This document shows, in pieces, positions 1 through 64,000 of a stretch of 64,000 nucleotides of DNA. Source of the DNA: an uncultured Chitinophaga sp. GTDB lineage: Bacteria; Bacteroidota; Bacteroidia; Chitinophagales; Chitinophagaceae. A program made the translations under genes and the position numbers. The notes beneath the pieces are model-generated. The model worked only from the letters and a program-made list of their open reading frames with translations. It was not told where the DNA came from and did not search any database. The stretch's first letter is position 1, and each line of letters opens with the position of its first letter. The stretch is from NCBI RefSeq assembly GCF_946479755.1, contig NZ_CAMLHC010000014.1:62001-126000 (forward strand). Reading direction: 5' to 3'.

Positions 1-1
1 C

Positions 2-922
2 AAATTCACTAAGGGGCATATATTCAAAATAGAACCTGATGACACAGAAGATGACAATTTCAAGAACCTACATCTCTTATGGGAACCAGATAATGGAAGA
101 GAGGTATTTATAACGGAAACCTATTTCACCGATATTTTCGTTTTTCTAGAATTTGATAATTTTAAGGAGGAAATTTACAATGATGACAACCTAAGAATAC
201 GATACAACAAACAAATTCTGGAATGCTTAAACTTGTTTATAAAAAAATATAACAAAGTCACACGGAGTGGAAATCTAAGTCATCTTGAAAACTCCGAATC
301 CTCTAAAGAATCTTTTGTATTAAAACAAAATTACTTTGTAATTGATGATGATAATACCTTCGAGCATTATTTGCAAAGGGGTTTAGAACTGAACATGACA
401 GCAACTTCTTTATTTATTGAACCAGTTGGTCGATCTGGTATTATTCTAAACGATCATTCTTCGGTGAATAGCATGACCGAAGAGATGGAGAAAGAGTTGT
501 TACAGAATATTACACTGGAAGAAGAGTTTTTATCCCATGCACTTGAACAGTACACCATCAAACAAAACTATAAATATGCATTCTTAGAAGCATTCCTTGC
601 GATAGAATCGTCGGTAGAAAAGTTCTTAGAGGCCAAGAAAATTGAGGCCAACATTCCACAGAAAAATATTGATGACTTTAGAAGGGAAGTAGGAATAGGC
701 TATAAAATAAATATTGAACTTCCTATTGCCCTATTAGGAAATACTCCTTCCAATTTTAATATAATGCTAAACGATCTAAATACCATTAGACAAAAGAGAA
801 ATAAAATTGTGCATCAAGGAATTGGCATTACTGCCGCTGAGGCATATGAAGCAATAAATAAAATTTATGCTTTTGTAACCTTTTTAGAAACCAAGATAAA
901 GAAAGAACCCACAACGGTCTAA
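2..922 (+). CDS. HEPN-like hypothetical protein, 5' end cut by window edge
   Basis: The reading frame is open from the first complete codon, with no stop before 922, so this is the last 306 residues of a longer protein; the TTG at 233 is probably not the true start. The C-terminal 120 residues are predominantly helical and carry R-x4-H (R266, H271 of the visible part, in RNKIVHQG), the pattern of HEPN domains, which are often RNases or partners in defence and toxin systems. The N-terminal visible part is acidic and unrecognised. Base composition is much more AT-rich than the genes after 1.3 kb, which suggests foreign origin. HEPN membership is inferred from the motif and helix pattern only. 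Confidence 0.75.
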   Translation, partial: KFTKGHIFKIEPDDTEDDNFKNLHLLWEPDNGREVFITETYFTDIFVFLEFDNFKEEIYNDDNLRIRYNKQILECLNLFIKKYNKVTRSGNLSHLENSESSKESFVLKQNYFVIDDDNTFEHYLQRGLELNMTATSLFIEPVGRSGIILNDHSSVNSMTEEMEKELLQNITLEEEFLSHALEQYTIKQNYKYAFLEAFLAIESSVEKFLEAKKIEANIPQKNIDDFRREVGIGYKINIELPIALLGNTPSNFNIMLNDLNTIRQKRNKIVHQGIGITAAEAYEAINKIYAFVTFLETKIKKEPTTV

Positions 923-1163
923 GTCCTGTCAGCTTCTTTTTTTGATCACGATAGACCCCAACAACAAAGCTCACGACTACTGCGGCATTGTAGTCTTCTA
1001 GTCATTCTTTGCTATTCTAGTCTATGAACCAAAGATTTTGAGATTAAATCCTAGAGACAATTCAAAATAGATATTTCGTATCTTAGTAAAAGCTGATTAA
1101 CCTGTATAAAGTACGGGAAAGAAATCGGGGTTATACAAAAGGAACTCAACTAAACGCTCAACT

Positions 1164-1196
1164 AAAAAACAAAACCCCGCGACTAGCGCGAGGTTT
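1164..1196 (-). terminator. Rho-independent terminator of tRNA-Lys
   Basis: Read on the minus strand, a GC-rich stem (arms AAACCTCGCG and CGCGGGGTTT, with one mismatch, loop of 5) is followed by TTTTGTTTTTT. It lies 13 bases beyond the tRNA 3' end. The remaining bases between the HEPN-like gene and this hairpin hold no gene I can support. Confidence 0.8.
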
Positions 1197-1208
1197 GTAA
1201 GTTGCTTG

Positions 1209-1281
1209 TGATCCCGCTGGGACTCGAACCCAGGGCCCATACATTAAAAGTGTATTGCTCTACCAACTGAGCTACGGAATC
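1209..1281 (-). tRNA. tRNA-Lys (anticodon TTT)
   Basis: A full cloverleaf can be drawn on the minus strand: acceptor arms GATTCCG and CGGGATC with one G-T pair, D arm GCTC/GAGC, anticodon stem ATACA/TGTAT around loop CTTTTAA (anticodon TTT, lysine), and T arm CTGGG-TTCGAGT-CCCAG. The discriminator base is A and CCA is not encoded. It is preceded by a -7 box and followed by a terminator, so it is its own transcription unit, although the seven-gene operon upstream runs in the same direction and ends 77 bases before it. Its 3' end faces the AT-rich flank, as expected if an element had integrated at the tRNA 3' end. Confidence 0.95.
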
Positions 1282-1301
1282 ATTTTCCCCTGAAGGGAGC
1301 G

Positions 1302-1309
1302 CGAAGGTA
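1302..1309 (-). promoter_or_regulatory. -7 box of the tRNA-Lys promoter
   Basis: The minus strand reads TACCTTCG, a close match to the Bacteroidota -7 consensus TAnnTTTG, 20 bases before the mature tRNA 5' end. Confidence 0.55.
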
Positions 1310-1358
1310 GTAAAAACATTTTCATCTCCAAAAAATATTCAGAAAAAATTTTTATTTC

Positions 1359-2768
1359 CTATAAATCTTTCAGCACCTGCACCGCCGCATGATACCCGCA
1401 CATGCCATGTACACCGCCACCCGGCGGCGTGGAGGCGGAACAGAGGTAGATGCCTTTGGCGCTGGTACGATAAGGCGATGCACTCAGTACCGGTCGGGTG
1501 AACAGCTGGCCGATATCAATAGCGCCTCCGTTGATATCTCCACCGATGTAGTTGGCGTTGTATGCCTGCATGTCCGCTGCGTTCATGACATGCCGGCCGA
1601 TGATGCGCTTTTTAAAACCCGGTGCAAAACGCTCTACCTGGTCCTCGATGATGGCAGTCATATCTGTGGTGTTACCATTGGGAACATGACAGTATCCCCA
1701 TGCGGTATGCTGCCCTTGCGGTGCACGCGTTTGATCGAACAGGCTCTGTTGGGCGAAAAGCACAAAGGGCTTTGGTGAGATCTCATTTTTCCAGTTGGTG
1801 CGTTCCGCCTGTGCAATTTCCGCAAAAGTATTCCCCAAATGAACAGTACCGGCTTGCCGGCATTCCGCATTGGTAAAAGGTACAGGCCCGTCGAGCGCCC
1901 AGTCAACTTTAAAAACGCCGGGGCCATAACGGTAACGACCTAACGCTTTTGCGTAACGGGTGCTTAACCGGTGCCCCGCCATGGAGAGAAGCTGCCGGGG
2001 CGAAACATCCAGCATCAACACTTTCGCCGGCGGCAGCTGGTCAACGTTATCTACCGTGACGCCTGTTTCGATCTTCCCGCCGAGCGACAGGAAGTACGCC
2101 GCCATGGCATCTGCTATGCCTTGTGAACCACCTTTTACCAACGGCCATCCGGCCACATGGCCTGCGGCGCTTAGTATCATGCCGATAGCTGCGCTGGAAA
2201 GATAGTGAAACGGCAACATGGAATGCGCAGCCATACCGGCCCACAACCCTTTGGCAGCGTTTGTACGGAAACGTTTGGCCACAGCCTCGGCAGACCGCAG
2301 GGCAGTCAGCCCGAAACGCGCCATCAGCCAGGGATGCCTCGGGAAATGAAACGGCGCCAGGATATCCCCGCTCAGTTCATTCCAATGCTCCACCACCGGC
2401 CCCACCAGGTCAGCGTAAGCAGCAGCATCAGCCCCCAGGGCAGCGGCGGTGTCCGCAACACTGCCCCGCAGTACGGCAGCACTGCCGTCATCAAACGGAT
2501 GCGCGGCCGCTATGTGCGGATATATCAGCTCAAGGCCATAGTCCTGCAAGGACAGCTCCCTGAAGAACGGCGACATGATCAGCATGGGATGTATAGCGGA
2601 ACAGACATCATGACGAAAACCAGGCAACGTCAGCGCTTTGGTACGCATGCCTCCGCCCACAGTATCCCGGGCCTCCAGCACCAGCACCTGTAACCCCTGC
2701 TGCTGCAGGGTAATAGCGGCCGCCAGTCCGTTAGGCCCCGCTCCTACGACTATTGCATCATAACTCAT
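1359..2768 (-). CDS. FAD-dependent oxidoreductase, phytoene-desaturase-like
   Basis: The 469-residue protein starts with a Rossmann dinucleotide-binding motif (GAGPNG, residues 9-14) and an acidic end to the second strand (VLEARDTVGGG), and ends with the FAD-binding signature GIYLCSASTPPGGGVHGMCGY characteristic of COG1233, a family of carotenoid desaturases and many uncharacterised amine or retinol oxidases. There is no signal peptide, so it should be cytoplasmic. Its start codon overlaps the stop of the molybdoenzyme gene by four bases, so the two are translationally coupled, and it is the last gene of the operon. No carotenoid gene is nearby, so a role in carotenoid synthesis is unlikely; the substrate is unknown. 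Confidence 0.85.
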   Translation of the reverse strand: MSYDAIVVGAGPNGLAAAITLQQQGLQVLVLEARDTVGGGMRTKALTLPGFRHDVCSAIHPMLIMSPFFRELSLQDYGLELIYPHIAAAHPFDDGSAAVLRGSVADTAAALGADAAAYADLVGPVVEHWNELSGDILAPFHFPRHPWLMARFGLTALRSAEAVAKRFRTNAAKGLWAGMAAHSMLPFHYLSSAAIGMILSAAGHVAGWPLVKGGSQGIADAMAAYFLSLGGKIETGVTVDNVDQLPPAKVLMLDVSPRQLLSMAGHRLSTRYAKALGRYRYGPGVFKVDWALDGPVPFTNAECRQAGTVHLGNTFAEIAQAERTNWKNEISPKPFVLFAQQSLFDQTRAPQGQHTAWGYCHVPNGNTTDMTAIIEDQVERFAPGFKKRIIGRHVMNAADMQAYNANYIGGDINGGAIDIGQLFTRPVLSASPYRTSAKGIYLCSASTPPGGGVHGMCGYHAAVQVLKDL

Positions 2769-3976
2769 CTGAATTTCTCCGGTTTAAATAAAACAGTACC
2801 ATCTCTTTGTATGATCCATGCGGTAACAGGGTTCAGATGATACCCTCCCATATCCGTGCCACGGGCATTTGTCAGTTGCTGCAGCGTGGGTTGAATATAT
2901 CCGGTGTCATCCACTACCCTGCTCATGATCTCGGTGTTCTGGCCGTCCCAGCGCCAGAGATAACGAAAATAAGTATGCGCCTTGTCCAGCACCGGCTCCT
3001 GCAAAACGGCCATGTTCCAGTGCCGCCCGGCATCGGTACTCACCTCCACCCGGCTCACCTTTCCCCGCCCGCTCCAGGCAATACCCCGGATCTCTATCCA
3101 ACCGCGCATGATCTGCTGCGGGTAACTGGGATAGGTAATAATAGAACGGGCATCCATATCGAAACTGAACTGCCGGATCTTCCCGCCCCTGATCGTCTCC
3201 GTGTATTTGGATGTCTCCTCCCGCGTCATAAAAGGCTGATCGGAAAGCTCAATACGCCTGATCCATTTTACATTCGTATTGCCCTCCCATCCCGGCAGGA
3301 ACAGCCGCGCAGGATAACCCTGCTGCGGCCGGATCGCCTCCCCGTTTTGCGCGTACGCGATCATGGCATCCTGCCAGCCTTTGCTGACGGGGATACTACG
3401 CGTCATCACGGCCGCGTCGGAGCCTTCCACCAGAAACCACGTAGCCTTAGGACTCACCCCTACTTCTCGGAACAAAGTACTGAGCATTACGCCGGTCCAC
3501 TCGCTCTGGCTCGTCAATCCGCATATCTCCTGCGGCGTCATGGTCTCTTTTCCTGTCCTGAAGTTACCGGAACATTCGATAAAAGCGATACGCGACAACG
3601 CCGGAAACCGCTTCAGGTCCCTTAAGGTGAAGACAGTAGGCCTTTCCACCATACCGTGGACCAGCAACTCGTACTTATCAGGATCTATATTGGGAACCCC
3701 ATTGTGGCTCCTTTCAAAGTGCAGGTCCGACGGTGTAATGATGCCGTAAAAATCCTGCAGCGGCGACCGGGCAGAGATGTCTGAAGCTTTTTTCTCCGGC
3801 CGCTCAAAAGGCGAACGGCTCCCCAGTTTGCCCACCGGCACGCCAGGCGTTTTTGTCGGGTCCGCCGGGGCCACCGATGGTGACTGCTGCGCAGACACAC
3901 CGGGCATCAACGCTCCCAGCGCCGACACTGCCGCTGCCCGTAGTAATGTCCTTCGCCCGATCTTGTCCTTCTTCAT
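2765..3976 (-). CDS. Tat-exported sulfite oxidase/SoxC-type molybdopterin enzyme
   Basis: The 403-residue protein begins with a twin-arginine signal (GRRTLLRAAAVSALGAL, cut near AQQ at residue 30), so it should fold in the cytoplasm with its molybdenum cofactor and be exported to the periplasm. The oxidoreductase molybdopterin domain spans about residues 70-270, with the molybdenum-ligand cysteine C135 in FIECSGN, and a Mo-co dimerisation domain follows (about 280-400). The ECSGN form is that of sulfite dehydrogenases and SoxC. Together with the cytochrome c gene 11 bases upstream it looks like a two-subunit periplasmic dehydrogenase (molybdoenzyme + electron acceptor). No soxXYZAB genes are in view, so the substrate could be sulfite or another sulfur compound. 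Confidence 0.85.
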   Translation of the reverse strand: MKKDKIGRRTLLRAAAVSALGALMPGVSAQQSPSVAPADPTKTPGVPVGKLGSRSPFERPEKKASDISARSPLQDFYGIITPSDLHFERSHNGVPNIDPDKYELLVHGMVERPTVFTLRDLKRFPALSRIAFIECSGNFRTGKETMTPQEICGLTSQSEWTGVMLSTLFREVGVSPKATWFLVEGSDAAVMTRSIPVSKGWQDAMIAYAQNGEAIRPQQGYPARLFLPGWEGNTNVKWIRRIELSDQPFMTREETSKYTETIRGGKIRQFSFDMDARSIITYPSYPQQIMRGWIEIRGIAWSGRGKVSRVEVSTDAGRHWNMAVLQEPVLDKAHTYFRYLWRWDGQNTEIMSRVVDDTGYIQPTLQQLTNARGTDMGGYHLNPVTAWIIQRDGTVLFKPEKFR

Positions 3977-3987
3977 ACATTGACTGT

Positions 3988-4524
3988 TTATCTTACTTCA
4001 TTACCACCGCGCCGGTCATCGTTTACATACAGCTTACGGGCCGGCATTTCAACGGACGGCAGCGTATAGGCGTTGATGATAGTATTACTATCGATGACCT
4101 TGTTGCTGCTCAGCAAAAACGCTGTCAGATGATACACCTCCTCGTTGCTCAGCGTGCCGGGCGCATTGAACGGCATCGCCCTGCGGATATAGTCGAACAA
4201 CGTGGTGGCATAGGGCCAGTAATTGCCGATAGCTTTTACATGGGCCGTATCTCCCATCGGCGCCACCAAACGGTAAGCCGCCACTTCTGTCCCTGTCGGA
4301 CCGTGACAGGGAGCACATTTGGCCAAAAAAATAGTGCGGCCGGCCGCTGTATGTCCCTCGCCGGGTGGAAGCCCCTTGCCGTCAGGAGCGATCGATATGT
4401 TCACCGAATCTGTTTCCCGCTGCGTGGCTGGCCTTCCGAAGCCGAACCGCTCCGGGGCCGCAGGCCTGGTATGACAAGCCACCGCGCTCACCCCTATCAT
4501 CATCACTGTTAATACACTCCTCAT
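3988..4524 (-). CDS. c-type cytochrome, SoxD/sulfite dehydrogenase subunit type
   Basis: The 178-residue protein has a short hydrophobic signal ending in a cysteine (C17, VSAVAC), consistent with a periplasmic lipoprotein. One haem is attached at CAPCH (C70, C73, H74). The distal methionine is probably M117 in YIRRAMPF, and the preceding NYWPYATTLFDYI is the usual wording of SoxD-like and sulfite-dehydrogenase cytochromes. It probably takes electrons from the molybdoenzyme encoded directly downstream and passes them toward the respiratory chain, perhaps through the DoxX-like membrane proteins encoded just upstream. The partner assignment is from gene order. Confidence 0.85.
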   Translation of the reverse strand: MRSVLTVMMIGVSAVACHTRPAAPERFGFGRPATQRETDSVNISIAPDGKGLPPGEGHTAAGRTIFLAKCAPCHGPTGTEVAAYRLVAPMGDTAHVKAIGNYWPYATTLFDYIRRAMPFNAPGTLSNEEVYHLTAFLLSSNKVIDSNTIINAYTLPSVEMPARKLYVNDDRRGGNEVR

Positions 4525-4529
4525 CTGTT

Positions 4530-6179
4530 CTAATATTTCCCCGCCTGCAAGGACGACGGTGTAAGCGCATAGCGCCTGTCTACCCGGTCCAGCACCACGT
4601 ATAACCTGTTCCTGTTTTCATCGGTACCGGTAAGGATAACGCGACTGCCGTCTGTCGTATGGTACTGCACTACAAAACGATGACGCTTTTCGTTTTTGGG
4701 CGCCGCTGCATAGTCCCGCTTCCGGCGGGCAGACAAAGCGATGGACGCTATCTTCCCATACTCGTCCCCGATATTTTTTCTGGCGGCAGCCGGTATCCAG
4801 TCTTCCTGCTGCCCCTCGCCTTTATCGTTGCGTGTAGCCGACGGCGTTTTATCGTTACCGAGGTTTACATCGGTTCCGCCGTCACCACCTACACCAGCGG
4901 TCCTGTTACGCCGGTCGGGGATGGCTTTGTATTTGTCTTCGAGGTATAACGTATGCTCCACTTCGTCGGCATAATAATGAAAAGCCCGCTGGCCGCCGGC
5001 CAGGCCGGTGATCTCAAAGGTACGGTTCACATCCCGCTGCGGATCACCGCCACCATTGGACAAGTCCAGCGGATGCGGCTTATTCACCCGGAAAGTAAAA
5101 GTAGACCAGTTCTCGAAAGTGGCTTCCTGCCATCGCACGGTGTCCAGCGGATTGTAGGGAATCACCTGGTCGTTGATACGAAACTCCGTCACGTTGTAGT
5201 TGCCGCGAAGCACCTTTACTCCCGCCACCGCCGGCTGCTTGTAAGGGTCATACAGGAAATTGATCAGCTGCAGATAAAACAGCACGCCCAGGAAAAGGAA
5301 GATGGTAAAAGACTTGAGACCTATGCGCAATGCATTGCCTGCTTTATTAAACACCGGGTAATAATTCACCGGCACCGTCAACCGCTCCCGCACCAGCAAC
5401 CGGTAGACGTTCGGCACATCCTGTATCAACAGGAAAGCCGCCAGCAACACAAAATAGCTGCTGTAGACATGCACACCGCCGTCATACGCAAAATTGACGT
5501 ACACAATATCTCCCAACGCGGCGGCCAGCAATATGGCCCCCAGTGTAGTAGTCTTGCGGAAGAACAATAACGTGCCTGCCGCCACTTCTACCACCCCCGC
5601 AAAAATCTGGTACCACGGTACAATACCGATCGACAACCAATAGATCTTCTGCGCCGTCAGGTCCCCAAAGTTCGTATTCAACACGCCCAGGGAAGGATAC
5701 GGCATCTGCACCGGCAACAGCTTGGTGAACCCGAAGCCGATGATACCGATACCGGCCCGGTAACGCACCACTACCCTTAGCCAGTAATACAGGTCGAAGT
5801 ATTCCGCCCGCTCCGTTTTACGCAGCTTCACAATCCACGTCCACAACAAACCGCCAGCGGTGGCTATCAACGCAGTGGTGATCCAGTTGGCGTACCCCAG
5901 CAGTGAAGTACCAAAAATTTTGTTGCCAAAAAAATTAATACCGGAACCAAACCGCGCAATATCATACAGGTCCCGGTAGTTGAGGTGGCGCCAGTCCAGC
6001 GCAATCAGCTGGGTATACCACTCCGGTGTATTCGGTATCGAAATAGCGATAAAAAAGATAAACGCTATGCGGAACAATATCTTCTCATAGCCTTTCCAGG
6101 CAGTCTTTACAGGCGACGGCACCGCTTTCGCCACGGGCGCTGTCTCCTGTAAAACAGTGGCTACTGTTTCCATGTTCAA
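4530..6179 (-). CDS. DoxX-like integral membrane protein with a large C-terminal domain
   Basis: The 549-residue protein has several membrane segments in its first 300 residues, including the DoxX-type stretch WLRVVVRYRAGIGIIGFGF near residue 135, and then a soluble domain of about 240 residues with no cysteines. The next gene upstream (6193-7545) encodes a paralogue with the same layout. This copy has an extra polar insert (about residues 425-495) rich in Gly, Asp, Lys and Arg in the soluble domain. DoxX/DoxD proteins include the membrane subunit of archaeal thiosulfate:quinone oxidoreductase, so a quinone-linked role beside a sulfite-dehydrogenase-like pair is reasonable but inferred. Confidence 0.75.
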   Translation of the reverse strand: MNMETVATVLQETAPVAKAVPSPVKTAWKGYEKILFRIAFIFFIAISIPNTPEWYTQLIALDWRHLNYRDLYDIARFGSGINFFGNKIFGTSLLGYANWITTALIATAGGLLWTWIVKLRKTERAEYFDLYYWLRVVVRYRAGIGIIGFGFTKLLPVQMPYPSLGVLNTNFGDLTAQKIYWLSIGIVPWYQIFAGVVEVAAGTLLFFRKTTTLGAILLAAALGDIVYVNFAYDGGVHVYSSYFVLLAAFLLIQDVPNVYRLLVRERLTVPVNYYPVFNKAGNALRIGLKSFTIFLFLGVLFYLQLINFLYDPYKQPAVAGVKVLRGNYNVTEFRINDQVIPYNPLDTVRWQEATFENWSTFTFRVNKPHPLDLSNGGGDPQRDVNRTFEITGLAGGQRAFHYYADEVEHTLYLEDKYKAIPDRRNRTAGVGGDGGTDVNLGNDKTPSATRNDKGEGQQEDWIPAAARKNIGDEYGKIASIALSARRKRDYAAAPKNEKRHRFVVQYHTTDGSRVILTGTDENRNRLYVVLDRVDRRYALTPSSLQAGKY

Positions 6180-6192
6180 TGATGTTAGAAGT

Positions 6193-7545
6193 TTATAATC
6201 TGAGTTTCCTTAAACGACCATCCCCTTTGGCGGCTTCTTCCAGCAGATATTTTTTGGGGAGCTTGTCCAACACCACATACACCGAGTCTCTGGCAGCGGT
6301 GATACCCGCCAGCACCACCCTGTCTGCCGCCGGCCTGCTGTACTGTAGCACAAACACATCATGCTGATAATGCGGGTTCCGGTTGCTGAGCAACAACTGC
6401 TGATGTACACTGTCTATAACATAACTGTAATAGTGCCTGCCATTAGTGCCCTCCGACTCATATCTTTTATCGGCATCTGCTTTCGGCACCAGGTGCGCAT
6501 TATTGCTATCCACCACTACCGGCTCGCCGGAACGGATACTCAGCGTGTTCCATTCCTCGAACACCACGTTCTGCCAGCGTTTAGGATGCGAAGGCGCATA
6601 AGCTACGGTATCACTGTTAAGCACATACGTACTGACATTGTACAATCCGGCGGCAGCAGGCAATCCCTTCGCCGTCGGATATTGATAAGGATCTTTCCGC
6701 GCACCTATGCCGGTTTTGATACCATAGATCAACACAAAAAAAAGCACAAAGGCGGACTTCAGTACCACCCGCACCACTTTCCAGCGACCGGCAAATGCGG
6801 GCCGAAAGACATTCGGCGCCGTGGGCAACTGCAAAATCAACAACTGCACCACCCGCAGCAGATCGAAGCTGAAAACGAACAGCGCCAGCGTAATCAGGTA
6901 AAGGCTGTACACCGTATCACCTCCTTCATAAGCCAGGTTAGACATAAAAATGTTCCCGCAAAATACCAGGAAGATAAAAGCGGCGATGGAAGCCGTTTTC
7001 CTGTTCAGCAACAATAGCCCGATCACGATCTCCACCAACCCAAGGAATAACTCATACGAGGGTACGATACCCAGACTAAGCGAAAACAGTTTCCATCGGT
7101 TAAAGGCGCCATAAGGTGTATTCAGGCTGCTCAGCGAAGGATACGGGGCCTGCATGGGAAAGAATTTAATAAAACCGTAGGCCAGGATGGCCAGCGCCAG
7201 CCGGTACCGCACCAGTACCCGCAACCAGTAGTACAGTTGATGGTAATTGTCTGTGCGGCCAGCATCGCGATAAGTCCATAACAGTCCGACCACTACCGCT
7301 ATCCCGAAGAGAATTCCCCAGTCGGAGAATCCGGCCGGACCAGCGGTAAAGCGGGTGGTGTAGCGGGCCAGGTTGAAAATGTCCTGGTAAGCCAACCCGC
7401 TCCAGTCAACGGTGCCCAGGTAACTGTAAAACTTCCAGTCCAGCGGTAGCACCTGCAACAGCAGGTAAACGAACAGTATCCGGAAGGCTATTTTCTCCGG
7501 CGCTTTCCAGCGGCTTTCACCGCCTGTTGGTGAAGTAATACGCAT
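6193..7545 (-). CDS. DoxX-like integral membrane protein, paralogue of the next gene
   Basis: The 450-residue protein shares its whole layout with the downstream 549-residue protein: an early hydrophobic segment, the motif WLRVLVRYRLALAILAYGFIKFFPMQAPYPSL (shown in shorter form as RYRLALAILAYGF), further membrane helices to about residue 300, and a C-terminal soluble domain with a matching NVSTY...W..V.FEEW pattern. It lacks the polar insert of its sister. It sits between susD (21 bases upstream) and the sister gene (13 bases downstream). A heterodimer of the two would be a natural guess. No cofactor-binding motif is apparent in either. Confidence 0.75.
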   Translation of the reverse strand: MRITSPTGGESRWKAPEKIAFRILFVYLLLQVLPLDWKFYSYLGTVDWSGLAYQDIFNLARYTTRFTAGPAGFSDWGILFGIAVVVGLLWTYRDAGRTDNYHQLYYWLRVLVRYRLALAILAYGFIKFFPMQAPYPSLSSLNTPYGAFNRWKLFSLSLGIVPSYELFLGLVEIVIGLLLLNRKTASIAAFIFLVFCGNIFMSNLAYEGGDTVYSLYLITLALFVFSFDLLRVVQLLILQLPTAPNVFRPAFAGRWKVVRVVLKSAFVLFFVLIYGIKTGIGARKDPYQYPTAKGLPAAAGLYNVSTYVLNSDTVAYAPSHPKRWQNVVFEEWNTLSIRSGEPVVVDSNNAHLVPKADADKRYESEGTNGRHYYSYVIDSVHQQLLLSNRNPHYQHDVFVLQYSRPAADRVVLAGITAARDSVYVVLDKLPKKYLLEEAAKGDGRLRKLRL

Positions 7546-7566
7546 AACAGTAATTATTTTGGATGA

Positions 7567-8922
7567 TCAATAACCGGGATTCTGCGTGAGCCTGCCTTTA
7601 GACAACAGGACTTCCTGCGCCGGAATGGGAAACAGGTACTTTTTAGTGTCTGTCACCCCCAGCACGGCAGCAGCGCGGTTGGTCCTCACCAGGTCAAACC
7701 AGCGATGCGGCTCAAAGGCAAACTCGAACCTTCTTTCGTTTTCTATCGCCAGCAGCACTTCCGCTTTTGTGGTACCTGTATAATCCGCAAGTCCTGCCCT
7801 GCTGCGTACGGCATTGAGCGGTATCAGCGCTTCAGTGGTTTTGCCCTGTTGTGCCAGCGCCTCTGCATAGATCAGGTACAACTCCGCGATGCGGATAATA
7901 TAGGCCGGATCTGTGGCAGGGCTGCGATAGTAAAGATTACCATACCAAAGACCGGCAGACGTTCTGGCTACCAGCGCCTTGCGGTTGCCGCCAATGGCAG
8001 CGTCATTCACCAGCGTGATAAAAGCATCGGCAGGCGCCCATTGACGGGTACCGCCATTGGCCGGAGGCTGCCAGCTGTTACGGTGGCTGTTGGTGTAAGT
8101 AGCGCTATAGGACAGCTCAAAGACGCTTTCCCTGGTAGCGACCGTACTGGCCGGGGAAAAGAAAGCGGCATAGGGCTGTACCAGCTGATAGTTCTTTTGG
8201 TCGGCCAGCACTTTGGCAGCATAACCGGCCGCTTCGCTCCATTGACCACGGTACAGATAATAGCGCGCTTTCAGCGCCCACACCGTCTCCTGGTTGATCC
8301 TGACGGGATTGGCGGACGCCGGTGCTTTCAGCAGCGGCTCGGCCGCATTCAGGTCTGCCAACGCCTGCGCATATACGGCGTCCTGGTTGCGCTGCTCTAC
8401 GTTGTCTTTATCGGCCGTTGTCAGCGTAGGCGTCAACGTGATCTGCACATTCCCCCATGTTCTCGCCAGATCGAAATAGCCCAGTGCACGGATGGCCAGC
8501 GCCTCTCCCACGATCTGGTTTTTATCATCGGCGGAGAAGGTGGCATCGTTTACGCCCGGCACTTTGGTAATGACGTGGTTGGCACTGTTGATGGTGGCAT
8601 AGATGGCCGACCACACCGTGGCCAGGTTGCCGTTGTCCGCCTGGATATTATGCGTAATAAACTGTTGTATGACCGATTGGGAACCGGTCCACTGCACATT
8701 ATCCCCGGGCAGGTAACCGAATGTCTGGAACAGGCTGCCGTAGTAACCGTCGGCGGACAGCTTACGGTAAGTGCCCCGCAACGCAGTTTGCGCAGAGGTT
8801 TTGTCAGTGATGGTCTGGTCGTCGGAGACGAAGTCTTTGGGTTTTACATCGAGGAACTTTCCGCAGGAGACGGCCAGCACTGCCCACAAGAGGACTAAAT
8901 GATATCGGAGTAGTTGTTTCAT
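7567..8922 (-). CDS. SusD/RagB-family outer-membrane lipoprotein
   Basis: The 451-residue protein starts with a lipoprotein signal (LLWAVLAVSCG, lipidated Cys at residue 20), followed by a TPR-like SusD fold: FLDVKPKDF near the N-terminus, the ALAIRALGYFDLARTWG helix pair near 140-160, and a C-terminal RSRAGL...ENERRFEFAFEPHRWFDLVRT block that is diagnostic for the family. SusD proteins form the surface lid of a SusC transporter and capture substrate outside the cell. It is 11 bases from susC. Nothing in the sequence gives the ligand, and the operon has no glycoside hydrolase, so a glycan ligand should not be assumed. Confidence 0.93.
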   Translation of the reverse strand: MKQLLRYHLVLLWAVLAVSCGKFLDVKPKDFVSDDQTITDKTSAQTALRGTYRKLSADGYYGSLFQTFGYLPGDNVQWTGSQSVIQQFITHNIQADNGNLATVWSAIYATINSANHVITKVPGVNDATFSADDKNQIVGEALAIRALGYFDLARTWGNVQITLTPTLTTADKDNVEQRNQDAVYAQALADLNAAEPLLKAPASANPVRINQETVWALKARYYLYRGQWSEAAGYAAKVLADQKNYQLVQPYAAFFSPASTVATRESVFELSYSATYTNSHRNSWQPPANGGTRQWAPADAFITLVNDAAIGGNRKALVARTSAGLWYGNLYYRSPATDPAYIIRIAELYLIYAEALAQQGKTTEALIPLNAVRSRAGLADYTGTTKAEVLLAIENERRFEFAFEPHRWFDLVRTNRAAAVLGVTDTKKYLFPIPAQEVLLSKGRLTQNPGY

Positions 8923-8933
8923 TAGTCAGGATT

Positions 8934-11900
8934 TTAAAGGGTGAGATTGATGCCTGCCTGTACGCTGCGGGGCTGCGGAGGCGTGCCGAGGTCCAGCCCC
9001 TGTACGGTTTGAATGGAGGTCACATTGGCCTCCGGGTCCGGGCCGGTGTAATTGGTCAGCAACCACAGGTTACTACCGGTCACGTACACACGCAATTGAT
9101 TCATGTGCAGCCGGCCGGTAACGTTCTTTGGTACGGTATAACTCAGGGTGACCGATTTCAGTCGCAGGAAAGAACCATCTTCGAGGAAACGGCTGTTCTG
9201 ATCGATGGTGTAATTCAGGCCATAAGCGGTGAGCCGCGGCACGTCGGTCACGTCACCGGGCTTCTGCCAGCGGTTCAGCTGATCGGCCACCAACACCCTG
9301 TTGGCATCGCGGGTACCGCCGCCTTCGCCGAAGAACTTGTTCAGGTTATACACTTCGTTTCCGTACTGAAAGGAGAAAAGCACGTTCAGGTCGAAACCTT
9401 TCCAGGAGAAAGTGTTGCTGAAGCCGCCGAAGAAGTCAGGCATCGCATTGCCCATCACCCGGCGGGCGGATACAGGAAGCTTGCCTTTCTCTGCGCCTTC
9501 AAAAATCACGTCTCCCGTTTGGGGATCTACACCCAGCTGCTTATATAGCCAGAAAGAATACATGGACGATCCTTCCTGCATGATGATCCAGTCGCGGTTG
9601 TATTGATAAACAGGCGTCGGCAGCTTTTCTATGCGGTTTTTATTGCCGGAGATGGTGAGGCTGCTCGTCCACCGCAGTGCCTTGTTCGCAATATTGACGG
9701 TATTGATGCCTATCTCATACCCTTTGTTACTGATTTCACCGGCGTTGCTGTTGAGCGAACTGAAGCCGGTCATACCGGGAACGGGCAAACGCAGTAATAC
9801 GTTGCTGGTGTATTTATAATAAATATCAGCGGTAAGACTGATCCGGCCGTCGAACAGGCCCAGGTCGATCCCGGCGTTCGTTTGACTGGTACGTTCCCAT
9901 TGCAGGTTGTTATTGGACAGCTGTTGCGGGGCCGTTCCCGGCTGATCGCCGGAACTGCCATCGGGGTAACCGAAGCCGCCGCTCCACAGTCCCTGCGAGG
10001 CGAAGTTGTCGATACCGGCCTGGTTGCCGGTCACCCCGTAACTGGCCCTGATTTTAAGGTCGCTGATACGGGAATTGTTTTTCAGGAACGCTTCTTCTTT
10101 CACGCGCCAGGAGGCGCCCACCGCGGGAAAATAACCCCACCGGGTATCCTTCCCGAACTTGGACGAGCCATCTGCCCTGATGCTGGCCTCGAGGTAATAT
10201 TTACCGGCGTAGTTATAATCGATCCGGGAGAAAAACGAAGCAAGGTTCACTTTTGTCCATGTCTGGTTGGAAGTACGTGTAGCCGCTGCCGATATATCCT
10301 TGTAGGCATTGCTGGCGAAGCCGGTGCCCTGTGCCGAGGTGAGTGCAATGGTGTTGCTTTGCAGGGTATTGCCCACCAGCACGCCCAGGAAGTGGCTGGT
10401 CCCCAGCCGTTTTTTATAGGATAATGTCTGTTCGTTGATCCAGGCGGTGTTCTGTGTGATGGCTGAAGTGGCCAGCCCGTTGGTAGGCGCAGATCCCAGC
10501 TGGGTGAAGTTATTCCAGTATTCCGATTCGTTGTAGTTATTATAGTCCAGGCTGAAAGTGCTGCGGAACTTGAGATCAGGCAGGATGGCGGCATCGAGGT
10601 AGATATTACCGATGTAACGCAGACTGGTAGTGTTCACATCGTAGTTGTTGATGAGCACCTGCACGTTGTCGAAACCGGCCCATCTGGCGGGCGTACCGTC
10701 TGCGTTGAATTCCGGCAGATAGGTAGGGGTATGCAGCGCTGCCTGTAGCAGGCCACCCTGCGGGCCATCGCCGGCACGGCCCTGGTTGCGGTAACTGCGG
10801 GAGAAACTGTTGCTGGTCCCCACGCTGATGCGATCGTTCACGCGCTGGTCCAGGTTGAGTTTGAAATTCACCCGGTCGAATGACATCGGTCGCAGGATGG
10901 ATTCCTGTTTAGAAAAACCGCCGCCGATGTAATATTTCGTTTCCTTACTGCCGCCCGACAACGAGAGGTTATAGTTCTGTAATCCGGCGTGGCGGAAGAT
11001 TTCTCCCAGCCGGTCATACGTCTGTTGTTCGGAGGGCAGCCCGCGGGGCGCTGGTGTGGCTTCCGGACGGTCTGTTTTAGCACGGAACGGCTCTACCGCA
11101 TATTTTTTTCTGCCGGCCTCATCTCCGAGCGCTACGGCATCTGCATAAGAGTTGCGATAGAATTCGTTGATCAGTTCCGCGTGCTGCGGTCCGGTGGTCA
11201 GGTCCCAGAGCTGGGGCGCCCAGGCCACGCCGCCCGACACATCTACATTCAGACGGGATTTGGTATTGTAGTTTCCTCTTTTGGTGGTGACGATCACCAC
11301 GCCATTGGCGCCGCGGGAGCCGTAAATGGCCGTAGCGCTGGCATCTTTCAGCACCTCTATATTTTCGATGTCCGCCGGGTTGAGATCGGCCAGCACGGAG
11401 GCACTGCGGCCGCCGGTGTTGACGGTCTGCAGGTTGGTGTTGTTGATAAACACGCCGTCTACAATATAAAGCGGGTTGTTGTCCGCATTGATAGAGGTGG
11501 TGCCTCTTACGCGAACAAATACGCCATCGCCGGGAACGCCGGTGTTGGAGTTGATCTGCACGCCGGCGGCGCGGCCCTGTAGCTGTGCATCGAAGCTGGC
11601 CACCGGTACGTTGGCCACGTCTGCGCCTTTAACGGATGAAATAGCGCTGGTGAGGTCGCGGCGTTTCTGCGTGCCGTAACCAACTACCACTACATCGTTC
11701 AATTGCTGGGAAAGCTCTGCCATCGCGATGTTGCCGGCATTGGACTTGTCCACGTATATCTCTTTCAACTGGTAACCCAATGCGGAGATCTGGTAAATTA
11801 CCGGTACTTTCTGGCCGGTACGGAAGAAAAAATCTCCCTGCCGGTTGGTCTGTACCTCGTGGGTGGTCCCTTTAATGTGTACAATGGCTCCCTCCAGCGG

Positions 11901-12056
11901 CTGTGATGTTTTTGCGTCGATGATTTTTCCGGAGAGCGAGATGTTGTGCTGTACCACAACACCCGATTTAGGTAAGAGCGTGTCCCTTCCCTGCTGCTGC
12001 GCCGGGGAAAGAAAGGGCAACAGCAGGCCTAAACTGCTTGCAATAGCAATTTTCAT
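8934..12056 (-). CDS. SusC/RagA-family TonB-dependent outer-membrane transporter
   Basis: The 1040-residue protein has a signal peptide (cut near SPAQ, residue 19), a carboxypeptidase-like beta-sandwich (about 40-120), the family hallmark VVVVGYGTQKRRDLT at the plug start, a plug with NNPLYIVDG and ATAIYGSRGANGVVIVTTK, and a 22-strand-type barrel ending in a short beta signal (VQAGINLTL). It is the first gene of the seven-gene unit and should import the operon's substrate using TonB energy. The Q-rich mature N-terminus carries no STN domain, so there is no sign of direct anti-sigma signalling; control is more likely at the palindrome about 300 bases upstream. Confidence 0.95.
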   Translation of the reverse strand: MKIAIASSLGLLLPFLSPAQQQGRDTLLPKSGVVVQHNISLSGKIIDAKTSQPLEGAIVHIKGTTHEVQTNRQGDFFFRTGQKVPVIYQISALGYQLKEIYVDKSNAGNIAMAELSQQLNDVVVVGYGTQKRRDLTSAISSVKGADVANVPVASFDAQLQGRAAGVQINSNTGVPGDGVFVRVRGTTSINADNNPLYIVDGVFINNTNLQTVNTGGRSASVLADLNPADIENIEVLKDASATAIYGSRGANGVVIVTTKRGNYNTKSRLNVDVSGGVAWAPQLWDLTTGPQHAELINEFYRNSYADAVALGDEAGRKKYAVEPFRAKTDRPEATPAPRGLPSEQQTYDRLGEIFRHAGLQNYNLSLSGGSKETKYYIGGGFSKQESILRPMSFDRVNFKLNLDQRVNDRISVGTSNSFSRSYRNQGRAGDGPQGGLLQAALHTPTYLPEFNADGTPARWAGFDNVQVLINNYDVNTTSLRYIGNIYLDAAILPDLKFRSTFSLDYNNYNESEYWNNFTQLGSAPTNGLATSAITQNTAWINEQTLSYKKRLGTSHFLGVLVGNTLQSNTIALTSAQGTGFASNAYKDISAAATRTSNQTWTKVNLASFFSRIDYNYAGKYYLEASIRADGSSKFGKDTRWGYFPAVGASWRVKEEAFLKNNSRISDLKIRASYGVTGNQAGIDNFASQGLWSGGFGYPDGSSGDQPGTAPQQLSNNNLQWERTSQTNAGIDLGLFDGRISLTADIYYKYTSNVLLRLPVPGMTGFSSLNSNAGEISNKGYEIGINTVNIANKALRWTSSLTISGNKNRIEKLPTPVYQYNRDWIIMQEGSSMYSFWLYKQLGVDPQTGDVIFEGAEKGKLPVSARRVMGNAMPDFFGGFSNTFSWKGFDLNVLFSFQYGNEVYNLNKFFGEGGGTRDANRVLVADQLNRWQKPGDVTDVPRLTAYGLNYTIDQNSRFLEDGSFLRLKSVTLSYTVPKNVTGRLHMNQLRVYVTGSNLWLLTNYTGPDPEANVTSIQTVQGLDLGTPPQPRSVQAGINLTL

Positions 12057-12084
12057 TATCTTTACTTTGGTATGAATAAAATAA

Positions 12085-12176
12085 GGCCGGTGCCAGTATT
12101 CACATACTGCACTGTAAAATGTCCCACAGCCTTGTTTGCCAGCCGGAACTGCTCCAACAGTTCCGGCTTTTTATTT
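12085..12176 (+). ncRNA. Candidate antisense small RNA opposite the susC leader
   Basis: On the strand opposite susC, within its leader, lies a small hairpin (CAGTAT, loop TCAC, ATACTG; 12094-12109) and then an intrinsic terminator. A terminator pointing away from susC with no protein gene before it suggests a short RNA antisense to the susC leader. Antisense RNAs at Sus loci are known in Bacteroides. I could not place a confident promoter, so the 5' end is a guess. Confidence 0.35.
12141..12176 (+). terminator. Intrinsic terminator in the susC leader, plus strand
   Basis: An 11-base-pair perfect stem (AGCCGGAACTG / CAGTTCCGGCT, loop of 6) is followed by TTTTTATTT. On the susC strand the same stem would form a leader hairpin without a following T run, but flanked by AATAAAA upstream. 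Confidence 0.7.
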
Positions 12177-12362
12177 CTTAATCTGAAATAGATTTAACAA
12201 CATCGGAAAACCGGGAAGGCTGATAAATCGCTTGATAAATAATGTATCATGGTGATTCCTGGTTGAGAACTTACGCTTGAAGGGCTATGCACGGTGGATG
12301 AAAGTTGATCCAAAGTGGCATACAGAAACGTGCCAGGGTACAATAATACAATATTTTTTCAC

Positions 12363-12387
12363 AAAGTCTACTAAAATTGTAGACTTT
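12363..12387 (-). promoter_or_regulatory. Palindromic operator overlapping the likely susC operon promoter
   Basis: Two 9-base arms, AAAGTCTAC and GTAGACTTT, form a perfect inverted repeat around 7 central bases. On the susC strand the right arm contains TAGACTTTG, a near match to the -7 box TAnnTTTG, and TTTG lies 18 bases before it, so a bound regulator would block RNA polymerase. It is 306 bases from the susC start. The rest of the 12057-12489 gap holds the antisense RNA candidate and the GNAT gene terminator. Confidence 0.6.
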
Positions 12388-12430
12388 ACAAAAAAATATC
12401 ATCGCCCACTAACGGGCAGGGCTATAGCTT

Positions 12431-12468
12431 AAAATAAAAAGCCTGAAGCACAGCAAATGCTTCAGGCT
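12431..12468 (-). terminator. Terminator of the GNAT gene
   Basis: On the minus strand, an 11-base-pair perfect stem (AGCCTGAAGCA / TGCTTCAGGCT, loop of 7) is followed by TTTTATTTT, 21 bases after the acetyltransferase stop codon. Confidence 0.85.
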
Positions 12469-12489
12469 TGTACTGGTATCCGGAAAAAC

Positions 12490-13011
12490 TTATGGCAGCG
12501 GCTTTTTCATCATAATATCGGTCTGCTCGTCCTCTCCCATTCTGAAGATATGCTGATCGAACGCCACGAAACCGTTCTTCTCGTAAAACCGGATGGCCCG
12601 GGGATTGCGTTCCCATACGCCCAGCCAGAGATAGGACTTCGCAAGCGCCTGCGCCGTCTCCAGCGCTTTTTCATATAGTAGTTGCCCTACTTTTTTGCCA
12701 TGGTAATCGCTGCTTACATAGATACGTTCTATTTCAAGGGCGGAGGCATCCTGTGCTTCTGTCTGCGCAGTGCCGGTATTCAGTTTCAGGTAACCGACCG
12801 GCTTCGTTCCTTCCATCGCCACAAAAAAGAAGGACTCAGGGTTGTTCAGCTCACCGCGGACCTTTGCATCGCTAAAACTTTCTTCCAGGTATTTTTCCAT
12901 GTTGGCCGCCGTATTGTGCGGTGCAAAAGTTTCGAAAAAGGTTTGTCGCCCGATCTGCTGGATAATGGCCAGGTCATCCGCTGTAGCTTTTCTGATAGTG
13001 ATTCCGTCCAT
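12490..13011 (-). CDS. GNAT-family N-acetyltransferase
   Basis: The 173-residue protein has the full GNAT fold: ITIRKATADDLAII at the N-terminus, ERIYVSSDYHGKKVGQLL (acetyl-CoA-binding loop, residues about 90-107) and the late WLGVWERNPRAIRFYEKNGF signature of single-domain GNATs. I chose the ATG at 13011 because a consensus -7 box lies just upstream at 13032-13039, which would put the in-frame ATG at 13032 outside the transcript. It is a single-gene unit with its own terminator. The acetyl acceptor is unknown. Confidence 0.88.
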   Translation of the reverse strand: MDGITIRKATADDLAIIQQIGRQTFFETFAPHNTAANMEKYLEESFSDAKVRGELNNPESFFFVAMEGTKPVGYLKLNTGTAQTEAQDASALEIERIYVSSDYHGKKVGQLLYEKALETAQALAKSYLWLGVWERNPRAIRFYEKNGFVAFDQHIFRMGEDEQTDIMMKKPLP

Positions 13012-13031
13012 GTTGTATACATTATAGACCA

Positions 13032-13039
13032 CAAATATA
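13032..13039 (-). promoter_or_regulatory. -7 box of the GNAT gene
   Basis: The minus strand reads TATATTTG, an exact TAnnTTTG match, 20 bases before the chosen ATG. It decides the start codon of the acetyltransferase. Confidence 0.6.
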
Positions 13040-13177
13040 CCACCGTACCGGCGGACACCGATAGCCCGGTTTTCATAAAATTAAGGATCCACTTTAAAAA
13101 TAAAGCTGGCCCCTGCTGACATATGGTTGTCACTTGCCGGTTATTTCTTTGTAATCACAAACAGAACGATTAACTTA

Positions 13178-14245
13178 ATGATGATGAATACCTTTGATAT
13201 CACCCAACAACGATTAAGGCAGCAATGCCTGATAACACCGCAGCACAGCCGCCCCGGTGAACTGGTTTCCTGGATGGGCGCCGTGCAGGCGCAGGATTAC
13301 GGCGCCGCAAAATGGGCCATCGGGCAACGGCTCACCGGCGCTACGGACACCTCCATCGACGATGCGATGGCCAACTGGGAAATCATCCGCACGCACGTGT
13401 TGCGCCCTACCTGGCATTTCGTATCGCCGGCAGACATCCGCTGGATGCTGAAGCTGACGGCTCCCAGGATCAAAGCGTTCTGTGCGTATAACGATAACCG
13501 TTGGGGGATCACCAAAGCGATCATCACCAAAAGCCAGAAAGTACTCGAAAAGCAGCTGCGCAACAAACAACAGCTAACCCGGCTCCAGCTGGGACCTGCC
13601 CTGCAAAAGGCCGGCATCGTTACAGACGAATACCGCCTCGGCTCCCTGCTGGCCCACGCGGAACTGGACGGATTGATCTGCAGCGGACCACGGCACGGCA
13701 AACAGTTTACCTATGTCTTGCTGGAAGAACATGTACCGGCGGCCGCCCCGCTTTCCAAAGCCGAATCGCTGGCCACGCTGGCGCAACGGTATTTCGACAG
13801 CCACGGTCCTGCTACGTTGCAGGACTTCGCGTGGTGGTCCGGACTGACGGTGACAGAAGCAAAAAGCGGACTGGAATCGGTGAAAGGGCAGCTCGTGGCC
13901 GTGGAAGCAGATGGCAAAACCTACTGGATGTCGCCGGCGAACAGCGCTAAAGTCCCGTCCTCCGTGTTCCTCCTGCCCGCTTTCGATGAGTTCACCGTCG
14001 CTTATAAAAAGAGAGACATACAGCAACTGCGTATCGACGGCCAGCTCGCGCCCATGGCCAGCCTCGGTCCGGTCATCGTGGCCGATGGACAAATCACCGG
14101 CACCTGGAAACGGACCGTCAACAAGAAAGACATCTCCCTGGAACTGCAACACATCTACCCATTGAAAAAAACACAACAGGCCGCCCTGAAAAAAGCCATT
14201 CAGCAATACAGCGCTTTCAGCGGCCTTCCCGTCGTAATAAAATAG
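13178..14245 (+). CDS. Winged-helix AlkZ/YcaQ-like DNA glycosylase family protein
   Basis: The 355-residue protein belongs to the HTH_42 superfamily of tandem winged-helix proteins that includes the interstrand-crosslink glycosylases AlkZ and YcaQ. Near the N-terminus MGAVQAQDYGAAKWAIGQRL carries a Q-A-Q motif in the place of the catalytic QxQ/QxD pair. RPTWHFVSPADIRWML and FLLPAFDEFTVAYKKR are typical of the family. The three ATGs at 13178-13186 are the first starts in a plausible position; the frame upstream begins only with TTG. Whether this member excises alkylated bases is not shown. It stands alone and downstream of a divergent GNAT gene. Confidence 0.8.
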   Translation: MMMNTFDITQQRLRQQCLITPQHSRPGELVSWMGAVQAQDYGAAKWAIGQRLTGATDTSIDDAMANWEIIRTHVLRPTWHFVSPADIRWMLKLTAPRIKAFCAYNDNRWGITKAIITKSQKVLEKQLRNKQQLTRLQLGPALQKAGIVTDEYRLGSLLAHAELDGLICSGPRHGKQFTYVLLEEHVPAAAPLSKAESLATLAQRYFDSHGPATLQDFAWWSGLTVTEAKSGLESVKGQLVAVEADGKTYWMSPANSAKVPSSVFLLPAFDEFTVAYKKRDIQQLRIDGQLAPMASLGPVIVADGQITGTWKRTVNKKDISLELQHIYPLKKTQQAALKKAIQQYSAFSGLPVVIK

Positions 14246-14348
14246 TTCCCTTTTGTCCTATCCCCACGACTGCTGACGGGCATCCTGCTAAATAGCATCC
14301 TTCCGGGCAAATCCATCACGGCCCGTTCAAAAAATAAATTTTAAAAAA

Positions 14349-14395
14349 GAACGATCATTCTTTTATATTTGCATTATAAAAACGAACGATCATTC
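14349..14395 (+). promoter_or_regulatory. Two identical operators flanking a TATATTTG -7 box
   Basis: The 12-mer GAACGATCATTC, itself a 10-of-12 palindrome, occurs at 14349-14360 and again at 14384-14395. Between them lies TATATTTG (14364-14371), an exact -7 box, so transcription would start at or inside the second copy. A dimeric regulator bound to both would close the promoter. The downstream winged-helix gene is the obvious candidate. Confidence 0.65.
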
Positions 14396-14413
14396 TTTTT
14401 AAAACGCAACAAA

Positions 14414-14788
14414 ATGACACTCAATCATTTAAACCTGACCGTCAACAATGTGCCCGATGCTGCCCATTTCTTCCAAACGTATCTAGGTTTCACCATAGCC
14501 GATGATCAGCAGCCCAACGACGCGATGGCCATACTTACCGGCCCCGATGGTTTTTTACTGGTGCTCATGCACAACCGCTTCAATGAAAACGGTAATTCCG
14601 CCTACCCCGATTCCTTTCATATCGGTTTTTACCTGCCGGACCAGGCAGCCGTGCATCACACCTGGCAACAACTGCATGACGGCGGTATTGCCCTCACCGA
14701 AACGCCGCGGCGCATCCGTAAGACCTTTGGGTTTTACTTCCAATACGACAACATCTTAATCGAAATCACCACCGCCAGCAAAGACTAA
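14414..14788 (+). CDS. VOC/glyoxalase-fold protein
   Basis: The 124-residue protein has the vicinal-oxygen-chelate layout in one module pair: LNHLNLTVNNVPDAAHFFQTYLGF at the start and GFYFQYDNILIEI at the end. The metal-binding positions His (HLN) and Glu (IEI) are present. VOC proteins include glyoxalases, dioxygenases and antibiotic-binding proteins, so the reaction is open. The ATG at 14414 is used because it follows the promoter and starts the conserved fold. The gene is followed after 3 bases by a winged-helix regulator, so the pair is an operon. Confidence 0.85.
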   Translation: MTLNHLNLTVNNVPDAAHFFQTYLGFTIADDQQPNDAMAILTGPDGFLLVLMHNRFNENGNSAYPDSFHIGFYLPDQAAVHHTWQQLHDGGIALTETPRRIRKTFGFYFQYDNILIEITTASKD

Positions 14789-14791
14789 CAC

Positions 14792-15217
14792 ATGCAATCC
14801 TTCAAGCCTATCGGCTGGTATCTGAAAGAAGCAGACAGCCTGATCACCGCCGCCTTCAACAATGCTTTTGAAAGCTTTGGCCTCACCCGCTTTCACTGGC
14901 AACTGCTGAGAAACATCGCGGATAACGGAGAAATATATACGAAAGACTACTACCCGCAGGTAGCGCGGTTCATCACACCGGAAACGTTTCAGGCGATCAT
15001 CACGTCCCTGGCGGACAGAGACTGGATCAGCATGCGCCATGACACCTGCCGTTTTACCGCTTCCGGTGTGGATGTATTCGTGGAAATAGAAGAGAAACAA
15101 AAGCACATCCGGGAAAAGATGCTGGAAGGCACCGGTCCGGAAGACTATGCCCACACCCTGCTTTTCCTGGACAGGATTATTCAGAACTTAAGAACGCTCC
15201 CACAGGTCCAGCCATAA
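14792..15217 (+). CDS. MarR-like winged-helix transcriptional regulator
   Basis: The 141-residue protein looks like a small winged-helix dimer: helices at the N-terminus (KEADSLITAAFNNAFESFGLTRFHWQLLRNIADNG), a recognition-helix region (TPETFQAIITSLADRDWI), a wing (DTCRFTASG) and a C-terminal dimerisation helix. It probably controls its own operon through the repeated GAACGATCATTC sites. Its 3' end overlaps the convergent NTF2-like gene by 30 bases. Ligand unknown; the MarR label is by architecture, since classic MarR motifs are weak. Confidence 0.7.
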   Translation: MQSFKPIGWYLKEADSLITAAFNNAFESFGLTRFHWQLLRNIADNGEIYTKDYYPQVARFITPETFQAIITSLADRDWISMRHDTCRFTASGVDVFVEIEEKQKHIREKMLEGTGPEDYAHTLLFLDRIIQNLRTLPQVQP

Positions 15218-15565
15218 CATGCGGTCCCCGTCACGGACGAACACCGCACTGGAGTGACGGGTATTTCGCCCTTCGCCGTTATCCTGGATTTCTGTATAAG
15301 TCAGCAGTACATGATAATCGGTGGCATATCCCTGTATATCCTTCAAGGCTACACGCATTTGGGGAAACCGGCCAAACACCTGCGGCAACCATGCCTCCAG
15401 GTCGACCATGTTTCGCCGGCTGCCATCAGGCGATATCATCCTGAAATCGGAACTGAAATTGTCCAGTATACCGGTAATGGTTACACGCTCATTGCCCTGA
15501 AACCAACCCTCGATCTGTTCACAGAAACGGGTAACTTCTTCTTTTGCTTTGCTAAGATTGTCCAT
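15188..15565 (-). CDS. NTF2/SnoaL-like domain protein
   Basis: The 125-residue protein has the cone-shaped NTF2 fold pattern: an N-terminal helix pair, FSSDFRMISPDGSRRNMVDLEAWLPQVFG, and a C-terminal sheet (HVLLTYTEIQ, RHSSAVFVRDGDRMLWLDLWE). Such proteins are small-molecule isomerases, cyclases or binding proteins; no catalytic residue can be named. It overlaps the start of its upstream neighbour, the MFS gene stop, by 14 bases and is therefore translated from the same message. Confidence 0.75.
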   Translation of the reverse strand: MDNLSKAKEEVTRFCEQIEGWFQGNERVTITGILDNFSSDFRMISPDGSRRNMVDLEAWLPQVFGRFPQMRVALKDIQGYATDYHVLLTYTEIQDNGEGRNTRHSSAVFVRDGDRMLWLDLWERS

Positions 15566-16961
15566 ATATTACTTTTTGATTTTTTGAAGATGATTTCAGG
15601 GAGATGACCAACACGAGCCCTGCTACCTGTAAGGCGGCCAGGATACCCAAAGTGATGCCCACCGCTACCGGTGCAGCATAAACATCCAGCAGCGCAAAGA
15701 ACAATGTTCCCAGCAAAGCCACGCTCATCACGCCTCCTACCTGGATGGCCGTACTCACGATACCTGCCGCCTGTCCCGCTACCGATATCCCTATTTCCGC
15801 CAGGATGATACGCATCATGGAAGGCATCACCATACCGTGACCGATACCTGCCAAAAACAATCCGGTCTGCACCATCGTTCCCGGCTCCGGTGATACCCAG
15901 ATGCCCGTCACTACCAGCAGAAATCCCGTTGCCAGCAGCCCCTGGCCCAGGCTGACGATGTATACGCCCATCCGTTTTGCCAGCAACGGGCTGATCAACG
16001 GCCCGGTAAAGAATCCGGCAGCATACGGCAGTATGGCCAATCCAGCAGAAAGTACGTCCAGGTGCAGCTCATGCTGCAGATAATACGGAAATACCAGGAA
16101 AAATGCCGCCGTATGATTATACAGGTAGATGATCACCAGGCCGTTCACGAAGTGTTTGTCGCGGAACAAAGGCAGATGAATTAAAGGCGCACGGCCCTGT
16201 TGCAACGTATACCGCTCCGTGTAGATAAAACATACACCTGCCGCTACCGATGCCAGCAAACAGCCGAATATCCACACCGGCCAATGCGCTTCCCGGCCCA
16301 TGATCACCGGGTAGATAAACAATCCCAGCGCCAGCGTGATCAGTAACATCCCTGGCATATCCAGCCGCTGCCGCACCGGCGGACGGTTCTCTTTCAGCAT
16401 ACACAGGCCGGCAACAGTGGTAATCACGCCCACTGGTATGTTAATCATAAATACACTCTGCCATGTCCAGCCCCAAATCCCTGCTTCAATCAAAATACCG
16501 CCCAGCAGTTGCCCGCCAATGGCTGCCAGTCCGAATACCGAACCAAATATCCCCATGGCCAGCGGCTGTTCCTTCGCCGGAAAGATCAACCGGATGGTCG
16601 ATAACACCTGCGGCGCCAGCATCGCCGCCGACAATCCCTGTACTACCCGCGCTGCTATCAGTACCCGGATATCCCCCGCCATCGCACAAATGCCCGATGT
16701 CAGCGTGAACATGATCATCCCTGATAAAAAAACACGCTTGCGCCCATAAATATCCCCCAACCGGCCGCCTGTCACCACAAACACCGCATACGCGGCCCCA
16801 TAACCGGCTACCACCAGCTGCAAAGCACCGTCTGAAGCCCCAAGACTGGTTTTAATAGCCGGCAATGCGACATTCACAATAAAAAAATCCAACGGCGACA
16901 AAAACGCACCCATACATAACACCGCCAGTGCCCACCAGCGGCGGCTTTCCATTGCTTCCAT
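15552..16961 (-). CDS. MFS transporter, DHA2 (EmrB/QacA-like) family
   Basis: The 469-residue protein has about 14 hydrophobic segments. Motif A after helix 2 reads GGRLGDIYGRKRVFLSG, and the N-terminus SPLDFFIVNVALPAI carries the D1 signature of DHA2 drug/proton antiporters (LDFFIVNVALP). It should export an amphiphilic compound across the inner membrane. It is divergent from an AraC gene across 89 bases and overlaps the NTF2-like gene downstream, so AraC-controlled efflux plus a small binding or modifying protein is the likely logic. A second DHA2 transporter, under TetR control, lies at 60.6 kb. Confidence 0.9.
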   Translation of the reverse strand: MEAMESRRWWALAVLCMGAFLSPLDFFIVNVALPAIKTSLGASDGALQLVVAGYGAAYAVFVVTGGRLGDIYGRKRVFLSGMIMFTLTSGICAMAGDIRVLIAARVVQGLSAAMLAPQVLSTIRLIFPAKEQPLAMGIFGSVFGLAAIGGQLLGGILIEAGIWGWTWQSVFMINIPVGVITTVAGLCMLKENRPPVRQRLDMPGMLLITLALGLFIYPVIMGREAHWPVWIFGCLLASVAAGVCFIYTERYTLQQGRAPLIHLPLFRDKHFVNGLVIIYLYNHTAAFFLVFPYYLQHELHLDVLSAGLAILPYAAGFFTGPLISPLLAKRMGVYIVSLGQGLLATGFLLVVTGIWVSPEPGTMVQTGLFLAGIGHGMVMPSMMRIILAEIGISVAGQAAGIVSTAIQVGGVMSVALLGTLFFALLDVYAAPVAVGITLGILAALQVAGLVLVISLKSSSKNQKVIYGQS

Positions 16962-17038
16962 AAAATTCCCTGCTTTTATGGCTGCAAAGAAAAACCCATT
17001 TGTACAATAAAAAATTGCACTTTAACAGGTTTTGCCAG

Positions 17039-17046
17039 TACTTTTG
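17039..17046 (+). promoter_or_regulatory. -7 box immediately before the AraC gene
   Basis: TACTTTTG matches TAnnTTTG, and TTG lies 21 bases before it. Only 4 bases separate it from the ATG, so the transcript would begin at about the start codon. Confidence 0.5.
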
Positions 17047-17050
17047 CTCC

Positions 17051-17929
17051 ATGTTCAACAAACTGCTGCACGAACCATACGATATCGTACTGGAAGAAAA
17101 AAACGCCTGGGAACAGACGCGGTTTTCCCAACCCACCTTTCAACTGGTCTATATCCGCGAAGGAAAAGGGCATCATCACATCAATGGTAACCGGTATGAT
17201 TACCATCCCGGTAAACTATTTATCGTCGCCCCCGAGGACCACTATCACTGCGACATCACTGAGCATACCGCTTTTATTATTATTCGCTTCACGCAGCTTT
17301 TTATCACACAATTAAAAGACGATGCGGAAAGATTGGAGCTGTGTGACTGGATGAAAAAAACAGACTACATCTTCAATAACTTCCACACCAAGGCGGGCTG
17401 CATTTTTCGCGATGCCGCGGACGAAGCCATGACGCAAGCTTTGCTGAACAGTATTGCCCGTGAACATCAACAACATGGTAAGGGTTATCAGCTGATCATC
17501 CGTCAGTCTATCTCCATCCTGCTCAACCTGATCGCGCGCAATCTACTGATGTCCGAATCACCGGACGTGCAGGAAAACAATGGTCCCTCTTCTGTACTAC
17601 GCATCATCAGTTATCTGCAGGAACATGTGTATCAGCCGGACATGTTACGCATGCCCGCACTGGCGGCGCAATTCAACATGTCTGTACATTACCTTGGCGA
17701 ATACTTTAAAAAACATACCGGCGAAAGCGTACAGGATTATATTATCAGTTATAAGCTCAAGCTGGTGGACGTCCGCCTGGCGTACAGCAATATGCGTGTT
17801 CGTGAAATAGCGCAGGAACTGGGTTTTACAGACGAGAGCTACCTTTCCCGTCTATTTAAAAAATACCGCGGCACCACACCAGGCATGTACCGGAAAATGA
17901 ATCGCAAACAACCGGTCACCGCTACCTGA
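17051..17929 (+). CDS. AraC-family transcriptional regulator
   Basis: The 292-residue protein has a cupin-like ligand domain (HHHINGNRYDYHPGKLFIVAPEDHYHCD, about residues 40-85) and a C-terminal double helix-turn-helix (about 195-285; MPALAAQFNMSVHYLGEYFKKHTG and VREIAQELGFTDESYLSRLFKKYRGTTPGMYRK, given here by their ends). It is transcribed away from the DHA2 exporter and probably regulates it. The ATG at 17051 was preferred to an in-frame start at 17000, which lies upstream of the -7 box. Confidence 0.9.
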   Translation: MFNKLLHEPYDIVLEEKNAWEQTRFSQPTFQLVYIREGKGHHHINGNRYDYHPGKLFIVAPEDHYHCDITEHTAFIIIRFTQLFITQLKDDAERLELCDWMKKTDYIFNNFHTKAGCIFRDAADEAMTQALLNSIAREHQQHGKGYQLIIRQSISILLNLIARNLLMSESPDVQENNGPSSVLRIISYLQEHVYQPDMLRMPALAAQFNMSVHYLGEYFKKHTGESVQDYIISYKLKLVDVRLAYSNMRVREIAQELGFTDESYLSRLFKKYRGTTPGMYRKMNRKQPVTAT

Positions 17930-17993
17930 GAAAAGTACCAGTTGCTAATGCCGGAATTTATTTGCAATTTATAGGGGTTAAATCCCCTTTCCC

Positions 17994-18626
17994 ATGAATG
18001 TGTCCCCTACCGCAAAGCATTTCCGCACCGGCGCCTGGGTGCTGCTATCCCTGCTGGCCGTTATCGTAGGTCTTTACCCCTCGCTCTATTTTGTTTTAGG
18101 AGAGAAGTTCGGGCTGCTCCGTTCCAAACCACCGGCATTGTTAACCAACACACTATGGCGCATCGGCTTCTATGCACACATCCTTCCCGGTGGCCTGGCG
18201 TTATTGATCGGCTGGCTGCAATTCAGTAGCAGACTGCGGGAGCGGAAAGTACAGCTTCACCGGCAACTGGGCAAAGTATATGTTATCTCAGTGCTGATCA
18301 GCAGTCTTGCCGGTTTCTGTATCGGTTTCACGGCCACTGGTGGCCTTATTGCACAGGCTGGCTTTATCTGCCTGGCCATCGTCTGGTTCGCCACCACCCT
18401 GCTGGCTTATACCACTATCATAAAAGGCAACAGTTTACAGCATGAAAAGCTGATGATATACAGTTACGCCGCCTGCCTCGCCGCGGTCACGCTCCGGCTG
18501 TGGCTTCCCCTGCTGGTGTATGAACTGCATCAGTTTGTCGTCGCTTACCGCGTGGTAGCCTGGCTTTGCTGGGTGCCTAACATTTTTGTGGCCTGGCTGA
18601 TCGTCCGCCGGCGCAGCGCAGCATAA
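17994..18626 (+). CDS. DUF2306 membrane protein
   Basis: The 210-residue protein has about six to seven hydrophobic segments, with HILPGGLALLIGWLQF and LHRQLGKVYVISVLISS, the conserved helices of DUF2306. The paired histidines (HILPGG, LHR-LGK, QHEKLM) are reminiscent of haem-binding membrane proteins, but no function is established. Transcribed 64 bases after the AraC gene on the same strand, possibly with it. Confidence 0.85.
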   Translation: MNVSPTAKHFRTGAWVLLSLLAVIVGLYPSLYFVLGEKFGLLRSKPPALLTNTLWRIGFYAHILPGGLALLIGWLQFSSRLRERKVQLHRQLGKVYVISVLISSLAGFCIGFTATGGLIAQAGFICLAIVWFATTLLAYTTIIKGNSLQHEKLMIYSYAACLAAVTLRLWLPLLVYELHQFVVAYRVVAWLCWVPNIFVAWLIVRRRSAA

Positions 18627-18784
18627 CTTATTTTTTCCGGAGATAACCGGCTAACGGTCAAACATATACTAAATATCAACCAACCATAGGTGTCATAAAA
18701 TTAAATTTTTATACTTCATTTTAAACATATGGCATAATTTTCGCTAACAGTGGCTAAACCTAAGATTCTTCAAAAATTTGAACC

Positions 18785-19261
18785 ATGAAACAGATAGTTT
18801 TAGCCTTAGCCACTGTAGTAACACTCTTCGCATGTAACAGTAACAGTGCCGACACTGCAGCAGCAGTGGAGAAGGCCAAAAAAGAGACGCTCGATTCCAT
18901 CAATGCCGTTAACGTAGCTAAACAGCAGGTAATCGACTCCATGAACGCTATCCATCATTCCGCCCGTAAAGGCCATCCGGTAGAAGCGCCTGCGCGTAAC
19001 AACTATGCAGCGCCCAACACCGTAGCCGCCGATAATACCCCTGCTCCCGCACCAGCACCCGCTCCGCAAAAGAAAAAAGGCTGGAGCCATACTGCTAAAG
19101 GTGCTGTAGTAGGCGCTGGCGCCGGTGCCATCACCGGGGCGATCGTAAATCCTGACCGCGTGAAAGGTGCCGCTATCGGCGCTATCGTTGGCGCAGGCGT
19201 AGGTGCAGGCACCGGTGCGATCGTGGACCACGCGAAAAAGAAAAAAGCTGCACAGCAATAA
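18785..19261 (+). CDS. Glycine-zipper lipoprotein
   Basis: The 158-residue protein has a lipoprotein signal (TVVTLFAC, Cys at residue 16), a helical and charged stretch, an Ala/Pro linker (PAPAPAPAP, about 80-90) and two glycine-zipper helices (GAVVGAGAGAITGAIV and GAAIGAIVGAGVGAGTGAIV), ending in a lysine-rich tail. Glycine zippers form membrane-associated helical hairpins, as in the OmpA-like and Rick_17kDa families. It probably sits in the outer-membrane inner leaflet as a stress or structural protein. It is a single gene with its own strong terminator. Confidence 0.85.
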   Translation: MKQIVLALATVVTLFACNSNSADTAAAVEKAKKETLDSINAVNVAKQQVIDSMNAIHHSARKGHPVEAPARNNYAAPNTVAADNTPAPAPAPAPQKKKGWSHTAKGAVVGAGAGAITGAIVNPDRVKGAAIGAIVGAGVGAGTGAIVDHAKKKKAAQQ

Positions 19262-19314
19262 TTCATTCTCCCGGGACCGAAACCCCGGCTATATTTAACC
19301 ACTTATTTCTTTAT

Positions 19315-19347
19315 AAAAAACGTCTCCCCCGGGAGGCGTTTTTTATT
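19315..19347 (+). terminator. Terminator after the glycine-zipper gene
   Basis: The arms AACGTCTCCC and GGGAGGCGTT form a tight stem flanked by A and T runs, so it can work in both directions. Confidence 0.8.
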
Positions 19348-19424
19348 TTCCCGCCAGGTTCGGGGGCTTCGGCAGAAGATGATATCGCTGGGAATTCCTG
19401 GTGACAGGAAACCTAAAAAATGAA

Positions 19425-19432
19425 TACCTTCG
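19425..19432 (+). promoter_or_regulatory. -7 box of the PP2C gene
   Basis: TACCTTCG, close to TAnnTTTG and identical to the tRNA-Lys box, 12 bases before the ATG. The mRNA leader would be only a few bases long. Confidence 0.45.
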
Positions 19433-19444
19433 CAGCCCCTTCAT

Positions 19445-20188
19445 ATGAAAATATACTCCACCCTTCAAATCGGTGACTTTCACCTTAACCACTGCGAAGA
19501 CTACCTCCTGATTGAACATCCTGGTGCCCACAGAACACTCATGGCGGTAATGGACGGCTGCACTATGGCGCATGACAGCTACTTTGCCTCCACTCTTGTA
19601 GCCCGTGTGCTCCGGAAAATATGTATTACCCAGGCATACCAGGAGCTGCATCAGCCCAGTCTTTCCGCTTTCCCGCCGGAACAGCAGCTGAAACAGATCC
19701 TGTCCGCCTTGATGACAAACCTGAAACAACTGCAAGGCCAGCTACTGCTTGAACAAAATGACCTGCTCACCACGTTGATACTATTGCTGGTGGACACCCA
19801 ACAACACAACGGCGTACTGCTCGCGATCGGAGACGGCGTTGTTAGCGTAAACGGCGCCGTTACCGTGTTTGATCAGGACAATAAGCCCGATTACCTCGGC
19901 TTCCATCTGCATGAGAATTTTGACAAATGGTACGCAACCCTCGATCAGAGAATATTTATCGAAAACTTCCGCGATGTCAGCATCGCTACTGACGGCATTG
20001 TGTTATTCCGGCCTTTCCGGGATGGAAATGAGCCGGCAATAGACCCGGTGGAATTCCTGCTGCACGACCGGCATTTCAGCGAGCAGGAAGACATGCTGGA
20101 CCGCAAGCTGAAAGTGCTGGAACATCTGCATGGGTTAAAGCCGACGGATGATATCGCAGTGATCCGTGCTATTACCCCCGGAACATAA
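19445..20188 (+). CDS. PP2C-type protein phosphatase
   Basis: The 247-residue protein carries the PP2C metal-binding aspartates in order: D37 in AVMDGC, the late IGDG (near 139), SIATDGIV (near 179) and TDDIAVI (near 237). It is shorter than classical PP2C enzymes and lacks membrane segments and a regulatory domain. It should remove phosphate from Ser/Thr residues of cytoplasmic proteins. No kinase is adjacent. The 3' end overlaps the convergent 2H phosphoesterase gene by 17 bases. Confidence 0.8.
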   Translation: MKIYSTLQIGDFHLNHCEDYLLIEHPGAHRTLMAVMDGCTMAHDSYFASTLVARVLRKICITQAYQELHQPSLSAFPPEQQLKQILSALMTNLKQLQGQLLLEQNDLLTTLILLLVDTQQHNGVLLAIGDGVVSVNGAVTVFDQDNKPDYLGFHLHENFDKWYATLDQRIFIENFRDVSIATDGIVLFRPFRDGNEPAIDPVEFLLHDRHFSEQEDMLDRKLKVLEHLHGLKPTDDIAVIRAITPGT

Positions 20189-20684
20189 ATTTGTCCAGCG
20201 CTTTCCACGGCCCCTGCAGATACGCCCAGGTACCAAAACCGGTCGCTGTAATGTCAAAAGGAAGGAAGGTTTCTTTAAGCTGTGCATGCAGCTGCGCTGC
20301 CTTAAAGGCAGTCACTTTATTCTGTATGGTGATATGCGGCCGGAGCGGCTGCCGGTCCTGCCGTACCAGCCAGGGATCAAAGGCCGCCTGCAAGTCCGTA
20401 TGCAGCTTTTGCAGCGCGGGCGCGTGTAACGTATAGGCCACCCCGGTACCAAAATTCACAGTATCACTCACCTGTAAGGTCATAGGGGCTCGCTGGCTGT
20501 ACTGCAACAATGTCTCAGGGATGGCGGCTTCCATACCGGGTAACCGGTAGAACAAGGTAAGATGCGCTTCCAGGTAATTGGCATGTGCCGGGAAATGTAA
20601 CGCACGCAAAGTATTGAACCGCGCCATATCGGAAGGGGCTATTTCAAGTGTTATGATGACCGGTTTGGACTGCAGTTGATACAT
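20172..20684 (-). CDS. 2H phosphoesterase (2'-5' RNA ligase family)
   Basis: The 170-residue protein has the two HxT signatures that define the 2H superfamily, HLTLF (near residue 46) and HITIQ (near 123), in two symmetrical halves. Members open 2',3'-cyclic phosphates or ligate RNA ends reversibly; the natural substrate of this type (YjcG/ThpR-like) is usually unknown. It is divergent from the membrane gene at 20730. Confidence 0.85.
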   Translation of the reverse strand: MYQLQSKPVIITLEIAPSDMARFNTLRALHFPAHANYLEAHLTLFYRLPGMEAAIPETLLQYSQRAPMTLQVSDTVNFGTGVAYTLHAPALQKLHTDLQAAFDPWLVRQDRQPLRPHITIQNKVTAFKAAQLHAQLKETFLPFDITATGFGTWAYLQGPWKALDKFMFRG

Positions 20685-20729
20685 ATGCGTTTGTCTGTAC
20701 TTTTACAAAGTAACAACCTTATACCCATA

Positions 20730-21245
20730 ATGGAACACGTATGGAACGCACTTAATTATCTGATTGCCGGTTATATATGCGCTATTGTCCTCTTTATTGC
20801 CTTCCAGCCATACGTTCAGGCACTCGGGAACATGCGGATGGCTTTCCTCATAACAGCCAATAAAGCGGCAGCCGGCATGGCGCTGCTCAAAACAGCGCTC
20901 ATGTTATGGCTGATGATCGACCATGACGACACCCTTTATTTCTTCTTTAGCTATCCTCCACTCGCAGTTCCCCAGATACTGTGCCTTAGCATTATCGCGT
21001 TGGTAGTACTTTTAAGTAAAAGGTTTACCAATGGACTGAGCTTTGTATTACTGATAACATGCCTGATATTAATCGATATAATAGAATACTACACTACTCA
21101 GTTTCTCGCTTCCTTTAACGACGACCGCGCTGTCACACGGCTATCCAAAGTACCCTACACCTGGGTTATTATTACCACCATCCTGTACTTCGCCGCCTGT
21201 TACTTTTATGCCCGGCGTAAAACAGATCATACACTGCCATCATAA
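20730..21245 (+). CDS. Four-helix membrane protein, first of two paralogues
   Basis: The 171-residue protein has four to five hydrophobic segments and a positive C-terminus (YARRKTD). It starts MEHVWNALNYLIAGY, which parallels MQHTWDILTYLIDGS of the next gene, and both end in a helix followed by arginines, so they are tandem duplicates. The ATG at 20730 was chosen on this parallel. No family was recognised and no catalytic residues stand out. Confidence 0.75.
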   Translation: MEHVWNALNYLIAGYICAIVLFIAFQPYVQALGNMRMAFLITANKAAAGMALLKTALMLWLMIDHDDTLYFFFSYPPLAVPQILCLSIIALVVLLSKRFTNGLSFVLLITCLILIDIIEYYTTQFLASFNDDRAVTRLSKVPYTWVIITTILYFAACYFYARRKTDHTLPS

Positions 21246-21281
21246 CTTTTTTCCGTATTTTACACTACAATTACTATTTCC

Positions 21282-21815
21282 ATGCAACATACCTGGGATA
21301 TCCTTACTTATCTGATAGACGGCTCCGCTATTTCCATCTTTCTCTTTCTGATAGCTTCCCTATTCATCTCCGGGTTAAAAAATGTACAGTCGGTATATCT
21401 TCGCATTGCCAATACCATTTTTGCTATCCTGGGCCTGATTGCGCTGGCAATTCTTGCCACTACGTTCAGCTGGATAGCCATCAATCTGCGGGACAATAAA
21501 ATACTGGACTTCCTTGCTATAAATGCGGCATTAGCACTGGTAATACTATTACTGCTAAGCGCAGTACCCATCATGGCTTTCTCCCGGAAAAGGGTAGCCC
21601 GTACCGGATTTACCTGGCTGTTATTGATCAGTGTCATCATTATAACACATGTCGACGCTTTCGTACACTGGGTAAATGACCCTAAGGATATTCATTATTT
21701 TCTTGACAACCTGTCAAACGAAGCCCCCGTCGCCAAATGGTACCGGCTCCTCATAGCCCTTCTCTTCTTCATGATTTGCTACTGGTTTACCCGTAGAAAA
21801 ATCAACCGCGCGTAA
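21282..21815 (+). CDS. Four-helix membrane protein, second paralogue
   Basis: The 177-residue protein has the same layout as the gene 36 bases upstream. The N-terminal motif Y-L-I-x-G is shared, the second and third hydrophobic segments are separated by a short basic loop, and the C-terminus is FTRRKINRA. Its last bases overlap the convergent LytTR response regulator by 14. Function unknown; the pair is probably co-transcribed. Confidence 0.75.
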   Translation: MQHTWDILTYLIDGSAISIFLFLIASLFISGLKNVQSVYLRIANTIFAILGLIALAILATTFSWIAINLRDNKILDFLAINAALALVILLLLSAVPIMAFSRKRVARTGFTWLLLISVIIITHVDAFVHWVNDPKDIHYFLDNLSNEAPVAKWYRLLIALLFFMICYWFTRRKINRA

Positions 21816-22488
21816 TCAGTGCGTAGAATTGTTTGCGGTAAGTTTCCGACACCGGGATGATGGCGTCGCCCACCCGGATACCGTCTTTTTCGATGCTGTC
21901 TATTTTAGAGATGGCCACCATATACGACTTATGCACCCTGCAGATCTGCTGTGGCGGCAGCTCCTGCTCAAACCAGCCGAATGGCTGCAGCGTCATGATT
22001 TGCTTCTGCTGCGTATATACTTTACGGTAGTCGCGCCGCCCTTCGATGTATAAAATATCATCAAGCGATACTTTCTCCAGCTTCCACGATGTTTTAATGA
22101 AGATGTATGCCGGCGTGGCTGGCGCCTGCCGTTGCAGGTTATGCTGTACCTTGTCCATGGCCTGAATAAACCGGTCGAAGGTATAAGGCTTCAGGAGATA
22201 GTCCGTCACGTTCAACTCATATCCTTTCAGGGCATATTCCTCATAAGCCGTGATCAGCACTACTTCGCAGCGGGTATTGGCCGCCTCCAGCAATTGTATG
22301 CCGGAGATACCGGGGATATTGATGTCCAGCAGGATGAGCTGTACCGGATGCAGGCGAAGGTATACCATCGCATCGGCGCCGTTGTCGAAAGTAGCCAGCA
22401 GCTGCAGGTAAGGCAGCTTCTCTACGTACTCCTTCGCCCGCTCCATCGCCAGCGGCTCATCTTCTACTATGATACAACTGATTTTCAT
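21802..22488 (-). CDS. LytTR-family response regulator
   Basis: The 228-residue protein has a receiver domain (acidic pocket EDEP near residues 9-12, phosphoacceptor D55 in LLDINIPG, a late K in LKPY) and a C-terminal LytTR DNA-binding domain (about 125-228; DDILYIEGRRDYRKVY and CRVHKSYMVAISKID). LytTR regulators bind paired direct repeats. It overlaps its histidine kinase gene by four bases and is the last gene of an ABC/two-component unit, so it probably controls that unit. Confidence 0.92.
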   Translation of the reverse strand: MKISCIIVEDEPLAMERAKEYVEKLPYLQLLATFDNGADAMVYLRLHPVQLILLDINIPGISGIQLLEAANTRCEVVLITAYEEYALKGYELNVTDYLLKPYTFDRFIQAMDKVQHNLQRQAPATPAYIFIKTSWKLEKVSLDDILYIEGRRDYRKVYTQQKQIMTLQPFGWFEQELPPQQICRVHKSYMVAISKIDSIEKDGIRVGDAIIPVSETYRKQFYALITRG

Positions 22489-23507
22489 GCGTCCTGTAAT
22501 ATAAGGTTTACCTGGTAAACACCCTCTTCCCGGCTGACATTCAGTTCATGCCGGCCGGGGTACAGCAATTGCAGCCGCTTTTGCAGCAGCTCGTTGCCCA
22601 ACCCGTTATGCTCCTGCTTCATCGGCGTCGTCAGGCTGTAAAGGTTGCGGCAGACGAACAGCATCCGGTCTTCCTCTATCTGCAGCCGTATCTGAATCGC
22701 GTTTTCTGCCTTTTTATGCTCAGCATGTTTAAAGGCATTTTCAATATAGGAAATAAACAGCATCGGCGCAATCATACGGTTACCCGGCGTTCCGGTTACT
22801 TCGTAGGTAACATAAGCCGCATTGGACGAACGGATCCGCTGTAACTCAATATATTGATCGATATAGGTCATCTCCCGCGACAGCGGTATCAGTTCCCCGT
22901 TGGTCTCATATAACATAAACCGCATGATACCAGATAATTTATTCAGGTACAACGAGGCCTTCTCCGCGTCTTTCGAAATCAGCACATCAATGTTATTGAT
23001 CGTATTAAACAAAAAATGAGGATTGATCTGTGCTTTGATCAGCGCCATAGACGTTTCATAGTTTTTCCTGTTGAGTTCTTCTTTTAGTTTGATGTCATTA
23101 TACCAACTGATAAAACCTTTCAGCACCAACCCTATAATACCATGAATAGTTGCCAGCCCTGCCGTCGTCAATACCATGAAGACAAGTTGTTCCCAGTTGC
23201 CGGCAAGCCCTCTGTAAGGCAGCATCAGCAACATGGAAAGCAGGCCACAGGCAAGCACCGTAGCAATACCTGCGAGGAACAACCAGGTGATCCGCTGCGG
23301 ATGCAGATAGCGGTTGAACAATACGCCATAAAAGCTATAGAACCCCAGCAAAGCAGGCACAAAACAAAAAATGGCTATCGGAACCATACTGACGACATCA
23401 ACAGTAGCTATTTTCCCCCGGGTGATGATGAGAATACAAAAAAAGATCAGAAAGCAGTACATCATCCAGTAGCCGATATGAATCGCAACAATCGCCATCT
23501 TTCTCAT
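22485..23507 (-). CDS. LytS-type sensor histidine kinase
   Basis: The 340-residue protein has four N-terminal hydrophobic segments (residues 1-130) and the His_kinase domain with H164 in NPHFLFN, followed by a shortened HATPase region (NAFKHAEHK, NGLGNELLQKRLQLLYPG). The sensing part has almost no periplasmic loop, so it is likely to sense through the membrane or through the neighbouring transporter, as bacitracin-type kinases do. Stop and start codons overlap with the response regulator. Confidence 0.92.
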   Translation of the reverse strand: MRKMAIVAIHIGYWMMYCFLIFFCILIITRGKIATVDVVSMVPIAIFCFVPALLGFYSFYGVLFNRYLHPQRITWLFLAGIATVLACGLLSMLLMLPYRGLAGNWEQLVFMVLTTAGLATIHGIIGLVLKGFISWYNDIKLKEELNRKNYETSMALIKAQINPHFLFNTINNIDVLISKDAEKASLYLNKLSGIMRFMLYETNGELIPLSREMTYIDQYIELQRIRSSNAAYVTYEVTGTPGNRMIAPMLFISYIENAFKHAEHKKAENAIQIRLQIEEDRMLFVCRNLYSLTTPMKQEHNGLGNELLQKRLQLLYPGRHELNVSREEGVYQVNLILQDA

Positions 23508-23510
23508 AGA

Positions 23511-24284
23511 TTACCCTTTTTCTCTTTTACTGACGTATAACGTGTACGCCAATACGCTAAAAATACCAAAATAACCAGCCGACAGGACTGAAATACTGAC
23601 GGGCCTTGCTGCCGAATGAAGACCGTCGCTAAACGCCAGTATACAGTAAATGTAGGGAATAATGTAACTGTATTTCCACTGGAACACAATAACAGACACG
23701 ATGTATATGCCCAACCCGATCCCCAGTGGCACCATAAAGTTCCGGTACAGTAGCCCCAACAGGAACTGCATCGCTACGATCGGTAAGCAGGCCAGCAGGA
23801 ACTGACCGTTGCCGTACAGGTATTTCAGCCAGGGGAAAGGAGCAGCAGGAAAAGGGACACCCTTCACCAGCAACGCCGGCAGTACGCCCGTCAGGTAAAT
23901 ACCGATGTTAAACAACAGGAAGAAAAACAGTAACATCACCAAAATGACGGTCAGTTTGGCCAGGAAGATGGTGGTCAACCGTTGTGGTGTCACGTGCAAT
24001 AGCTTCCAGGCGTTGCTGCGGGTCTCCAGCTGCGTAATCAGGCTGGTGACCAGGATCACGCCGATAGGCAGCAGGAAGAAGCCCATGTACTGCCAGGAGC
24101 GGTTGTACAGCTGCACCCAGATATCTGCCGAGGCATTTTGTTTGGCCAGCAGATCGAAATAATAAAAACGGATACACAGCACGATGGCCGGCACCAGCGT
24201 ACCGCCGATGATCGTCAGCCAGGCGGCCGCACTATGTCTTCGTTTGATCCACTCGCTCTGTACACTATGGAGATAGGCTATCAT
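23511..24284 (-). CDS. ABC-2 type permease subunit
   Basis: The 257-residue protein has six hydrophobic segments with an early EWIKRRHS amphipathic start typical of ABC-2 (BcrB/NatB-like) permeases, followed by a long first extracellular loop. It is 3 bases from both neighbours. With the ATPase upstream it forms a two-gene exporter, probably for a peptide antibiotic or lipid, regulated by the adjacent LytS/LytTR pair. Confidence 0.85.
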   Translation of the reverse strand: MIAYLHSVQSEWIKRRHSAAAWLTIIGGTLVPAIVLCIRFYYFDLLAKQNASADIWVQLYNRSWQYMGFFLLPIGVILVTSLITQLETRSNAWKLLHVTPQRLTTIFLAKLTVILVMLLFFFLLFNIGIYLTGVLPALLVKGVPFPAAPFPWLKYLYGNGQFLLACLPIVAMQFLLGLLYRNFMVPLGIGLGIYIVSVIVFQWKYSYIIPYIYCILAFSDGLHSAARPVSISVLSAGYFGIFSVLAYTLYVSKREKG

Positions 24285-24287
24285 GAT

Positions 24288-25196
24288 TCAGGATTGAATG
24301 AGGTCCATAAAGATGGTTTCGAGATCGTTTTTTACAGGCTGAATGCCGAATACACCAATACCGCGCTGCACCAGGTGACTGTTCAGCTCCGCAATGGCTG
24401 CCACCGGCAACGCAGGTAACTGTATCCTGCCGGTATCGGCAACAACCGGCACGTTCCGGGCGGCCAGCAGCTCCAGCGCCGCCGCATTGTTGGTGGTATC
24501 CAGCAGATACCCCCTCACCTGCTGCCGCAGCCCCGCCAGTTGCTCCAGGCTGCCTTCAAACACCATACGCCCCTGACTGATGATACCGATATGGGTGGCC
24601 AGCCGCTCTACTTCAGACAGCAGGTGACTGGAAATCAGGATGCTGGTCCCCTGCCCGCGGTTGATCTTCTTCAGTAACTCCCGCATCTCGATGATACCGT
24701 TGGGGTCCAGCCCATTGGTGGGCTCGTCCAGTATCAGCAGCCTGGGGCGGTGCAACAGCGCCATCGCCAGTGCCAGCCGCTGTTTCATGCCCAACGAAAA
24801 CTGCCCGGCTTTTTTGTTGGCCACCGCTGCCAGTCCCACCGTCTGCAACACCTCCATAATACCCGACTTAGGACATTGATAGATACGCTGCAGCACCAAC
24901 AGGTTTTCTGCCGCGCTCAGATGCTCATATATCGCGGGACTTTCGATCAGGCAGCCCGTCTGCCGCAGCACCTCCAGCCGGTGCTCCCGGAAAGGCTGTC
25001 CCAGTATATGCACCGCGCCCGCCTGCATCCGTAGTAACCCGGTGATAAGCCGGAGCGTCGTCGTTTTGCCGGCACCGTTAGGACCGAGAAAACCATAGAT
25101 AGCCCCCTGCGGTACCCGCAACGCTATATTTTGCAGCACAGGGGTACCATCTGTAAACTGGTAAGCCAGATCGGCTACTTCAATACAGTAATCCAT
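24288..25196 (-). CDS. ABC transporter ATP-binding subunit
   Basis: The 302-residue protein has Walker A GPNGAGKTT (38-46), signature FSLGMKQRLALAMALLH, Walker B LLILDEPTNGLDP and the H-loop ISSHLL, all in normal spacing, followed by the C-terminal extension common in bacitracin/lantibiotic-type ATPases (BcrA family). First gene of a four-gene unit with permease, kinase and response regulator. A -7 box lies 23 bases upstream. Confidence 0.93.
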   Translation of the reverse strand: MDYCIEVADLAYQFTDGTPVLQNIALRVPQGAIYGFLGPNGAGKTTTLRLITGLLRMQAGAVHILGQPFREHRLEVLRQTGCLIESPAIYEHLSAAENLLVLQRIYQCPKSGIMEVLQTVGLAAVANKKAGQFSLGMKQRLALAMALLHRPRLLILDEPTNGLDPNGIIEMRELLKKINRGQGTSILISSHLLSEVERLATHIGIISQGRMVFEGSLEQLAGLRQQVRGYLLDTTNNAAALELLAARNVPVVADTGRIQLPALPVAAIAELNSHLVQRGIGVFGIQPVKNDLETIFMDLIQS

Positions 25197-25218
25197 AAAT
25201 AAAAAAATGATGACTGTC

Positions 25219-25226
25219 CAAAAATA
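25219..25226 (-). promoter_or_regulatory. -7 box of the ABC/two-component operon
   Basis: The minus strand reads TATTTTTG, an exact TAnnTTTG, 22 bases before the ATPase start codon. Confidence 0.5.
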
Positions 25227-25364
25227 GCCGCTCAGTCCGCGTCAGCCAACGGTATTGTGTGATACCCGGCGGTTTCTCTGCAAAACCGGTAAAATGTCCT
25301 GCAAAATTTTACATGGTAGTTTATGCAGTCTGGGTTATATTTAAGATAGATCCATAAAAAACTG

Positions 25365-26696
25365 ATGAGGATGACAAGCACCTTTCCTGCGCTGCTGATA
25401 ACAGCAGCTTTGTTGTCAGGAACCACTGCCACAGCGCAGGCCATACTATTGAAAAACGCCACCGTGATAGACGGCACCGGCAGCCGCCCGCGGCAGCATA
25501 CCGATATTCTGTTACAGGCAGACACCATCGCGGCGGTAGGTTCCCGTTTGAAGGCTCCGGGCGCCACAATAGTGGACCTTAGCGGCAAAACCGTTATGCC
25601 CGCACTGATCAGCGTACATACGCACGTAGGCACACTCAGGGGCACCACCACCAACGCCGTCAACTATACCAGGGAAAACATACTGCGGCAGTTACAGCAG
25701 TACGCAGACTATGGCGTGTTACACGTGCTGGCCATGGGCACCGACCGGCCCCTGTTGTTTGACAGTGGCCTGCGCGATTCCTCCGCCACCGGCCTGCTGC
25801 CGGGCGCCCGCCTGCATTCCGCCGGCTCTGGTTTCGGTGTGCCCAATGCCGCGCCGCCGGTAGACTATGGCATGGACCTCGTCAACCGCCCTGCGACCGT
25901 CGCCGACGTGGCGCCGGCCATGGATAAAGTGGCACAGGTACACCCCGACGTGATAAAACTATGGGTAGATGATTTTGGCGGACGCTTTAAAAAGATGGAA
26001 CCGGCAGTATACCAGGCAGTGATCGCCGAAGCCCACAAACATGGCATCAGAGCGGCCTCGCATCTGTATTACGCAGCAGACGCACAACAACTGGCCAACG
26101 CCGGCATCGATATTTTCGCACACAGTATCCGCGACAAAGACATCGACGAACAGCTGCTGCAAACCATGAAAACAAAAGGTATCGTGTACGTCCCTACGCT
26201 GTCCCTCGATGAATACGCCTACATCTATGCGCGCCAACCCGAATGGTTACACGACGATTTCTTCAGACGGTCGCTGGAACCGGGCGTATATGAGATGATC
26301 ACTTCCGCAGCGTATCAGCAGCAACTGCAGCAGTCTCCCGCTTTTGCCAAAAACAAAGCGGCTTTTGAAACGGCGCTGCGCAACCTGCGCCGCATCTACC
26401 GTGCCGGCATTATGGTAGCCATGGGCACCGACTCCGGCGCAACGCCCGTGAGAGCACAGGGCTTTTCAGAACACCTGGAGCTGGAACTGATGGTACAGGC
26501 GGGACTGACACCATTGGAAGCGATCAGCGTAGGCACCCGCAACGCCGCCAAAGTGCTGAAACTGCCTAATACCGGCACCATCGCACCCGGACAGGTGGCG
26601 GACCTGCTGGTACTGGCCGGCAACCCGGAGAAAGACATTAAAAATACCCGCCACATCGTGACGGTCTACAAAGCCGGCAAAAACATCCGGCCATAA
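25365..26696 (+). CDS. Exported amidohydrolase-family protein
   Basis: The 443-residue protein has a signal peptide (cut near TATAQA, residue 26), the amidohydrolase entry AILLKNATVIDGTG, the metal-binding HxH in SVHTHVG, a central lysine/His region (KLWVDDF, AASHLYYA, FAHSI) and the late aspartate in MGTDSGATPV. It belongs to the imidazolonepropionase/prolidase-like branch, often annotated as Xaa-Pro dipeptidase or aryldialkylphosphatase relatives. It should act in the periplasm. An SDR gene follows after 32 bases on the same strand. Confidence 0.88.
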   Translation: MRMTSTFPALLITAALLSGTTATAQAILLKNATVIDGTGSRPRQHTDILLQADTIAAVGSRLKAPGATIVDLSGKTVMPALISVHTHVGTLRGTTTNAVNYTRENILRQLQQYADYGVLHVLAMGTDRPLLFDSGLRDSSATGLLPGARLHSAGSGFGVPNAAPPVDYGMDLVNRPATVADVAPAMDKVAQVHPDVIKLWVDDFGGRFKKMEPAVYQAVIAEAHKHGIRAASHLYYAADAQQLANAGIDIFAHSIRDKDIDEQLLQTMKTKGIVYVPTLSLDEYAYIYARQPEWLHDDFFRRSLEPGVYEMITSAAYQQQLQQSPAFAKNKAAFETALRNLRRIYRAGIMVAMGTDSGATPVRAQGFSEHLELELMVQAGLTPLEAISVGTRNAAKVLKLPNTGTIAPGQVADLLVLAGNPEKDIKNTRHIVTVYKAGKNIRP

Positions 26697-26728
26697 CCTT
26701 TTCGTACACCCAACAAAAGCAGCCTGAT

Positions 26729-27547
26729 ATGACCTTTCAAAACCGCACTATTTTTATTACCGGCGCCAGCAGAGGCATCGGTGAAGCCATCGCCCTGAAA
26801 CTGGCCGCCGCCGGCGCTAATATCGTGATCGCCGCTAAAAGCACGGAAGAAGATCCCCGCCTCGGCGGTACCATCTATTCAGTGGCGGAAGCCGTGGAGA
26901 AAGCCGGCGGTAAAGCCCTGCCGGTAAAAGTGGATATCCGCGAGGAAGACCAGATACAACAGGCCGTGCAGCAGGCAGCTGAAAAATTCGGCGGCATCGA
27001 CGTGGTCATCAACAACGCGTCGGCCATCCAGTTGACCAACACCGAACAAACACCAGCCAAACGTTTCGACCTGATGTATGATATCAATGTAAGAGGCACT
27101 TTTTTAGTCACCCAGCATTGTATCCCCTATCTCAAAAAAGGCAACAACCCGCACATCCTCACCCTGTCACCGCCGGTGAACCTCTCTCCCAAATGGCTGG
27201 GCCCACATGTGGCGTATACCATCAGTAAATACAATATGAGCATGCTCACCCTGGGATGGGCAGAAGAGCTGAAGTCCGCCGGTATTGCCGCCAACTCGCT
27301 GTGGCCGGCCACCACCATCGCTACGGCAGCTATCAAGAACCTGCTGGGCGGCGAAGCCCTGATGAAAATAAGCCGCAAGCCCGACATCATGGCGGATGCC
27401 GCTTTTTATATCCTGGGCAAACCTGCCGCGTCCTGTACAGGGAATAATTTTATTGATGAAGCAGTATTGAAAGCGGAGGGAATTACAGACCTGGCGCACT
27501 ATAACGTAACGCCGGGCGGGAAACTGCAGCCGGATTTGTTCCTGTAA
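26729..27547 (+). CDS. Short-chain dehydrogenase/reductase, HSDL2-like
   Basis: The 272-residue protein has the SDR cofactor motif TGASRGIG (residues 10-17), NNAS, and the active-site YxxxK (YTISK near 161-165). The long AKSTEEDPRLGGTIYSVAEAVEKAGGKA insert after the second strand is typical of the HSDL2/citronellol-dehydrogenase-like branch (only its ends are characteristic). The usual catalytic serine position reads LSPPVNL, in which S could serve. It should use NADP(H). The substrate is unknown. Confidence 0.88.
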   Translation: MTFQNRTIFITGASRGIGEAIALKLAAAGANIVIAAKSTEEDPRLGGTIYSVAEAVEKAGGKALPVKVDIREEDQIQQAVQQAAEKFGGIDVVINNASAIQLTNTEQTPAKRFDLMYDINVRGTFLVTQHCIPYLKKGNNPHILTLSPPVNLSPKWLGPHVAYTISKYNMSMLTLGWAEELKSAGIAANSLWPATTIATAAIKNLLGGEALMKISRKPDIMADAAFYILGKPAASCTGNNFIDEAVLKAEGITDLAHYNVTPGGKLQPDLFL

Positions 27548-27810
27548 AAGGCTACTGTACCAGTGAGCAACCGGCAGCTGTCATGCTGACCGAACTGTTG
27601 TTCGGCAACACGCTGTTGTTGCTCACTGGCTACAATAAAGATGGAGAAAATATCAGGCGGGACGGACACCTGCACCAGCAGGTGCCTGTGTTTTTCCAGG
27701 AATGCCGCCGGCGTATCCGCCTCCGCCAGCTCCTCCAGGGAGAAACTGATGGCGGCCGGTTTATCGGCAGGCATTGCACAGGGTTTAAAATGATACAGGT
27801 CCAGCCCCAC
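27499..27810 (-). pseudogene. Truncated copy of a MGLDLYH-type hypothetical protein
   Basis: The 103-residue reading frame begins MGLDLYHFKPC, a start I recognise from a family of Chitinophagaceae hypothetical proteins that usually run longer. Sequence stays plausible to about residue 80 (SLEELAEADTPAAFLEKHRHL, then FSIFIVASEQQQ), after which it turns into the antisense of the SDR gene's 3' end. I read it as a gene whose 3' half was lost next to the SDR gene. It starts 8 bases after the stop of the SLH/PrcB gene. It could also be a small intact gene. Confidence 0.4.
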
Positions 27811-27818
27811 GATATTTA

Positions 27819-28700
27819 CTATTTATCTTCCTGTAATACTACTTTAAAAGCGCTGCCTACAAAGGTTTCGGCTTTAGGCTCGGTGATCACCTGCATGTAC
27901 ATCTTTCCTTCTTCCGGGTTGGAGAGCTTGTAACGTACGGTGGCAGTGCCTTCGGAAAAGTCGATACCGGTGATGGCGATCTGATAACCGGAATTAGGTT
28001 TGCTGCCCCTGGACAGTACTACGCTGTTTACCTGTGCATTTACCGGGGTAGTCGTTACCGTTACTTCGTTTTGTTGTTGATGTTCTTCCACGCGTTGTTT
28101 GTGTTCTTTTACGAATGCAGCGGCCTTTGTCACCATGGCATTGGCTTCTGCGGGTGTAACATAAGCCCTGGGGCGGAAATTATTTCTCTCCAGCTTTACC
28201 ACGCCGAATTTAATCAGCGCCTGTACAGCATTATTGCTTTTGTCTTTGTTAACGAAAGCAGCAGCATCCCCGATGTTGATCCACATCATGTTCATCGGGT
28301 ACGGACCGGTATGTTCTATCGCTTCTTCCAGCGCGAGGGCAAACTGCTCCCGGGTCATGGGCGTATTAAAACGTTGTTTACGGTCCAGCGTGATACCGTT
28401 ATTGGCCGCAATAATCACAGACTGGGCGTAGGAAGCCTTGTTGTCTGCATACTGGCAATAGTCAGTGGCCTTCGGTTCTTTGATGAACCGGATGTTGTCA
28501 ATGTTGAGGCCCAGCCCCTTTACAATCAGGTCTATACCCTGACCGTAAGTGATCACTTTGGCCGCTTTGGGCTGTTCAGCCATGTTCATGGCGGTAGCAA
28601 CGGTTTCCGTAGCGGGGTAAACATTTGCAGCCCGGCTGACCAGGGAGCTGTGAAGCGTCAGGCAAACCAATGGCAATGCAATAACAGTACGTCTGTTCAT
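27819..28700 (-). CDS. Exported SLH-like and PrcB-like two-domain protein
   Basis: The 293-residue protein has a signal peptide (MNRRTVIALPLVCLTLHSSLVSRA), then two or three S-layer-homology-like repeats (ITLDRKQRFNTPMTREQFALALEEA; FGVVKLERNNFRPRAYVTPAEANAMVTKAA, given by their ends) and a C-terminal beta domain (SGYQIAITGIDFSEGTATVRY ... VITEPKAETFV) resembling the PrcB C-terminal domain. SLH repeats bind cell-wall polymers and PrcB is a regulator of a surface protease in Treponema. The start at 28700 is set by the -7 box at 28725-28732, which excludes the ATG at 28727. Confidence 0.7.
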   Translation of the reverse strand: MNRRTVIALPLVCLTLHSSLVSRAANVYPATETVATAMNMAEQPKAAKVITYGQGIDLIVKGLGLNIDNIRFIKEPKATDYCQYADNKASYAQSVIIAANNGITLDRKQRFNTPMTREQFALALEEAIEHTGPYPMNMMWINIGDAAAFVNKDKSNNAVQALIKFGVVKLERNNFRPRAYVTPAEANAMVTKAAAFVKEHKQRVEEHQQQNEVTVTTTPVNAQVNSVVLSRGSKPNSGYQIAITGIDFSEGTATVRYKLSNPEEGKMYMQVITEPKAETFVGSAFKVVLQEDK

Positions 28701-28724
28701 GGGAAAATTGAATTTTTCTGGTGT

Positions 28725-28732
28725 CAAATGTA
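28725..28732 (-). promoter_or_regulatory. -7 box of the SLH/PrcB gene
   Basis: The minus strand reads TACATTTG, an exact TAnnTTTG, 24 bases before the chosen ATG. Confidence 0.55.
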
Positions 28733-29038
28733 ATTTATTTTATCTTGTATGCAATTGAACAATCATGTGTTTTGACCAACAGTTCTTATCATTTTTTGAT
28801 AAATAATAGATTAATAGTCAAACTTTAATGGCGCTGCTACTTGTTCAGCAGCCGGCAAAAGCAGTACAACGCACAAGGATATTTAAATGTTACTGCACTC
28901 GTTACGGGAAACTATAATTTAATACATCCAGGACCACGGAAAAGTTTTGTCGCAGGGATACCCCCTGATTGACGGACCTGCCCCTGTAGACTTCACCGGT
29001 TCTTATTTATTTTAGCGTTTCACCAATGCAATAGCATC
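28733..29038. other. Intergenic region without a recognised gene
   Basis: The first half is AT-rich and upstream of the minus-strand SLH/PrcB gene. The second half leads into the small plus-strand helix-hairpin-helix gene. I see no hairpin with a T run, no repeat and no coding frame worth naming. Confidence 0.5.
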
Positions 29039-29263
29039 ATGGCTAAAAAATCAGCCCTCATTCCACACGGCGAACTGCCCTCCGGATTATTCCAACCTGC
29101 CCTGCGTGCCCTGCACAACGCCGGCTATACCAGCCTGCCACAACTAAAAGCCGTCACCGAATCATTCCTGAAGCACCTGCATGGTATGGGACCTCACGGC
29201 ATCGCCACCATCAAAGCGGCCTTAGCGGAGAAAGGATGGTCACTGGCGCCGGAGCAACGCTGA
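29039..29263 (+). CDS. Small RpoA C-terminal-like helix-hairpin-helix protein
   Basis: The 74-residue protein reads as one alphaCTD-type fold: FQPALRALHNAGYTSLPQLKAVTESFLKHLHGMGPHGIATIKAALAEKGW (key parts ALHNAGYTSLPQL and GMGPHGIATIKAAL). This matches the DNA-binding domain of the RNA polymerase alpha subunit and small stand-alone relatives in Bacteroidota. It has no other domain and may bind DNA or an unknown partner. It precedes the LuxR gene by 54 bases. Confidence 0.85.
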   Translation: MAKKSALIPHGELPSGLFQPALRALHNAGYTSLPQLKAVTESFLKHLHGMGPHGIATIKAALAEKGWSLAPEQR

Positions 29264-29317
29264 CCTTCCCTTTTGCGTTAAATATGTAACTTTACGCTGA
29301 CAGCAAATGAGTTACGC

Positions 29318-29791
29318 ATGAAGTGGCACGCCATCACCAGAAACAGGCAAAACATCCTCTACGGCCTCTCCCTGGCCATCCTGCTATTTCTCCTGAAGTG
29401 GCTGGAACTGCGTTTCCTGATCATCCATCATGCCATGGAAATTTATATCGGCATGATCGCCATTATTTTTACGGCACTGGGTATCTGGCTGGCGTTAAAA
29501 CTGGCCCGGCCGAAAGTGGAAACGGTCATCGTGGAAAAACCGGTACCGGTATCAACAGCTGCGGCCTTCTCCCTCAATACGGGCGAGCTGGACCGGCTCG
29601 GTCTGAGCAGCCGGGAACTGGAAGTACTGCAACTGATGGCCGATGGCCTCAGCAACCAGGAGATCGCCGGCCGCCTGTTCGTTTCCCTGAACACCATCAA
29701 GACCCACGCCTCCCGTGTATTTGAAAAACTGGACGTCAAAAGAAGGACACAAGCCGTAGAAAAAGCTAAACGATTGAGTATCATACCCTAA
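29318..29791 (+). CDS. Membrane-anchored LuxR-type transcriptional regulator
   Basis: The 157-residue protein has two hydrophobic helices in the first 65 residues (LSLAILLFLLKWLEL; IYIGMIAIIFTALGIWLAL) and a C-terminal LuxR helix-turn-helix (LSSRELEVLQLMADGLSNQEIA ... KTHASRVFEKLDV). It has no receiver domain, so membrane anchoring replaces phosphorylation as the likely input. The gene order LuxR, DUF4199, VOC points to a small regulon with the two downstream genes. Confidence 0.9.
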   Translation: MKWHAITRNRQNILYGLSLAILLFLLKWLELRFLIIHHAMEIYIGMIAIIFTALGIWLALKLARPKVETVIVEKPVPVSTAAAFSLNTGELDRLGLSSRELEVLQLMADGLSNQEIAGRLFVSLNTIKTHASRVFEKLDVKRRTQAVEKAKRLSIIP

Positions 29792-29903
29792 TCATCATCA
29801 CCCAAAAGCAGGAAAAAGAGAAGACAGTCCAAAATCATCCTAAAGTATGAATGGAAAATGATGCCGGAGCGGCATTTTTGTACTCACGATTAAATCCTGA
29901 CAG

Positions 29904-30452
29904 ATGAAAAAAAATGTGCTCGTTTTCGGATTGATTTCCGGCGCCATTATCAGCCTGATGATGGTATTTTCTGTATTATGGTGTTATAAAGACCCCGACT
30001 TTAAAGGTAACATGGTGCTCGGCTATGCCGGCATGCTGATCGCCTTCTCCTTCATTTTTGTAGGCGTCAAAAACTACCGCGACAAATACAACAACGGTGC
30101 GGTCACGTTCGGCCAGGCCTTTAAGGTGGGACTGCTGATAGCACTGATCGCCTCCACGGCCTATGTATTGGTATGGCTGGTCGACTACTACCTGTTTGTC
30201 CCGGATTTCATGGACAAATACAACGCTCATATGCTGAAGCAAGCCAAAGAAGCCGGCGCCGACGCCGCCACCCTCAGCAAAAAGATGGCAGAAGCGGAAA
30301 GCTTCAAGGAAATGTATAAAAACCCGCTTTTTGTTATACTCATCACCTATTCGGAAGTACTGCCTATCGGCATCGTGATCGCGCTCATCAGCGCCCTGAT
30401 ATTAAAACGCAAAAAAGGCAGCAATACCGCCACCATGATCACTCACTCCTAA
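29904..30452 (+). CDS. DUF4199 membrane protein
   Basis: The 182-residue protein has four hydrophobic helices and the DUF4199 features: the KKNVLVFGLISGAIIS start, FVGVKNYRDKYNNGAVTFGQAFKVGLLIALIAS around residues 53-85, and a polar central part (KQAKEAGADAATLSKKMAEAESFKEMYKNP), ended by a last helix. Function unknown. A VOC gene follows after 12 bases. Confidence 0.9.
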   Translation: MKKNVLVFGLISGAIISLMMVFSVLWCYKDPDFKGNMVLGYAGMLIAFSFIFVGVKNYRDKYNNGAVTFGQAFKVGLLIALIASTAYVLVWLVDYYLFVPDFMDKYNAHMLKQAKEAGADAATLSKKMAEAESFKEMYKNPLFVILITYSEVLPIGIVIALISALILKRKKGSNTATMITHS

Positions 30453-30464
30453 ATACATATCCAT

Positions 30465-30845
30465 ATGAAAGTAGCCATGGCAGGGGTCCACGTCAACGAC
30501 CCCCTGGAAGCTTTTCGCTTTTACACAGAGAAACTGGGCTTTAAAGAGAAAGTCTATACGCCGGAAGCGCTGTTAGCCGTTGTGGCCTCTCCGGAAGAAC
30601 CGGATGGCACCTTCCTGTTGCTGGAGCCCTCCACCCACCCGGTGGCCAAAGCCTACCAGGAAGGACTATACGCAGCCGGTATCCCCGCCATCATGCTGGG
30701 GACCGCCGATATTGAGGCCGACTACGAAAGGCTCAAAGCCAACGGTGTTGTATTCCGGAAAACACCCACGAAAGCGGATTGGGGCATAGAAGCCGTCTTT
30801 GAAGATCAATGCGGTAACCTGATCGCCCTGGGACAGATTTTTTGA
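30465..30845 (+). CDS. VOC/glyoxalase-family protein
   Basis: The 126-residue protein starts MKVAMAGVHVNDPLEAFRFYTEKLGF and ends VFEDQCGNLIALGQIF, a normal single VOC domain with metal-ligand candidates H9 and E at the last strand (FED). It follows DUF4199, an arrangement suggesting co-expression with it and the LuxR regulator. The substrate is unknown. Confidence 0.88.
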   Translation: MKVAMAGVHVNDPLEAFRFYTEKLGFKEKVYTPEALLAVVASPEEPDGTFLLLEPSTHPVAKAYQEGLYAAGIPAIMLGTADIEADYERLKANGVVFRKTPTKADWGIEAVFEDQCGNLIALGQIF

Positions 30846-30883
30846 TGAATGATCCGGGATTCCATGATCCAAACATCTCAAAA

Positions 30884-30920
30884 TCCCGTGATCTCTGGGC
30901 TCACGCCTGAGATCACGGGA
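30884..30920. repeat. Inverted repeat after the VOC gene
   Basis: Twelve-base perfect arms, TCCCGTGATCTC and GAGATCACGGGA, surround a 13-base loop. There is no T run, so it is not a standard terminator. It may be one copy of a dispersed palindromic element or a transcript-stabilising hairpin. Confidence 0.6.
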
Positions 30921-31000
30921 ATGCGGGAGCTTAAAACGAACGACCCCGAATGCACGCACGCGAAAACGCGTCGACGCTCCAACTCATTAATACAAACGCA

Positions 31001-31414
31001 TCAGCAATTCACCATCCATTTAACCCCGTATTTATCGGTCAGGTTACCGTGCCAGTCACCCCAGAACTGTTTAGCGAAAGGCACACCCACTGCGCCGCCG
31101 GCCGATAGTGCATCGAACGCCTGCTGCGCGGTTTGTTCGTCCGGGAACGTGAGGGAGAGGGAAACATCTCCGCTGTTGCCCTTTGTTTCCTTACCGGGGA
31201 AAATATCGCTGGCATAGATGGCCAGATCGTTGAAATGCAACCTGCTGTGGAGCACCTTGTCCCGGTACGCTTCCGGAGTGTTCATGTTCGGATTGTCGTA
31301 GCGGGTCCATACCTTAAAAGTCCCGCCCAGCGCTTTTGCGTAAAAATTCATTGCTTCTTCGCAATTGCCCCCGAAAGTGAGATAGGGAATCAATTCATAT
31401 TTTTTTCCTTCCAT
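31001..31414 (-). CDS. PhnB-like VOC protein
   Basis: The 137-residue protein has the PhnB/3-demethylubiquinone-methyltransferase-like VOC pattern: IPYLTFGGNCEEAMNFYAKALGG at the start, LHSRLHFNDLAIYASD, and the final FAKQFWGDWHGNLTDKYGVKWMVN (ends WGDWHG and KWMVNC). PhnB family members have no settled activity. It is on the opposite strand to the VOC gene before it and is followed downstream by nothing of its own. Confidence 0.9.
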   Translation of the reverse strand: MEGKKYELIPYLTFGGNCEEAMNFYAKALGGTFKVWTRYDNPNMNTPEAYRDKVLHSRLHFNDLAIYASDIFPGKETKGNSGDVSLSLTFPDEQTAQQAFDALSAGGAVGVPFAKQFWGDWHGNLTDKYGVKWMVNC

Positions 31415-31451
31415 GACCTGTATTTTTTACGAAGATGATAAATGCGGAGGA

Positions 31452-32291
31452 TTATAAATTGTACGATTTAGACAACCGGGCCGCGAGGGCAGGCTGTATC
31501 ACCTGTACAATAGTATACTGTTCTTTCAGGAAATGACGGGGCGTGGTGCCGGAGAGTTGTTTGAATTCGCGGATGAAATGGGACTGATCGTAGAATCCGC
31601 AGCTGTGCGCCACGGCAGTCAGTGATTCATAGCGACAGCTGTACATGGCCAGGATGGCTTTGTTGAACCGCCGTATCTTCAGCAGTTCTGTGGGGGTAAG
31701 TCCCGCTACCTGGCTAAAACGGCGCTCCATCGCCTTGTAGGAAACACCGAAAGCCTTACAGGCGTCGGCCACGGAAACATCTTCCCGTTGCAGCATCCAG
31801 GCGGTGCATTGTTGCAGAAAATGATGAGGCGCATTATCAAATTGCAGGCGACCGAGGAGAAACTGATCGGTGAGCTGCACCCGTTGCTCGTCTGTGGCGG
31901 CTTCAAACAGCTGTTCTTCGAGCAACGTATAGTCTCTGCCCAGCACATCCGACAGGCTCCAGAACTCGTTGGCCAGTAAATGCGCGGGGATGCGAAACAG
32001 CGGATAGGTGCCACCCAGGCGGAAACGTACGGAAAATACGTGCTGGTGGGCAGTTTGGGAGATCCGCAATGCATGCCGGCGGATACCGATAATGTGAGAT
32101 CCCTTTACCGGTTGGCGGGAACCATCTTTCACGCGGGCATAGTTATCGCCAAAGTTAAACATCAGCTCAATGGTGCCGTCGGGAATCAGCGATTCCTCGT
32201 CCCGGAAGGGAGGCCTGTCAGCATCGGCCTTCCAGTAACATTCAACGTAAGGCGCCAGTTGCGGGTGAGGTGCAAACTCCCTGTAGATCAT
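31452..32291 (-). CDS. AraC-family regulator with a DUF6597-type N-terminal domain
   Basis: The 279-residue protein starts MIYREFAPHPQLAPYVECYW, the DUF6597 domain (FHxPxPxLxxYVxxYW), and ends with two helix-turn-helix units (about 180-270; VADACKAFGVSYKAMERRFSQVAGLTP and LTAVAHSCGFYDQSHFIREFKQLSG). It is 37 bases upstream of the PhnB-like gene in the same direction, so it may control and be co-transcribed with it. Confidence 0.9.
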   Translation of the reverse strand: MIYREFAPHPQLAPYVECYWKADADRPPFRDEESLIPDGTIELMFNFGDNYARVKDGSRQPVKGSHIIGIRRHALRISQTAHQHVFSVRFRLGGTYPLFRIPAHLLANEFWSLSDVLGRDYTLLEEQLFEAATDEQRVQLTDQFLLGRLQFDNAPHHFLQQCTAWMLQREDVSVADACKAFGVSYKAMERRFSQVAGLTPTELLKIRRFNKAILAMYSCRYESLTAVAHSCGFYDQSHFIREFKQLSGTTPRHFLKEQYTIVQVIQPALAARLSKSYNL

Positions 32292-32334
32292 TTACCGGAG
32301 GTTTCTCCAAAAATAATCAAACAGCACAATTTTA

Positions 32335-33549
32335 TCAATGCTTTTCGAGGATGCTCCTGAAGGTAGACATGGTCTCGAACATGTTGTTACGGATGATGGG
32401 ATCGGACACCCACCGCGGTATCCGGGCGCTGCGGTTGGTAGTGATCGTGTAGGTGATCTGCATGGTGTTACCACCGGTTTCCTCCATCAGCCATTTGCCG
32501 CGGGTGCCGGTGATACGCGTCACGTCGCCGGAGACAGGGAAATGGTTGTTCAGCGTGCTTTCGAAACTGATTTCGCCGGAACGTTCGTTCCGCATTTTCA
32601 GGCGGAACAGCAGGCAGCAGTCCTGATCCCCGAAAGGCCAGGGGATGTTGTACTTGAGGTAGGTGATCCATTCCCTGCCTTCTTCCAACGGCAGCACCTG
32701 GTAGGCTTTTGCACGTGCGTTCCACACCACGCCCTGCTGCTGGTCTGTCAGCAGCCGCGCCACAGAGGGCACGTCTGACTGAACGGTGAACACCGCTTTG
32801 ATCTCCCGCACACTTTCTTCATTACCGGCTGCGATCCATCGTTCGTACAACGAAATGGACTTATCCCGTTTTACCAGCCGGTACTCCCCTTCCGCCTGCT
32901 GGTGGGCGAAACCGGCCACAGACAGCCCCAACAACAGGCTTAGCGTGAACATGGTCCGGAAAACGCGGTCCCATAGCGTAGAGCTGACCCCGAACCCCAG
33001 ATCGTCGTTTTTATAGTGATGCAGGTGATGGTTGCGCCAGAGCGGTTTAAGCCATTTAAACGGCGGCGCCCAGGCGTGGATAGCGTAGTGCATGCTTCCG
33101 TACAACAGGTAACCGGACACAAACCCCGGAAAGAAAGCAAACGCATTGTTTTTGACCAGGAGATAGAAAATACTGAACAGGAACGACGAGATAATGACGC
33201 TGGGCACCGGCGGCATAAACAGCCGCTGCCGGTCGCGCGGGTATTCGTGGTGGTTACCGTGCAGCGTATACACCACGCGGCGGATGGCCGGCTGGTCGCT
33301 GACCCAGTGAAAGATAAACCGGTGCGCCACATATTCGAAGAGCGTCCAGCTGAACATGGCCCCGAAGTACGTCAGTATAACGCGGAGCAGTGAATATCCC
33401 AGGGTGGCATGGCTGTAATAGAGCATATATCCGATAACGGGCAGGTACATCCCAAAAATCACCGCGGGGTGCGTTTTGGTCAGCATCTCCAGGTAACGGC
33501 TCTTGAAAAGCCTCGCCTGCCCCTTGTTATGCACTTTTTCAAATTTCAT
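32335..33549 (-). CDS. Fatty-acid hydroxylase fused to a START/SRPBCC lipid-binding domain
   Basis: The 404-residue protein is two proteins in one. Residues 1-198 are a fatty-acid-hydroxylase-type di-iron membrane enzyme with the full histidine clusters (H76/H81, H97/H100/H101, H154/H158, H174/H175/H177/H178) and the family's usual end STLWDRVF. Residues 200-216 read like a signal peptide (MFTLSLLLGLSVAGFA). Residues 218-404 are a START-type domain, as usually found in secreted proteins of this group. The fused signal-like segment would place the START domain outside the inner membrane. Possible role: hydroxylation of a lipid tail with transfer or binding outside. I see no frameshift at the join. 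Confidence 0.8.
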   Translation of the reverse strand: MKFEKVHNKGQARLFKSRYLEMLTKTHPAVIFGMYLPVIGYMLYYSHATLGYSLLRVILTYFGAMFSWTLFEYVAHRFIFHWVSDQPAIRRVVYTLHGNHHEYPRDRQRLFMPPVPSVIISSFLFSIFYLLVKNNAFAFFPGFVSGYLLYGSMHYAIHAWAPPFKWLKPLWRNHHLHHYKNDDLGFGVSSTLWDRVFRTMFTLSLLLGLSVAGFAHQQAEGEYRLVKRDKSISLYERWIAAGNEESVREIKAVFTVQSDVPSVARLLTDQQQGVVWNARAKAYQVLPLEEGREWITYLKYNIPWPFGDQDCCLLFRLKMRNERSGEISFESTLNNHFPVSGDVTRITGTRGKWLMEETGGNTMQITYTITTNRSARIPRWVSDPIIRNNMFETMSTFRSILEKH

Positions 33550-33764
33550 GATGTGTTTTATTGATGGACGTTACAAAAATGCAACGTCCCGGCAGGCTGG
33601 CCAGCCATTTTTTCTCGAGTTGTCAGATAACCGGGTTGAACTGTCATGGATAATTCCCGAATGCGTAAATCTTTTTCCCGATTGGATGGTGCAACTTCTT
33701 TTTACTGATGGAATTTTGCGCCCGATTGTCAACTTGTCTCCATATATCATCATATAGCACGACC

Positions 33765-36212
33765 ATGGCCAAAAAATTATCAGCATTATTGTTAATGCTC
33801 TTCAGCCTGATAGCCGGTGTAAGCGCCCAGAGCGGCACCGGAGGGATTAAAGGAAATATTGTCACCAGTGAGGGAGAAGCCGCCGCTTTTGTCAGCGTAC
33901 GCATCGAACAACACAGCAGAGGCACTGTTACGGACGGTAAAGGCGACTTCGCCTTCCGCCGCCTGGAGCCCGGAACATATGTATTACAGGTATCCCTGCT
34001 GGGATACGAGCCAATGGCCGAAACGGTAACGGTAACGGCTAACCACACCACTACCGTGAAGCTGCACCTGCAGGTGTCCAAAACACAATTGTCAGAAGTA
34101 ACCGTGGTAGGCGGCCAAAACAAGCTGGCCAACAAGGAAAGCGATTACATCGCCCGCCTGCCGATCAAAAACCTGGAAAATCCGCAGGTGTACAACGTAG
34201 TAGGTAAAGAACTGATGAAAGAACAGGTGGTCACCAGCTTTGACGACGCGCTGAAAAATGCGCCCGGCGTCACCCGCCTGTGGTCTTCTACCGGCCGCGG
34301 CGGCGACGGTGCAGGTTATTTCACCATGCGTGGCTTCGCGGTACAGCCCACCATGGTCAACGGTATCGCGGGTATCTCCAACGGCAGCCCCGATCCGGCC
34401 GACATTGAACGTATCGAAACCATCAAAGGCCCCTCCGGCACCCTGTTCGGCAGCAGCCTCGTTTCTTTCGGCGGCCTGATCAACATCGTTACCAAAAAAC
34501 CTTATGACGCCTTTGGCGGCGAAATCAGCTATACCGGTGGCACCTACGGCCTGAACCGCGTAACGGCAGACCTCAACACCCCGCTGAACAAGGATAAATC
34601 CGCCATCCTGCGCACCAACGCGGCCTATCATTCCGAAGGCAGCTTCCAGGACGCAGGCTTCAAACGCTCCTGGTTCCTGGCTCCCAGCCTCTCCTACCGC
34701 GTAAACGACCGCCTGTCGTTCCTCGTGAACACGGAGTTCTACAGCGGAGAAAGCACCAACCCCACCATGATATTCCTGAACCGCCGCCGTCAGCTGATTG
34801 CCAGAACACCGGACCAGCTGGGCATCGACTTCACCCGGTCTTACACCAGCAACGATATTACCATCAAAACACCGTCTGTGAACCTCTTCGGTCAGGCCAA
34901 CTATAAACTGTCTGACCAATGGACTTCCCAGACAACTGTTTCCAGGAGTACCCGCCGCAGCGAGGGCTACTACTCCTACGTGATGTTCCTCGATGAAGGC
35001 GGCACGCGGGACAACCCGATGCCTGCCAACGATACGCTCATCAGCCGCTATCTGACCCATCAGAACTCCACCACCACCGCCACCGACGTTCAGCAGAACT
35101 TCATCGGCGATTTCAAAATCGGCAGCCTGCGCAACCGCCTCGTGGCCGGACTGGACTTCCTGAGCCAGTTCACCGAAAACGACAACTCCCCCTACATCCG
35201 CTTTGACCTTATCAATACCCAGAATCCTAAAGACCCGCGCTACGCCCAGCTCAACAGGGCCGCTGTAGACGCCCGCCTGGCACAGGTGACAAGCGGACAG
35301 GTAAAAAATGCCACTACTAACTATACTTACAGCGCCTACGTTTCAGACGTGTTAAATATCACCGATCAGCTGATCGCAATGGCCAGCTTACGGGTAGACC
35401 ACTTCGTTATCAGACCTACCAAAAACTACGTGACCGGTGAGAAAGGCAAAGATGATTACAGCCAGACCACTGTCTCCCCGAAATTTGGTTTGATCTACCA
35501 GGTAGTGAAAGATAAGGTGAGCCTGTTTGCCAACTACATGAACGGTTTCAAGAACGCAGCGCCTGTGACCCAGTCGTTGCCGGAGTACAGCGGCGTGCTG
35601 AAACCGCAGCAGGCCAACCAGTTTGAAGGAGGTGTGAAACTGAATGTGCTCAACAATAAACTGAGCATGAGCGCCAGCTACTATAATATCCTGGTGACCA
35701 ATATGACACGGAGCATTGACGTGGAGAAAGGCGGCAACCACTATAATATTACCGTACAGGATGGCTCTCAGCGCAGCAAGGGTGTGGAAGTGGACCTGAT
35801 CGCCAATCCCCTGCCGGGATTAAACATTGTGGCCGGATATGGTTATAATGACAGTAAAATGGAAAAGTCTGATTCCGGCATACTGGGCCGCCGCCCTGTC
35901 AGCGCGGGCCCTGAGCACGTGGCCAACTGGTGGATCAGCTACACCGCTACCAGCGGCAAACTGCACGGCCTCGGTATTGGTTTCGGCGGTAATTACGGCA
36001 GTGAAAATATGATCACCAATTCAAAAGCCACCGGCGTGTTCACCCTGCCTTCCTACACCGTGCTGAATGCCGGTATTTTCTACCAGGTGAATGCTTACCG
36101 CCTTGCGTTGAAGATGGACAATATCACCGACAAGGTGTACTATGGCGGATGGACGACCGTGGAGCGGATGATGCCCCGCCGTTTCTCTGCCAGCGTGGCC
36201 TTTAAATTTTAA
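33765..36212 (+). CDS. TonB-dependent siderophore receptor
   Basis: The 815-residue protein has a signal peptide (MAKKLSALLLMLFSLIAGVSAQ, cut near residue 20), a carboxypeptidase-like beta-sandwich (residues 25-105), a plug (about 110-240; PGVTRLWSSTGRGGDG, FFMRGF-type YFTMRGF, IERIETIKGPSGTLFG) and a long barrel ending in ASVAFKF. The FTMRGF-IETIKGP wording is that of FecA/FhuA-like ferric siderophore receptors. It should import an iron-siderophore complex. The ATG at 33765 begins the signal peptide. It stands alone, with a strong terminator; no siderophore genes are near. Confidence 0.93.
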   Translation: MAKKLSALLLMLFSLIAGVSAQSGTGGIKGNIVTSEGEAAAFVSVRIEQHSRGTVTDGKGDFAFRRLEPGTYVLQVSLLGYEPMAETVTVTANHTTTVKLHLQVSKTQLSEVTVVGGQNKLANKESDYIARLPIKNLENPQVYNVVGKELMKEQVVTSFDDALKNAPGVTRLWSSTGRGGDGAGYFTMRGFAVQPTMVNGIAGISNGSPDPADIERIETIKGPSGTLFGSSLVSFGGLINIVTKKPYDAFGGEISYTGGTYGLNRVTADLNTPLNKDKSAILRTNAAYHSEGSFQDAGFKRSWFLAPSLSYRVNDRLSFLVNTEFYSGESTNPTMIFLNRRRQLIARTPDQLGIDFTRSYTSNDITIKTPSVNLFGQANYKLSDQWTSQTTVSRSTRRSEGYYSYVMFLDEGGTRDNPMPANDTLISRYLTHQNSTTTATDVQQNFIGDFKIGSLRNRLVAGLDFLSQFTENDNSPYIRFDLINTQNPKDPRYAQLNRAAVDARLAQVTSGQVKNATTNYTYSAYVSDVLNITDQLIAMASLRVDHFVIRPTKNYVTGEKGKDDYSQTTVSPKFGLIYQVVKDKVSLFANYMNGFKNAAPVTQSLPEYSGVLKPQQANQFEGGVKLNVLNNKLSMSASYYNILVTNMTRSIDVEKGGNHYNITVQDGSQRSKGVEVDLIANPLPGLNIVAGYGYNDSKMEKSDSGILGRRPVSAGPEHVANWWISYTATSGKLHGLGIGFGGNYGSENMITNSKATGVFTLPSYTVLNAGIFYQVNAYRLALKMDNITDKVYYGGWTTVERMMPRRFSASVAFKF

Positions 36213-36236
36213 ACCTTACAATCAATTCCAATAACG

Positions 36237-36265
36237 GCCGGTGTGTTTCCACACCGGCTTTTTTT
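36237..36265 (+). terminator. Terminator of the siderophore receptor gene
   Basis: Nine-base perfect arms (GCCGGTGTG / CACACCGGC, loop TTTC) are followed by TTTTTTT. The T run touches the end of the convergent DUF4260 gene. Confidence 0.9.
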
Positions 36266-36635
36266 ATGATTGTCGTTTAGCCTTGTGGCCGATCTCTCCC
36301 AGGTGCGTGTCTTTGAAGCCGGTCATATATTTCAATCCGTAGCCGAAGACGCGGTCCATACAGGAGTGGGCAAACAGGATGATCCCTGTGAATGCCAGCC
36401 ATTCGAATCCCAGCAGATGACCGGCGAGATACACCAGCAGAGCGATCCCTTTATGGTGGAAGAAATTGTACACCACGGCGCCCACTTTGTTGCCCGCCGC
36501 ATAACCGATCATGCTGAGGTCCGGCAGCAGCAGGCAGGCCGGAAACACCCACCAGGCATAGGATATCCGCACGTTAAACAAAATGATGGCCATGAGGAAC
36601 ATGGCAATTTCTTCAAGATTCAACAATGTCTTCAT
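36264..36635 (-). CDS. DUF4260 membrane protein
   Basis: The 123-residue protein has four hydrophobic stretches with the DUF4260 hallmarks: LLPDLSMIGYAAG, YNFFHHKG, FAHSCMDRVFGYGLKY and a terminal HLGEIG. The conserved His/Asp positions suggest metal binding, but the function is unknown. Convergent with the siderophore receptor. Confidence 0.9.
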   Translation of the reverse strand: MKTLLNLEEIAMFLMAIILFNVRISYAWWVFPACLLLPDLSMIGYAAGNKVGAVVYNFFHHKGIALLVYLAGHLLGFEWLAFTGIILFAHSCMDRVFGYGLKYMTGFKDTHLGEIGHKAKRQS

Positions 36636-36666
36636 ATAAAATTTTCAGGCAGCAAAAGTAATTAAT

Positions 36667-36674
36667 TAGTTTTG
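36667..36674 (+). promoter_or_regulatory. -7 box of the DUF92 gene
   Basis: TAGTTTTG, an exact TAnnTTTG, 13 bases before the ATG. Confidence 0.5.
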
Positions 36675-36687
36675 CTGACCTCGATTT

Positions 36688-37410
36688 ATGAATACAACAT
36701 TTCAGCATTACGGCCTCTTTATGTTGCTGCTGGCCGGCTTTATAGTAGTCTGCGTCCGGACCGGCAAACTATCCGTTTCCGCGGCCATGGCGGCCGGTGT
36801 TACCGGGCTGCTGGTTTTCGCCGGCGCGGGTTATCCCGGCATAGCCTTATTGGGTACGTTCTTCGTGCTGGGCACCCTGGCTACTTCCCACAAAAAAAAT
36901 ATCAAAGCCGCTATTACGGCTGACGGAGCGCATCCTGAAAAGCGGAAGGCCGGCCAGGTATTTGCCAATGGCGGTGCCGCCGCGCTCATGGCGTTGCTGA
37001 TGCTTGCCGATCCCGTGCGGGCAGAGCTGTATGGGCTGATGCTGGCGGGCAGCCTCGCTTCCGCAACCGCCGATACGTTGTCGTCTGAACTGGGCACTGT
37101 TTACGGCCGCCGCTTTTTCAATATCCTCACTTTCAGAAAAGAAGCGAAGGGACTGGATGGCGTGGTAAGCCTGGAAGGCACGCTGCTGGGGGCTGCAGGC
37201 GCAGGGGTGATCGCCATCGTATATGCGTTGGCGGCAGGGTTCGACCGGCGTATGGCCTATATCGTGATGGCCGGCATTCTGGGCAATCTGATGGATTCTG
37301 TGCTGGGGGCGGCGCTGGAGCGGAAACACTACATCGGCAATGATGCCGTTAATTTCAGCAATACGTTGTTTGCCGCACTGGTAGCCGGAGCATGCGGCTG
37401 GTGGTGGTAA
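36688..37410 (+). CDS. DUF92 membrane protein
   Basis: The 240-residue protein has about six hydrophobic helices and the DUF92 signature SATADTLSSELGTVYGRRFFNI (SELG) near 124-145 plus GTLLGAAGAG and YIGNDAVNFSNTL. Plant and cyanobacterial relatives act on prenyl phosphates such as phytyl phosphate; for this bacterial form the reaction is not known. Single gene. Confidence 0.9.
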   Translation: MNTTFQHYGLFMLLLAGFIVVCVRTGKLSVSAAMAAGVTGLLVFAGAGYPGIALLGTFFVLGTLATSHKKNIKAAITADGAHPEKRKAGQVFANGGAAALMALLMLADPVRAELYGLMLAGSLASATADTLSSELGTVYGRRFFNILTFRKEAKGLDGVVSLEGTLLGAAGAGVIAIVYALAAGFDRRMAYIVMAGILGNLMDSVLGAALERKHYIGNDAVNFSNTLFAALVAGACGWWW

Positions 37411-37411
37411 A

Positions 37412-37437
37412 GAAAAAGCCCGCGCGGTGGCGGGCTT
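37412..37437 (-). terminator. Terminator of the Gfo/Idh/MocA gene
   Basis: Perfect 8-base arms (AAGCCCGC / GCGGGCTT, loop of 6), followed on the minus strand by TTTCTTT, 9 bases after the oxidoreductase stop. It also closes the convergent DUF92 gene. Confidence 0.7.
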
Positions 37438-37445
37438 GCAGCTGT

Positions 37446-38528
37446 TTATAAGGTAACGATCTTTCCGGTACGGACCGACTCGTCGCAGGCAAAAGCGATG
37501 CGCAGGCTGTTCACCGCATCCTGCACGTGGTCTGTCAGGTCTATGTTTTCGCGGATTGCCTTCAGGAAGTAACGCTGTTCACGGTTGCACAGTTCCTGGT
37601 GGTCCGGTTCATCCTCCATATTGATCCAGGTATCTTCTTTCGCAAATTCCCCTTTATCGTTCAGCGTGGCATGATGCAGCCGCAGGGACTCTGTTTTCGT
37701 ATGTGCCTCTATGTTATCTGAGTTGCCCGCTTTGCCGGATTCTTTTGCCACGATAGACACGCAGCCCTGCGGGCCGATCACGTCCTTCACGAAGAAAGCG
37801 GTTTCGCTGATCATGGGCCCCCAGCCTGCTTCGTACCAGCCTACGGAACCGTCTTCAAAGCGGATCTGCAACTGGCCATAGTTGTAGTTGTCTGCCGGGA
37901 TATCGCTGGACAGCCGTGCGCCGATGGCGCTCACCTGCACCGGTTTGGAGCGGGTCATCTGGCACATCACGTCGATATAGTGCACGCCGCAGTCCACAAT
38001 GGGACTCAGGCTCTGCAGCAGGTTGCGGTGCACGCCCCATTTGCTGCCGGAGCTCTGCTGGTTGAGGTTCATGCGCATCACCAGCGGTTTACCCAGCTGG
38101 TGGGCTATCTCCACGAAACGCTCCCAGGACGGGTGATGGCGCAGGATGTATCCTACCACCAGTTTTTTACCGGCTTTCCGTGCAGCCACGGCTACCCTTT
38201 CAGCGCCCGCCACGGAGTCTGCCAGCGGTTTTTCGATGAACACATGACAACCGCTTTCCAGCGCTTTGATTGCATAACTTTCGTGAGTGTCGGGATAGGT
38301 GGAGATGCAGACAGCATCCGGCCGGGTGGCCGCCAGTGCCTCTTCGTAGTTGCTGTACAGCGTGTAACCGCCGCCCAGTTTATCATTTAACACCTGCTTG
38401 CTGGAGCCGGTAGATACGATACCACATATTTCAAAGCCGTCCAGGGTGTGATAAGCCACGGCATGGGAGGTGCCCATATTGCCACAGCCTACAACGAGCA
38501 CCCGCAATGGTTGTACGTTTTCTGCCAT
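37446..38528 (-). CDS. Gfo/Idh/MocA-family NAD(P)-dependent oxidoreductase
   Basis: The 360-residue protein has the Rossmann motif VVGCGNMGTSHAVAYH (residues 12-27), the sequence EKPLADSV (EKP motif) near residue 105 that carries the conserved lysine, and the sheet domain with YIDVMCQM holding the likely catalytic His in DCGVHYIDV. It should oxidise or reduce a sugar or inositol derivative in the cytoplasm. No sugar-pathway genes are adjacent, so the substrate is open. Confidence 0.9.
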   Translation of the reverse strand: MAENVQPLRVLVVGCGNMGTSHAVAYHTLDGFEICGIVSTGSSKQVLNDKLGGGYTLYSNYEEALAATRPDAVCISTYPDTHESYAIKALESGCHVFIEKPLADSVAGAERVAVAARKAGKKLVVGYILRHHPSWERFVEIAHQLGKPLVMRMNLNQQSSGSKWGVHRNLLQSLSPIVDCGVHYIDVMCQMTRSKPVQVSAIGARLSSDIPADNYNYGQLQIRFEDGSVGWYEAGWGPMISETAFFVKDVIGPQGCVSIVAKESGKAGNSDNIEAHTKTESLRLHHATLNDKGEFAKEDTWINMEDEPDHQELCNREQRYFLKAIRENIDLTDHVQDAVNSLRIAFACDESVRTGKIVTL

Positions 38529-38621
38529 GAGATAAATTCCGGTTTAGTTTTTCATCAATCCCGGTAAGATACAGTGCAATACAGTGATTTACAAGCAGAA
38601 TTTTATGCCGGCCGGAAATGT

Positions 38622-38629
38622 TACTTTTG
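38622..38629 (+). promoter_or_regulatory. -7 box of the yjbQ-like gene
   Basis: TACTTTTG, an exact TAnnTTTG, 16 bases before the chosen ATG. It rules out the in-frame ATG at 38574. Confidence 0.5.
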
Positions 38630-38645
38630 CAGAAACGACAGCAGC

Positions 38646-39077
38646 ATGGAGATTTTTCAGCAGGCTTTACGGCTAAAAGCCCGTCCCAGAGGGTTTCACC
38701 TGATCACGCACGAGGTGGTGCAGGCCTTTCCGCAGATAGGCACGTTGCAGTCCGGCGTGTTGCAGGTATTTATCCAGCACACCTCCGCCGGCCTGACGAT
38801 CAATGAAAATGCAGACCCGACAGTGCGGGTGGATTTTGAAACGTATTTCAACAAAGCCGTTCCGGAAAACGACCCAGATTATGAGCACAATGACGAAGGA
38901 CCCGACGATATGCCTGCCCACCTGAAGGCTTCCCTGCTAGGCTGTTCCGTGATGATACCCATTCATAACGGCCGGCTGGCGCTGGGCACCTGGCAGGGTA
39001 TTTACCTGTGCGAACACCGGGACCACGGCGGCCCGCGCAACCTGGTGCTGACCGCCTGGGGCAAACCCATGTCCTGA
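38646..39077 (+). CDS. yjbQ: YjbQ/UPF0047 family protein
   Basis: The 143-residue protein is a full-length YjbQ: HLITHEVVQAF, the core FIQHTSAGLTINENADPTV and HLKASLLGCSVMIPI, and the end LGTWQGIYLCEHRDHGGPRNLVLTAWG. Conserved His and Glu/Asp residues form a metal site. Members show weak thiamine-phosphate-synthase activity and may act as a housekeeping enzyme of uncertain role. The upstream in-frame ATG at 38574 is excluded by the promoter position. Confidence 0.92.
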   Translation: MEIFQQALRLKARPRGFHLITHEVVQAFPQIGTLQSGVLQVFIQHTSAGLTINENADPTVRVDFETYFNKAVPENDPDYEHNDEGPDDMPAHLKASLLGCSVMIPIHNGRLALGTWQGIYLCEHRDHGGPRNLVLTAWGKPMS

Positions 39078-39135
39078 CTTGGTGAGGCGGCAAAGCAGGC
39101 ATAGCTCTTCTATCGTCAAAAAAGCAGAAGACACG

Positions 39136-39642
39136 TTATTTCCCCTGCGGGAAACGATCGCCTACCAGGTTGAGCTCAATATGATGTTCGAGATAAGCTT
39201 TCAGTCCGGCTAACACCCAGCAGAAGCCGCCGGTGGAGTCCAGCGCTTTTTGCTGCACCGTCTGCGCATCACCGGAGAAGCCGTCATTCACCACTTCCAC
39301 GAAAGTGGCGTCGTCGCCATGCGGCGTAAACGTCCACACCACGCGGGTGGCGTTCTCAGCAGCTTTCGGGTTGCCGCCTGCCCGGTCGTAGCTGTCATAC
39401 CAGCGGATCTCGATCCGCCTGTCGGGCTCAATAGCGACGGTGTCCACGGCGCTGCTTACATTGTACATTTCCCAGGACCAGATCACTTCTTTACCCACCT
39501 CCAGTTTACCGGTGCTTTTGGTAAACCAGAACCGGGTGGTGACTGCCGGGTCAATAAATGCGTTAAACACTTCCGCTGCAGGTCTCCGGATCAGCATGCC
39601 GCTTTGTGCGATCGCTGGTTGAGGTGTGTTTGCCATAGTCAT
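39136..39642 (-). CDS. SRPBCC/AHSA1-family protein
   Basis: The 168-residue protein has the AHSA1 fold: RPAAEVFNAFIDPAVTTRFWF, EVIWSWEMYNV, RVVWTFTPHGDDATFVEVVNDGF and a last helix ending in LKAYLEHHIELNLVGDRFP. AHSA1-like proteins bind hydrophobic ligands or Hsp90-type partners. An elaborate paired-operator promoter lies just upstream, so its expression is tightly controlled although no TetR or MarR gene is next to it. Confidence 0.9.
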   Translation of the reverse strand: MTMANTPQPAIAQSGMLIRRPAAEVFNAFIDPAVTTRFWFTKSTGKLEVGKEVIWSWEMYNVSSAVDTVAIEPDRRIEIRWYDSYDRAGGNPKAAENATRVVWTFTPHGDDATFVEVVNDGFSGDAQTVQQKALDSTGGFCWVLAGLKAYLEHHIELNLVGDRFPQGK

Positions 39643-39657
39643 GATTTTTTAAACAAT

Positions 39658-39722
39658 AAAAAAATGCGTAATCGATCGGTTACAAATATAAATTATTAAA
39701 CCAATCGGTTACGCATTTTTTT
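39658..39722 (-). promoter_or_regulatory. Promoter with two operators inside 14-base inverted arms
   Basis: Fourteen-base perfect arms (AAAAAAATGCGTAA and TTACGCATTTTTTT) flank a 37-base core. Inside are two near-palindromes, AACCAATCGGTT (39699-39710) and TAATCGATCGGTTA (39669-39682). On the minus strand the sequence between them is TATATTTG (39683-39690), an exact -7 box for the SRPBCC gene. The architecture copies that at 14349-14395. Confidence 0.65.
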
Positions 39723-39732
39723 TGGATAAAAA

Positions 39733-40179
39733 TTAATGGAAGTAGATATCAACGTAGTCTACCACATTATTTCCTTCACAGTTGTCCATCTCCTGCAGCC
39801 GCCAGTATTTTCTGGCGCCTTTGGCCAGGAAGTGGTAGGTGCCGGTTTTTTCGCACACCTTGCCGCCATTGACATTGCTGTATTGGGTGCGGATGGTACC
39901 GTTAAAAGTCAGTTCTTTAGGAGTGTCCACGGTGAGAGTTCCGTCGATGGTCACAAAATCGCCGGTCTTCTCATCCCGTTGTTCTCCTTTTACCGTATAG
40001 GTAGCGTCTTTTTGTTTCGTGATCATCACTTCACCGGGGTGGTCCCAGCTGATCCATTGCAGGGTGAAGCTGTGTTTGCCTTCGCGAATTGTCTTGCCTG
40101 CAGGCGGCTGGGCATAGGTGGCGGTCCCGGTAAAAAGGGCGGCGGTCAACAGGCATGCAGTGATTAATTTCTTCATCAT
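39733..40179 (-). CDS. Exported hypothetical protein
   Basis: The 148-residue protein starts with a signal peptide (cut near ATYAQ, residue 23), then a compact beta-rich domain with a repeated pattern of short strands (HSFTLQWISWDHPGEVMITKQKDATYTVKGEQR), two cysteines that could pair (KVCEKTG, MDNCEGNN) and an end VDYVDIYFH. No family was recognised. It is transcribed 10 bases before the paired operator of the SRPBCC gene and in the same direction, so it might read through into it. Confidence 0.8.
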   Translation of the reverse strand: MMKKLITACLLTAALFTGTATYAQPPAGKTIREGKHSFTLQWISWDHPGEVMITKQKDATYTVKGEQRDEKTGDFVTIDGTLTVDTPKELTFNGTIRTQYSNVNGGKVCEKTGTYHFLAKGARKYWRLQEMDNCEGNNVVDYVDIYFH

Positions 40180-40248
40180 ACGTACAATGTATTGGTTAAA
40201 AACAGTGTATCAAATATAAGTGCATTACCGTCTCCCGCCAAACCCCTT

Positions 40249-41025
40249 CTAGCGGCTTACTGTCAACAGCAGCGCTGCCAGTTCTTCCGGCTGGGTGATC
40301 ATGGCGTCATGTCCTGTTTTCATTTCGTAGTATTTCCATTGGGGCGATTGTTTTGCTTTGGCGGCAAACACACCCAGTACCGGCAGCTGTGGCTGCGTGC
40401 AGGCGATGTAGATGAGCGGCAGACCATTGCCATACGGATGATGTAAGGTCAGCCGCCGGGCGAAAGTACCGTAAGGTTGCAACGTAAGCCGGGCATCTAC
40501 CCACTGCTGGTCTTGCGTATTGGTGACGCCAAACAGGCTGGAAGGCCGTATCGACAAGCTATGCATCCCATACTGCGCCGCATCTTTTTCAAATTCCTTT
40601 TGAAGCGATGCCGGATGCACGGAGATACAGCTCTCCCCGTTCCCCGCGATAACCGCATCCAGGTAAACCAGTTTACTGATCCTTTCAGGGATACGGTCTG
40701 CCACCCCGGCAATGACCACGCCGGCGTAACTGTGCCCTACCAGCACCACATCGTGCAGGTCTTCCATATAAAGCAGGTTGACGATATCGGTAATGTGGGT
40801 ATTAAGATCGATACTGTCATGCGGCTGGTTTTTATGTTCTCCCAGGCCGCTGAGGGAAGGCGTATAAACGATATGACCCTCCGCCCGCAGCTTTTCACTG
40901 ACCCTTTGCCAGCTCCAGCCACCGTGCCAGGCGCCGTGCACCAATACAAACACTTTCCGCGACTGCGCTATGAGAGATACCTGTACCAACAGGAATACGA
41001 TGATTAATCTGATAAACTTTTGCAT
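40249..41025 (-). CDS. Exported alpha/beta hydrolase
   Basis: The 258-residue protein has a signal peptide (MQKFIRLIIVFLLVQVSLIAQS, cut near residue 21) and an alpha/beta-hydrolase fold: FVLVHGAWHGGWSW at the oxyanion hole, nucleophile elbow VGHSYAGVV (S near residue 98), and a C-terminal TGHDAMITQPEELAALL with the catalytic His. It resembles plant salicylate-esterase/MES-type hydrolases and should act in the periplasm on a small ester. The earlier in-frame ATG (41046) is less likely since the signal starts at the second. Confidence 0.88.
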   Translation of the reverse strand: MQKFIRLIIVFLLVQVSLIAQSRKVFVLVHGAWHGGWSWQRVSEKLRAEGHIVYTPSLSGLGEHKNQPHDSIDLNTHITDIVNLLYMEDLHDVVLVGHSYAGVVIAGVADRIPERISKLVYLDAVIAGNGESCISVHPASLQKEFEKDAAQYGMHSLSIRPSSLFGVTNTQDQQWVDARLTLQPYGTFARRLTLHHPYGNGLPLIYIACTQPQLPVLGVFAAKAKQSPQWKYYEMKTGHDAMITQPEELAALLLTVSR

Positions 41026-41076
41026 GGAAAAATAATTTTCCTGCAAGTTTAAAAAGACATCTCATCAACATCAATA

Positions 41077-41094
41077 ACTCACCCGAAAGTGAGT
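41077..41094 (-). promoter_or_regulatory. Inverted repeat upstream of the hydrolase gene
   Basis: Six-base perfect arms ACTCAC and GTGAGT surround CCGAAA, 52 bases before the hydrolase start. The layout resembles HxlR-type operators. No HxlR gene is in this window. Confidence 0.35.
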
Positions 41095-41251
41095 GGGAAG
41101 AGAGCGGTGACAGATATGGGATAATGCCAATAGTAAAGCTGGCAAACGATCTTTCCAGATCCAGTTGCAAGTAGTCATACGACAACGGGTATATTTACGG
41201 CTTAAATATACGGCTGTAGCAGGTAATATTCCGGGAGAAAAGAGCGTTGTG

Positions 41252-42241
41252 TTAATTGTTGTTGATGTGCTGCCGGGTGATGCCCAGCTTTTTCATTCTT
41301 GCTTCCAGCGTGGTTGGCTTTATCTGTAGGATAGCCGCAGCGCCGTTTTCTCCGCGGATACGGCCATTACAGTGTTTCAGTACACGGATGATCAGTTGTC
41401 TTTCTGCTTCCGCGAGGCTGGTGATGGGCGGACTGGAATCGGTGTCCCTGGCTTTTTCCGGCGGGGGTAGTTCCACATAAATCACCGGCGCGTTGCCGAT
41501 GATGACGGCTCTTTCCACCAGGTGCTGCAGTTCGCGGATATTGCCGGGCCAGTGATAACGGAGCATCGCTTCCATAGAACGCTGGCTGATGGTCGCTACC
41601 GGTTTGTGGAAATGTTGGGACGCACTTTCCACAAAGTATTTCGCCAGCAAGGGGATGTCTTCTTTCCGTTCCCGCAGGGGCGGCAGGTGTATCGGAAATA
41701 CGTTGAGCCGGTAGTAGAGATCGTAGCGGAAGCGGCCGGCCTGGCACTCCGCCTCCAGGACGCGGTTGGTGGCGGCAACCACCCGCACGTCCGTCTTAAC
41801 GGTGACGCCACCTATTCTTTCTATTTCTTTTTCCTGTAATACTCTCAGTAGTTTCGGCTGTTGTTCCAGCGGCAGCTCTCCTATTTCATCGAGGAAGATG
41901 GTGCTTTGATGCGCCAGTTCAAACTTGCCGGCGCGGCGTTGCAGTGCACCGGTAAAGGCGCCTTTCTCATGGCCAAACAATTCAGATTCTATCAGCTGCG
42001 GTGGCAAGGCGGCACAGTTGACTTTCACCATGGAACGCGTCCTGCGGGCAGACCATTCATGGATAGCCTGCGCAATCACTTCTTTGCCGGTACCAGTTTC
42101 CCCGGTAAGCAATACGGTGGCATCCGTATCCGCCACCTGCTGCACTTGCTGTATGACAGCCTGCAGCGCAGGGCCTCCTATCAATGGTCCGTATGACGTT
42201 GATAAATAAGCAGCATCCTTTCGGGTATGTTCACTCCTCAT
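41252..42241 (-). CDS. PspF-like sigma-54 activator without a sensor domain
   Basis: The 329-residue protein is almost only a sigma-54 AAA+ domain (about 20-255) with Walker A GETGTGKE (47-54), the sigma-54-contacting GAFTGA loop (94-99), Walker B TIFLDEIGELPL, and a C-terminal Fis-type helix-turn-helix (LQIKPTTLEARMKKLGI). The N-terminus before it is only about 18 residues long, so there is no receiver, GAF or PAS domain. This is the architecture of PspF (325 residues), whose activity is controlled by a separate inhibitor. No such partner is encoded next to it. Target promoters are unknown. Confidence 0.88.
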   Translation of the reverse strand: MRSEHTRKDAAYLSTSYGPLIGGPALQAVIQQVQQVADTDATVLLTGETGTGKEVIAQAIHEWSARRTRSMVKVNCAALPPQLIESELFGHEKGAFTGALQRRAGKFELAHQSTIFLDEIGELPLEQQPKLLRVLQEKEIERIGGVTVKTDVRVVAATNRVLEAECQAGRFRYDLYYRLNVFPIHLPPLRERKEDIPLLAKYFVESASQHFHKPVATISQRSMEAMLRYHWPGNIRELQHLVERAVIIGNAPVIYVELPPPEKARDTDSSPPITSLAEAERQLIIRVLKHCNGRIRGENGAAAILQIKPTTLEARMKKLGITRQHINNN

Positions 42242-42713
42242 TACACTATAGGGTCAGTGAGTCGTCTCTATGGCAACTCCGGTTAACAATATCCAACATT
42301 TCGTATATCCGTTTGGGTAACTCCAAAATATTGGACGGGACCACGGTCAATTATCTTCGTAGGTGATTGGTTAACAGTAACTTATTCACATGGCATGGTC
42401 ATTGAATTCCGGATGGAAATTTTTTAACCCGAAAAAATTTATAGTTCACCCGTAAAAAAACTAAGCCCAAACAATCACATATGTAAATAAGCAATAGCAG
42501 ATTTCAGCGATAGTAACAGGTAAAGACTTTTATATCAATAGCAGGCTGCATTATACAAAAAAGATACCAGTTGGTTATCTGAAAAGCCTGTTATGTACCC
42601 CCCATTAATACACCCGTACGGACTCCTTCCTTGTTATGCCATCACCCGCTGAAAAAAGCCATGCCATCCAACACATAGCCATCAAAACTATATGTTTAAA
42701 AACCTCATTTGTT
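42242..42713. other. Long intergenic region with TCCAA inverted repeats
   Basis: Close to the sigma-54 activator start are TCCAACATTT (42292-42301) and its near-reverse-complement AAATATTGGA (42326-42335), and the second overlaps TCCAA-AATA-TTGGA (42322-42335). These could be activator-binding sites for autoregulation. The rest is AT-rich and holds no gene I can support; the FemAB-like gene begins at 42714. Confidence 0.4.
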
Positions 42714-43745
42714 ATGCCTTACTTTACAGTTGAGATTACCGAGAAAGAACAGTGGAACCAGGTTATCCGTGCAGCCCACATTTATGATTTTTACCACACC
42801 TGGTATTATCATCAGTTGTCTGCGGGAGACAGTCAGCCTTTTTTATTTGTTTTTGAAAAAGAGGGGGATTTCATCGCTGTACCGTTGCTGAAGCGGAATA
42901 TAGAAGACACCAGTTATTTTGATTGCACCTCTGTATACGGTTATTCGGGACCTTTATCCAGCCTCGATTTCCGGGACATGCCACCGTTACTCTTACAGCA
43001 ATTCTCGCAGGCCTTTCTCCAGTTTCTGAAAAAGAAAAAAATAGTGAGTGTCTTTAGCAGGCTGCATCCGTTGATCCACCAACACTTTCAGCCGGGGAAA
43101 ACCGGTGGTTTATATGACAACGGGAAAACAGTGGTGATAGACCTCACCCCTTCCATGGCGGAACAGCGGCAACGGTACCGCAAGGCATTCCGTTCCAAGA
43201 TCAATCAGTTGCGGAATAAAGGTTACAAGGTACGGCGGGGCGACAGCGAAGAAGACATCGCATCATTTGCAGCAATCTATTTGCAGAATATGCAACGGCT
43301 GGGCGCGAGCACCAATTATCATTTCGATAAAAATTATTTTAGCCGGTTATTACAGGCCACCGGCTTTGAGAGTTATATCCTGCTGGCGTCTTATGAAGAT
43401 CGTGATACGGCAGGCGTTTTTGTTACCTGTTGTAACAACATCATGCAGTTGCACCTGGCGGCCACCCATGATGATTTTATTCACGATTCCCCCATGCGGT
43501 TGCTGGTGGAAGAAGCCAGTATTTTCGGGCAATCCAAAGGGATACAGTATTTGCACCTCGGCGGCGGCGTAGGCGGGCAGCAGGACTCGCTGTTTAATTT
43601 CAAAGCCGGCTTCTCCGATCAGCACCTGGATTTTAAAACCTGGCGGCTGATCGCCGATACCGCCACTTATAAAGCCCTGACACTGAAAAAGGCGCCCACA
43701 CCGGTCATGACAGACCTGCCTTTTCCTATCTACCGCTTTCTCTAG
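42714..43745 (+). CDS. FemAB/GNAT-like acyltransferase-fold protein
   Basis: The 343-residue protein has two GNAT-like halves as in FemAB and Acetyltransf_6 proteins: YHTWYYHQL and FDCTSVYGYSGPLSSLDF in the first, KAFRSKINQLRNKGYKVRRGDSEEDIASFAAIYLQNMQRLGAS at the joint (FRSKINQLRNKGY) and LVEEASIFGQSKGIQYLHLGGGVGGQQDSLFNFKAGFS (KGIQYLHLGGG) in the second. Such proteins add amino acids to peptidoglycan precursors or polysaccharides. The earlier in-frame start at 42636 is rejected because it adds an untypical 26-residue tail. Confidence 0.8.
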   Translation: MPYFTVEITEKEQWNQVIRAAHIYDFYHTWYYHQLSAGDSQPFLFVFEKEGDFIAVPLLKRNIEDTSYFDCTSVYGYSGPLSSLDFRDMPPLLLQQFSQAFLQFLKKKKIVSVFSRLHPLIHQHFQPGKTGGLYDNGKTVVIDLTPSMAEQRQRYRKAFRSKINQLRNKGYKVRRGDSEEDIASFAAIYLQNMQRLGASTNYHFDKNYFSRLLQATGFESYILLASYEDRDTAGVFVTCCNNIMQLHLAATHDDFIHDSPMRLLVEEASIFGQSKGIQYLHLGGGVGGQQDSLFNFKAGFSDQHLDFKTWRLIADTATYKALTLKKAPTPVMTDLPFPIYRFL

Positions 43746-43797
43746 TTATAGTTGATAAAAAATTTTACCATATCTTTTTTTTAAACCTTCATCACGT

Positions 43798-44232
43798 ATG
43801 CATTCCAACATCACCATTGCGATTGACTTTGACGGCACCTGCGCTTATCATCGTTTTCCGATGATAGGGGAAGAAATTCCACACTGTATCACCGTGTTAC
43901 AAAGACTGCAACAGCAAGGGGTAAGACTTATACTCAATACCATGCGGTCCGGCAGGCATCTGAAAGATGCCGTGAAATGGCTCAAGGGTAAAGGCATTAC
44001 CCTCTACGGTGAAAACAGGCACCCACAGCAGCGCCGGTGGACCGGCAGTCCCAAAGTACAGGCCGACTTTTACATTGACGATGCAGCCCTCGGCTGCCCC
44101 GTAGAAGAAGATATTTTCGGAAGAGTTGCTGTCAACTGGTATAAAATGGAAACCCTTTTGGAGACGCGGCAGGTATTGCCTGCCCGCAATCGGGCCAAAG
44201 AAAAAGCCTGGCCATTGCTGCCAGCGAAGTAA
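43798..44232 (+). CDS. Small HAD-superfamily phosphatase-like protein
   Basis: The 144-residue protein has the HAD motif I DFDGT (ITIAIDFDGTCAYHRFP, residues 6-14), motif II LNTMRSG (near 64) and a late acidic motif DFYIDDAALG (near 97). It lacks a cap domain of any size, as in the BT_0820 type, and ends in a basic tail. The substrate is unknown. It lies 52 bases after the FemAB-like gene and has its own terminator. Confidence 0.85.
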   Translation: MHSNITIAIDFDGTCAYHRFPMIGEEIPHCITVLQRLQQQGVRLILNTMRSGRHLKDAVKWLKGKGITLYGENRHPQQRRWTGSPKVQADFYIDDAALGCPVEEDIFGRVAVNWYKMETLLETRQVLPARNRAKEKAWPLLPAK

Positions 44233-44255
44233 GCATAGCTGTTCTTCAATCAGAA

Positions 44256-44282
44256 AAGCCTGCGTTCACGCAGGCTTCTTTA
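44256..44282 (+). terminator. Bidirectional terminator between the HAD and GNAT genes
   Basis: Nine-base perfect arms (AAGCCTGCG / CGCAGGCTT, loop TTCA) with T-rich tails on both strands. It lies between convergent genes. Confidence 0.85.
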
Positions 44283-44284
44283 TT

Positions 44285-44716
44285 TTAACGTTCCATATGC
44301 AGGATCGGGTAAGGCTTGCCCATTCCGTCTTTCTCAGACCGGCCGCTGACTTTAAAGCCCATCCGCTCGTAAAATCCTACGGCCTGCCTGTTTTGCTCGT
44401 TCACATCCACTTTACGGATATGCAGCTCCGTAAGGGCGTAATGAATAAGCTGTTTGCCCACTCCCTGTCCCCGCGAGGCATCATCCACAAACAACATCTC
44501 CAGCGAGTCGGCATGTACACCGAGGAAAGCCAACGGTCGCCCCTCGTCATTCAATAACAGATAGGTATCTACCTGTGGAAAAAAGGCCTCCGCCAGGAGC
44601 CCCTTGATATGCTCAAAATCTTCCCGCGTTAAAAAATCATGGGTGGCCTTTACGGCGGATTCCCATATCCTTACCATCTCCGGGTAATCAGTAGCTGTTG
44701 CTCTTCTTATCTGCAT
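44285..44716 (-). CDS. GNAT-family N-acetyltransferase
   Basis: The 143-residue protein has a single GNAT domain: MQIRRATATDYPEMVRIWESAVKATHDFL, the acetyl-CoA loop LFVDDASRGQGVGKQL and the ending DVNEQNRQAVGFYERMGF. The frame remains open upstream to 44893, but the 59 extra residues have no family resemblance, so the ATG at 44716 is used. The YitI-like ending suggests modification of a small molecule. Convergent with the HAD gene. Confidence 0.88.
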   Translation of the reverse strand: MQIRRATATDYPEMVRIWESAVKATHDFLTREDFEHIKGLLAEAFFPQVDTYLLLNDEGRPLAFLGVHADSLEMLFVDDASRGQGVGKQLIHYALTELHIRKVDVNEQNRQAVGFYERMGFKVSGRSEKDGMGKPYPILHMER

Positions 44717-44862
44717 ACTCCCATCCTGTTTTAGTGTGGACGGCAATTTCGCGTTTTCAGGGATTTCCTCCAAATATCCCCTGTAGATGACAACAGGCTT
44801 CTTTCTGTGAATTGTACCAATTATCCAACGATGAGTGTCATAAATCCCAAGTACCGCCATGT

Positions 44863-44870
44863 TAATTTTG
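44863..44870 (+). promoter_or_regulatory. -7 box of the CPxCM membrane protein gene
   Basis: TAATTTTG, an exact TAnnTTTG, 22 bases before the ATG. Confidence 0.45.
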
Positions 44871-44892
44871 TACTTAATTAATTCCTGCAACA

Positions 44893-45531
44893 ATGACTAC
44901 AAGTGTAATCTTCTTCGGCATTATGGCTGCCCTGGGCTACATCGTTTTACAATCCCTGTTTATACTGGGCGTACGGATAGCGGCGAAAGGCGCGGTAGAG
45001 AAACTGCCCAATGGAAAGGACAAAGACAGCGAAATGATCCTGTTCCCCGTTTTCAAGTATCTCACCCGTACAGCACGGATAAAAATTTATTACAGCGACG
45101 AACAGTTTGAGCAACTGGCACAGAAGCTCAGCGTACTGATGCCGGAATACCGGTTGCGCACAGAAGAAAATAGTATCCTGCTTCCTTTGGGCGATGTATC
45201 CAGGGTTCCTTTGCTGAAAGAGCTGAATAATATACTCCCCAGGATAGACGGGAAAATACAGGTAGAGGTAACGGACAACGGTATACGTTTTTTTAAGATC
45301 GACGAAGTGTTCAAGGTCAATAAATACCTGCGTAAACCGGTGATCCAGTGTCCTATCTGTATGGCTTCCTACTGGAGCGTTTTCAGCTACTGGGTTCCCG
45401 TGATTTATTTTTATGGCTTTAGTTTCTGGGTGGTATATGCCGGCGTGGTCAACATCTGCGCGGTGGCCAGCATGAACTGGCTGCTGTGGATGCGGGGCTC
45501 TGCCTACGAATCACAGATCATGAAGGGATAA
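44893..45531 (+). CDS. Membrane protein with a CPxCM motif, family not recognised
   Basis: The 212-residue protein has one N-terminal hydrophobic helix, a soluble middle (about 35-150; FEQLAQKLSVLMPEYRLRTEENSI) and two or three C-terminal helices. Just before the last helices is VIQCPICMASYWSVFSYW. A CPxC pair beside a membrane segment also occurs in DUF1360-like proteins, where it may hold zinc or a disulfide. The 3' end overlaps the convergent radical SAM gene by 21 bases. I cannot assign a function. Confidence 0.7.
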   Translation: MTTSVIFFGIMAALGYIVLQSLFILGVRIAAKGAVEKLPNGKDKDSEMILFPVFKYLTRTARIKIYYSDEQFEQLAQKLSVLMPEYRLRTEENSILLPLGDVSRVPLLKELNNILPRIDGKIQVEVTDNGIRFFKIDEVFKVNKYLRKPVIQCPICMASYWSVFSYWVPVIYFYGFSFWVVYAGVVNICAVASMNWLLWMRGSAYESQIMKG

Positions 45532-46413
45532 CAGGCTGTTTCGCAGCCCGTATTGCCGGCATAGCTCCTCCATTTTCTGCGAGAAAGCCTGCCGGTAATA
45601 CGCCGGCATTTGCGGACCATCCGCGAAAAACCGCTGGTACTTTTCCAGCAAATGAGGATAATGTCTGGCAACAGCGTTCAGCACCAGTGTTTTACTGGCA
45701 GCCGGCCCGTCGCCGAATAATGTCAGCGTAGCCGGGAACAGGTAAGCGGCACCGGCAGCTTTAAAGGCCGGGAACATCTCCTCCAGGTGCGCCGCGGTAT
45801 CTGTGATAAAAGGCAACAACGGCATCAGGCTAACGCCGCTGTGAAAGCCTCTTTGAACGGCCGTTTTTAACGTCGTAAGGCGCAGTGAAGGCGGCGTGGC
45901 GCCGGGTTCGAAAACACGCGCAATGGCATCGGAGGTGGTGGAAAAGGAGAAAGTGAGGAAAACTTTATGGGAGAGTTTACCCTGGAGATCGTTGGGGAGA
46001 ATGGCAGTTTTGTCGATGTCCTGCAGTAAATCGAAATCGCGGCTGACCAGGTCTGACCTGGTGATCACATGTACGGGGAACCGGTACTGCAGGATCACCT
46101 CCAGGAGGCGGCGGGTAAGCTGCTGCGTTTTTTCGATTTGCAGGTAAGGGTCGGTAGCGGAAGACAATACAATAATGCCGTACTGTTTTTTCCGCGCGCG
46201 TAGTGACAGCTGCCGCTCCAGCAGTTCCACCGCATTGCTCTTAACGCTTAACTTCTCCTCCATGTTGACCCCGTACTTACTGCCCCTGATATAACAGTAT
46301 TGACAATTGAAGGAGCAGCCGCTGTAGGGATTAAGCGTATAGTCGTCCAGGAACCAGGGATCCCGGCGCTTCGTCTTGTTCAATATGGATTTAACAGTGA
46401 CGGTGCGTATCAT
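45511..46413 (-). CDS. Radical SAM protein, PA0069/SPL-like family
   Basis: The 300-residue protein has the radical SAM cluster C33-x3-C37-x2-C40 in GCSFNCQYCY and the start TLNPYSGCSF found in the PA0069 and spore-photoproduct-lyase-like family, plus SSATDPYLQIE and RSDLVSRDFDLL, and no extra cysteine domain at the C-terminus. SPL members repair UV lesions in DNA, but most PA0069 members are unassigned. Its start lies within the end of the AlkD-like gene (23-base overlap), so the two are coupled. Confidence 0.88.
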   Translation of the reverse strand: MIRTVTVKSILNKTKRRDPWFLDDYTLNPYSGCSFNCQYCYIRGSKYGVNMEEKLSVKSNAVELLERQLSLRARKKQYGIIVLSSATDPYLQIEKTQQLTRRLLEVILQYRFPVHVITRSDLVSRDFDLLQDIDKTAILPNDLQGKLSHKVFLTFSFSTTSDAIARVFEPGATPPSLRLTTLKTAVQRGFHSGVSLMPLLPFITDTAAHLEEMFPAFKAAGAAYLFPATLTLFGDGPAASKTLVLNAVARHYPHLLEKYQRFFADGPQMPAYYRQAFSQKMEELCRQYGLRNSLLSLHDL

Positions 46414-47119
46414 TTTTTTTGCGGTAGTGAAGACCTATATTAATTTTTGTCCGGAACCATTGCCTGGTGGCGGCTGATTCGATACGCGGATAATAACGGG
46501 CTACCAGTTCCGGGTGGAACTTTGCCACCGTTTTGGCGCCCCATCCGATCCCTTTCCGGGTATGAAAATCTGTTGTGTCCGACAATGATAAAAGGATGTT
46601 GAACACCCGGTCCACAAATGCCGGTGGCAGTCCTTTTTTCACCGCGTAATGCGTGGCCACTCCCACTGTTCTCACCATCCATTTATTCTCATGCAGCGAA
46701 AGCTGCTGTAGCAAGGGAATGGTCTTTTCCGGCATTGTCAGCAAGGCGTGGCCCAGTACCCGTTCCCCGATAATATCGCACACATACCACTGGTCGCCGA
46801 ACTGAATGTAGGTACAGGCCTTGTCGATGGACGCCTCGAAGTACCGGTCCAGGCGCAGCTGCAGGATCATGCCGGCCAGCACCTGGCTACCGGTTTCCCG
46901 CAGGTGGATAATATCGTCCAGGATGTCTGCCTGGTCCTCCTCCGGGACTGTGGCTGCTATCTCCCTGGCAGCATATTCCAGCAGCGGGAACCTCACTTTT
47001 TTCTTCAGCAGCGCATCGTGCAGCGAGGTCACAAAGGCCTCCCGGCCGCTACGCTGCAAAGTATGCAGGGCTGCCGACACCAGGTGTCTGATCGTTGCCT
47101 TACTGCTGATAATTTCCAT
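46391..47119 (-). CDS. AlkD-like HEAT-repeat DNA glycosylase family protein
   Basis: The 242-residue protein is all-helical in paired helices of the HEAT-like type found in AlkC/AlkD DNA alkylation repair enzymes: VCDIIGERVLG (place of the AlkD WDLVD helix), NKWMVRTVGVATHYAVKKG and RKGIGWGAKTVAKFHPELV. AlkD excises bulky cationic alkyl bases without flipping them. The usual catalytic Asp (AlkD D113) could correspond to D in YVCDIIG. The ATG at 47119 was chosen over the TTG at 47161. First of a two-gene unit with the radical SAM gene. Confidence 0.7.
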   Translation of the reverse strand: MEIISSKATIRHLVSAALHTLQRSGREAFVTSLHDALLKKKVRFPLLEYAAREIAATVPEEDQADILDDIIHLRETGSQVLAGMILQLRLDRYFEASIDKACTYIQFGDQWYVCDIIGERVLGHALLTMPEKTIPLLQQLSLHENKWMVRTVGVATHYAVKKGLPPAFVDRVFNILLSLSDTTDFHTRKGIGWGAKTVAKFHPELVARYYPRIESAATRQWFRTKINIGLHYRKKNDTHRHC

Positions 47120-47179
47120 ACATCGTGCTTGTTCCGGCGATAAAGGTATAAAATATACCAACGTTTCCGCCTACATCAG

Positions 47180-47208
47180 GAGGCCGTCTCTTTGGGGGAG
47201 ACGGCCTC
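47180..47208 (-). terminator. Hairpin after the MacB-type permease gene
   Basis: A perfect 11-base stem (GAGGCCGTCTC / GAGACGGCCTC, loop of 7) starts 28 bases after the permease stop. It lacks a T run, so it may need help to terminate. Confidence 0.5.
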
Positions 47209-47235
47209 GCTGTTATCGGGTAGATGGCGTGTTGT

Positions 47236-49659
47236 TTATTGTGCCCGGAGGCTGTTGACCGGGTTAGCCAGCGCTGCACGGATAGCCTGGAAGCTGATAG
47301 TGACCAGTGCGATGGCTATGGCCATAAAACCAGCCGCAGCAAAGACTTCCCAGCCAATACTGATCCGGTAGGCGAAATCCAGCAGCCAGCGATGCATGGC
47401 CCACCAGCCCAGCGGGAAGGCGAACAGGATGGCGATCATCACCAGTTTCAGAAAATCTTTGGACAGCAGGTGGACGATGTTGGTCATGGTGGCGCCCAGC
47501 ACCTTGCGGATACCGATTTCGCGGGTCCGTTGTTCCGCCGCATAGGCTGCCAGGCCAAACAGCCCGAGGCTGGCGATGAAGATGGCCAGTATAGCGAAGG
47601 AGAGGGATATTTTACCCATCCTGCTTTCAGATTGATACAGGTTGTTAAAATCATCGTCCATGAAAGAGTAGTTGAACGGCTGGTTCGGCACCATGGTTTT
47701 CCATTTCTCTTCCACCTGTGCTACCAGGGTCTGTATATCGCTGCTGCGTACGCGGAAAGCCATACTGCCTCTGTCTTCCCGGAGGAACAGCGCCAGCGGC
47801 GTTACCTGTTCCCGCAGCGAGTTGAAGTTAAAATCTTTCACCACGCCGATGATGGTATAACTGTCTCCGCTTTTACGCTCTACGTCCTGCCAGTCATATA
47901 TTTTGTGGTTGAGCGGATCTTTCAGTCCGATCAGCCGCGCGGCCGCTTCATTGATGACTACTGCCTGTGAGTCTGTCGGGAAAGCCGCGGAGAAGCCCCT
48001 GCCGGTTTTCATCTGCATGCCCATAGCGGGGATGTATTGATCATCCACTGACCACATTTGCATAGTCACCGCTTTTTTGGGGTCAGGCACCGGCGTGAGG
48101 AACAGGGGACCGTCGTTACGGCTGTTGCCGGTGGGCAGATAGGAAGTCATGGTACCGGCCTGCACACCATTGAGGGCCAGCACCTCCTGCCGGAAAGCTT
48201 TCGCCTGTGAGCCCAGTGCAACAGTATTCTGTAACACCAACACCTGGTCGCGGTTAAAGCCCAGTTGTTTATTGCGGATAAAGCGGAGTTGATTATAGAT
48301 GACCATTGTTCCCACCATCAGGATAATAGAGATGCTGAACTGGAATACGACCAGTCCGTTGCGCAACATACTGTTGCGGAAGCCGGAGGCGATCGTACCT
48401 TTCAGCACCAGCAGCGGCCGGAAGGCAGACAGGAAAAAAGCAGGGTAACTACCGGCCAGTAGTCCCACCAGTATCACGAGGCCCAGCAGGATGAGGCCCA
48501 GCCATGGTCTGCTGAACAGGCCCAGGGTGATGTGTTTTCCCGCCACATCATTAAACAGGGGCAACATCAGCGAGGCGATCCCCAGCGCCAGCAACATGGC
48601 AATGGCGCTTACCAGCAGCGATTCTGTCAGGAACTGCGCTACCAGCTGGGTACGTTGCGAGCCCATGACTTTGCGGATGCCTACTTCCTTCGCCCTGTTG
48701 GCCGAACGTGCGGTAGAGAGGTTCATAAAATTCACACAGGCGATCAGCAGAATGAACAGCGCGATCGCCGAGAAAATGTATACATACTGAATAGAGCTGT
48801 TGGGGCTCAGTTCAGCGCTTTTGTTGCTATGCAGGTGTACGGCAGTCAGCGGCATCAGCGTGTAACGGATATAGTTGCCATCACGGGCCAGGTCTTCCTG
48901 GGAAGCGTTCATCATCGACAGCAGCTGCGGGGCGATGTATTTAGCGGTGGCCTGTCCGAGTTTGGCTTCCAGTTTCTTGGAATCTACTCCTTTGCGCAGC
49001 ACCACGTAGGTATTGAAGTTATTACTTAACCAGATGTCGTTTCGGCTTTCCGGCGCGCCGGAGAGCGAGGCGAAGAAATCGAAGTCCACATGTGTAAGGC
49101 CGGGAAATGGTTTCAGTACGCCTGTTACCTTATAAGGCACGCTGTCATTGATCATCAGGTCGCGGCCCACAGCATCGGTGGTGTTAAAATACTTGAGGGC
49201 CGTTTTCTCTGTGATCACCACAGTGCGTGGCTCCCGTAGCGCTGTCGTTTGATCTCCTGCCAGTAGCGGAAGAGAGAAAACGCGGAACAGGGTGGAGTCA
49301 GCGAAAACTACTTTTTCTTCCCTGATGTTCTGATTTCCCTTACGCACCAGCCACCCGTCATACTTACGAAAGCGCGTCTCCTGCTCTATCTCCGGCAGGT
49401 CATTTTTCACGGCCGGCCCCAGCGGTGCCGGTGCGGTGGCGATCACGTAATGGGTGCCGCCGAATTTGATATCGGCATCTACCCGGTAGGTCCTTTCAGC
49501 AGCAGCGTGAAAACGGTCGTAGCTCAGTTCATCGAGGACGTAAAGAATGATCAGCAGGCTGGTGGCCAGGCCTATGGCCAGCCCCAGCACGTTGATGGCG
49601 GAAAAGGCTTTGTTCTTCCAGAGGTTACGTATCGCTACGCTGAAATAATTTTTTAGCAT
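47236..49659 (-). CDS. MacB/FtsX-type ABC permease
   Basis: The 807-residue protein has two repeats of the MacB periplasmic domain + FtsX permease: helix 1 at 20-45 (LGLAIGLATSLLIILYVLDELSYD), the first three-helix block near 285-400 (NRAKEVGIRKVMGSQRTQL), then a second block near 690-800 with EIGIRKVLGATMTNIVHLLSKDF. No ATPase gene is adjacent, as is usual for this family, which is common in Chitinophagaceae. It could be for macrolide/peptide efflux or lipoprotein export; substrate unknown. Confidence 0.92.
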   Translation of the reverse strand: MLKNYFSVAIRNLWKNKAFSAINVLGLAIGLATSLLIILYVLDELSYDRFHAAAERTYRVDADIKFGGTHYVIATAPAPLGPAVKNDLPEIEQETRFRKYDGWLVRKGNQNIREEKVVFADSTLFRVFSLPLLAGDQTTALREPRTVVITEKTALKYFNTTDAVGRDLMINDSVPYKVTGVLKPFPGLTHVDFDFFASLSGAPESRNDIWLSNNFNTYVVLRKGVDSKKLEAKLGQATAKYIAPQLLSMMNASQEDLARDGNYIRYTLMPLTAVHLHSNKSAELSPNSSIQYVYIFSAIALFILLIACVNFMNLSTARSANRAKEVGIRKVMGSQRTQLVAQFLTESLLVSAIAMLLALGIASLMLPLFNDVAGKHITLGLFSRPWLGLILLGLVILVGLLAGSYPAFFLSAFRPLLVLKGTIASGFRNSMLRNGLVVFQFSISIILMVGTMVIYNQLRFIRNKQLGFNRDQVLVLQNTVALGSQAKAFRQEVLALNGVQAGTMTSYLPTGNSRNDGPLFLTPVPDPKKAVTMQMWSVDDQYIPAMGMQMKTGRGFSAAFPTDSQAVVINEAAARLIGLKDPLNHKIYDWQDVERKSGDSYTIIGVVKDFNFNSLREQVTPLALFLREDRGSMAFRVRSSDIQTLVAQVEEKWKTMVPNQPFNYSFMDDDFNNLYQSESRMGKISLSFAILAIFIASLGLFGLAAYAAEQRTREIGIRKVLGATMTNIVHLLSKDFLKLVMIAILFAFPLGWWAMHRWLLDFAYRISIGWEVFAAAGFMAIAIALVTISFQAIRAALANPVNSLRAQ

Positions 49660-49791
49660 GACAGGGAAATTTATACCTAAAAACGATTCTGACCTACCAA
49701 AAAAGAAACCATCAAGCTATAAACTATATATCAAACTAATACAAATAACTATTTTTTACATAATGTCCAGATTCGAACAATGCCTGTTCGG

Positions 49792-51435
49792 TTATGACAG
49801 CAGTTCCTCCAGCGGCAGCGGCGTGGCGGTGCTTCCTCTCCAGGCGACGAAACCGTCTGGCCGTACCAGCAAAGCCTCTCCTGAAACAGCGCCGGTGGCA
49901 TCCTCCCATTGCGCCAGCCTGTCGGCGGCCAACGGGTACACCTGTACGAAAACGGGATGTCCGTTCACTATCTCCTGCCATGGCGCCGGATCGCCGTGAA
50001 CGAAGAGCGTAAAGCGTCCTTGCAGCAGATCGAGGGTAGACAGTTTACGGTCATCATCCAGCCACAGGTGAGGCACACGGGTGCCGGGAAGGCCATATAA
50101 CACTTTATCTGCCGGCGTAGGCGGACAGCTGGAAGCGATCTTCACCGGGTAGTGATAATCGGGGATACCGATCAGCGTCCGTACATTTTGCGTCAGCTCC
50201 ATTTCTTTCGGCGGCGTGGGTTCACCTGCTTTCGGTGCTGCTTTCGGTGGTGCTATCACCTGTCGCTGCATGATCTCCTGGTCTTTCAGGATACCGTTTT
50301 CGTCTGCCAGCGTCGCCGAACGCAGGGCGTTGGCCAGTCCTACCGGCTGCCTTTCGGGCGTATAGGAGTCCAGCAGGGATGGGGCCGCATGTCCTTTCAG
50401 TACCGCTGCTATCTTCCAGGCCAGGTTCTGGGCGTCCTGGATGCCGGTATTAGCGCCTTTTCCGCCGTAGGGCGTCATGACATGCGCGGCGTCACCGGCG
50501 AGGAAAATGCGGCCGCTTTGCATGGTGTCTGTCACCCGCACGGTCATCTCCCAGGGCAGCACGCTGAGAATACGGACCGGCAGCTCCGGCATCCCCAGGG
50601 CGGTATGGAGGATAGCCAGCAGTCTTTCGTTCGTATAATCTTCCACGTGCTCGCCTTTATCAGGGTAGTAACGCAGCTGGTACACCCAGCGGTCGCTGTT
50701 ATTGATGGCCGTCACAAAACCGGTAATGCCCGGCGTATCGATGATACAGATGCTGAACTCCCGGTTGAGCACCAGTTCCGCCATATCGGCTTCGAAGTAG
50801 ATGTTGAGAAAATCTGCCAGTACGCCCGGACCGGTGACTGGCAGCTGCAGCTGTTGCCTGACGGGGCTGCCGGCGCCGTCGGCCGCAATCAGGTAATCAG
50901 CCGTCACGACAGTGGTGGCTCCTGTTTCCCGGTCACGCAATACGGCCGTTACACCGTCTTCTCCCTGTGAGCAGGAAATCATCTCGGTATAAAACAACAG
51001 GTTGGCACCTCTCTCCTCTGCGGTGGCGCGCAATACCGGTTCTGCGAGGTCCTGGGTACAGCGGGCGCCGCTTTCAGGTGTGAGCGCCGCCAGGCTCTCC
51101 AGTCCTTTCAGCTGGCTGGGATAGGTGATGCGGCCGCCCTCCCGCGGCTTGATATCTGCCAGCACCGCTGCCAGCGTGTCGCCCCGCAGGACGCCCCAGG
51201 CCGGTCCCAGTGCTTTGCCCGCTTCCCGTATCGCCTCGCTTATGCCCAGTTCGCGAAATAGCTCCATGGTGCGGATATCAAATCCTCTCGCCCTCGGATG
51301 AATAGAGGTACCGCGATGCCGTTCCACCAGCAAAGGCCGGATACCCTGCTGCAAAAGAAATAAAGCGGCCGAAAGCCCGGTAATACCGCCGCCGGCGATC
51401 AGCACCGGCACATGCATGGGTTGTTGTGTTGTCAT
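49792..51435 (-). CDS. FAD-dependent monooxygenase, PheA/TfdB type
   Basis: The 547-residue protein has the class A flavin-monooxygenase features: GGGITG near residue 14, an arginine-containing RHRGTSIHPRARGF that contacts FAD, DG motif ADYLIAADGAGSP and the GD motif IFLAGDAAHVMTPYGGKGANTGIQDAQNLAWKIAA. A C-terminal thioredoxin-like domain (about 460-547; LLVRPDGFVAWRG) is typical of the PheA/TfdB and polyketide hydroxylases. It should hydroxylate an aromatic or polyketide with NADPH. The ATG at 51435 was chosen; the frame is open 18 residues further upstream. An AraC gene is divergent. Confidence 0.93.
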   Translation of the reverse strand: MTTQQPMHVPVLIAGGGITGLSAALFLLQQGIRPLLVERHRGTSIHPRARGFDIRTMELFRELGISEAIREAGKALGPAWGVLRGDTLAAVLADIKPREGGRITYPSQLKGLESLAALTPESGARCTQDLAEPVLRATAEERGANLLFYTEMISCSQGEDGVTAVLRDRETGATTVVTADYLIAADGAGSPVRQQLQLPVTGPGVLADFLNIYFEADMAELVLNREFSICIIDTPGITGFVTAINNSDRWVYQLRYYPDKGEHVEDYTNERLLAILHTALGMPELPVRILSVLPWEMTVRVTDTMQSGRIFLAGDAAHVMTPYGGKGANTGIQDAQNLAWKIAAVLKGHAAPSLLDSYTPERQPVGLANALRSATLADENGILKDQEIMQRQVIAPPKAAPKAGEPTPPKEMELTQNVRTLIGIPDYHYPVKIASSCPPTPADKVLYGLPGTRVPHLWLDDDRKLSTLDLLQGRFTLFVHGDPAPWQEIVNGHPVFVQVYPLAADRLAQWEDATGAVSGEALLVRPDGFVAWRGSTATPLPLEELLS

Positions 51436-51528
51436 AGATAAAATATTTCCTGCAAAATTGCCGGTCCGCCGACAGGGCGGAGTGCACAAAACGGATAAAT
51501 AAGTACCATCTTTGTAGCGGTTTCACCC

Positions 51529-51536
51529 TACATTTG
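51529..51536 (+). promoter_or_regulatory. -7 box immediately before the second AraC gene
   Basis: TACATTTG, an exact TAnnTTTG, only 5 bases from the ATG. The same tight spacing is seen at the AraC gene at 17051. Confidence 0.5.
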
Positions 51537-51541
51537 TCATC

Positions 51542-52504
51542 ATGGAAACATCCGTTGCCCATACGACCGCTTTCAGAGACGCTTTCCTGATCCCCCAGGT
51601 GGAGGTACATCACTACCGTCTTCCTATGCCCGATGTAGACGGCAGCGGCAAGTTCATCCTCTGCGAAGACATGGCCATTGCCGACGGGCATGTGGTGGCC
51701 GGCCCGGCGGACTTCTCCTGGGAACACTATAATGAAAAGACTTTCGTGGAGCTTAATTTTGTTATGTCGGGACAGCTGTACCAGACCCATGAAGGATTGA
51801 TCCACCGGGAGCTGTTCAGGCAGGGAAGCGCCAACATGTTGTTCAATCCTTCCTCGTGGGAGAAAAATGAACTGGCCGACACGAAAGGCTTCCGTAACCT
51901 GGGGGTGCATATCAAACCGGAAAAGATGATCGCGTTGCTCGACAGCTACGCACCGGAGCTGCATCACCTGACAGAAAAGATAGCGAAGGGCATCCCCTTC
52001 GTGGCGCATGCGCCGGCGGCTTATTTCAGTCCGCGGCTGCAGCATACGCTGGACCATATCTGGGACAGCCCCGCACCCAAAGGCCTTAAGCGCCTGCATT
52101 TTGAAACACAGATACTGCAGCTGCTGGCGCTGCAATGCGAGGCGTTGCTGCCTTCACCCAGGCGTACCGGCACAGCTACCCTCCGCGCCGCCGACCGGGA
52201 GCGCTTACATCACGCCCGGCAGTACCTGCAGGAGCATCTGGCCTTCCCTCCCACTTTGGCGGAGCTGTCGCGCTTATGCGGCCTGAATGAGTTTAAACTG
52301 AAAAAAGGGTTCCGGTTGCTGTTCGGACAAAGTGTATTTGCTTTTGTGAACAGTGAGCGGCTGGAAGTTGCCAGGCAGCAGATACTACAGGGAGAACATA
52401 ATATTTCAGAGATCGCCTACGGCCTCGGCTATACGCACCCGCAGCATTTTCACCGGGCGTTTAAAAAGAAATTCGGGATGACGCCGATGGGGTTGTTGAA
52501 ATGA
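51542..52504 (+). CDS. AraC-family transcriptional regulator
   Basis: The 320-residue protein has a cupin-like N-terminal part and a two-unit AraC DNA-binding domain (about 220-320; LAELSRLCGLNEFKLKKGFRLLFGQ and ISEIAYGLGYTHPQHFHRAFKKKFGMTPM), PchR-like. It is divergent from the monooxygenase and probably activates it. The last codons lie against the start of a decayed gene on the same strand. Confidence 0.92.
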   Translation: METSVAHTTAFRDAFLIPQVEVHHYRLPMPDVDGSGKFILCEDMAIADGHVVAGPADFSWEHYNEKTFVELNFVMSGQLYQTHEGLIHRELFRQGSANMLFNPSSWEKNELADTKGFRNLGVHIKPEKMIALLDSYAPELHHLTEKIAKGIPFVAHAPAAYFSPRLQHTLDHIWDSPAPKGLKRLHFETQILQLLALQCEALLPSPRRTGTATLRAADRERLHHARQYLQEHLAFPPTLAELSRLCGLNEFKLKKGFRLLFGQSVFAFVNSERLEVARQQILQGEHNISEIAYGLGYTHPQHFHRAFKKKFGMTPMGLLK

Positions 52505-52689
52505 TGTCTATGGACCGCGAAACGATACAATACATCCTTACGTACTATCTTCACCTGATAGCTCCTCCTGCCCAACAGGTCTTCCTAAAGATAAAATACA
52601 CTTTAACCGCTGTCCGGAGTGCAACGGCCTGGCCAGGACGCCGGAGGCACAGCAGTGCAGGCATTGCGGGTGTAGCTGGCGGGATAAGT
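52501..52689 (+). pseudogene. Remnant of a zinc-ribbon protein
   Basis: The start MSMDRETIQYILTYYLHLI is in one frame, and a zinc ribbon of the form CPEC-x11-CRHC (NRCPECNGLARTPEAQQCRHCGCSWRDK, key part CPECNGLARTP) ends in TAA in another frame with no start codon of its own. A Bacteroidota family has just this N-terminus and this ribbon at its C-terminus with about 100 residues between. I infer an internal deletion and frame change in one such gene. Confidence 0.45.
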
Positions 52690-52690
52690 A

Positions 52691-52842
52691 AATTGCCCCT
52701 TTTGCCCCTTTATTGCCCCTTTAGAGTATTAATTGCCCCATTAACGGATCTTTGCGTTGGCCCCTACGTGGGCCCTTTAGTAGCATTATGGCCCCTTTAT
52801 GGCCCCTTTAATTGTGTTTTGGCCCCTTTACACGGCCCCTTT
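52691..52842. repeat. GCCCCTTT-rich irregular repeat patch
   Basis: About ten copies of GCCCC, mostly GCCCCTTTA or GGCCCCTTTA, begin near 52695, 52704, 52715, 52735, 52760, 52772, 52791, 52802, 52822 and 52835. Spacings are 9, 11, 20, 25, 12, 19, 11, 20 and 13. Two copies are altered (GCCCCATT, GGCCCTTT). An open frame runs through it only because the repeat lacks stops. It fills the gap between the remnant and the SecB-like gene. Confidence 0.6.
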
Positions 52843-52873
52843 CTACCGAAACCTAAAATAAAATTAGTTTGAC

Positions 52874-53284
52874 TTAGAACTCAAACGGTAATATAGGCAA
52901 TATGGCGTTAGAGATATAAGTATTTTTCAATTGTGCACACATCAAGCCACGGGTAGTTCCTACCGCTGCTCTGCTCATGGATTCTCCTATAGTAGGGAGG
53001 ATTTTAATGGTCTTATCCTGCAATGTTATTATATATTGATCAAAAACTTTCATTTCAAAAAAACAGATCGTCTTGAAGACCAGCAACTGTTCTTCCGTCT
53101 CTTTATTTGTTATAACGACCGATGTCGTATAAATTAACAGCTTTCGTTCAGCATCCACTTTCTGATTTTGTTCAATTTCATAGCCCAATACGTGTCCATG
53201 CTTAAATTGACGTGGTTTAGCGACAAGATCGAAATCCGTAACATCTGCTGCGACAATCCGATATGAATGCATAATGTCTTCCAT
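52874..53284 (-). CDS. SecB-like chaperone of a TAC locus
   Basis: The 136-residue protein has no signal and is beta-rich at first (YRIVAADVTDFDLVAKPRQF, LLIYTTSVVITNKETEEQLLVFKTICFFEMKVFD), followed by a helix and a C-terminus TTRGLMCAQLKNTYISNAILPILPFEF that parallels the SecB ending with its TRG-x-P-x-LxP-INF layout. SecB is a tetrameric holdase, and SecB-like chaperones stabilise antitoxins in TAC loci. It is the last of three genes and lies 10 bases after the HTH gene. The SecB call rests on fold pattern, not on clear identity. Confidence 0.5.
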   Translation of the reverse strand: MEDIMHSYRIVAADVTDFDLVAKPRQFKHGHVLGYEIEQNQKVDAERKLLIYTTSVVITNKETEEQLLVFKTICFFEMKVFDQYIITLQDKTIKILPTIGESMSRAAVGTTRGLMCAQLKNTYISNAILPILPFEF

Positions 53285-53294
53285 GCTATATTAT

Positions 53295-53747
53295 TTATTC
53301 CTCTGTTACGTATTCGATAGTTTTTTCCGATATTTCCAATCCTCCCATGTCATTGATATACTGATTGAGCTCAAGTGAAGTCCAGCCTATGACAGTAGAA
53401 GATACATTCAATTTGAGATTTACCTGGGCAGATGAGTTTATTGGTTCAATATTCAACAATGGAATATCTAATATGCGTTGAATTTCAATAAGTGTATCAA
53501 CCGTAAAGTTATGAGTTCCGCTCATCCAACGTGAGACAAGGGAAACCGACTTACCCATTAGCTCTGCAAATTGAGTCTGAGTCATACCCCGTGACTTCAT
53601 TGCATCGTATATCTTGGCAGCCAACTTCATTTTGTAGTCTGTCTGTGCTTGTTCATACGGCGTAATTGAATCCGATAACTCTTTAACCAGAGGGCTGAGA
53701 TAGTCATCTCCCCAATTGTCATCCTGTTGTTTCTGTTTGTGTGTCAT
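53295..53747 (-). CDS. XRE-type HTH antitoxin with a C-terminal extension
   Basis: The 150-residue protein has a Cro/C1 helix-turn-helix at 40-100 (MKSRGMTQTQFAELMGKSVSLVSRWMSGTHNFTVDTL, key part GMTQTQFAELM), preceded by a 40-residue acidic leader and followed by about 50 residues (VIGWTSLELNQYIN, then acidic) that a plain HigA does not need. In TAC antitoxins such a tail is the chaperone-addiction region. It is 7 bases downstream of the toxin gene, which is the HigBA order. Confidence 0.75.
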   Translation of the reverse strand: MTHKQKQQDDNWGDDYLSPLVKELSDSITPYEQAQTDYKMKLAAKIYDAMKSRGMTQTQFAELMGKSVSLVSRWMSGTHNFTVDTLIEIQRILDIPLLNIEPINSSAQVNLKLNVSSTVIGWTSLELNQYINDMGGLEISEKTIEYVTEE

Positions 53748-53754
53748 AGTTATA

Positions 53755-54231
53755 TTATATTTCTTTATTAGGAGCAGGCGGTCTGGTAATCCAAAGGTCC
53801 CCTTCCAATATCAAACCATCTGCAGATATTCTCAGATCTTTATTTTTTATCTTAGTGCGAATTATCCTGGACACATCCATCATTGCATGAACTTCTCTTT
53901 CTAAATTTTTATCTTCTTGCCAGGTTCTTGTCTTCTTAGGTCCACCATCCCCCAGGATGGTAATCTGATCAGAAAGGCGAATACAGTAAAGTCGTAGATT
54001 ATTTTCCGGAACATCATATAAAGCGCAAACCAGATCATCTGTATCAAGCCCCTCGTCCAGTTTAAAAAAATTTTGTTTGCATCCTGTCACCTTGCCCAAT
54101 GACGTCAATCGTCGTGCAATATCCATTAGTTCTTTTAAATACAGGCTTCGGTACTTTTGTACAAACTGTTCAAATTTAGTAGTTGCTGCACCATTCGTGG
54201 TCTCAACCATCACTGTATAAAGTGAAGCCAT
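53755..54231 (-). CDS. RelE/HigB-like toxin candidate
   Basis: The 158-residue protein contains the ParE/RelE-type core: FVQKYRSLYLKELMDIARRL, NFFKLDEGLDTDDLVCALYDVPENNLRLYCIRLSDQITILGDGGPKKTRTWQED (key part LRLYCIRLSDQITILGDGG), then a helical part and a polar tail. HigB and RelE cut mRNA on ribosomes. The ATG at 54231 was chosen; an in-frame GTG lies at 54273. It is first in the three-gene unit, and a clear palindrome lies upstream. Base composition is more AT-rich than neighbours. Confidence 0.6.
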   Translation of the reverse strand: MASLYTVMVETTNGAATTKFEQFVQKYRSLYLKELMDIARRLTSLGKVTGCKQNFFKLDEGLDTDDLVCALYDVPENNLRLYCIRLSDQITILGDGGPKKTRTWQEDKNLEREVHAMMDVSRIIRTKIKNKDLRISADGLILEGDLWITRPPAPNKEI

Positions 54232-54302
54232 TTTTCCGGAGTAGGTTTCCAACCTTTTTAATTTAGACCTCACAAATCATTCATTTGCAATTTAAGAATA
54301 AA

Positions 54303-54321
54303 TTTTCACCTATAGGTAAAA
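54303..54321 (-). promoter_or_regulatory. Palindrome upstream of the TAC operon
   Basis: The exact palindrome ACCTATAGGT (54308-54317) sits in TTTTC/TAAAA flanks that extend it to about 19 bases. Position and symmetry fit an antitoxin operator, since HTH antitoxins repress their own promoter. The gap from 54232 to 54689 contains this site, the AT-only inverted repeat and no gene. Confidence 0.5.
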
Positions 54322-54372
54322 ATCAATATTTAAGATTATATTCGTTTAAACCGAAAGAATTTCAAAACTATG

Positions 54373-54404
54373 ATTATTAATTATTTATACATATAATTAA
54401 TAAT
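54373..54404. repeat. AT-only inverted repeat
   Basis: Perfect 12-base arms ATTATTAATTAT and ATAATTAATAAT surround an 8-base loop. No T run follows. Could be a regulator site, a weak hairpin at the edge of the AT-rich patch, or a chance feature of AT-rich DNA. Confidence 0.5.
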
Positions 54405-54689
54405 TTCTCAAAACGTCGACTTCCATTTTTCGCGATTGTCACAGGGGCTAACAAGACCGCGTTGCCAACCTAAGGATATCCATTTAAGATGCTCATCCCG
54501 CCACGATGTTTTGTATTCTATATTTTGTTGTTCAGGCATAACAATTACGGATAAGCCGCGAAAGTATCGTTTGCCATTTCAACAAACCCCGTATTCCCGT
54601 AAACAGATCTGTATTAACAAAAAATAATTCCTCCCCTGTCCTATTTCCTCCCGCTCACGCATCATACCCCTGCAACAAATTCATTTCAC

Positions 54690-55091
54690 ATGCAATCAAC
54701 TACCAAAGGCCGCAAGGCCGCCTACTGGATCACCACTGGTTTACTCGCCGCCGGCATGCTTTCCGGTGGTATCGCTCAACTGTTACGTACCCCTTCCACC
54801 ACACAGGGAATTGTGCATCTGGGCTATCCCGTTTACATCATGACGATACTGGCCAGCTGGAAGATACTGGGCGTTGCAGTGCTGCTGCTGCCGCGGCTGA
54901 CACTGGTCAAAGAATGGGCTTATGCGGGTTTCTTTTTCCTGATGACCGGCGCCACCATCTCTCACCTGGCCAGCGGCGACAAGCCCGGCGAGGTGACTGC
55001 ACAGGTCATTTTCGTGGTACTCATCGTGCTCTCCTGGTACCTGAGGCCCGCCAACAGGAGGCTTGCGGCAATAACAAACCTGCCGGATTAA
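54690..55091 (+). CDS. Small DoxX-like membrane protein
   Basis: The 133-residue protein has four helices in the DoxX arrangement: ITTGLLAAGMLSGGIAQLL, GYPVYIMTILASWKILGVAVLLLP, WAYAGFFFLMTGATISHLASGD and a final helix to WYLRPANR. It is the compact, common form and is not closely related to the two large DoxX proteins at 4.5-7.5 kb. Role in redox homeostasis is the usual guess. Followed after 109 bases by the DGPF gene. Confidence 0.88.
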   Translation: MQSTTKGRKAAYWITTGLLAAGMLSGGIAQLLRTPSTTQGIVHLGYPVYIMTILASWKILGVAVLLLPRLTLVKEWAYAGFFFLMTGATISHLASGDKPGEVTAQVIFVVLIVLSWYLRPANRRLAAITNLPD

Positions 55092-55200
55092 TTGTATGTT
55101 TATCTACCGGAAAATTATTTTTAGAAAGATGTCCTATTTTTTGTTTTCCGGTCATCCTATGTATGTTATCTTATTACAATCACCTTAATTGAATGTTCCG

Positions 55201-55539
55201 ATGAAAGAGTTTATGTTATTATTCCGTCAGCCCAGTTATGACTACAGTAATGCATCCCCGGCTGACATGCAGGCGCTGGCACAAAAGTGGCAGGACTGGG
55301 TCAGCGGTATTGTGGCGCAGGACAAGCTGTCCAGCCATGGCCCCCGCCTGTCGCAGGAAGGCAGGGTATTGAAATCAGGCGGCGTGGTAACCGACGGGCC
55401 TTTTGTGGAAGTCCGGGAAATACTGGGCAGTTTTATCATCGTAAAGGCGGAAGACCTGGAGTCAGCCACCACGCTGGCACATGGCTGTCCGGCTGTAGAT
55501 ATGGGCGGCAGCGTAGAAATCAGACCGTTGTATGTATAA
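55201..55539 (+). CDS. YCII/DGPF-domain protein
   Basis: The 112-residue protein starts KEFMLLFRQP and contains GGVVTDGPFVEVREILGSFIIVKAEDLESATTLAHGCP with the DGPF motif. DGPF proteins are dimeric ferredoxin-like folds whose role is unclear, and they are the conserved partner encoded next to ECF42-type sigma factors, as here. The ATG at 55201 was used because it begins the domain. Confidence 0.9.
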   Translation: MKEFMLLFRQPSYDYSNASPADMQALAQKWQDWVSGIVAQDKLSSHGPRLSQEGRVLKSGGVVTDGPFVEVREILGSFIIVKAEDLESATTLAHGCPAVDMGGSVEIRPLYV

Positions 55540-55584
55540 TTGTCAATAACTTTACCACCACCTGTCCTGCGGGACGGGTGGTGT

Positions 55585-56811
55585 ATGATCATGGACGCAG
55601 CACTCTCTTTAAAACAACTATTCCAGCAGGAATTCTCCCGTATGGTGGCCGTTATCAGCCACCGTTTCGGGTTGCAGCACATCGAAATGGCGGAAGACAT
55701 CGTAAGCGAAACCTTCCTCGTGGCAGCGGAGACATGGGGCCTGAAAGGTATGCCTGAAAACCCCGCCGCATGGCTCTATGCCGTAGCAAGGCAGAAGACC
55801 TTGTATCACTTCCGCCGGAATAAGATCTATGAAGAAAAAGTAATGCCGGCGCTCAAAGCCGGACAATCTGAGCACGATGCCCTCGACTTCTCCGATCAGC
55901 ATATCCGTGACAGCCAGCTGCAGATGATCTTTGCGGTATGCGATCCGGCTATCGCCAGCGAAAGCCAGATTGGGCTGGCCCTGCGCGTGCTTTGCGGATT
56001 TGGTATCGACGAGATTGCAGAAGCTTTTCTCACCAGCAAAGAAACTATCAACAAAAGACTGTTCAGAGCCAAGGAAAAACTCCGGACAGCGCAGATAAAG
56101 CTGGAGATGCCACCGGAAAACATGCTGGCAGCGCGGCTCGACAATGTGCTGCATGTTATCTACCTGCTGTTCAATGAAGGATATTATTCAGGTACACAAA
56201 GTCGCGTTCTGCAACAGGAGCTATGCCTGGAAGCCCTTCGTCTCGGGCTGATGCTGGCCGATTATGAGAAGACAAACCTACCCGCTACCAATGCGCTGAT
56301 CGCGCTGATGTGTTTTCATGCCTCCCGGTTTGAAGCGAGACAAAACAGTGAGACCTCTTTTGTGCTCTACGAAGAACAGGATAACTCCCGGTGGGACCAG
56401 GTGCTGGTCCACCAAGGTGTCCGTTATCTCGAACGCTCTGCACAAGGCGGTCAGCTAACGTCCTATCACCTGGAAGCGGGTATTGCCTACCGCCATTGCC
56501 AGCAACAGGACACTCCTGAAAAATGGCAGGATATCCTGCAGCTGTACGATCAGCTGTTGCAGGTGAACTTCTCTCCCGCCGTAGCACTTAACCGCGCCTA
56601 TGCCATGTATAAAGTCCATGGAGCACAGGCCGCTATCCGGGAAGCGGAAAAAATCCCGCTTACCAACAATCACTTTTATTTTGTGCTGCTAGGCGAACTG
56701 TACAAAGATATCCAGCCTGAAAAGGCCGTCGCCAGCCTCCGCCAGGCATTATCGCTGGCCCGTTCCCCCGTTGAAAAACAACAGGTGCTGCGTAAACTGG
56801 CCCTATTGTAA
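55585..56811 (+). CDS. ECF42-type RNA polymerase sigma factor with C-terminal extension
   Basis: The 408-residue protein has sigma-2 (HIEMAEDIVSETFLVAAETW near residues 30-50) and sigma-4 (FGIDEIAEAFLTSKETINKRLFRAKEKL) regions in its first 180 residues and then a long TPR-like C-terminal part (about 190-408; LLFNEGYYSG, VALNRAYAMYKVHG). This SigJ/ECF42 architecture and a DGPF gene directly upstream match the described group. No anti-sigma factor is present; regulation is thought to use the C-terminal domain. A start at 55591 is also possible. Confidence 0.9.
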   Translation: MIMDAALSLKQLFQQEFSRMVAVISHRFGLQHIEMAEDIVSETFLVAAETWGLKGMPENPAAWLYAVARQKTLYHFRRNKIYEEKVMPALKAGQSEHDALDFSDQHIRDSQLQMIFAVCDPAIASESQIGLALRVLCGFGIDEIAEAFLTSKETINKRLFRAKEKLRTAQIKLEMPPENMLAARLDNVLHVIYLLFNEGYYSGTQSRVLQQELCLEALRLGLMLADYEKTNLPATNALIALMCFHASRFEARQNSETSFVLYEEQDNSRWDQVLVHQGVRYLERSAQGGQLTSYHLEAGIAYRHCQQQDTPEKWQDILQLYDQLLQVNFSPAVALNRAYAMYKVHGAQAAIREAEKIPLTNNHFYFVLLGELYKDIQPEKAVASLRQALSLARSPVEKQQVLRKLALL

Positions 56812-56822
56812 CAGGCACCGGT

Positions 56823-57758
56823 TTATAAAATATTCGTTCCTGCTTTAAGGGATTGCCGGTAAGCCAGCGGAGATAAACCAGTTTTGCTTTTAAACAAACG
56901 GTTAAAAGACTGCGGTTGCTCAAAACCAAGCCTGTAGGCGATATCGGCAACACTCCATTCACCGGCGCCCAGCAGGTCTTTCGCTATTTCAAGCAGCTTC
57001 CTGTGAATATGTTGCTGTGTATTTAAACCGGTATTGGCGCGCAAGAGATCGCTGAGATAGTCCGGCGAAAAATGTAGTTGCGCTGAAACGTACTGTACGC
57101 TTGGCAATCCCGACCGGGACGGCGCGTCACTGTCAAAATAACGAAGTAATACCGTATCAAGACGGCTCAACAGACCGTTATCATCATCCCGTTGCGTGGC
57201 AAACTGCCGGTGATAGAAACGGTTGCTGTAATCCAGTAACAGCTCCAACCCCGATACCAGCAGGTCCTGGCTGAAACGGTCTGCCGGCGTGTCCAGCTCC
57301 ATACCGATCTGTTCAAACAACTTCAGGATAATGTCCCGCTCTTTCTCCGTAAGATGTAATGCCTCTGACACCGCGTAAGAGAAGAACCCATATTGCCGGA
57401 TTTTCTTTCCCAGTGGATGATGCCTGATCAGGTCCGGATGAAAAAAAATGATCACGCCCGACAGGCTCTTTTCCGGTGAAGCACCGGAGATCAGTTGACC
57501 CGGTGCCATAAATGCCAGTCCCCCTTCCTCAAAATCATAGTAGTGTTGCCCGTAGCGGACCTTCCCATTGGTTTTATGAATGAAAGAAACCTTATAAAAA
57601 TTGAGCATGATCCGCGAAGAAAACGCATGCCGCTGAAACTGCATCCCGTCGTAGCTGACATAACTGATCAGGGGATGTTGCGGCGCCGGCAGTCCCAATT
57701 CCTGATGAAAAGAAGCGATGTCCGGATATATCGCGGGTGATGGCATTGTTTTCTTCAT
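56823..57758 (-). CDS. AraC-family regulator
   Basis: The 311-residue protein has an N-terminal cupin-like half (HYYDFEEGGLAFMAPGQLISG) and a C-terminal AraC domain (about 215-305; VQYVSAQLHFSPDYLSDLLRANTGLNTQQHIH and VADIAYRLGFEQPQSFNRLFKSKTGLSP). It is 25 bases downstream of the aldo/keto reductase gene, so the two form an operon and it may control the reductase. The ATG at 57758 was chosen; in-frame starts at 57776 and 57866 also exist. Confidence 0.9.
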   Translation of the reverse strand: MKKTMPSPAIYPDIASFHQELGLPAPQHPLISYVSYDGMQFQRHAFSSRIMLNFYKVSFIHKTNGKVRYGQHYYDFEEGGLAFMAPGQLISGASPEKSLSGVIIFFHPDLIRHHPLGKKIRQYGFFSYAVSEALHLTEKERDIILKLFEQIGMELDTPADRFSQDLLVSGLELLLDYSNRFYHRQFATQRDDDNGLLSRLDTVLLRYFDSDAPSRSGLPSVQYVSAQLHFSPDYLSDLLRANTGLNTQQHIHRKLLEIAKDLLGAGEWSVADIAYRLGFEQPQSFNRLFKSKTGLSPLAYRQSLKAGTNIL

Positions 57759-57783
57759 GCCATAAAAATAAGACATATCTGCG

Positions 57784-58863
57784 TCAATAATGATCGTTCT
57801 CTGTCTGTGGAAGAATGGCTGGAAGTACGGATGGCTGCCCGTTGATAGTAGCGCCTCCCTGTGCAATATGCCGGGCGTTCGCCAGCAGCGTATAGGGGAA
57901 AAACGGTTCAGGCGCTGACAATGCGTCCAGTTCGGCGATTGTCTGCGGTGAAAGTGTTACACTCAACGCCTGCAGGTTCTGCTGCAGCTGTTCCGGCGTG
58001 CGGGCGCCAACGATGGCCGACGTCACCCCTTCCCTCGCCATCACCCATGCCAGTGCGATAGCCGCGGCCGGCACGCGGTAGTCTGCCGCTATGCTGTTCA
58101 GCGCATCTATCAGCTGGTAAGCCTTTTCGCTGAGCGTACCAACAGCGGTACGTTTGCTAAGGCTTTGCCCCTGCTGTTGCCGGGTGTATTTTCCGGAGAG
58201 GACACCTTGTTTCAGGGGTGACCAGGGCATCACCCCTAATTGCATTTCCTGCGCCATCGTTATCAATTCCGCTTCCACTGTCCTTTCCAGCAGGGAGTAT
58301 TCTATCTGCAGACCGATAAAAGCCGGCCACCCTCTGAAATGGGCGATGGTCTGCGCCTGCGCGACTTTCCATGCCGGCGTATCAGACACACCGATGTACC
58401 GCACTTTGCCTGACTGCACCAGCTGCTCCAGCGTATACATCGTTTCTTCTATAGGCGTGTGCGGATCAAAGGCGTGCATCCAGTAGAGATCTATATAGCC
58501 GGTTTGCAGGCGGCGCAGTGATGCTTCCACCGACTGCAAAATAGCTTTCCTGCCCGTGCCACCACTGTTAGGGTCTCCCGGCCGCATACTGCCGAAGAAC
58601 TTGGTGGCGATCACCAGCCGGTCCCTGTTGATATTACTTTCCTTCAGATAATCACCGATGATTTTTTCTGAATGCCCTTTGGTGTAGATGTTGGCTGTAT
58701 CAATCATGTTGCCACCCTGTTGCAGATAGGCCGCCAGTATTTCTTTCGAGCTTTCCGGCGTAGCGCCGTAATCCCAGTCCATTCCGAAGGTCATGGCACC
58801 CAGGGTAAGCGGACTTACGCTTAGTCCGGATTTTCCCAATGTGCGATAATGCGTTAGTTCCAT
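57784..58863 (-). CDS. Aldo/keto reductase
   Basis: The 359-residue protein has the AKR barrel with catalytic Asp, Tyr, Lys and His in order: DTANIYTKGHSEKIIGDYL (D near 55, Y near 60), VIATKFFGS (K near 88) and IDLYWMHAFDP (H near 127), plus the C-terminal NADPH loop ALAWVMAREGVTSAIVGARTPEQL. It belongs to the YajO/Tas-like group that reduces aldehydes and ketones. Followed by an AraC gene. Confidence 0.93.
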   Translation of the reverse strand: MELTHYRTLGKSGLSVSPLTLGAMTFGMDWDYGATPESSKEILAAYLQQGGNMIDTANIYTKGHSEKIIGDYLKESNINRDRLVIATKFFGSMRPGDPNSGGTGRKAILQSVEASLRRLQTGYIDLYWMHAFDPHTPIEETMYTLEQLVQSGKVRYIGVSDTPAWKVAQAQTIAHFRGWPAFIGLQIEYSLLERTVEAELITMAQEMQLGVMPWSPLKQGVLSGKYTRQQQGQSLSKRTAVGTLSEKAYQLIDALNSIAADYRVPAAAIALAWVMAREGVTSAIVGARTPEQLQQNLQALSVTLSPQTIAELDALSAPEPFFPYTLLANARHIAQGGATINGQPSVLPAILPQTENDHY

Positions 58864-58962
58864 CTGTTTTAGTTTGACAGCAAAATTCCGAAAACCGTCA
58901 CGGGCAGCAGTAACAGGATCAGGGAATAATGTAACCGGAAACAGGAATTACTGTATTTTTAT

Positions 58963-58999
58963 ATAGACCTATCTATTTTTTTAAAAAAACCTATATTTG
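58963..58999 (+). promoter_or_regulatory. TetR promoter with an ATAGA...TCTAT operator
   Basis: ATAGA-CCTA-TCTAT (58963-58976) lies upstream of TATATTTG (58992-58999), an exact -7 box, and the tetR ATG follows after 19 bases. The arms match the half-sites of the two larger palindromes downstream, so the tetR gene is likely to repress itself. It is a shorter and looser version of those operators. Confidence 0.5.
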
Positions 59000-59018
59000 C
59001 TTTGGAAAAAAAGTTTTT

Positions 59019-59582
59019 ATGAAGGAAAAAGTAAAAGTACGGGACCGGATATTGAATGTGGCGACCGACTTGTTTGCCCGCCAGGGTTTCAATCAGACCG
59101 GCATTAACCAGATCATTGCCGAAGCGGATATTGCCATTGGGTCTTTGTATAATCATTTTCCTTCTAAAAATGATTTGCTGCTGGCCTACCTCCTTCGCCA
59201 GGAAGAAGAATGGTTTGAAGGCTATGAACAGCATTGTAAAGGGGCAGGCAACGCCAGGGAAAAGATTCTGAAGTTTGTAGATTTTCGGATGGAGCAGCAG
59301 AAACAATCGGATTTCTGCGGTTGTCCGTTTACCAAAATTATTGCGGAAGTGGGTTCAGAAGAAGACATGGTCCAACAGATGGTAGCATCTCACAAAAACA
59401 AACAACGGGCATTGCTACAGGGACTGTTTAAGGAGCTGACAGACACTGGTGGGCTGGACCCGAGGCTGCTGGCGGAAAATTTCTTCCTCATGGTAGAAGG
59501 CGCTACGGTTAACACTACTATTTCCAGGAATATGCAAGCGCTGGAAAACGTAAAAAAATTCATCAAAAAACTCATCGCTTAA
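59019..59582 (+). CDS. TetR-family repressor
   Basis: The 187-residue protein has a TetR helix-turn-helix (residues 8-55; ILNVATDLFARQGFNQTGINQIIAEADIAIGSLYNHFPSKNDLL, key part GINQIIAEADIAIGSLY) and a helical ligand domain with DFCGCPFTKIIAEVGSEE, the AcrR/YxaF type. It is the first gene of a group whose next two genes each start behind exact palindromes of the same half-site. Ligand unknown. Confidence 0.93.
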   Translation: MKEKVKVRDRILNVATDLFARQGFNQTGINQIIAEADIAIGSLYNHFPSKNDLLLAYLLRQEEEWFEGYEQHCKGAGNAREKILKFVDFRMEQQKQSDFCGCPFTKIIAEVGSEEDMVQQMVASHKNKQRALLQGLFKELTDTGGLDPRLLAENFFLMVEGATVNTTISRNMQALENVKKFIKKLIA

Positions 59583-59595
59583 TTTTTTTCTTCAT

Positions 59596-59621
59596 AAATA
59601 GATAGATATATCTATCTATTT
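59596..59621 (+). promoter_or_regulatory. 26-base perfect palindrome before the hydrolase gene
   Basis: The half-site is AAATAGATAGATA followed directly by its reverse complement TATCTATCTATTT. It lies 19 bases before the hydrolase ATG, in the position of a TetR operator. Confidence 0.75.
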
Positions 59622-59640
59622 TCTTTTAAACATACGTAAT

Positions 59641-60597
59641 ATGATACCCAGTGAATCAACATTCAATGGAACGTACCCCTATGCGCCGCACTTTTCGGAC
59701 GCCCCGGGCTTCAGGATGCATTACGTCGATGAAGGCAGCGGGCCTGTAGTGCTCTGTCTGCATGGAGAGCCAACATGGGGCTATCTGTTCCGACATTTGA
59801 TCAGGCCTCTTTCCTTCACTCACCGCGTGATCGTGCCTGACCATATGGGATTTGGCAAAAGCGAAACGCCGGCGGACCGGACGTATTGGTTGCAGGACCA
59901 TATTGACAACCTGGAGCGGCTGGTGCTGGCATTGGACCTTCGGGACATCATCCTGGTGATGCATGATTTCGGTGGCCCTGTCGGCATGGGGGTGGCAGCC
60001 CGACATCCTGAACGGATCAGCGCTGTGATCAGCATCAATGCACCGGTACCATTTGGTCATCCCGAACTAAACGATGTGCTCGCCGCTAACACACAAGAAT
60101 CGCCATGGTTTAGCTGGATCGTCCGCGCAGCCCGCGAGGGGCGGCTGGAGACGGTTTTAAACGAGTGTGGCTACAATATCCTGAGCACGCTGAAACTAAA
60201 CGGCTTTGAAAACAATATGCTGATAACGCCCACCTGGCTGGAGGCCTATGGCGCTCCTTTCCCAACACCCGCCGAATGCCGCGGCGTACTTGGCTGGGCC
60301 GCCGGTTTCGCCAGTGGCGTACATCAGTTTGAAACACCCGGCGCCGAAGCCCGGCAGATGATCAGTCGCCTGCCAGCCATGGCTATCTGGGGCATGGGCG
60401 ATCACACCCTTCACGGAAAACACTTTCTTCCTCTCTTCCGGTCATTATTTCCCGGCGGAAAAATATACGAACTGCCGCGCACCGGGCACTATTCCCCCGA
60501 AGATGCCCCTGACGCCATCTATATGCTGGTAGCCCGTTTCCTTGGCATACCTGATGACAAGCTGTCAACCCAACAGGATATGTATGAGGCATACTAA
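59641..60597 (+). CDS. Alpha/beta hydrolase, haloalkane-dehalogenase-like
   Basis: The 318-residue protein has HGEPTWGYLFRHLIRP (residues 41-56) as in DhlA-type haloalkane dehalogenases, nucleophile Asp (D109 in HDFGGPVG), and a C-terminal RTGHYSPEDAPDAI with the catalytic His. In DhlA the residue after the nucleophile is a Trp that holds the halide; here it is Phe. W46 of HGEPTW, the other halide contact, is kept. Dehalogenase activity is therefore uncertain and it may be an epoxide hydrolase or an esterase. Confidence 0.85.
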   Translation: MIPSESTFNGTYPYAPHFSDAPGFRMHYVDEGSGPVVLCLHGEPTWGYLFRHLIRPLSFTHRVIVPDHMGFGKSETPADRTYWLQDHIDNLERLVLALDLRDIILVMHDFGGPVGMGVAARHPERISAVISINAPVPFGHPELNDVLAANTQESPWFSWIVRAAREGRLETVLNECGYNILSTLKLNGFENNMLITPTWLEAYGAPFPTPAECRGVLGWAAGFASGVHQFETPGAEARQMISRLPAMAIWGMGDHTLHGKHFLPLFRSLFPGGKIYELPRTGHYSPEDAPDAIYMLVARFLGIPDDKLSTQQDMYEAY

Positions 60598-60614
60598 AAA
60601 AATTTTCTTAAAAA

Positions 60615-60632
60615 ATAGATAGATCTATCTAT
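60615..60632 (+). promoter_or_regulatory. 18-base perfect palindrome before the MFS gene
   Basis: ATAGATAGATCTATCTAT is an exact palindrome that shares its half-site with the 26-base one upstream. It lies 12 bases before the MFS ATG, so repression would probably block initiation or early elongation. Confidence 0.75.
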
Positions 60633-60644
60633 ATAAATATTCTT

Positions 60645-62090
60645 ATGCGAAACAATACATCGGGATGGTTATCGATGGTCATCGTATCGACCGGCATCTT
60701 CCTGGCGGTGATCGACATCTTTATTGTCAACGTAGCCCTGCCATCTATCAAAAAAGGCGTTGGCGGCACCAACAGTGAATTACAGCTGATAGTGGCCGTC
60801 TACCTGCTGGGATATTCCTGTCTGCTGATCACCGGAGGGCGGCTCGGCGATTACTACGGCCGGAAGAAAATATTTCTCACCGGCATGTTGTTATTTACGC
60901 TGGCTTCCGGAGGCTGTGGTCTTGCACAAAACGGATTCCAACTCAACATTGCACGGTTCATACAAGGTCTGGCAGCAGCACTGATGACGCCCCAGGGCGT
61001 ATCCTATATCCAACTGCTGTTTCCTGAACCAGCAGCACGGATGAAAGCCCTCGGCATCTATGGTATCATCGCCGGCTCCGCTTCCGTCATCGGACAGTTC
61101 CTTGGCGGCGTATTGCCGGATACGGATTTTGTCATCGCGGGCTGGCGGCTCATATTTTTCATCAACCTGCCACTGGGCATCCTTGCGCTCATCAGCGCGG
61201 CCATCATCCTCCGTGAAACGCCCCGGAACACGTCGCAGCGGTTCGACTATGGCGGCGTAGCGCTGCTCACGCCCGCCCTTTTCTTTCTGGTATTTCCTGT
61301 GATCCAAGGCCGGGAATCGGGCTGGCCGACGTGGAGCATCCTGCTATTCCTCACGGCGATCGTACTGCTATACCTTTTCGGCCGCGATCAGCAACGGAAG
61401 CTCGCGAGGGGCAAAGCACCACTCATCGACGCACGCCTGTTCCGCAACAAAGCCTTCCGCACCGGTCTTTATGCCTCCGTCTTTTACTTCCTGGTACAGG
61501 AGTCATATTTCCTCATCACCGGCGTATTTTTCCAGGATGGTCTGGGCATCGCCTCCCATACCACCGGCGCTTACTTCGTCTTCCAGGGCATCGGTTATGT
61601 GATCGCGTCTATCCTGTCCGTTAGGCTGATCCCCTCTTTTGGAAAAAAAGTGCTGATGACCGGCGTGGCCATCATGATCATTTCGTTTTCCCTGCACTGC
61701 ATTTTCCTGGTCAACCCGCAGGCGCCTCCCTTCATTTTCTCCGCTATCCTGTTCACCTACGGCATCGGATGTGGTGCCGTGCTCCCATCACTGCTGGCGT
61801 TCTCCCTCAAAGGCATCCCGCATGAATTTGCCGGTGCTGCGTCCGGCACCTACTACACGGCCCAACAGTCGGCGATCGCCATGGGCGCCGCTGTAGTAGG
61901 CGGTGTGTTCTTCTACTACGCGGGAAATACACCAGGATTACGGGAGTTTGTGAACGGCTACCGGGCAGCGGCAATTTTTAGTATAGCCATGCTCGTTATT
62001 GTACTTATCTGCCTCTACAAAATGCCGGACCACGAATTACCCGCCGCATCCCGTGCTCCGGGCAGGAAAGTGCAACCGGCAATGGACTAA
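60645..62090 (+). CDS. MFS transporter, DHA2 family
   Basis: The 481-residue protein has about 14 hydrophobic helices, the D1-type FLAVIDIFIVNVALPSI near residue 20, motif A GGRLGDYYGRKKIFLTGML, and motif C-like GYVIASILSVRLIPSFG. It is a paralogue of the exporter at 15.6 kb and is the third gene of the TetR group. It should export a toxic compound, perhaps the ligand of TetR. The C-terminal tail is basic. Confidence 0.92.
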   Translation: MRNNTSGWLSMVIVSTGIFLAVIDIFIVNVALPSIKKGVGGTNSELQLIVAVYLLGYSCLLITGGRLGDYYGRKKIFLTGMLLFTLASGGCGLAQNGFQLNIARFIQGLAAALMTPQGVSYIQLLFPEPAARMKALGIYGIIAGSASVIGQFLGGVLPDTDFVIAGWRLIFFINLPLGILALISAAIILRETPRNTSQRFDYGGVALLTPALFFLVFPVIQGRESGWPTWSILLFLTAIVLLYLFGRDQQRKLARGKAPLIDARLFRNKAFRTGLYASVFYFLVQESYFLITGVFFQDGLGIASHTTGAYFVFQGIGYVIASILSVRLIPSFGKKVLMTGVAIMIISFSLHCIFLVNPQAPPFIFSAILFTYGIGCGAVLPSLLAFSLKGIPHEFAGAASGTYYTAQQSAIAMGAAVVGGVFFYYAGNTPGLREFVNGYRAAAIFSIAMLVIVLICLYKMPDHELPAASRAPGRKVQPAMD

Positions 62091-62251
62091 CCCGGCCAGC
62101 AGGGGAATTTTCACATCAATGTCAAAAAGGAATAATATATTTACAAACGATACGTTCAGGCAAATGCCTGAACGTATTCCTAAAAACGCCCTGTCACTGA
62201 AAAAAACGGACTATTTCACAACATCCTGTTCATCTAATGCACTATCCACCT

Positions 62252-62689
62252 ATGAAAAAAAACATCTTTCTGGTCGTCGCCGGCCTTTCACTTTCACTGT
62301 TGACCAACGATACCGCTGCACAGGAATTTAAAATCAAAGAGTTGGAGCATTACCTGAAACAATCCCCTACACAGGTGGCCGCCGCCTTTAAAAGCAAAAA
62401 TTTTGTCTTTGAAAAAAGGGACGAAAGATTTGATACCTATGGAAAACGGAACGCAAAAGCCAACTATATGTTCAGTACAGACAACAGGATAACGGCCGTG
62501 GGCTGGAGAGAACCCATCGCCGCGCAACCGAAAATTCTTGCGGACCTGAAAGCGGCCAATTATATGCTAAAAAATCGCGTCGACCGGGAACAACTTCATT
62601 TCTTCAATGCGGCCACAGGATTGACAGTCATTTTTGGTACGATTTCTCTTACCAAAGAAGTGTATATTATGGTTGGTAAAAACGGATAG
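62252..62689 (+). CDS. Exported hypothetical protein
   Basis: The 145-residue protein has a signal peptide (MKKNIFLVVAGLSLSLLTNDTAAQ, cut near residue 23) and a small mixed domain (KELEHYLKQSPTQVAAAFKSKNF, FVFEKRDERFDTYGKRNAKANYMFS, EVYIMVGKNG). Length and strand pattern suggest a single globular secreted domain. No family was recognised. The frame upstream to 62237 adds only five residues. Confidence 0.75.
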   Translation: MKKNIFLVVAGLSLSLLTNDTAAQEFKIKELEHYLKQSPTQVAAAFKSKNFVFEKRDERFDTYGKRNAKANYMFSTDNRITAVGWREPIAAQPKILADLKAANYMLKNRVDREQLHFFNAATGLTVIFGTISLTKEVYIMVGKNG

Positions 62690-62779
62690 TCATCACCGTT
62701 AGTTCCCATATCTTTCTGCACATTTCAGCAAGCGGGCCTAATATCGCTTTCTGACCCACCTAAACGCAGTCACTCAACA

Positions 62780-62811
62780 AGCAACGCACAAACTCCGGTC
62801 TGTGCGTTGCT
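62780..62811. terminator. Hairpin between the hypothetical and GH18 genes
   Basis: Perfect 11-base arms AGCAACGCACA and TGTGCGTTGCT with a 10-base loop lie between two convergent genes. A weak T run exists on the plus side (CGTTT). Likely shared terminator. Confidence 0.55.
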
Positions 62812-62842
62812 CGTTTAAAACCTTGTTTTATTACATCAAAGC

Positions 62843-64000
62843 TTATTGAATCTTAAAAGAAGATACCTTATCATTGGCGCTGGGTGATAGCGCGCCGAAA
62901 TTGGCATTATCTCCCGTGAGCGTCCAGGAGGTGCCTGAAAAATTATTGTCAGCATACAAAATCACGGTCCATCCCGCGGGTATTTTTACAGAAGAGGCCC
63001 AGTCGTTCACCATACCATAACCCGTAAAATCAGCCATGGTATAACTGCCTTTAGGGATAGTCCGGGTAACCGCTCCTCCGTAGTTTGCATCCTGGTAAAA
63101 CTGTACTCCCGTAAGCATAGCGCCGCCAGCAGCAGGGTTTTGTATCTGGATACCCCGGCGCAGATAGTTATATTTTTGCCCCGTGGCGTCCGGCTGCGCA
63201 TCAACATCTATGATGTAGGCGCCGAAACCGCCTTTCCGTCCCTGCGTGGGGTTCCAGGTGGCCATGCCCAGCACACTGCCGATGTTTACACCATTGACAG
63301 TATAATCCACTCCGCGGGCGCCGTTAGCCTGCATATTCTCGGTGACAATGAATTTTTTTGAAGGGAGTACACCGCCTCCGTAATTATCAAATCGTCCCTG
63401 CAGCATGGAAGCACTGCTTGAATTATATGCCTGTTGTGCCAGATAGTTAATATATGGTTCAATTCCCAGATCGAATTGCCCGTCAATCATGAGGATTTTA
63501 TCGGTTCCTGATAAAGGACCCATATATTTTGACAATGACTTGAATAATCGCTGCATATGGGGATCATCGGTAGTGTAGGGCCTCACTCCTCTTCCGCGGT
63601 TATCTCCCAATATGGAGGGATCTCCCCAATCCTGTTCAAAGTCGAGATCAAATCCGTCCAATTGATATTCATTCACATAGTTGGCGATCCATTTAGCGGC
63701 GCTGTCGAGGGCGGCCATCACATCCCTGTCATAGGTTGAGCGGAAATTATCTTTCATCAGATTGACAATCTGGTATGACCAGGCGCAGGCGACGAACTTG
63801 GTGCCTTTTCTGGCGCGAACGGACTGCATTTGAGCGAAGCGGACCGCATCCTCCGGTTTAGTGGGTGAAGGGGCTACCCAGAACCCTCCGCCATCTCCCC
63901 AGAGGCTGACAATGTCCATGCTGTCGGGCAGGTCTTCGAAGCCAGGTACCCAGTTAGCGTCGGAGCCCCTGAAAACGACAGAATTTCCCGCCCATCCAAA
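62843..64000 (-). CDS. GH18 endo-beta-N-acetylglucosaminidase with beta/gamma-crystallin tail, 5' end cut by window edge
   Basis: The frame stays open to the right window edge, with 27 further codons before the first ATG (63919), so the start lies outside. The catalytic GH18 motif DGFDLDFEQD (catalytic Glu near 63637) is followed by an endo-H-type barrel (YMGPLSGTDKILMIDGQ, GMATWNPTQGRKGGFGAYIIDVDAQ). The last 95 residues form a beta/gamma-crystallin-like domain with two Greek-key motifs (FYQDANYGGAVTRTIPKGSY, ILYADNNFSGTSWTLTGDNANFG). It should be secreted and release N-glycans from glycoproteins or cleave chitin-like chains. No SusCD pair is in view next to it. Confidence 0.9.
   Translation of the reverse strand, partial: FGWAGNSVVFRGSDANWVPGFEDLPDSMDIVSLWGDGGGFWVAPSPTKPEDAVRFAQMQSVRARKGTKFVACAWSYQIVNLMKDNFRSTYDRDVMAALDSAAKWIANYVNEYQLDGFDLDFEQDWGDPSILGDNRGRGVRPYTTDDPHMQRLFKSLSKYMGPLSGTDKILMIDGQFDLGIEPYINYLAQQAYNSSSASMLQGRFDNYGGGVLPSKKFIVTENMQANGARGVDYTVNGVNIGSVLGMATWNPTQGRKGGFGAYIIDVDAQPDATGQKYNYLRRGIQIQNPAAGGAMLTGVQFYQDANYGGAVTRTIPKGSYTMADFTGYGMVNDWASSVKIPAGWTVILYADNNFSGTSWTLTGDNANFGALSPSANDKVSSFKIQ

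Follow-up and report, generated by a model that had tools for sequence, protein, structure and literature searches.

Why an operon that opens with a SusCD outer-membrane transporter should go on to encode a sulfite-dehydrogenase-type redox module is the question raised by a seven-gene locus in the window, the whole 64,000-nucleotide stretch of Chitinophaga DNA analysed here. SusCD pairs are for the most part interpreted as importing glycans or peptides.

A conserved SusCD-Dox unit with exchangeable redox parts

The seven genes lie on the minus strand (12056-1359) and are separated, in operon order, by 11, 21, 13, 5 and 11 nt and then by a 4-nt overlap. This agrees with the earlier note's reading of seven genes in one direction with gaps of 5-21 nt and one 4-base overlap, and from the spacing and from synteny susC through fad are predicted to form one operon. 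The first gene, susC (8934..12056), encodes a TonB-linked outer-membrane transporter that matches TIGR04056 with 807 bits (cut-off 368), and susD (7567..8922) encodes an outer-membrane lipoprotein that matches PF07980 and PF14322; since the two genes are adjacent and both exceed the curated scores, they qualify as a SusCD transporter. They are followed by doxA (6193..7545), encoding a membrane protein labelled DoxX-like with a C-terminal lipocalin-like barrel (model residues 295-431), and its paralogue doxB (4530..6179; 35% between the two proteins), for which a TTG start at 6179 and the ATG at 6173, two codons further on, are equally likely (counted from the ATG, the preceding gap is 19 nt instead of 13). 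The remaining genes encode a single-haem cytochrome c (cytC, 3988..4524), a sulfite-dehydrogenase-family molybdoenzyme with a Tat-type start (soxC-like, 2765..3976) and, by family match, an amine-oxidase/CrtO-like FAD-dependent oxidoreductase (fad, 1359..2768). A Pfam search of all seven genes matched no glycan-active family, as the earlier note had supposed, and the operon therefore does not qualify as a polysaccharide utilisation locus.

Among 80 doxA-bearing loci (L031, with no callable doxA, was left out of these counts), susC, susD, doxA and doxB occur together in 78. A soxC gene is found in 58 of the 80, in every case with SusCD and in 57 with cytC as well, so the proposed joining of SusCD to a sulfite-dehydrogenase-type module recurs in many Bacteroidota. 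In the other 22 loci soxC is absent, and in 21 of them the sequence extends past doxA by about 9 kb or more; soxC-cytC is an optional part of a conserved unit. A lactamase-fold+rhodanese protein is encoded in its place in L113 and L114. Overall, the sequences show a fixed unit, susC-susD-doxA-doxB, often accompanied by the FAD enzyme and by exchangeable periplasmic sulfur-oxidation parts. In 117 Chitinophagaceae genomes a close soxC (at least 69% identity) was found in six, all with doxA no more than 4 kb away and all with an operator of at least 10/12 and a leader ORF whose last eight residues include two or more Cys (see below). These six share species with the main synteny loci, so they do not provide an independent count. 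The earlier note had considered a joint system unlikely if the redox genes occurred elsewhere with an unrelated transporter and never with SusCD. In fact they do occur with SusCD, L166 being the one exception: its 6.4-kb contig has soxC-cytC and neither SusCD nor Dox genes. Of the three soxC genomes from the search that found L166, two belong to the six.

Carriers of the YeiH, TauE or sodium:sulfate type adjoin the operon in relatives, the YeiH type in 39 loci, and members of the cyanophycinase/S51 family (22 ORFs in 21 loci) lie beside it. The latter would suit an ordinary peptide- or isopeptide-importing SusCD whose sulfur theme stems from Cys/Met-containing peptides cut by the S51 peptidase of some relatives. 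This explanation appears improbable, as the S51 gene is absent from the window's operon and from most loci, and DoxA/DoxB and SoxC would be left unexplained.

The molybdoenzyme, its cytochrome and the Dox pair

The SoxC-like enzyme scored 473.6 bits against TIGR04555 (cut-off 420) and also matched PF00174 and PF03404. The motifs listed in the earlier note were all found: the ECSGN motif of the Mo-ligand Cys, the twin-arginine start (GRRTLL) and, in the cytochrome, a single CXXCH (CAPCH). The pattern [EQ]C[SA]GNxR is present in all 62 soxC ORFs longer than 300 aa and not in L166; in the window enzyme the residue at +5 from the Mo-ligand Cys is an Arg, which the solved chain 2xts aligns with a Glu. 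A lipobox-like AVAC can be seen by eye in the window cytochrome, although only 9 of 65 cytC ORFs match a lipobox pattern. The SoxCD sulfur dehydrogenase has a di-haem SoxD partner, and 2xts, named sulfite dehydrogenase, is a SoxC-type chain. Filing the pair under SoxC/SoxD is too narrow because of the single haem motif and the Arg in place of the Glu of 2xts; the broader sulfur theme and the label of a redox module hold. A search for SoxY, the carrier that goes with SoxCD, gave no match in any of eight genomes, and the control genomes also gave none.

No Pfam or NCBIfam model matched DoxA or DoxB of the window, a set of 21 DoxA proteins gave no DoxX-model match at E<=1, and hhalign of DoxA with a PF07681 protein gave a probability of 24; the DoxX-like label derives from the source-given names of relatives. 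We found no evidence for the electron delivery through DoxX proteins that had been proposed, and soxC is missing from 22 of the 80 loci. The same absence of soxC speaks against the operon as periplasmic sulfur or sulfite oxidation for energy or detoxification, with SusCD importing a sulfur compound, SoxC and CytC oxidising sulfite, and electrons passing to respiration via the DoxX-like proteins. The TIGR04555 score above cut-off, the cytochrome partner, the annotation of YeiH as a putative sulfate exporter and the occurrence of soxC-cytC by itself in L166 would all agree with such a role, but a leader of Cys codons and operator shared with cysteine biosynthesis (described below) would not, and we consider it unlikely.

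A cysteine-codon leader and palindrome upstream of susC

New in this analysis is the 5' leader of the operon, predicted to comprise a palindrome and a Cys-codon ORF together with, in Chitinophaga, a terminator-like hairpin. The earlier note had missed this leader, which points to cysteine-starvation control. A putative palindromic operator, AAAGTCTAC-N7-GTAGACTTT, with similar sites in relatives, is located at 12363..12387 (core 12366-12384; minus strand, as for all leader features). It is followed by TATTATTG (12341..12348), which may be a -7 promoter element judged by the consensus for such elements and is common to seven of eight Chitinophaga-type leaders, L005 having TAATATTG at this site. 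A GTCTAC-N7-GTAGAC palindrome of at least 10/12 was found in 38 of 75 leaders versus 0.6% of 1500 shuffles (the set being 75 of the 82 sequences from 81 loci and the window, with L009, L010, L013, L031, L033, L055 and L057 left out). The strict pattern returned 21 rows versus 0 for the reversed control, and a loose search 23 matches versus 9 (7 versus 5 in one genome); many of the matches adjoin genes without a clear sulfur link.

Downstream lies the leader ORF MIHYLSSDLSAFPVFRCC* (12194..12250), which ends in two Cys codons, below our cut-off of three, so that its identification relies on comparison with relatives. ORFs with at least three Cys in the last eight residues occur in 34 of the 71 leaders that have the 150 nt of intergenic DNA needed for this count, versus 11 of 1420 shuffles and 12 of 327 other intergenic regions; these 34 leaders thus have one hallmark of leader-peptide attenuators, a small ORF in which codons for the regulated amino acid are frequent. 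Such ORFs are 3' of the operator in 32 of 56 cases, 5' in one and antisense in one. No leader ORF comparable to that of the window was seen in L004, and 21 of the 75 leaders lack both an operator of 10/12 and a three-Cys ORF. The ORF is followed by a perfect 11-bp hairpin (12141..12168) and by a terminator-like hairpin (12083..12133; fold z -3.6 in the window), after which comes ATTTTATT; an alternative pairing of arms is possible. The terminator-like hairpin is found in eight Chitinophaga-type leaders, where its inner stem has changes on both sides of pairs, counted over eight sequences with relatedness ignored; across all groups, a terminator scan returned candidates for only 16 of 43 leaders. 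The poor recovery of terminators outside Chitinophaga, the weak control of the loose palindrome and the presence of only two Cys codons in the window ORF might suggest that these elements are composition artefacts and that the operon is controlled in some unrelated way. The shuffle, position and antisense controls, the absence of strict matches in the reversed control and the two-sided hairpin changes make this very improbable.

The same signals precede other sulfur genes. Operator and Cys leader were found before cysH-cysD-cysN-cysK-cysJ-cysI-cysG/tauE in L155 and before PhyH dioxygenase genes (L097/L104, L083/L102, L123 and L127), the operator alone before metY (L085/L103), the operator before cysG-tauE in L114, and the operator with a Cys-containing ORF before TonB receptor genes adjoining assimilation genes (L157-L159). 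Since the two elements also precede PhyH and cysteine-biosynthesis genes, and the palindrome metY, membership of the operon in a cysteine-starvation regulon is most likely, although, of seven loci examined for it, L155 alone has the palindrome directly upstream of the assimilation genes. An Rrf2 gene stands beside a strict operator in L126.

Probable sulfur scavenging and known systems

Given the apparent signals of cysteine shortage in the leader, the operon most likely serves to acquire sulfur, not carbon or energy from food, and to support sulfur nutrition, not respiration; we put the probability that it is a sulfur-scavenging system switched on by cysteine shortage at about 70%. Both its substrate and its cysteine response we infer from the DNA. 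An Rrf2/CymR-type regulator would act at the palindrome, and a ribosome short of Cys-tRNA would stall in the leader ORF and allow transcription to pass the terminator. SusCD would then bring an organosulfur compound into the periplasm, where DoxA/DoxB (a membrane bundle plus lipocalin-like barrel, whose chemistry we infer) and the FAD enzyme would help free its sulfur. The SoxC-like enzyme and cytochrome c, replaced in L113 and L114 by the lactamase-fold+rhodanese protein, would oxidise sulfite to sulfate; either ion could cross the inner membrane via the YeiH-, TauE- or sodium:sulfate-type carriers and be assimilated by CysHDN/IJ/K or MetY. Several points weigh against scavenging: oxidising sulfite to sulfate and then reducing it again would be a costly route to assimilation, the annotation of YeiH is that of an exporter, no periplasmic sulfite-releasing enzyme was identified, and L166 carries soxC-cytC alone, its enzyme without Arg at Cys+5.

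It is conceivable, but on balance doubtful, that a regulon sensing cysteine, with Cys-codon attenuators of a distinct class, is present in many Bacteroidota, with a SusCD line devoted to sulfur nutrition as its outer-membrane arm and DoxA/DoxB as a new kind of sulfur-releasing oxidoreductase. A conserved SusCD line that proved to be under cysteine control would open sulfur nutrition as a SusCD role, growth on single organic sulfur sources would give a concrete handle on the substrate, and the palindrome with its Cys-codon leader would be a signature by which the sulfur regulon could be mapped across a large group of bacteria.

Like SusCD/RagAB importers and polysaccharide utilisation loci, the operon begins with SusC and SusD genes above cut-off, but it differs in that no glycan-active family was matched in it, in having membrane and redox genes next and in its cysteine-type leader. 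The window enzyme resembles the SoxC, SorA and SorT sulfite dehydrogenases in its TIGR04555 score, Mo-ligand Cys, Tat-type start and neighbouring cytochrome c, and 2xts is its best solved relative; it differs in its single-haem partner, and its Arg at Cys+5 is shared with sulfite oxidase chain 2a9d. In Firmicutes CymR/Rrf2 controls cysteine metabolism, and the position of an Rrf2-family gene immediately before the sulfite-reductase genes of five out of seven loci is reminiscent of this control, the regulator at the palindrome being putative. Finally, mycobacterial polycysteine leader ORFs, reported to be cysteine-responsive (Canestrari et al. 2020, Mol. Microbiol. 114:93-108, as cited in PMC13236596), are likewise short, contain runs of Cys codons and precede operons; they differ from those described here, which belong to another phylum, are positioned within a long leader downstream of a palindrome and, in the Chitinophaga group, are accompanied by a terminator-like hairpin.

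Conservation of the operon and its exchangeable part

Gene calls on the window recovered all seven genes of the minus-strand operon (susC-susD-doxA-doxB-cytC-soxC-fad, 12056-1359) and confirmed the positions, gaps, overlap and motifs described in the earlier note, while Pfam and NCBIfam scores agreed with its family assignments for SusC, SusD, the cytochrome, the molybdoenzyme and the FAD enzyme. Its DoxX-like label for the two membrane proteins goes back to the name 'DoxX family protein' that source records give to relatives; no Pfam or NCBIfam model matched either the doxA or the doxB protein when both were scanned. The two are paralogues (35% identity). The closest named relatives are from Chitinophaga, and a tRNA-Lys (ttt) gene (1208-1281) lies directly 3' of the operon.

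When genome contigs were searched with an alignment of 21 DoxA proteins, 160 relatives came up; the 80 best loci were retained, one Hymenobacter plasmid was added (81) and L031, with no callable doxA, was dropped, leaving 80 loci for counting, from genera including Chitinophaga, Niastella, Mucilaginibacter, Pedobacter, Spirosoma, Runella, Siphonobacter, Dyadobacter and Hymenobacter. On the same strand and within 9 kb of doxA, susC, susD and doxB were present in 78 of the 80, the exceptions being L010 (a 3.8-kb contig) and L013. The molybdoenzyme gene soxC was found in 58 loci, in 57 of them with cytC, and none of the 80 doxA loci carried soxC without SusCD. Since roughly 9 kb of sequence or more extends past doxA in 21 of the 22 loci lacking soxC, this absence is mostly real.

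To escape the doxA anchoring, soxC was used as the search anchor in 117 Chitinophagaceae genomes. A close soxC (at least 69% identity) was present in six, each time with doxA within 4 kb; four further genomes, and another site in one of these six, gave only distant matches (30-32%). Six other genomes have doxA-doxB pairs without a close soxC (L109-L114), all adjoined by SusCD and all with at least 10 of the 12 core positions of the leader palindrome described below in the roughly 520 nt before susC. In a phylum-wide sample of 395 genomes, a close soxC occurred in three, two of which the family sample had included; in the third (L166), soxC-cytC lies beside a redoxin gene on a 6.4-kb contig on which SusCD and Dox were not found. 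Synteny in the 58 soxC loci, all with SusCD, supports the proposal of a joint SusCD and sulfite-oxidase-type system, to which L166 is the one counterexample.

The neighbors of the core vary among relatives. A YeiH/UPF0324 carrier (PF03601) lies beside it in 39 loci, scoring below the cut-off of TIGR00698 ('putative sulfate export'), and S51 peptidases (22 ORFs) lie beside it in 21, the one member tested scoring above the cut-off of TIGR02069 cyanophycinase. A second SusCD accompanied by TPR and DUF1684 proteins is also among the neighbors, and L078 has a sodium:sulfate-type carrier there, L042 a MetY-type enzyme. In L113 and L114 a lactamase-fold plus rhodanese protein with a twin-arginine-like start takes the usual place of cytC-soxC. 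This variation indicates that susC-susD-doxA-doxB is the core and that the sulfur-oxidizing part is exchangeable. Two Siphonobacter loci (L019 and L035) have extra doxB-like ORFs inside the operon, and the 147-kb Hymenobacter volaticus plasmid (L081) bears susC-susD-doxA-doxB close to genes for carbonic anhydrase and bshB1, its susC being annotated as several pieces.

The susC leader

A perfect palindrome (core GTCTAC-N7-GTAGAC) lies about 330 nt upstream of the window susC. For DNA of this size one match within two mismatches is ordinary (shuffles average 0.94), and the case for a putative operator comes from conservation. At least 10 of the 12 core positions matched in 38 of 75 leaders (0.6% of 1500 shuffles) and at least 9 in 56 of 75 (8.9%); each of the six soxC-search genomes reaches at least 10 before susC.

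Between palindrome and susC, a short ORF with at least three Cys codons among its last eight was found in 34 of 71 leaders (for example, one ending in ACMCCCCK in Mucilaginibacter, L016), compared with 11 of 1420 shuffled leaders. Elsewhere in these loci, 12 of 327 intergenic regions held such an ORF, some of them preceding PhyH (L043, by eye, and L048), a PIG-L deacetylase (L043) or the L031 susC. Among the 56 leaders with at least 9 core matches, the three-Cys ORF was 3' of the operator in 32, within an equally long stretch on its 5' side in one, and antisense in one. Of the 75 leaders, 54 have a three-Cys ORF, an operator with 10 or more matches, or both (18 leaders); 21 have neither. The window ORF, MIHYLSSDLSAFPVFRCC, has just two Cys codons; its support comes from alignment with seven Chitinophaga relatives: in six of them an ORF finishes with RCC, RC or RCW where a conserved CGATGTT lies, and L004 has none. 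In all six soxC-search genomes, the leader ORF before susC has two or more Cys among its final eight residues.

Downstream of the window ORF are an 11-bp hairpin and a terminator-like hairpin with a T-rich tail, and the leader fold is 3.6 s.d. below shuffles. Comparison of eight leaders showed two-sided changes at 6 of the 30 predicted pairs, five of which belong to the terminator hairpin's inner stem; these counts are not controlled for relatedness. Because the 5' arm of the first hairpin can pair with the 3' arm of the terminator hairpin, a possible antiterminator can be drawn; the minimum-energy fold keeps both hairpins instead, and the direction of control is putative. Terminator candidates were found in a minority of leaders (16 of 43).

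A candidate cysteine-starvation regulon

A loose palindrome pattern gave 23 matches in three genomes and 9 for the reversed control, so single loose matches prove little. The strict pattern matched 17 places (21 rows) in 12 of 117 genomes, with none for the reversed control; sulfur or regulon genes were recognized, partly by eye, at seven of these places (L123, L126, L127, L130, L131, L134 and L135), and at the other ten no such gene was evident. Palindromes precede metY (L085/L103), cysG-tauE (L114) and PhyH-type dioxygenase genes with Cys leaders (L097/L104, L083/L102, L123 and L127), and one lies between a peroxiredoxin gene and a divergent Rrf2 regulator (L126). With L043 and L048, PhyH-type genes with Cys-rich leader ORFs number six loci, the first four coming from palindrome searches; an SDR gene adjoins three, making PhyH plus SDR a candidate cytoplasmic desulfonation or sulfate-ester pair. 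A one-mismatch palindrome precedes an operon of TlpA, YceI, a MauG-type di-haem protein and a TonB-dependent receptor (L101/L106; L106:1634-7167), possibly a second sulfur-uptake operon.

The most telling case is L155, a cysH-cysD-cysN-cysK-cysJ-cysI-cysG/tauE operon that has a pair of palindromes, one matching 10 and one 11 of 12 positions, and leader ORF MFRSHAIQIMYISCCNKYCCC, in a genome that also has the operon studied here (L162). L157 and its close relative L158, as well as L159, have a TonB receptor gene (by eye in L158) that adjoins assimilation genes and is preceded by an operator (10 of 12) and a Cys-containing ORF. Counting against a regulon, the palindrome was directly upstream of assimilation genes in only one of seven loci checked (L155); an Rrf2 gene lies directly upstream of the reductase genes in five of the seven.

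Other sites were also seen. A palindrome-like site and leader MNSAPPCFHFLSHNQQGYCCCR precede an exported 387-aa protein (L086; L102:9666-10829) whose sole match, Peptidase_C97, is below its cut-off. In both L128 and L138, strict palindromes stand upstream of genes for a small protein resembling CarboxypepD_reg (by eye) and for one resembling fatty-acid hydroxylases/sterol desaturases (Pfam, L128); others lie beside a GAF-domain protein resembling free methionine sulfoxide reductase and a NadA-like gene (both by eye) in L130 and L131.

Proposed function and known systems

The operon is a conserved unit with a recurrent leader and genomic company. In the proposed mechanism, under cysteine shortage, an organosulfur compound would be imported through SusCD, its sulfur released and oxidized in the periplasm, and the oxidized product would then enter assimilation. 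The SoxC-like enzyme scores above the sulfite-dehydrogenase cut-off; [EQ]C[SA]GNxR is kept in all 62 soxC ORFs of the loci and a twin-arginine pattern occurs in 41, while the L166 enzyme is without the motif Arg. This residue aligns with an Arg in sulfite oxidase chain 2a9d but with a Glu in 2xts, which favors free sulfite as the putative substrate. The DoxA model, a helical membrane part with a C-terminal lipocalin-like barrel, is at most compatible with ligand binding.

Among the open-access literature matches listed, no paper was found that joins SusCD, sulfite dehydrogenase and Cys leader parts. Polycysteine leader ORFs are reportedly known from mycobacteria, and, taken singly, SusCD, sulfite dehydrogenase, Rrf2 control and attenuation belong to known kinds; what looks new is their combination and its proposed role in sulfur nutrition.
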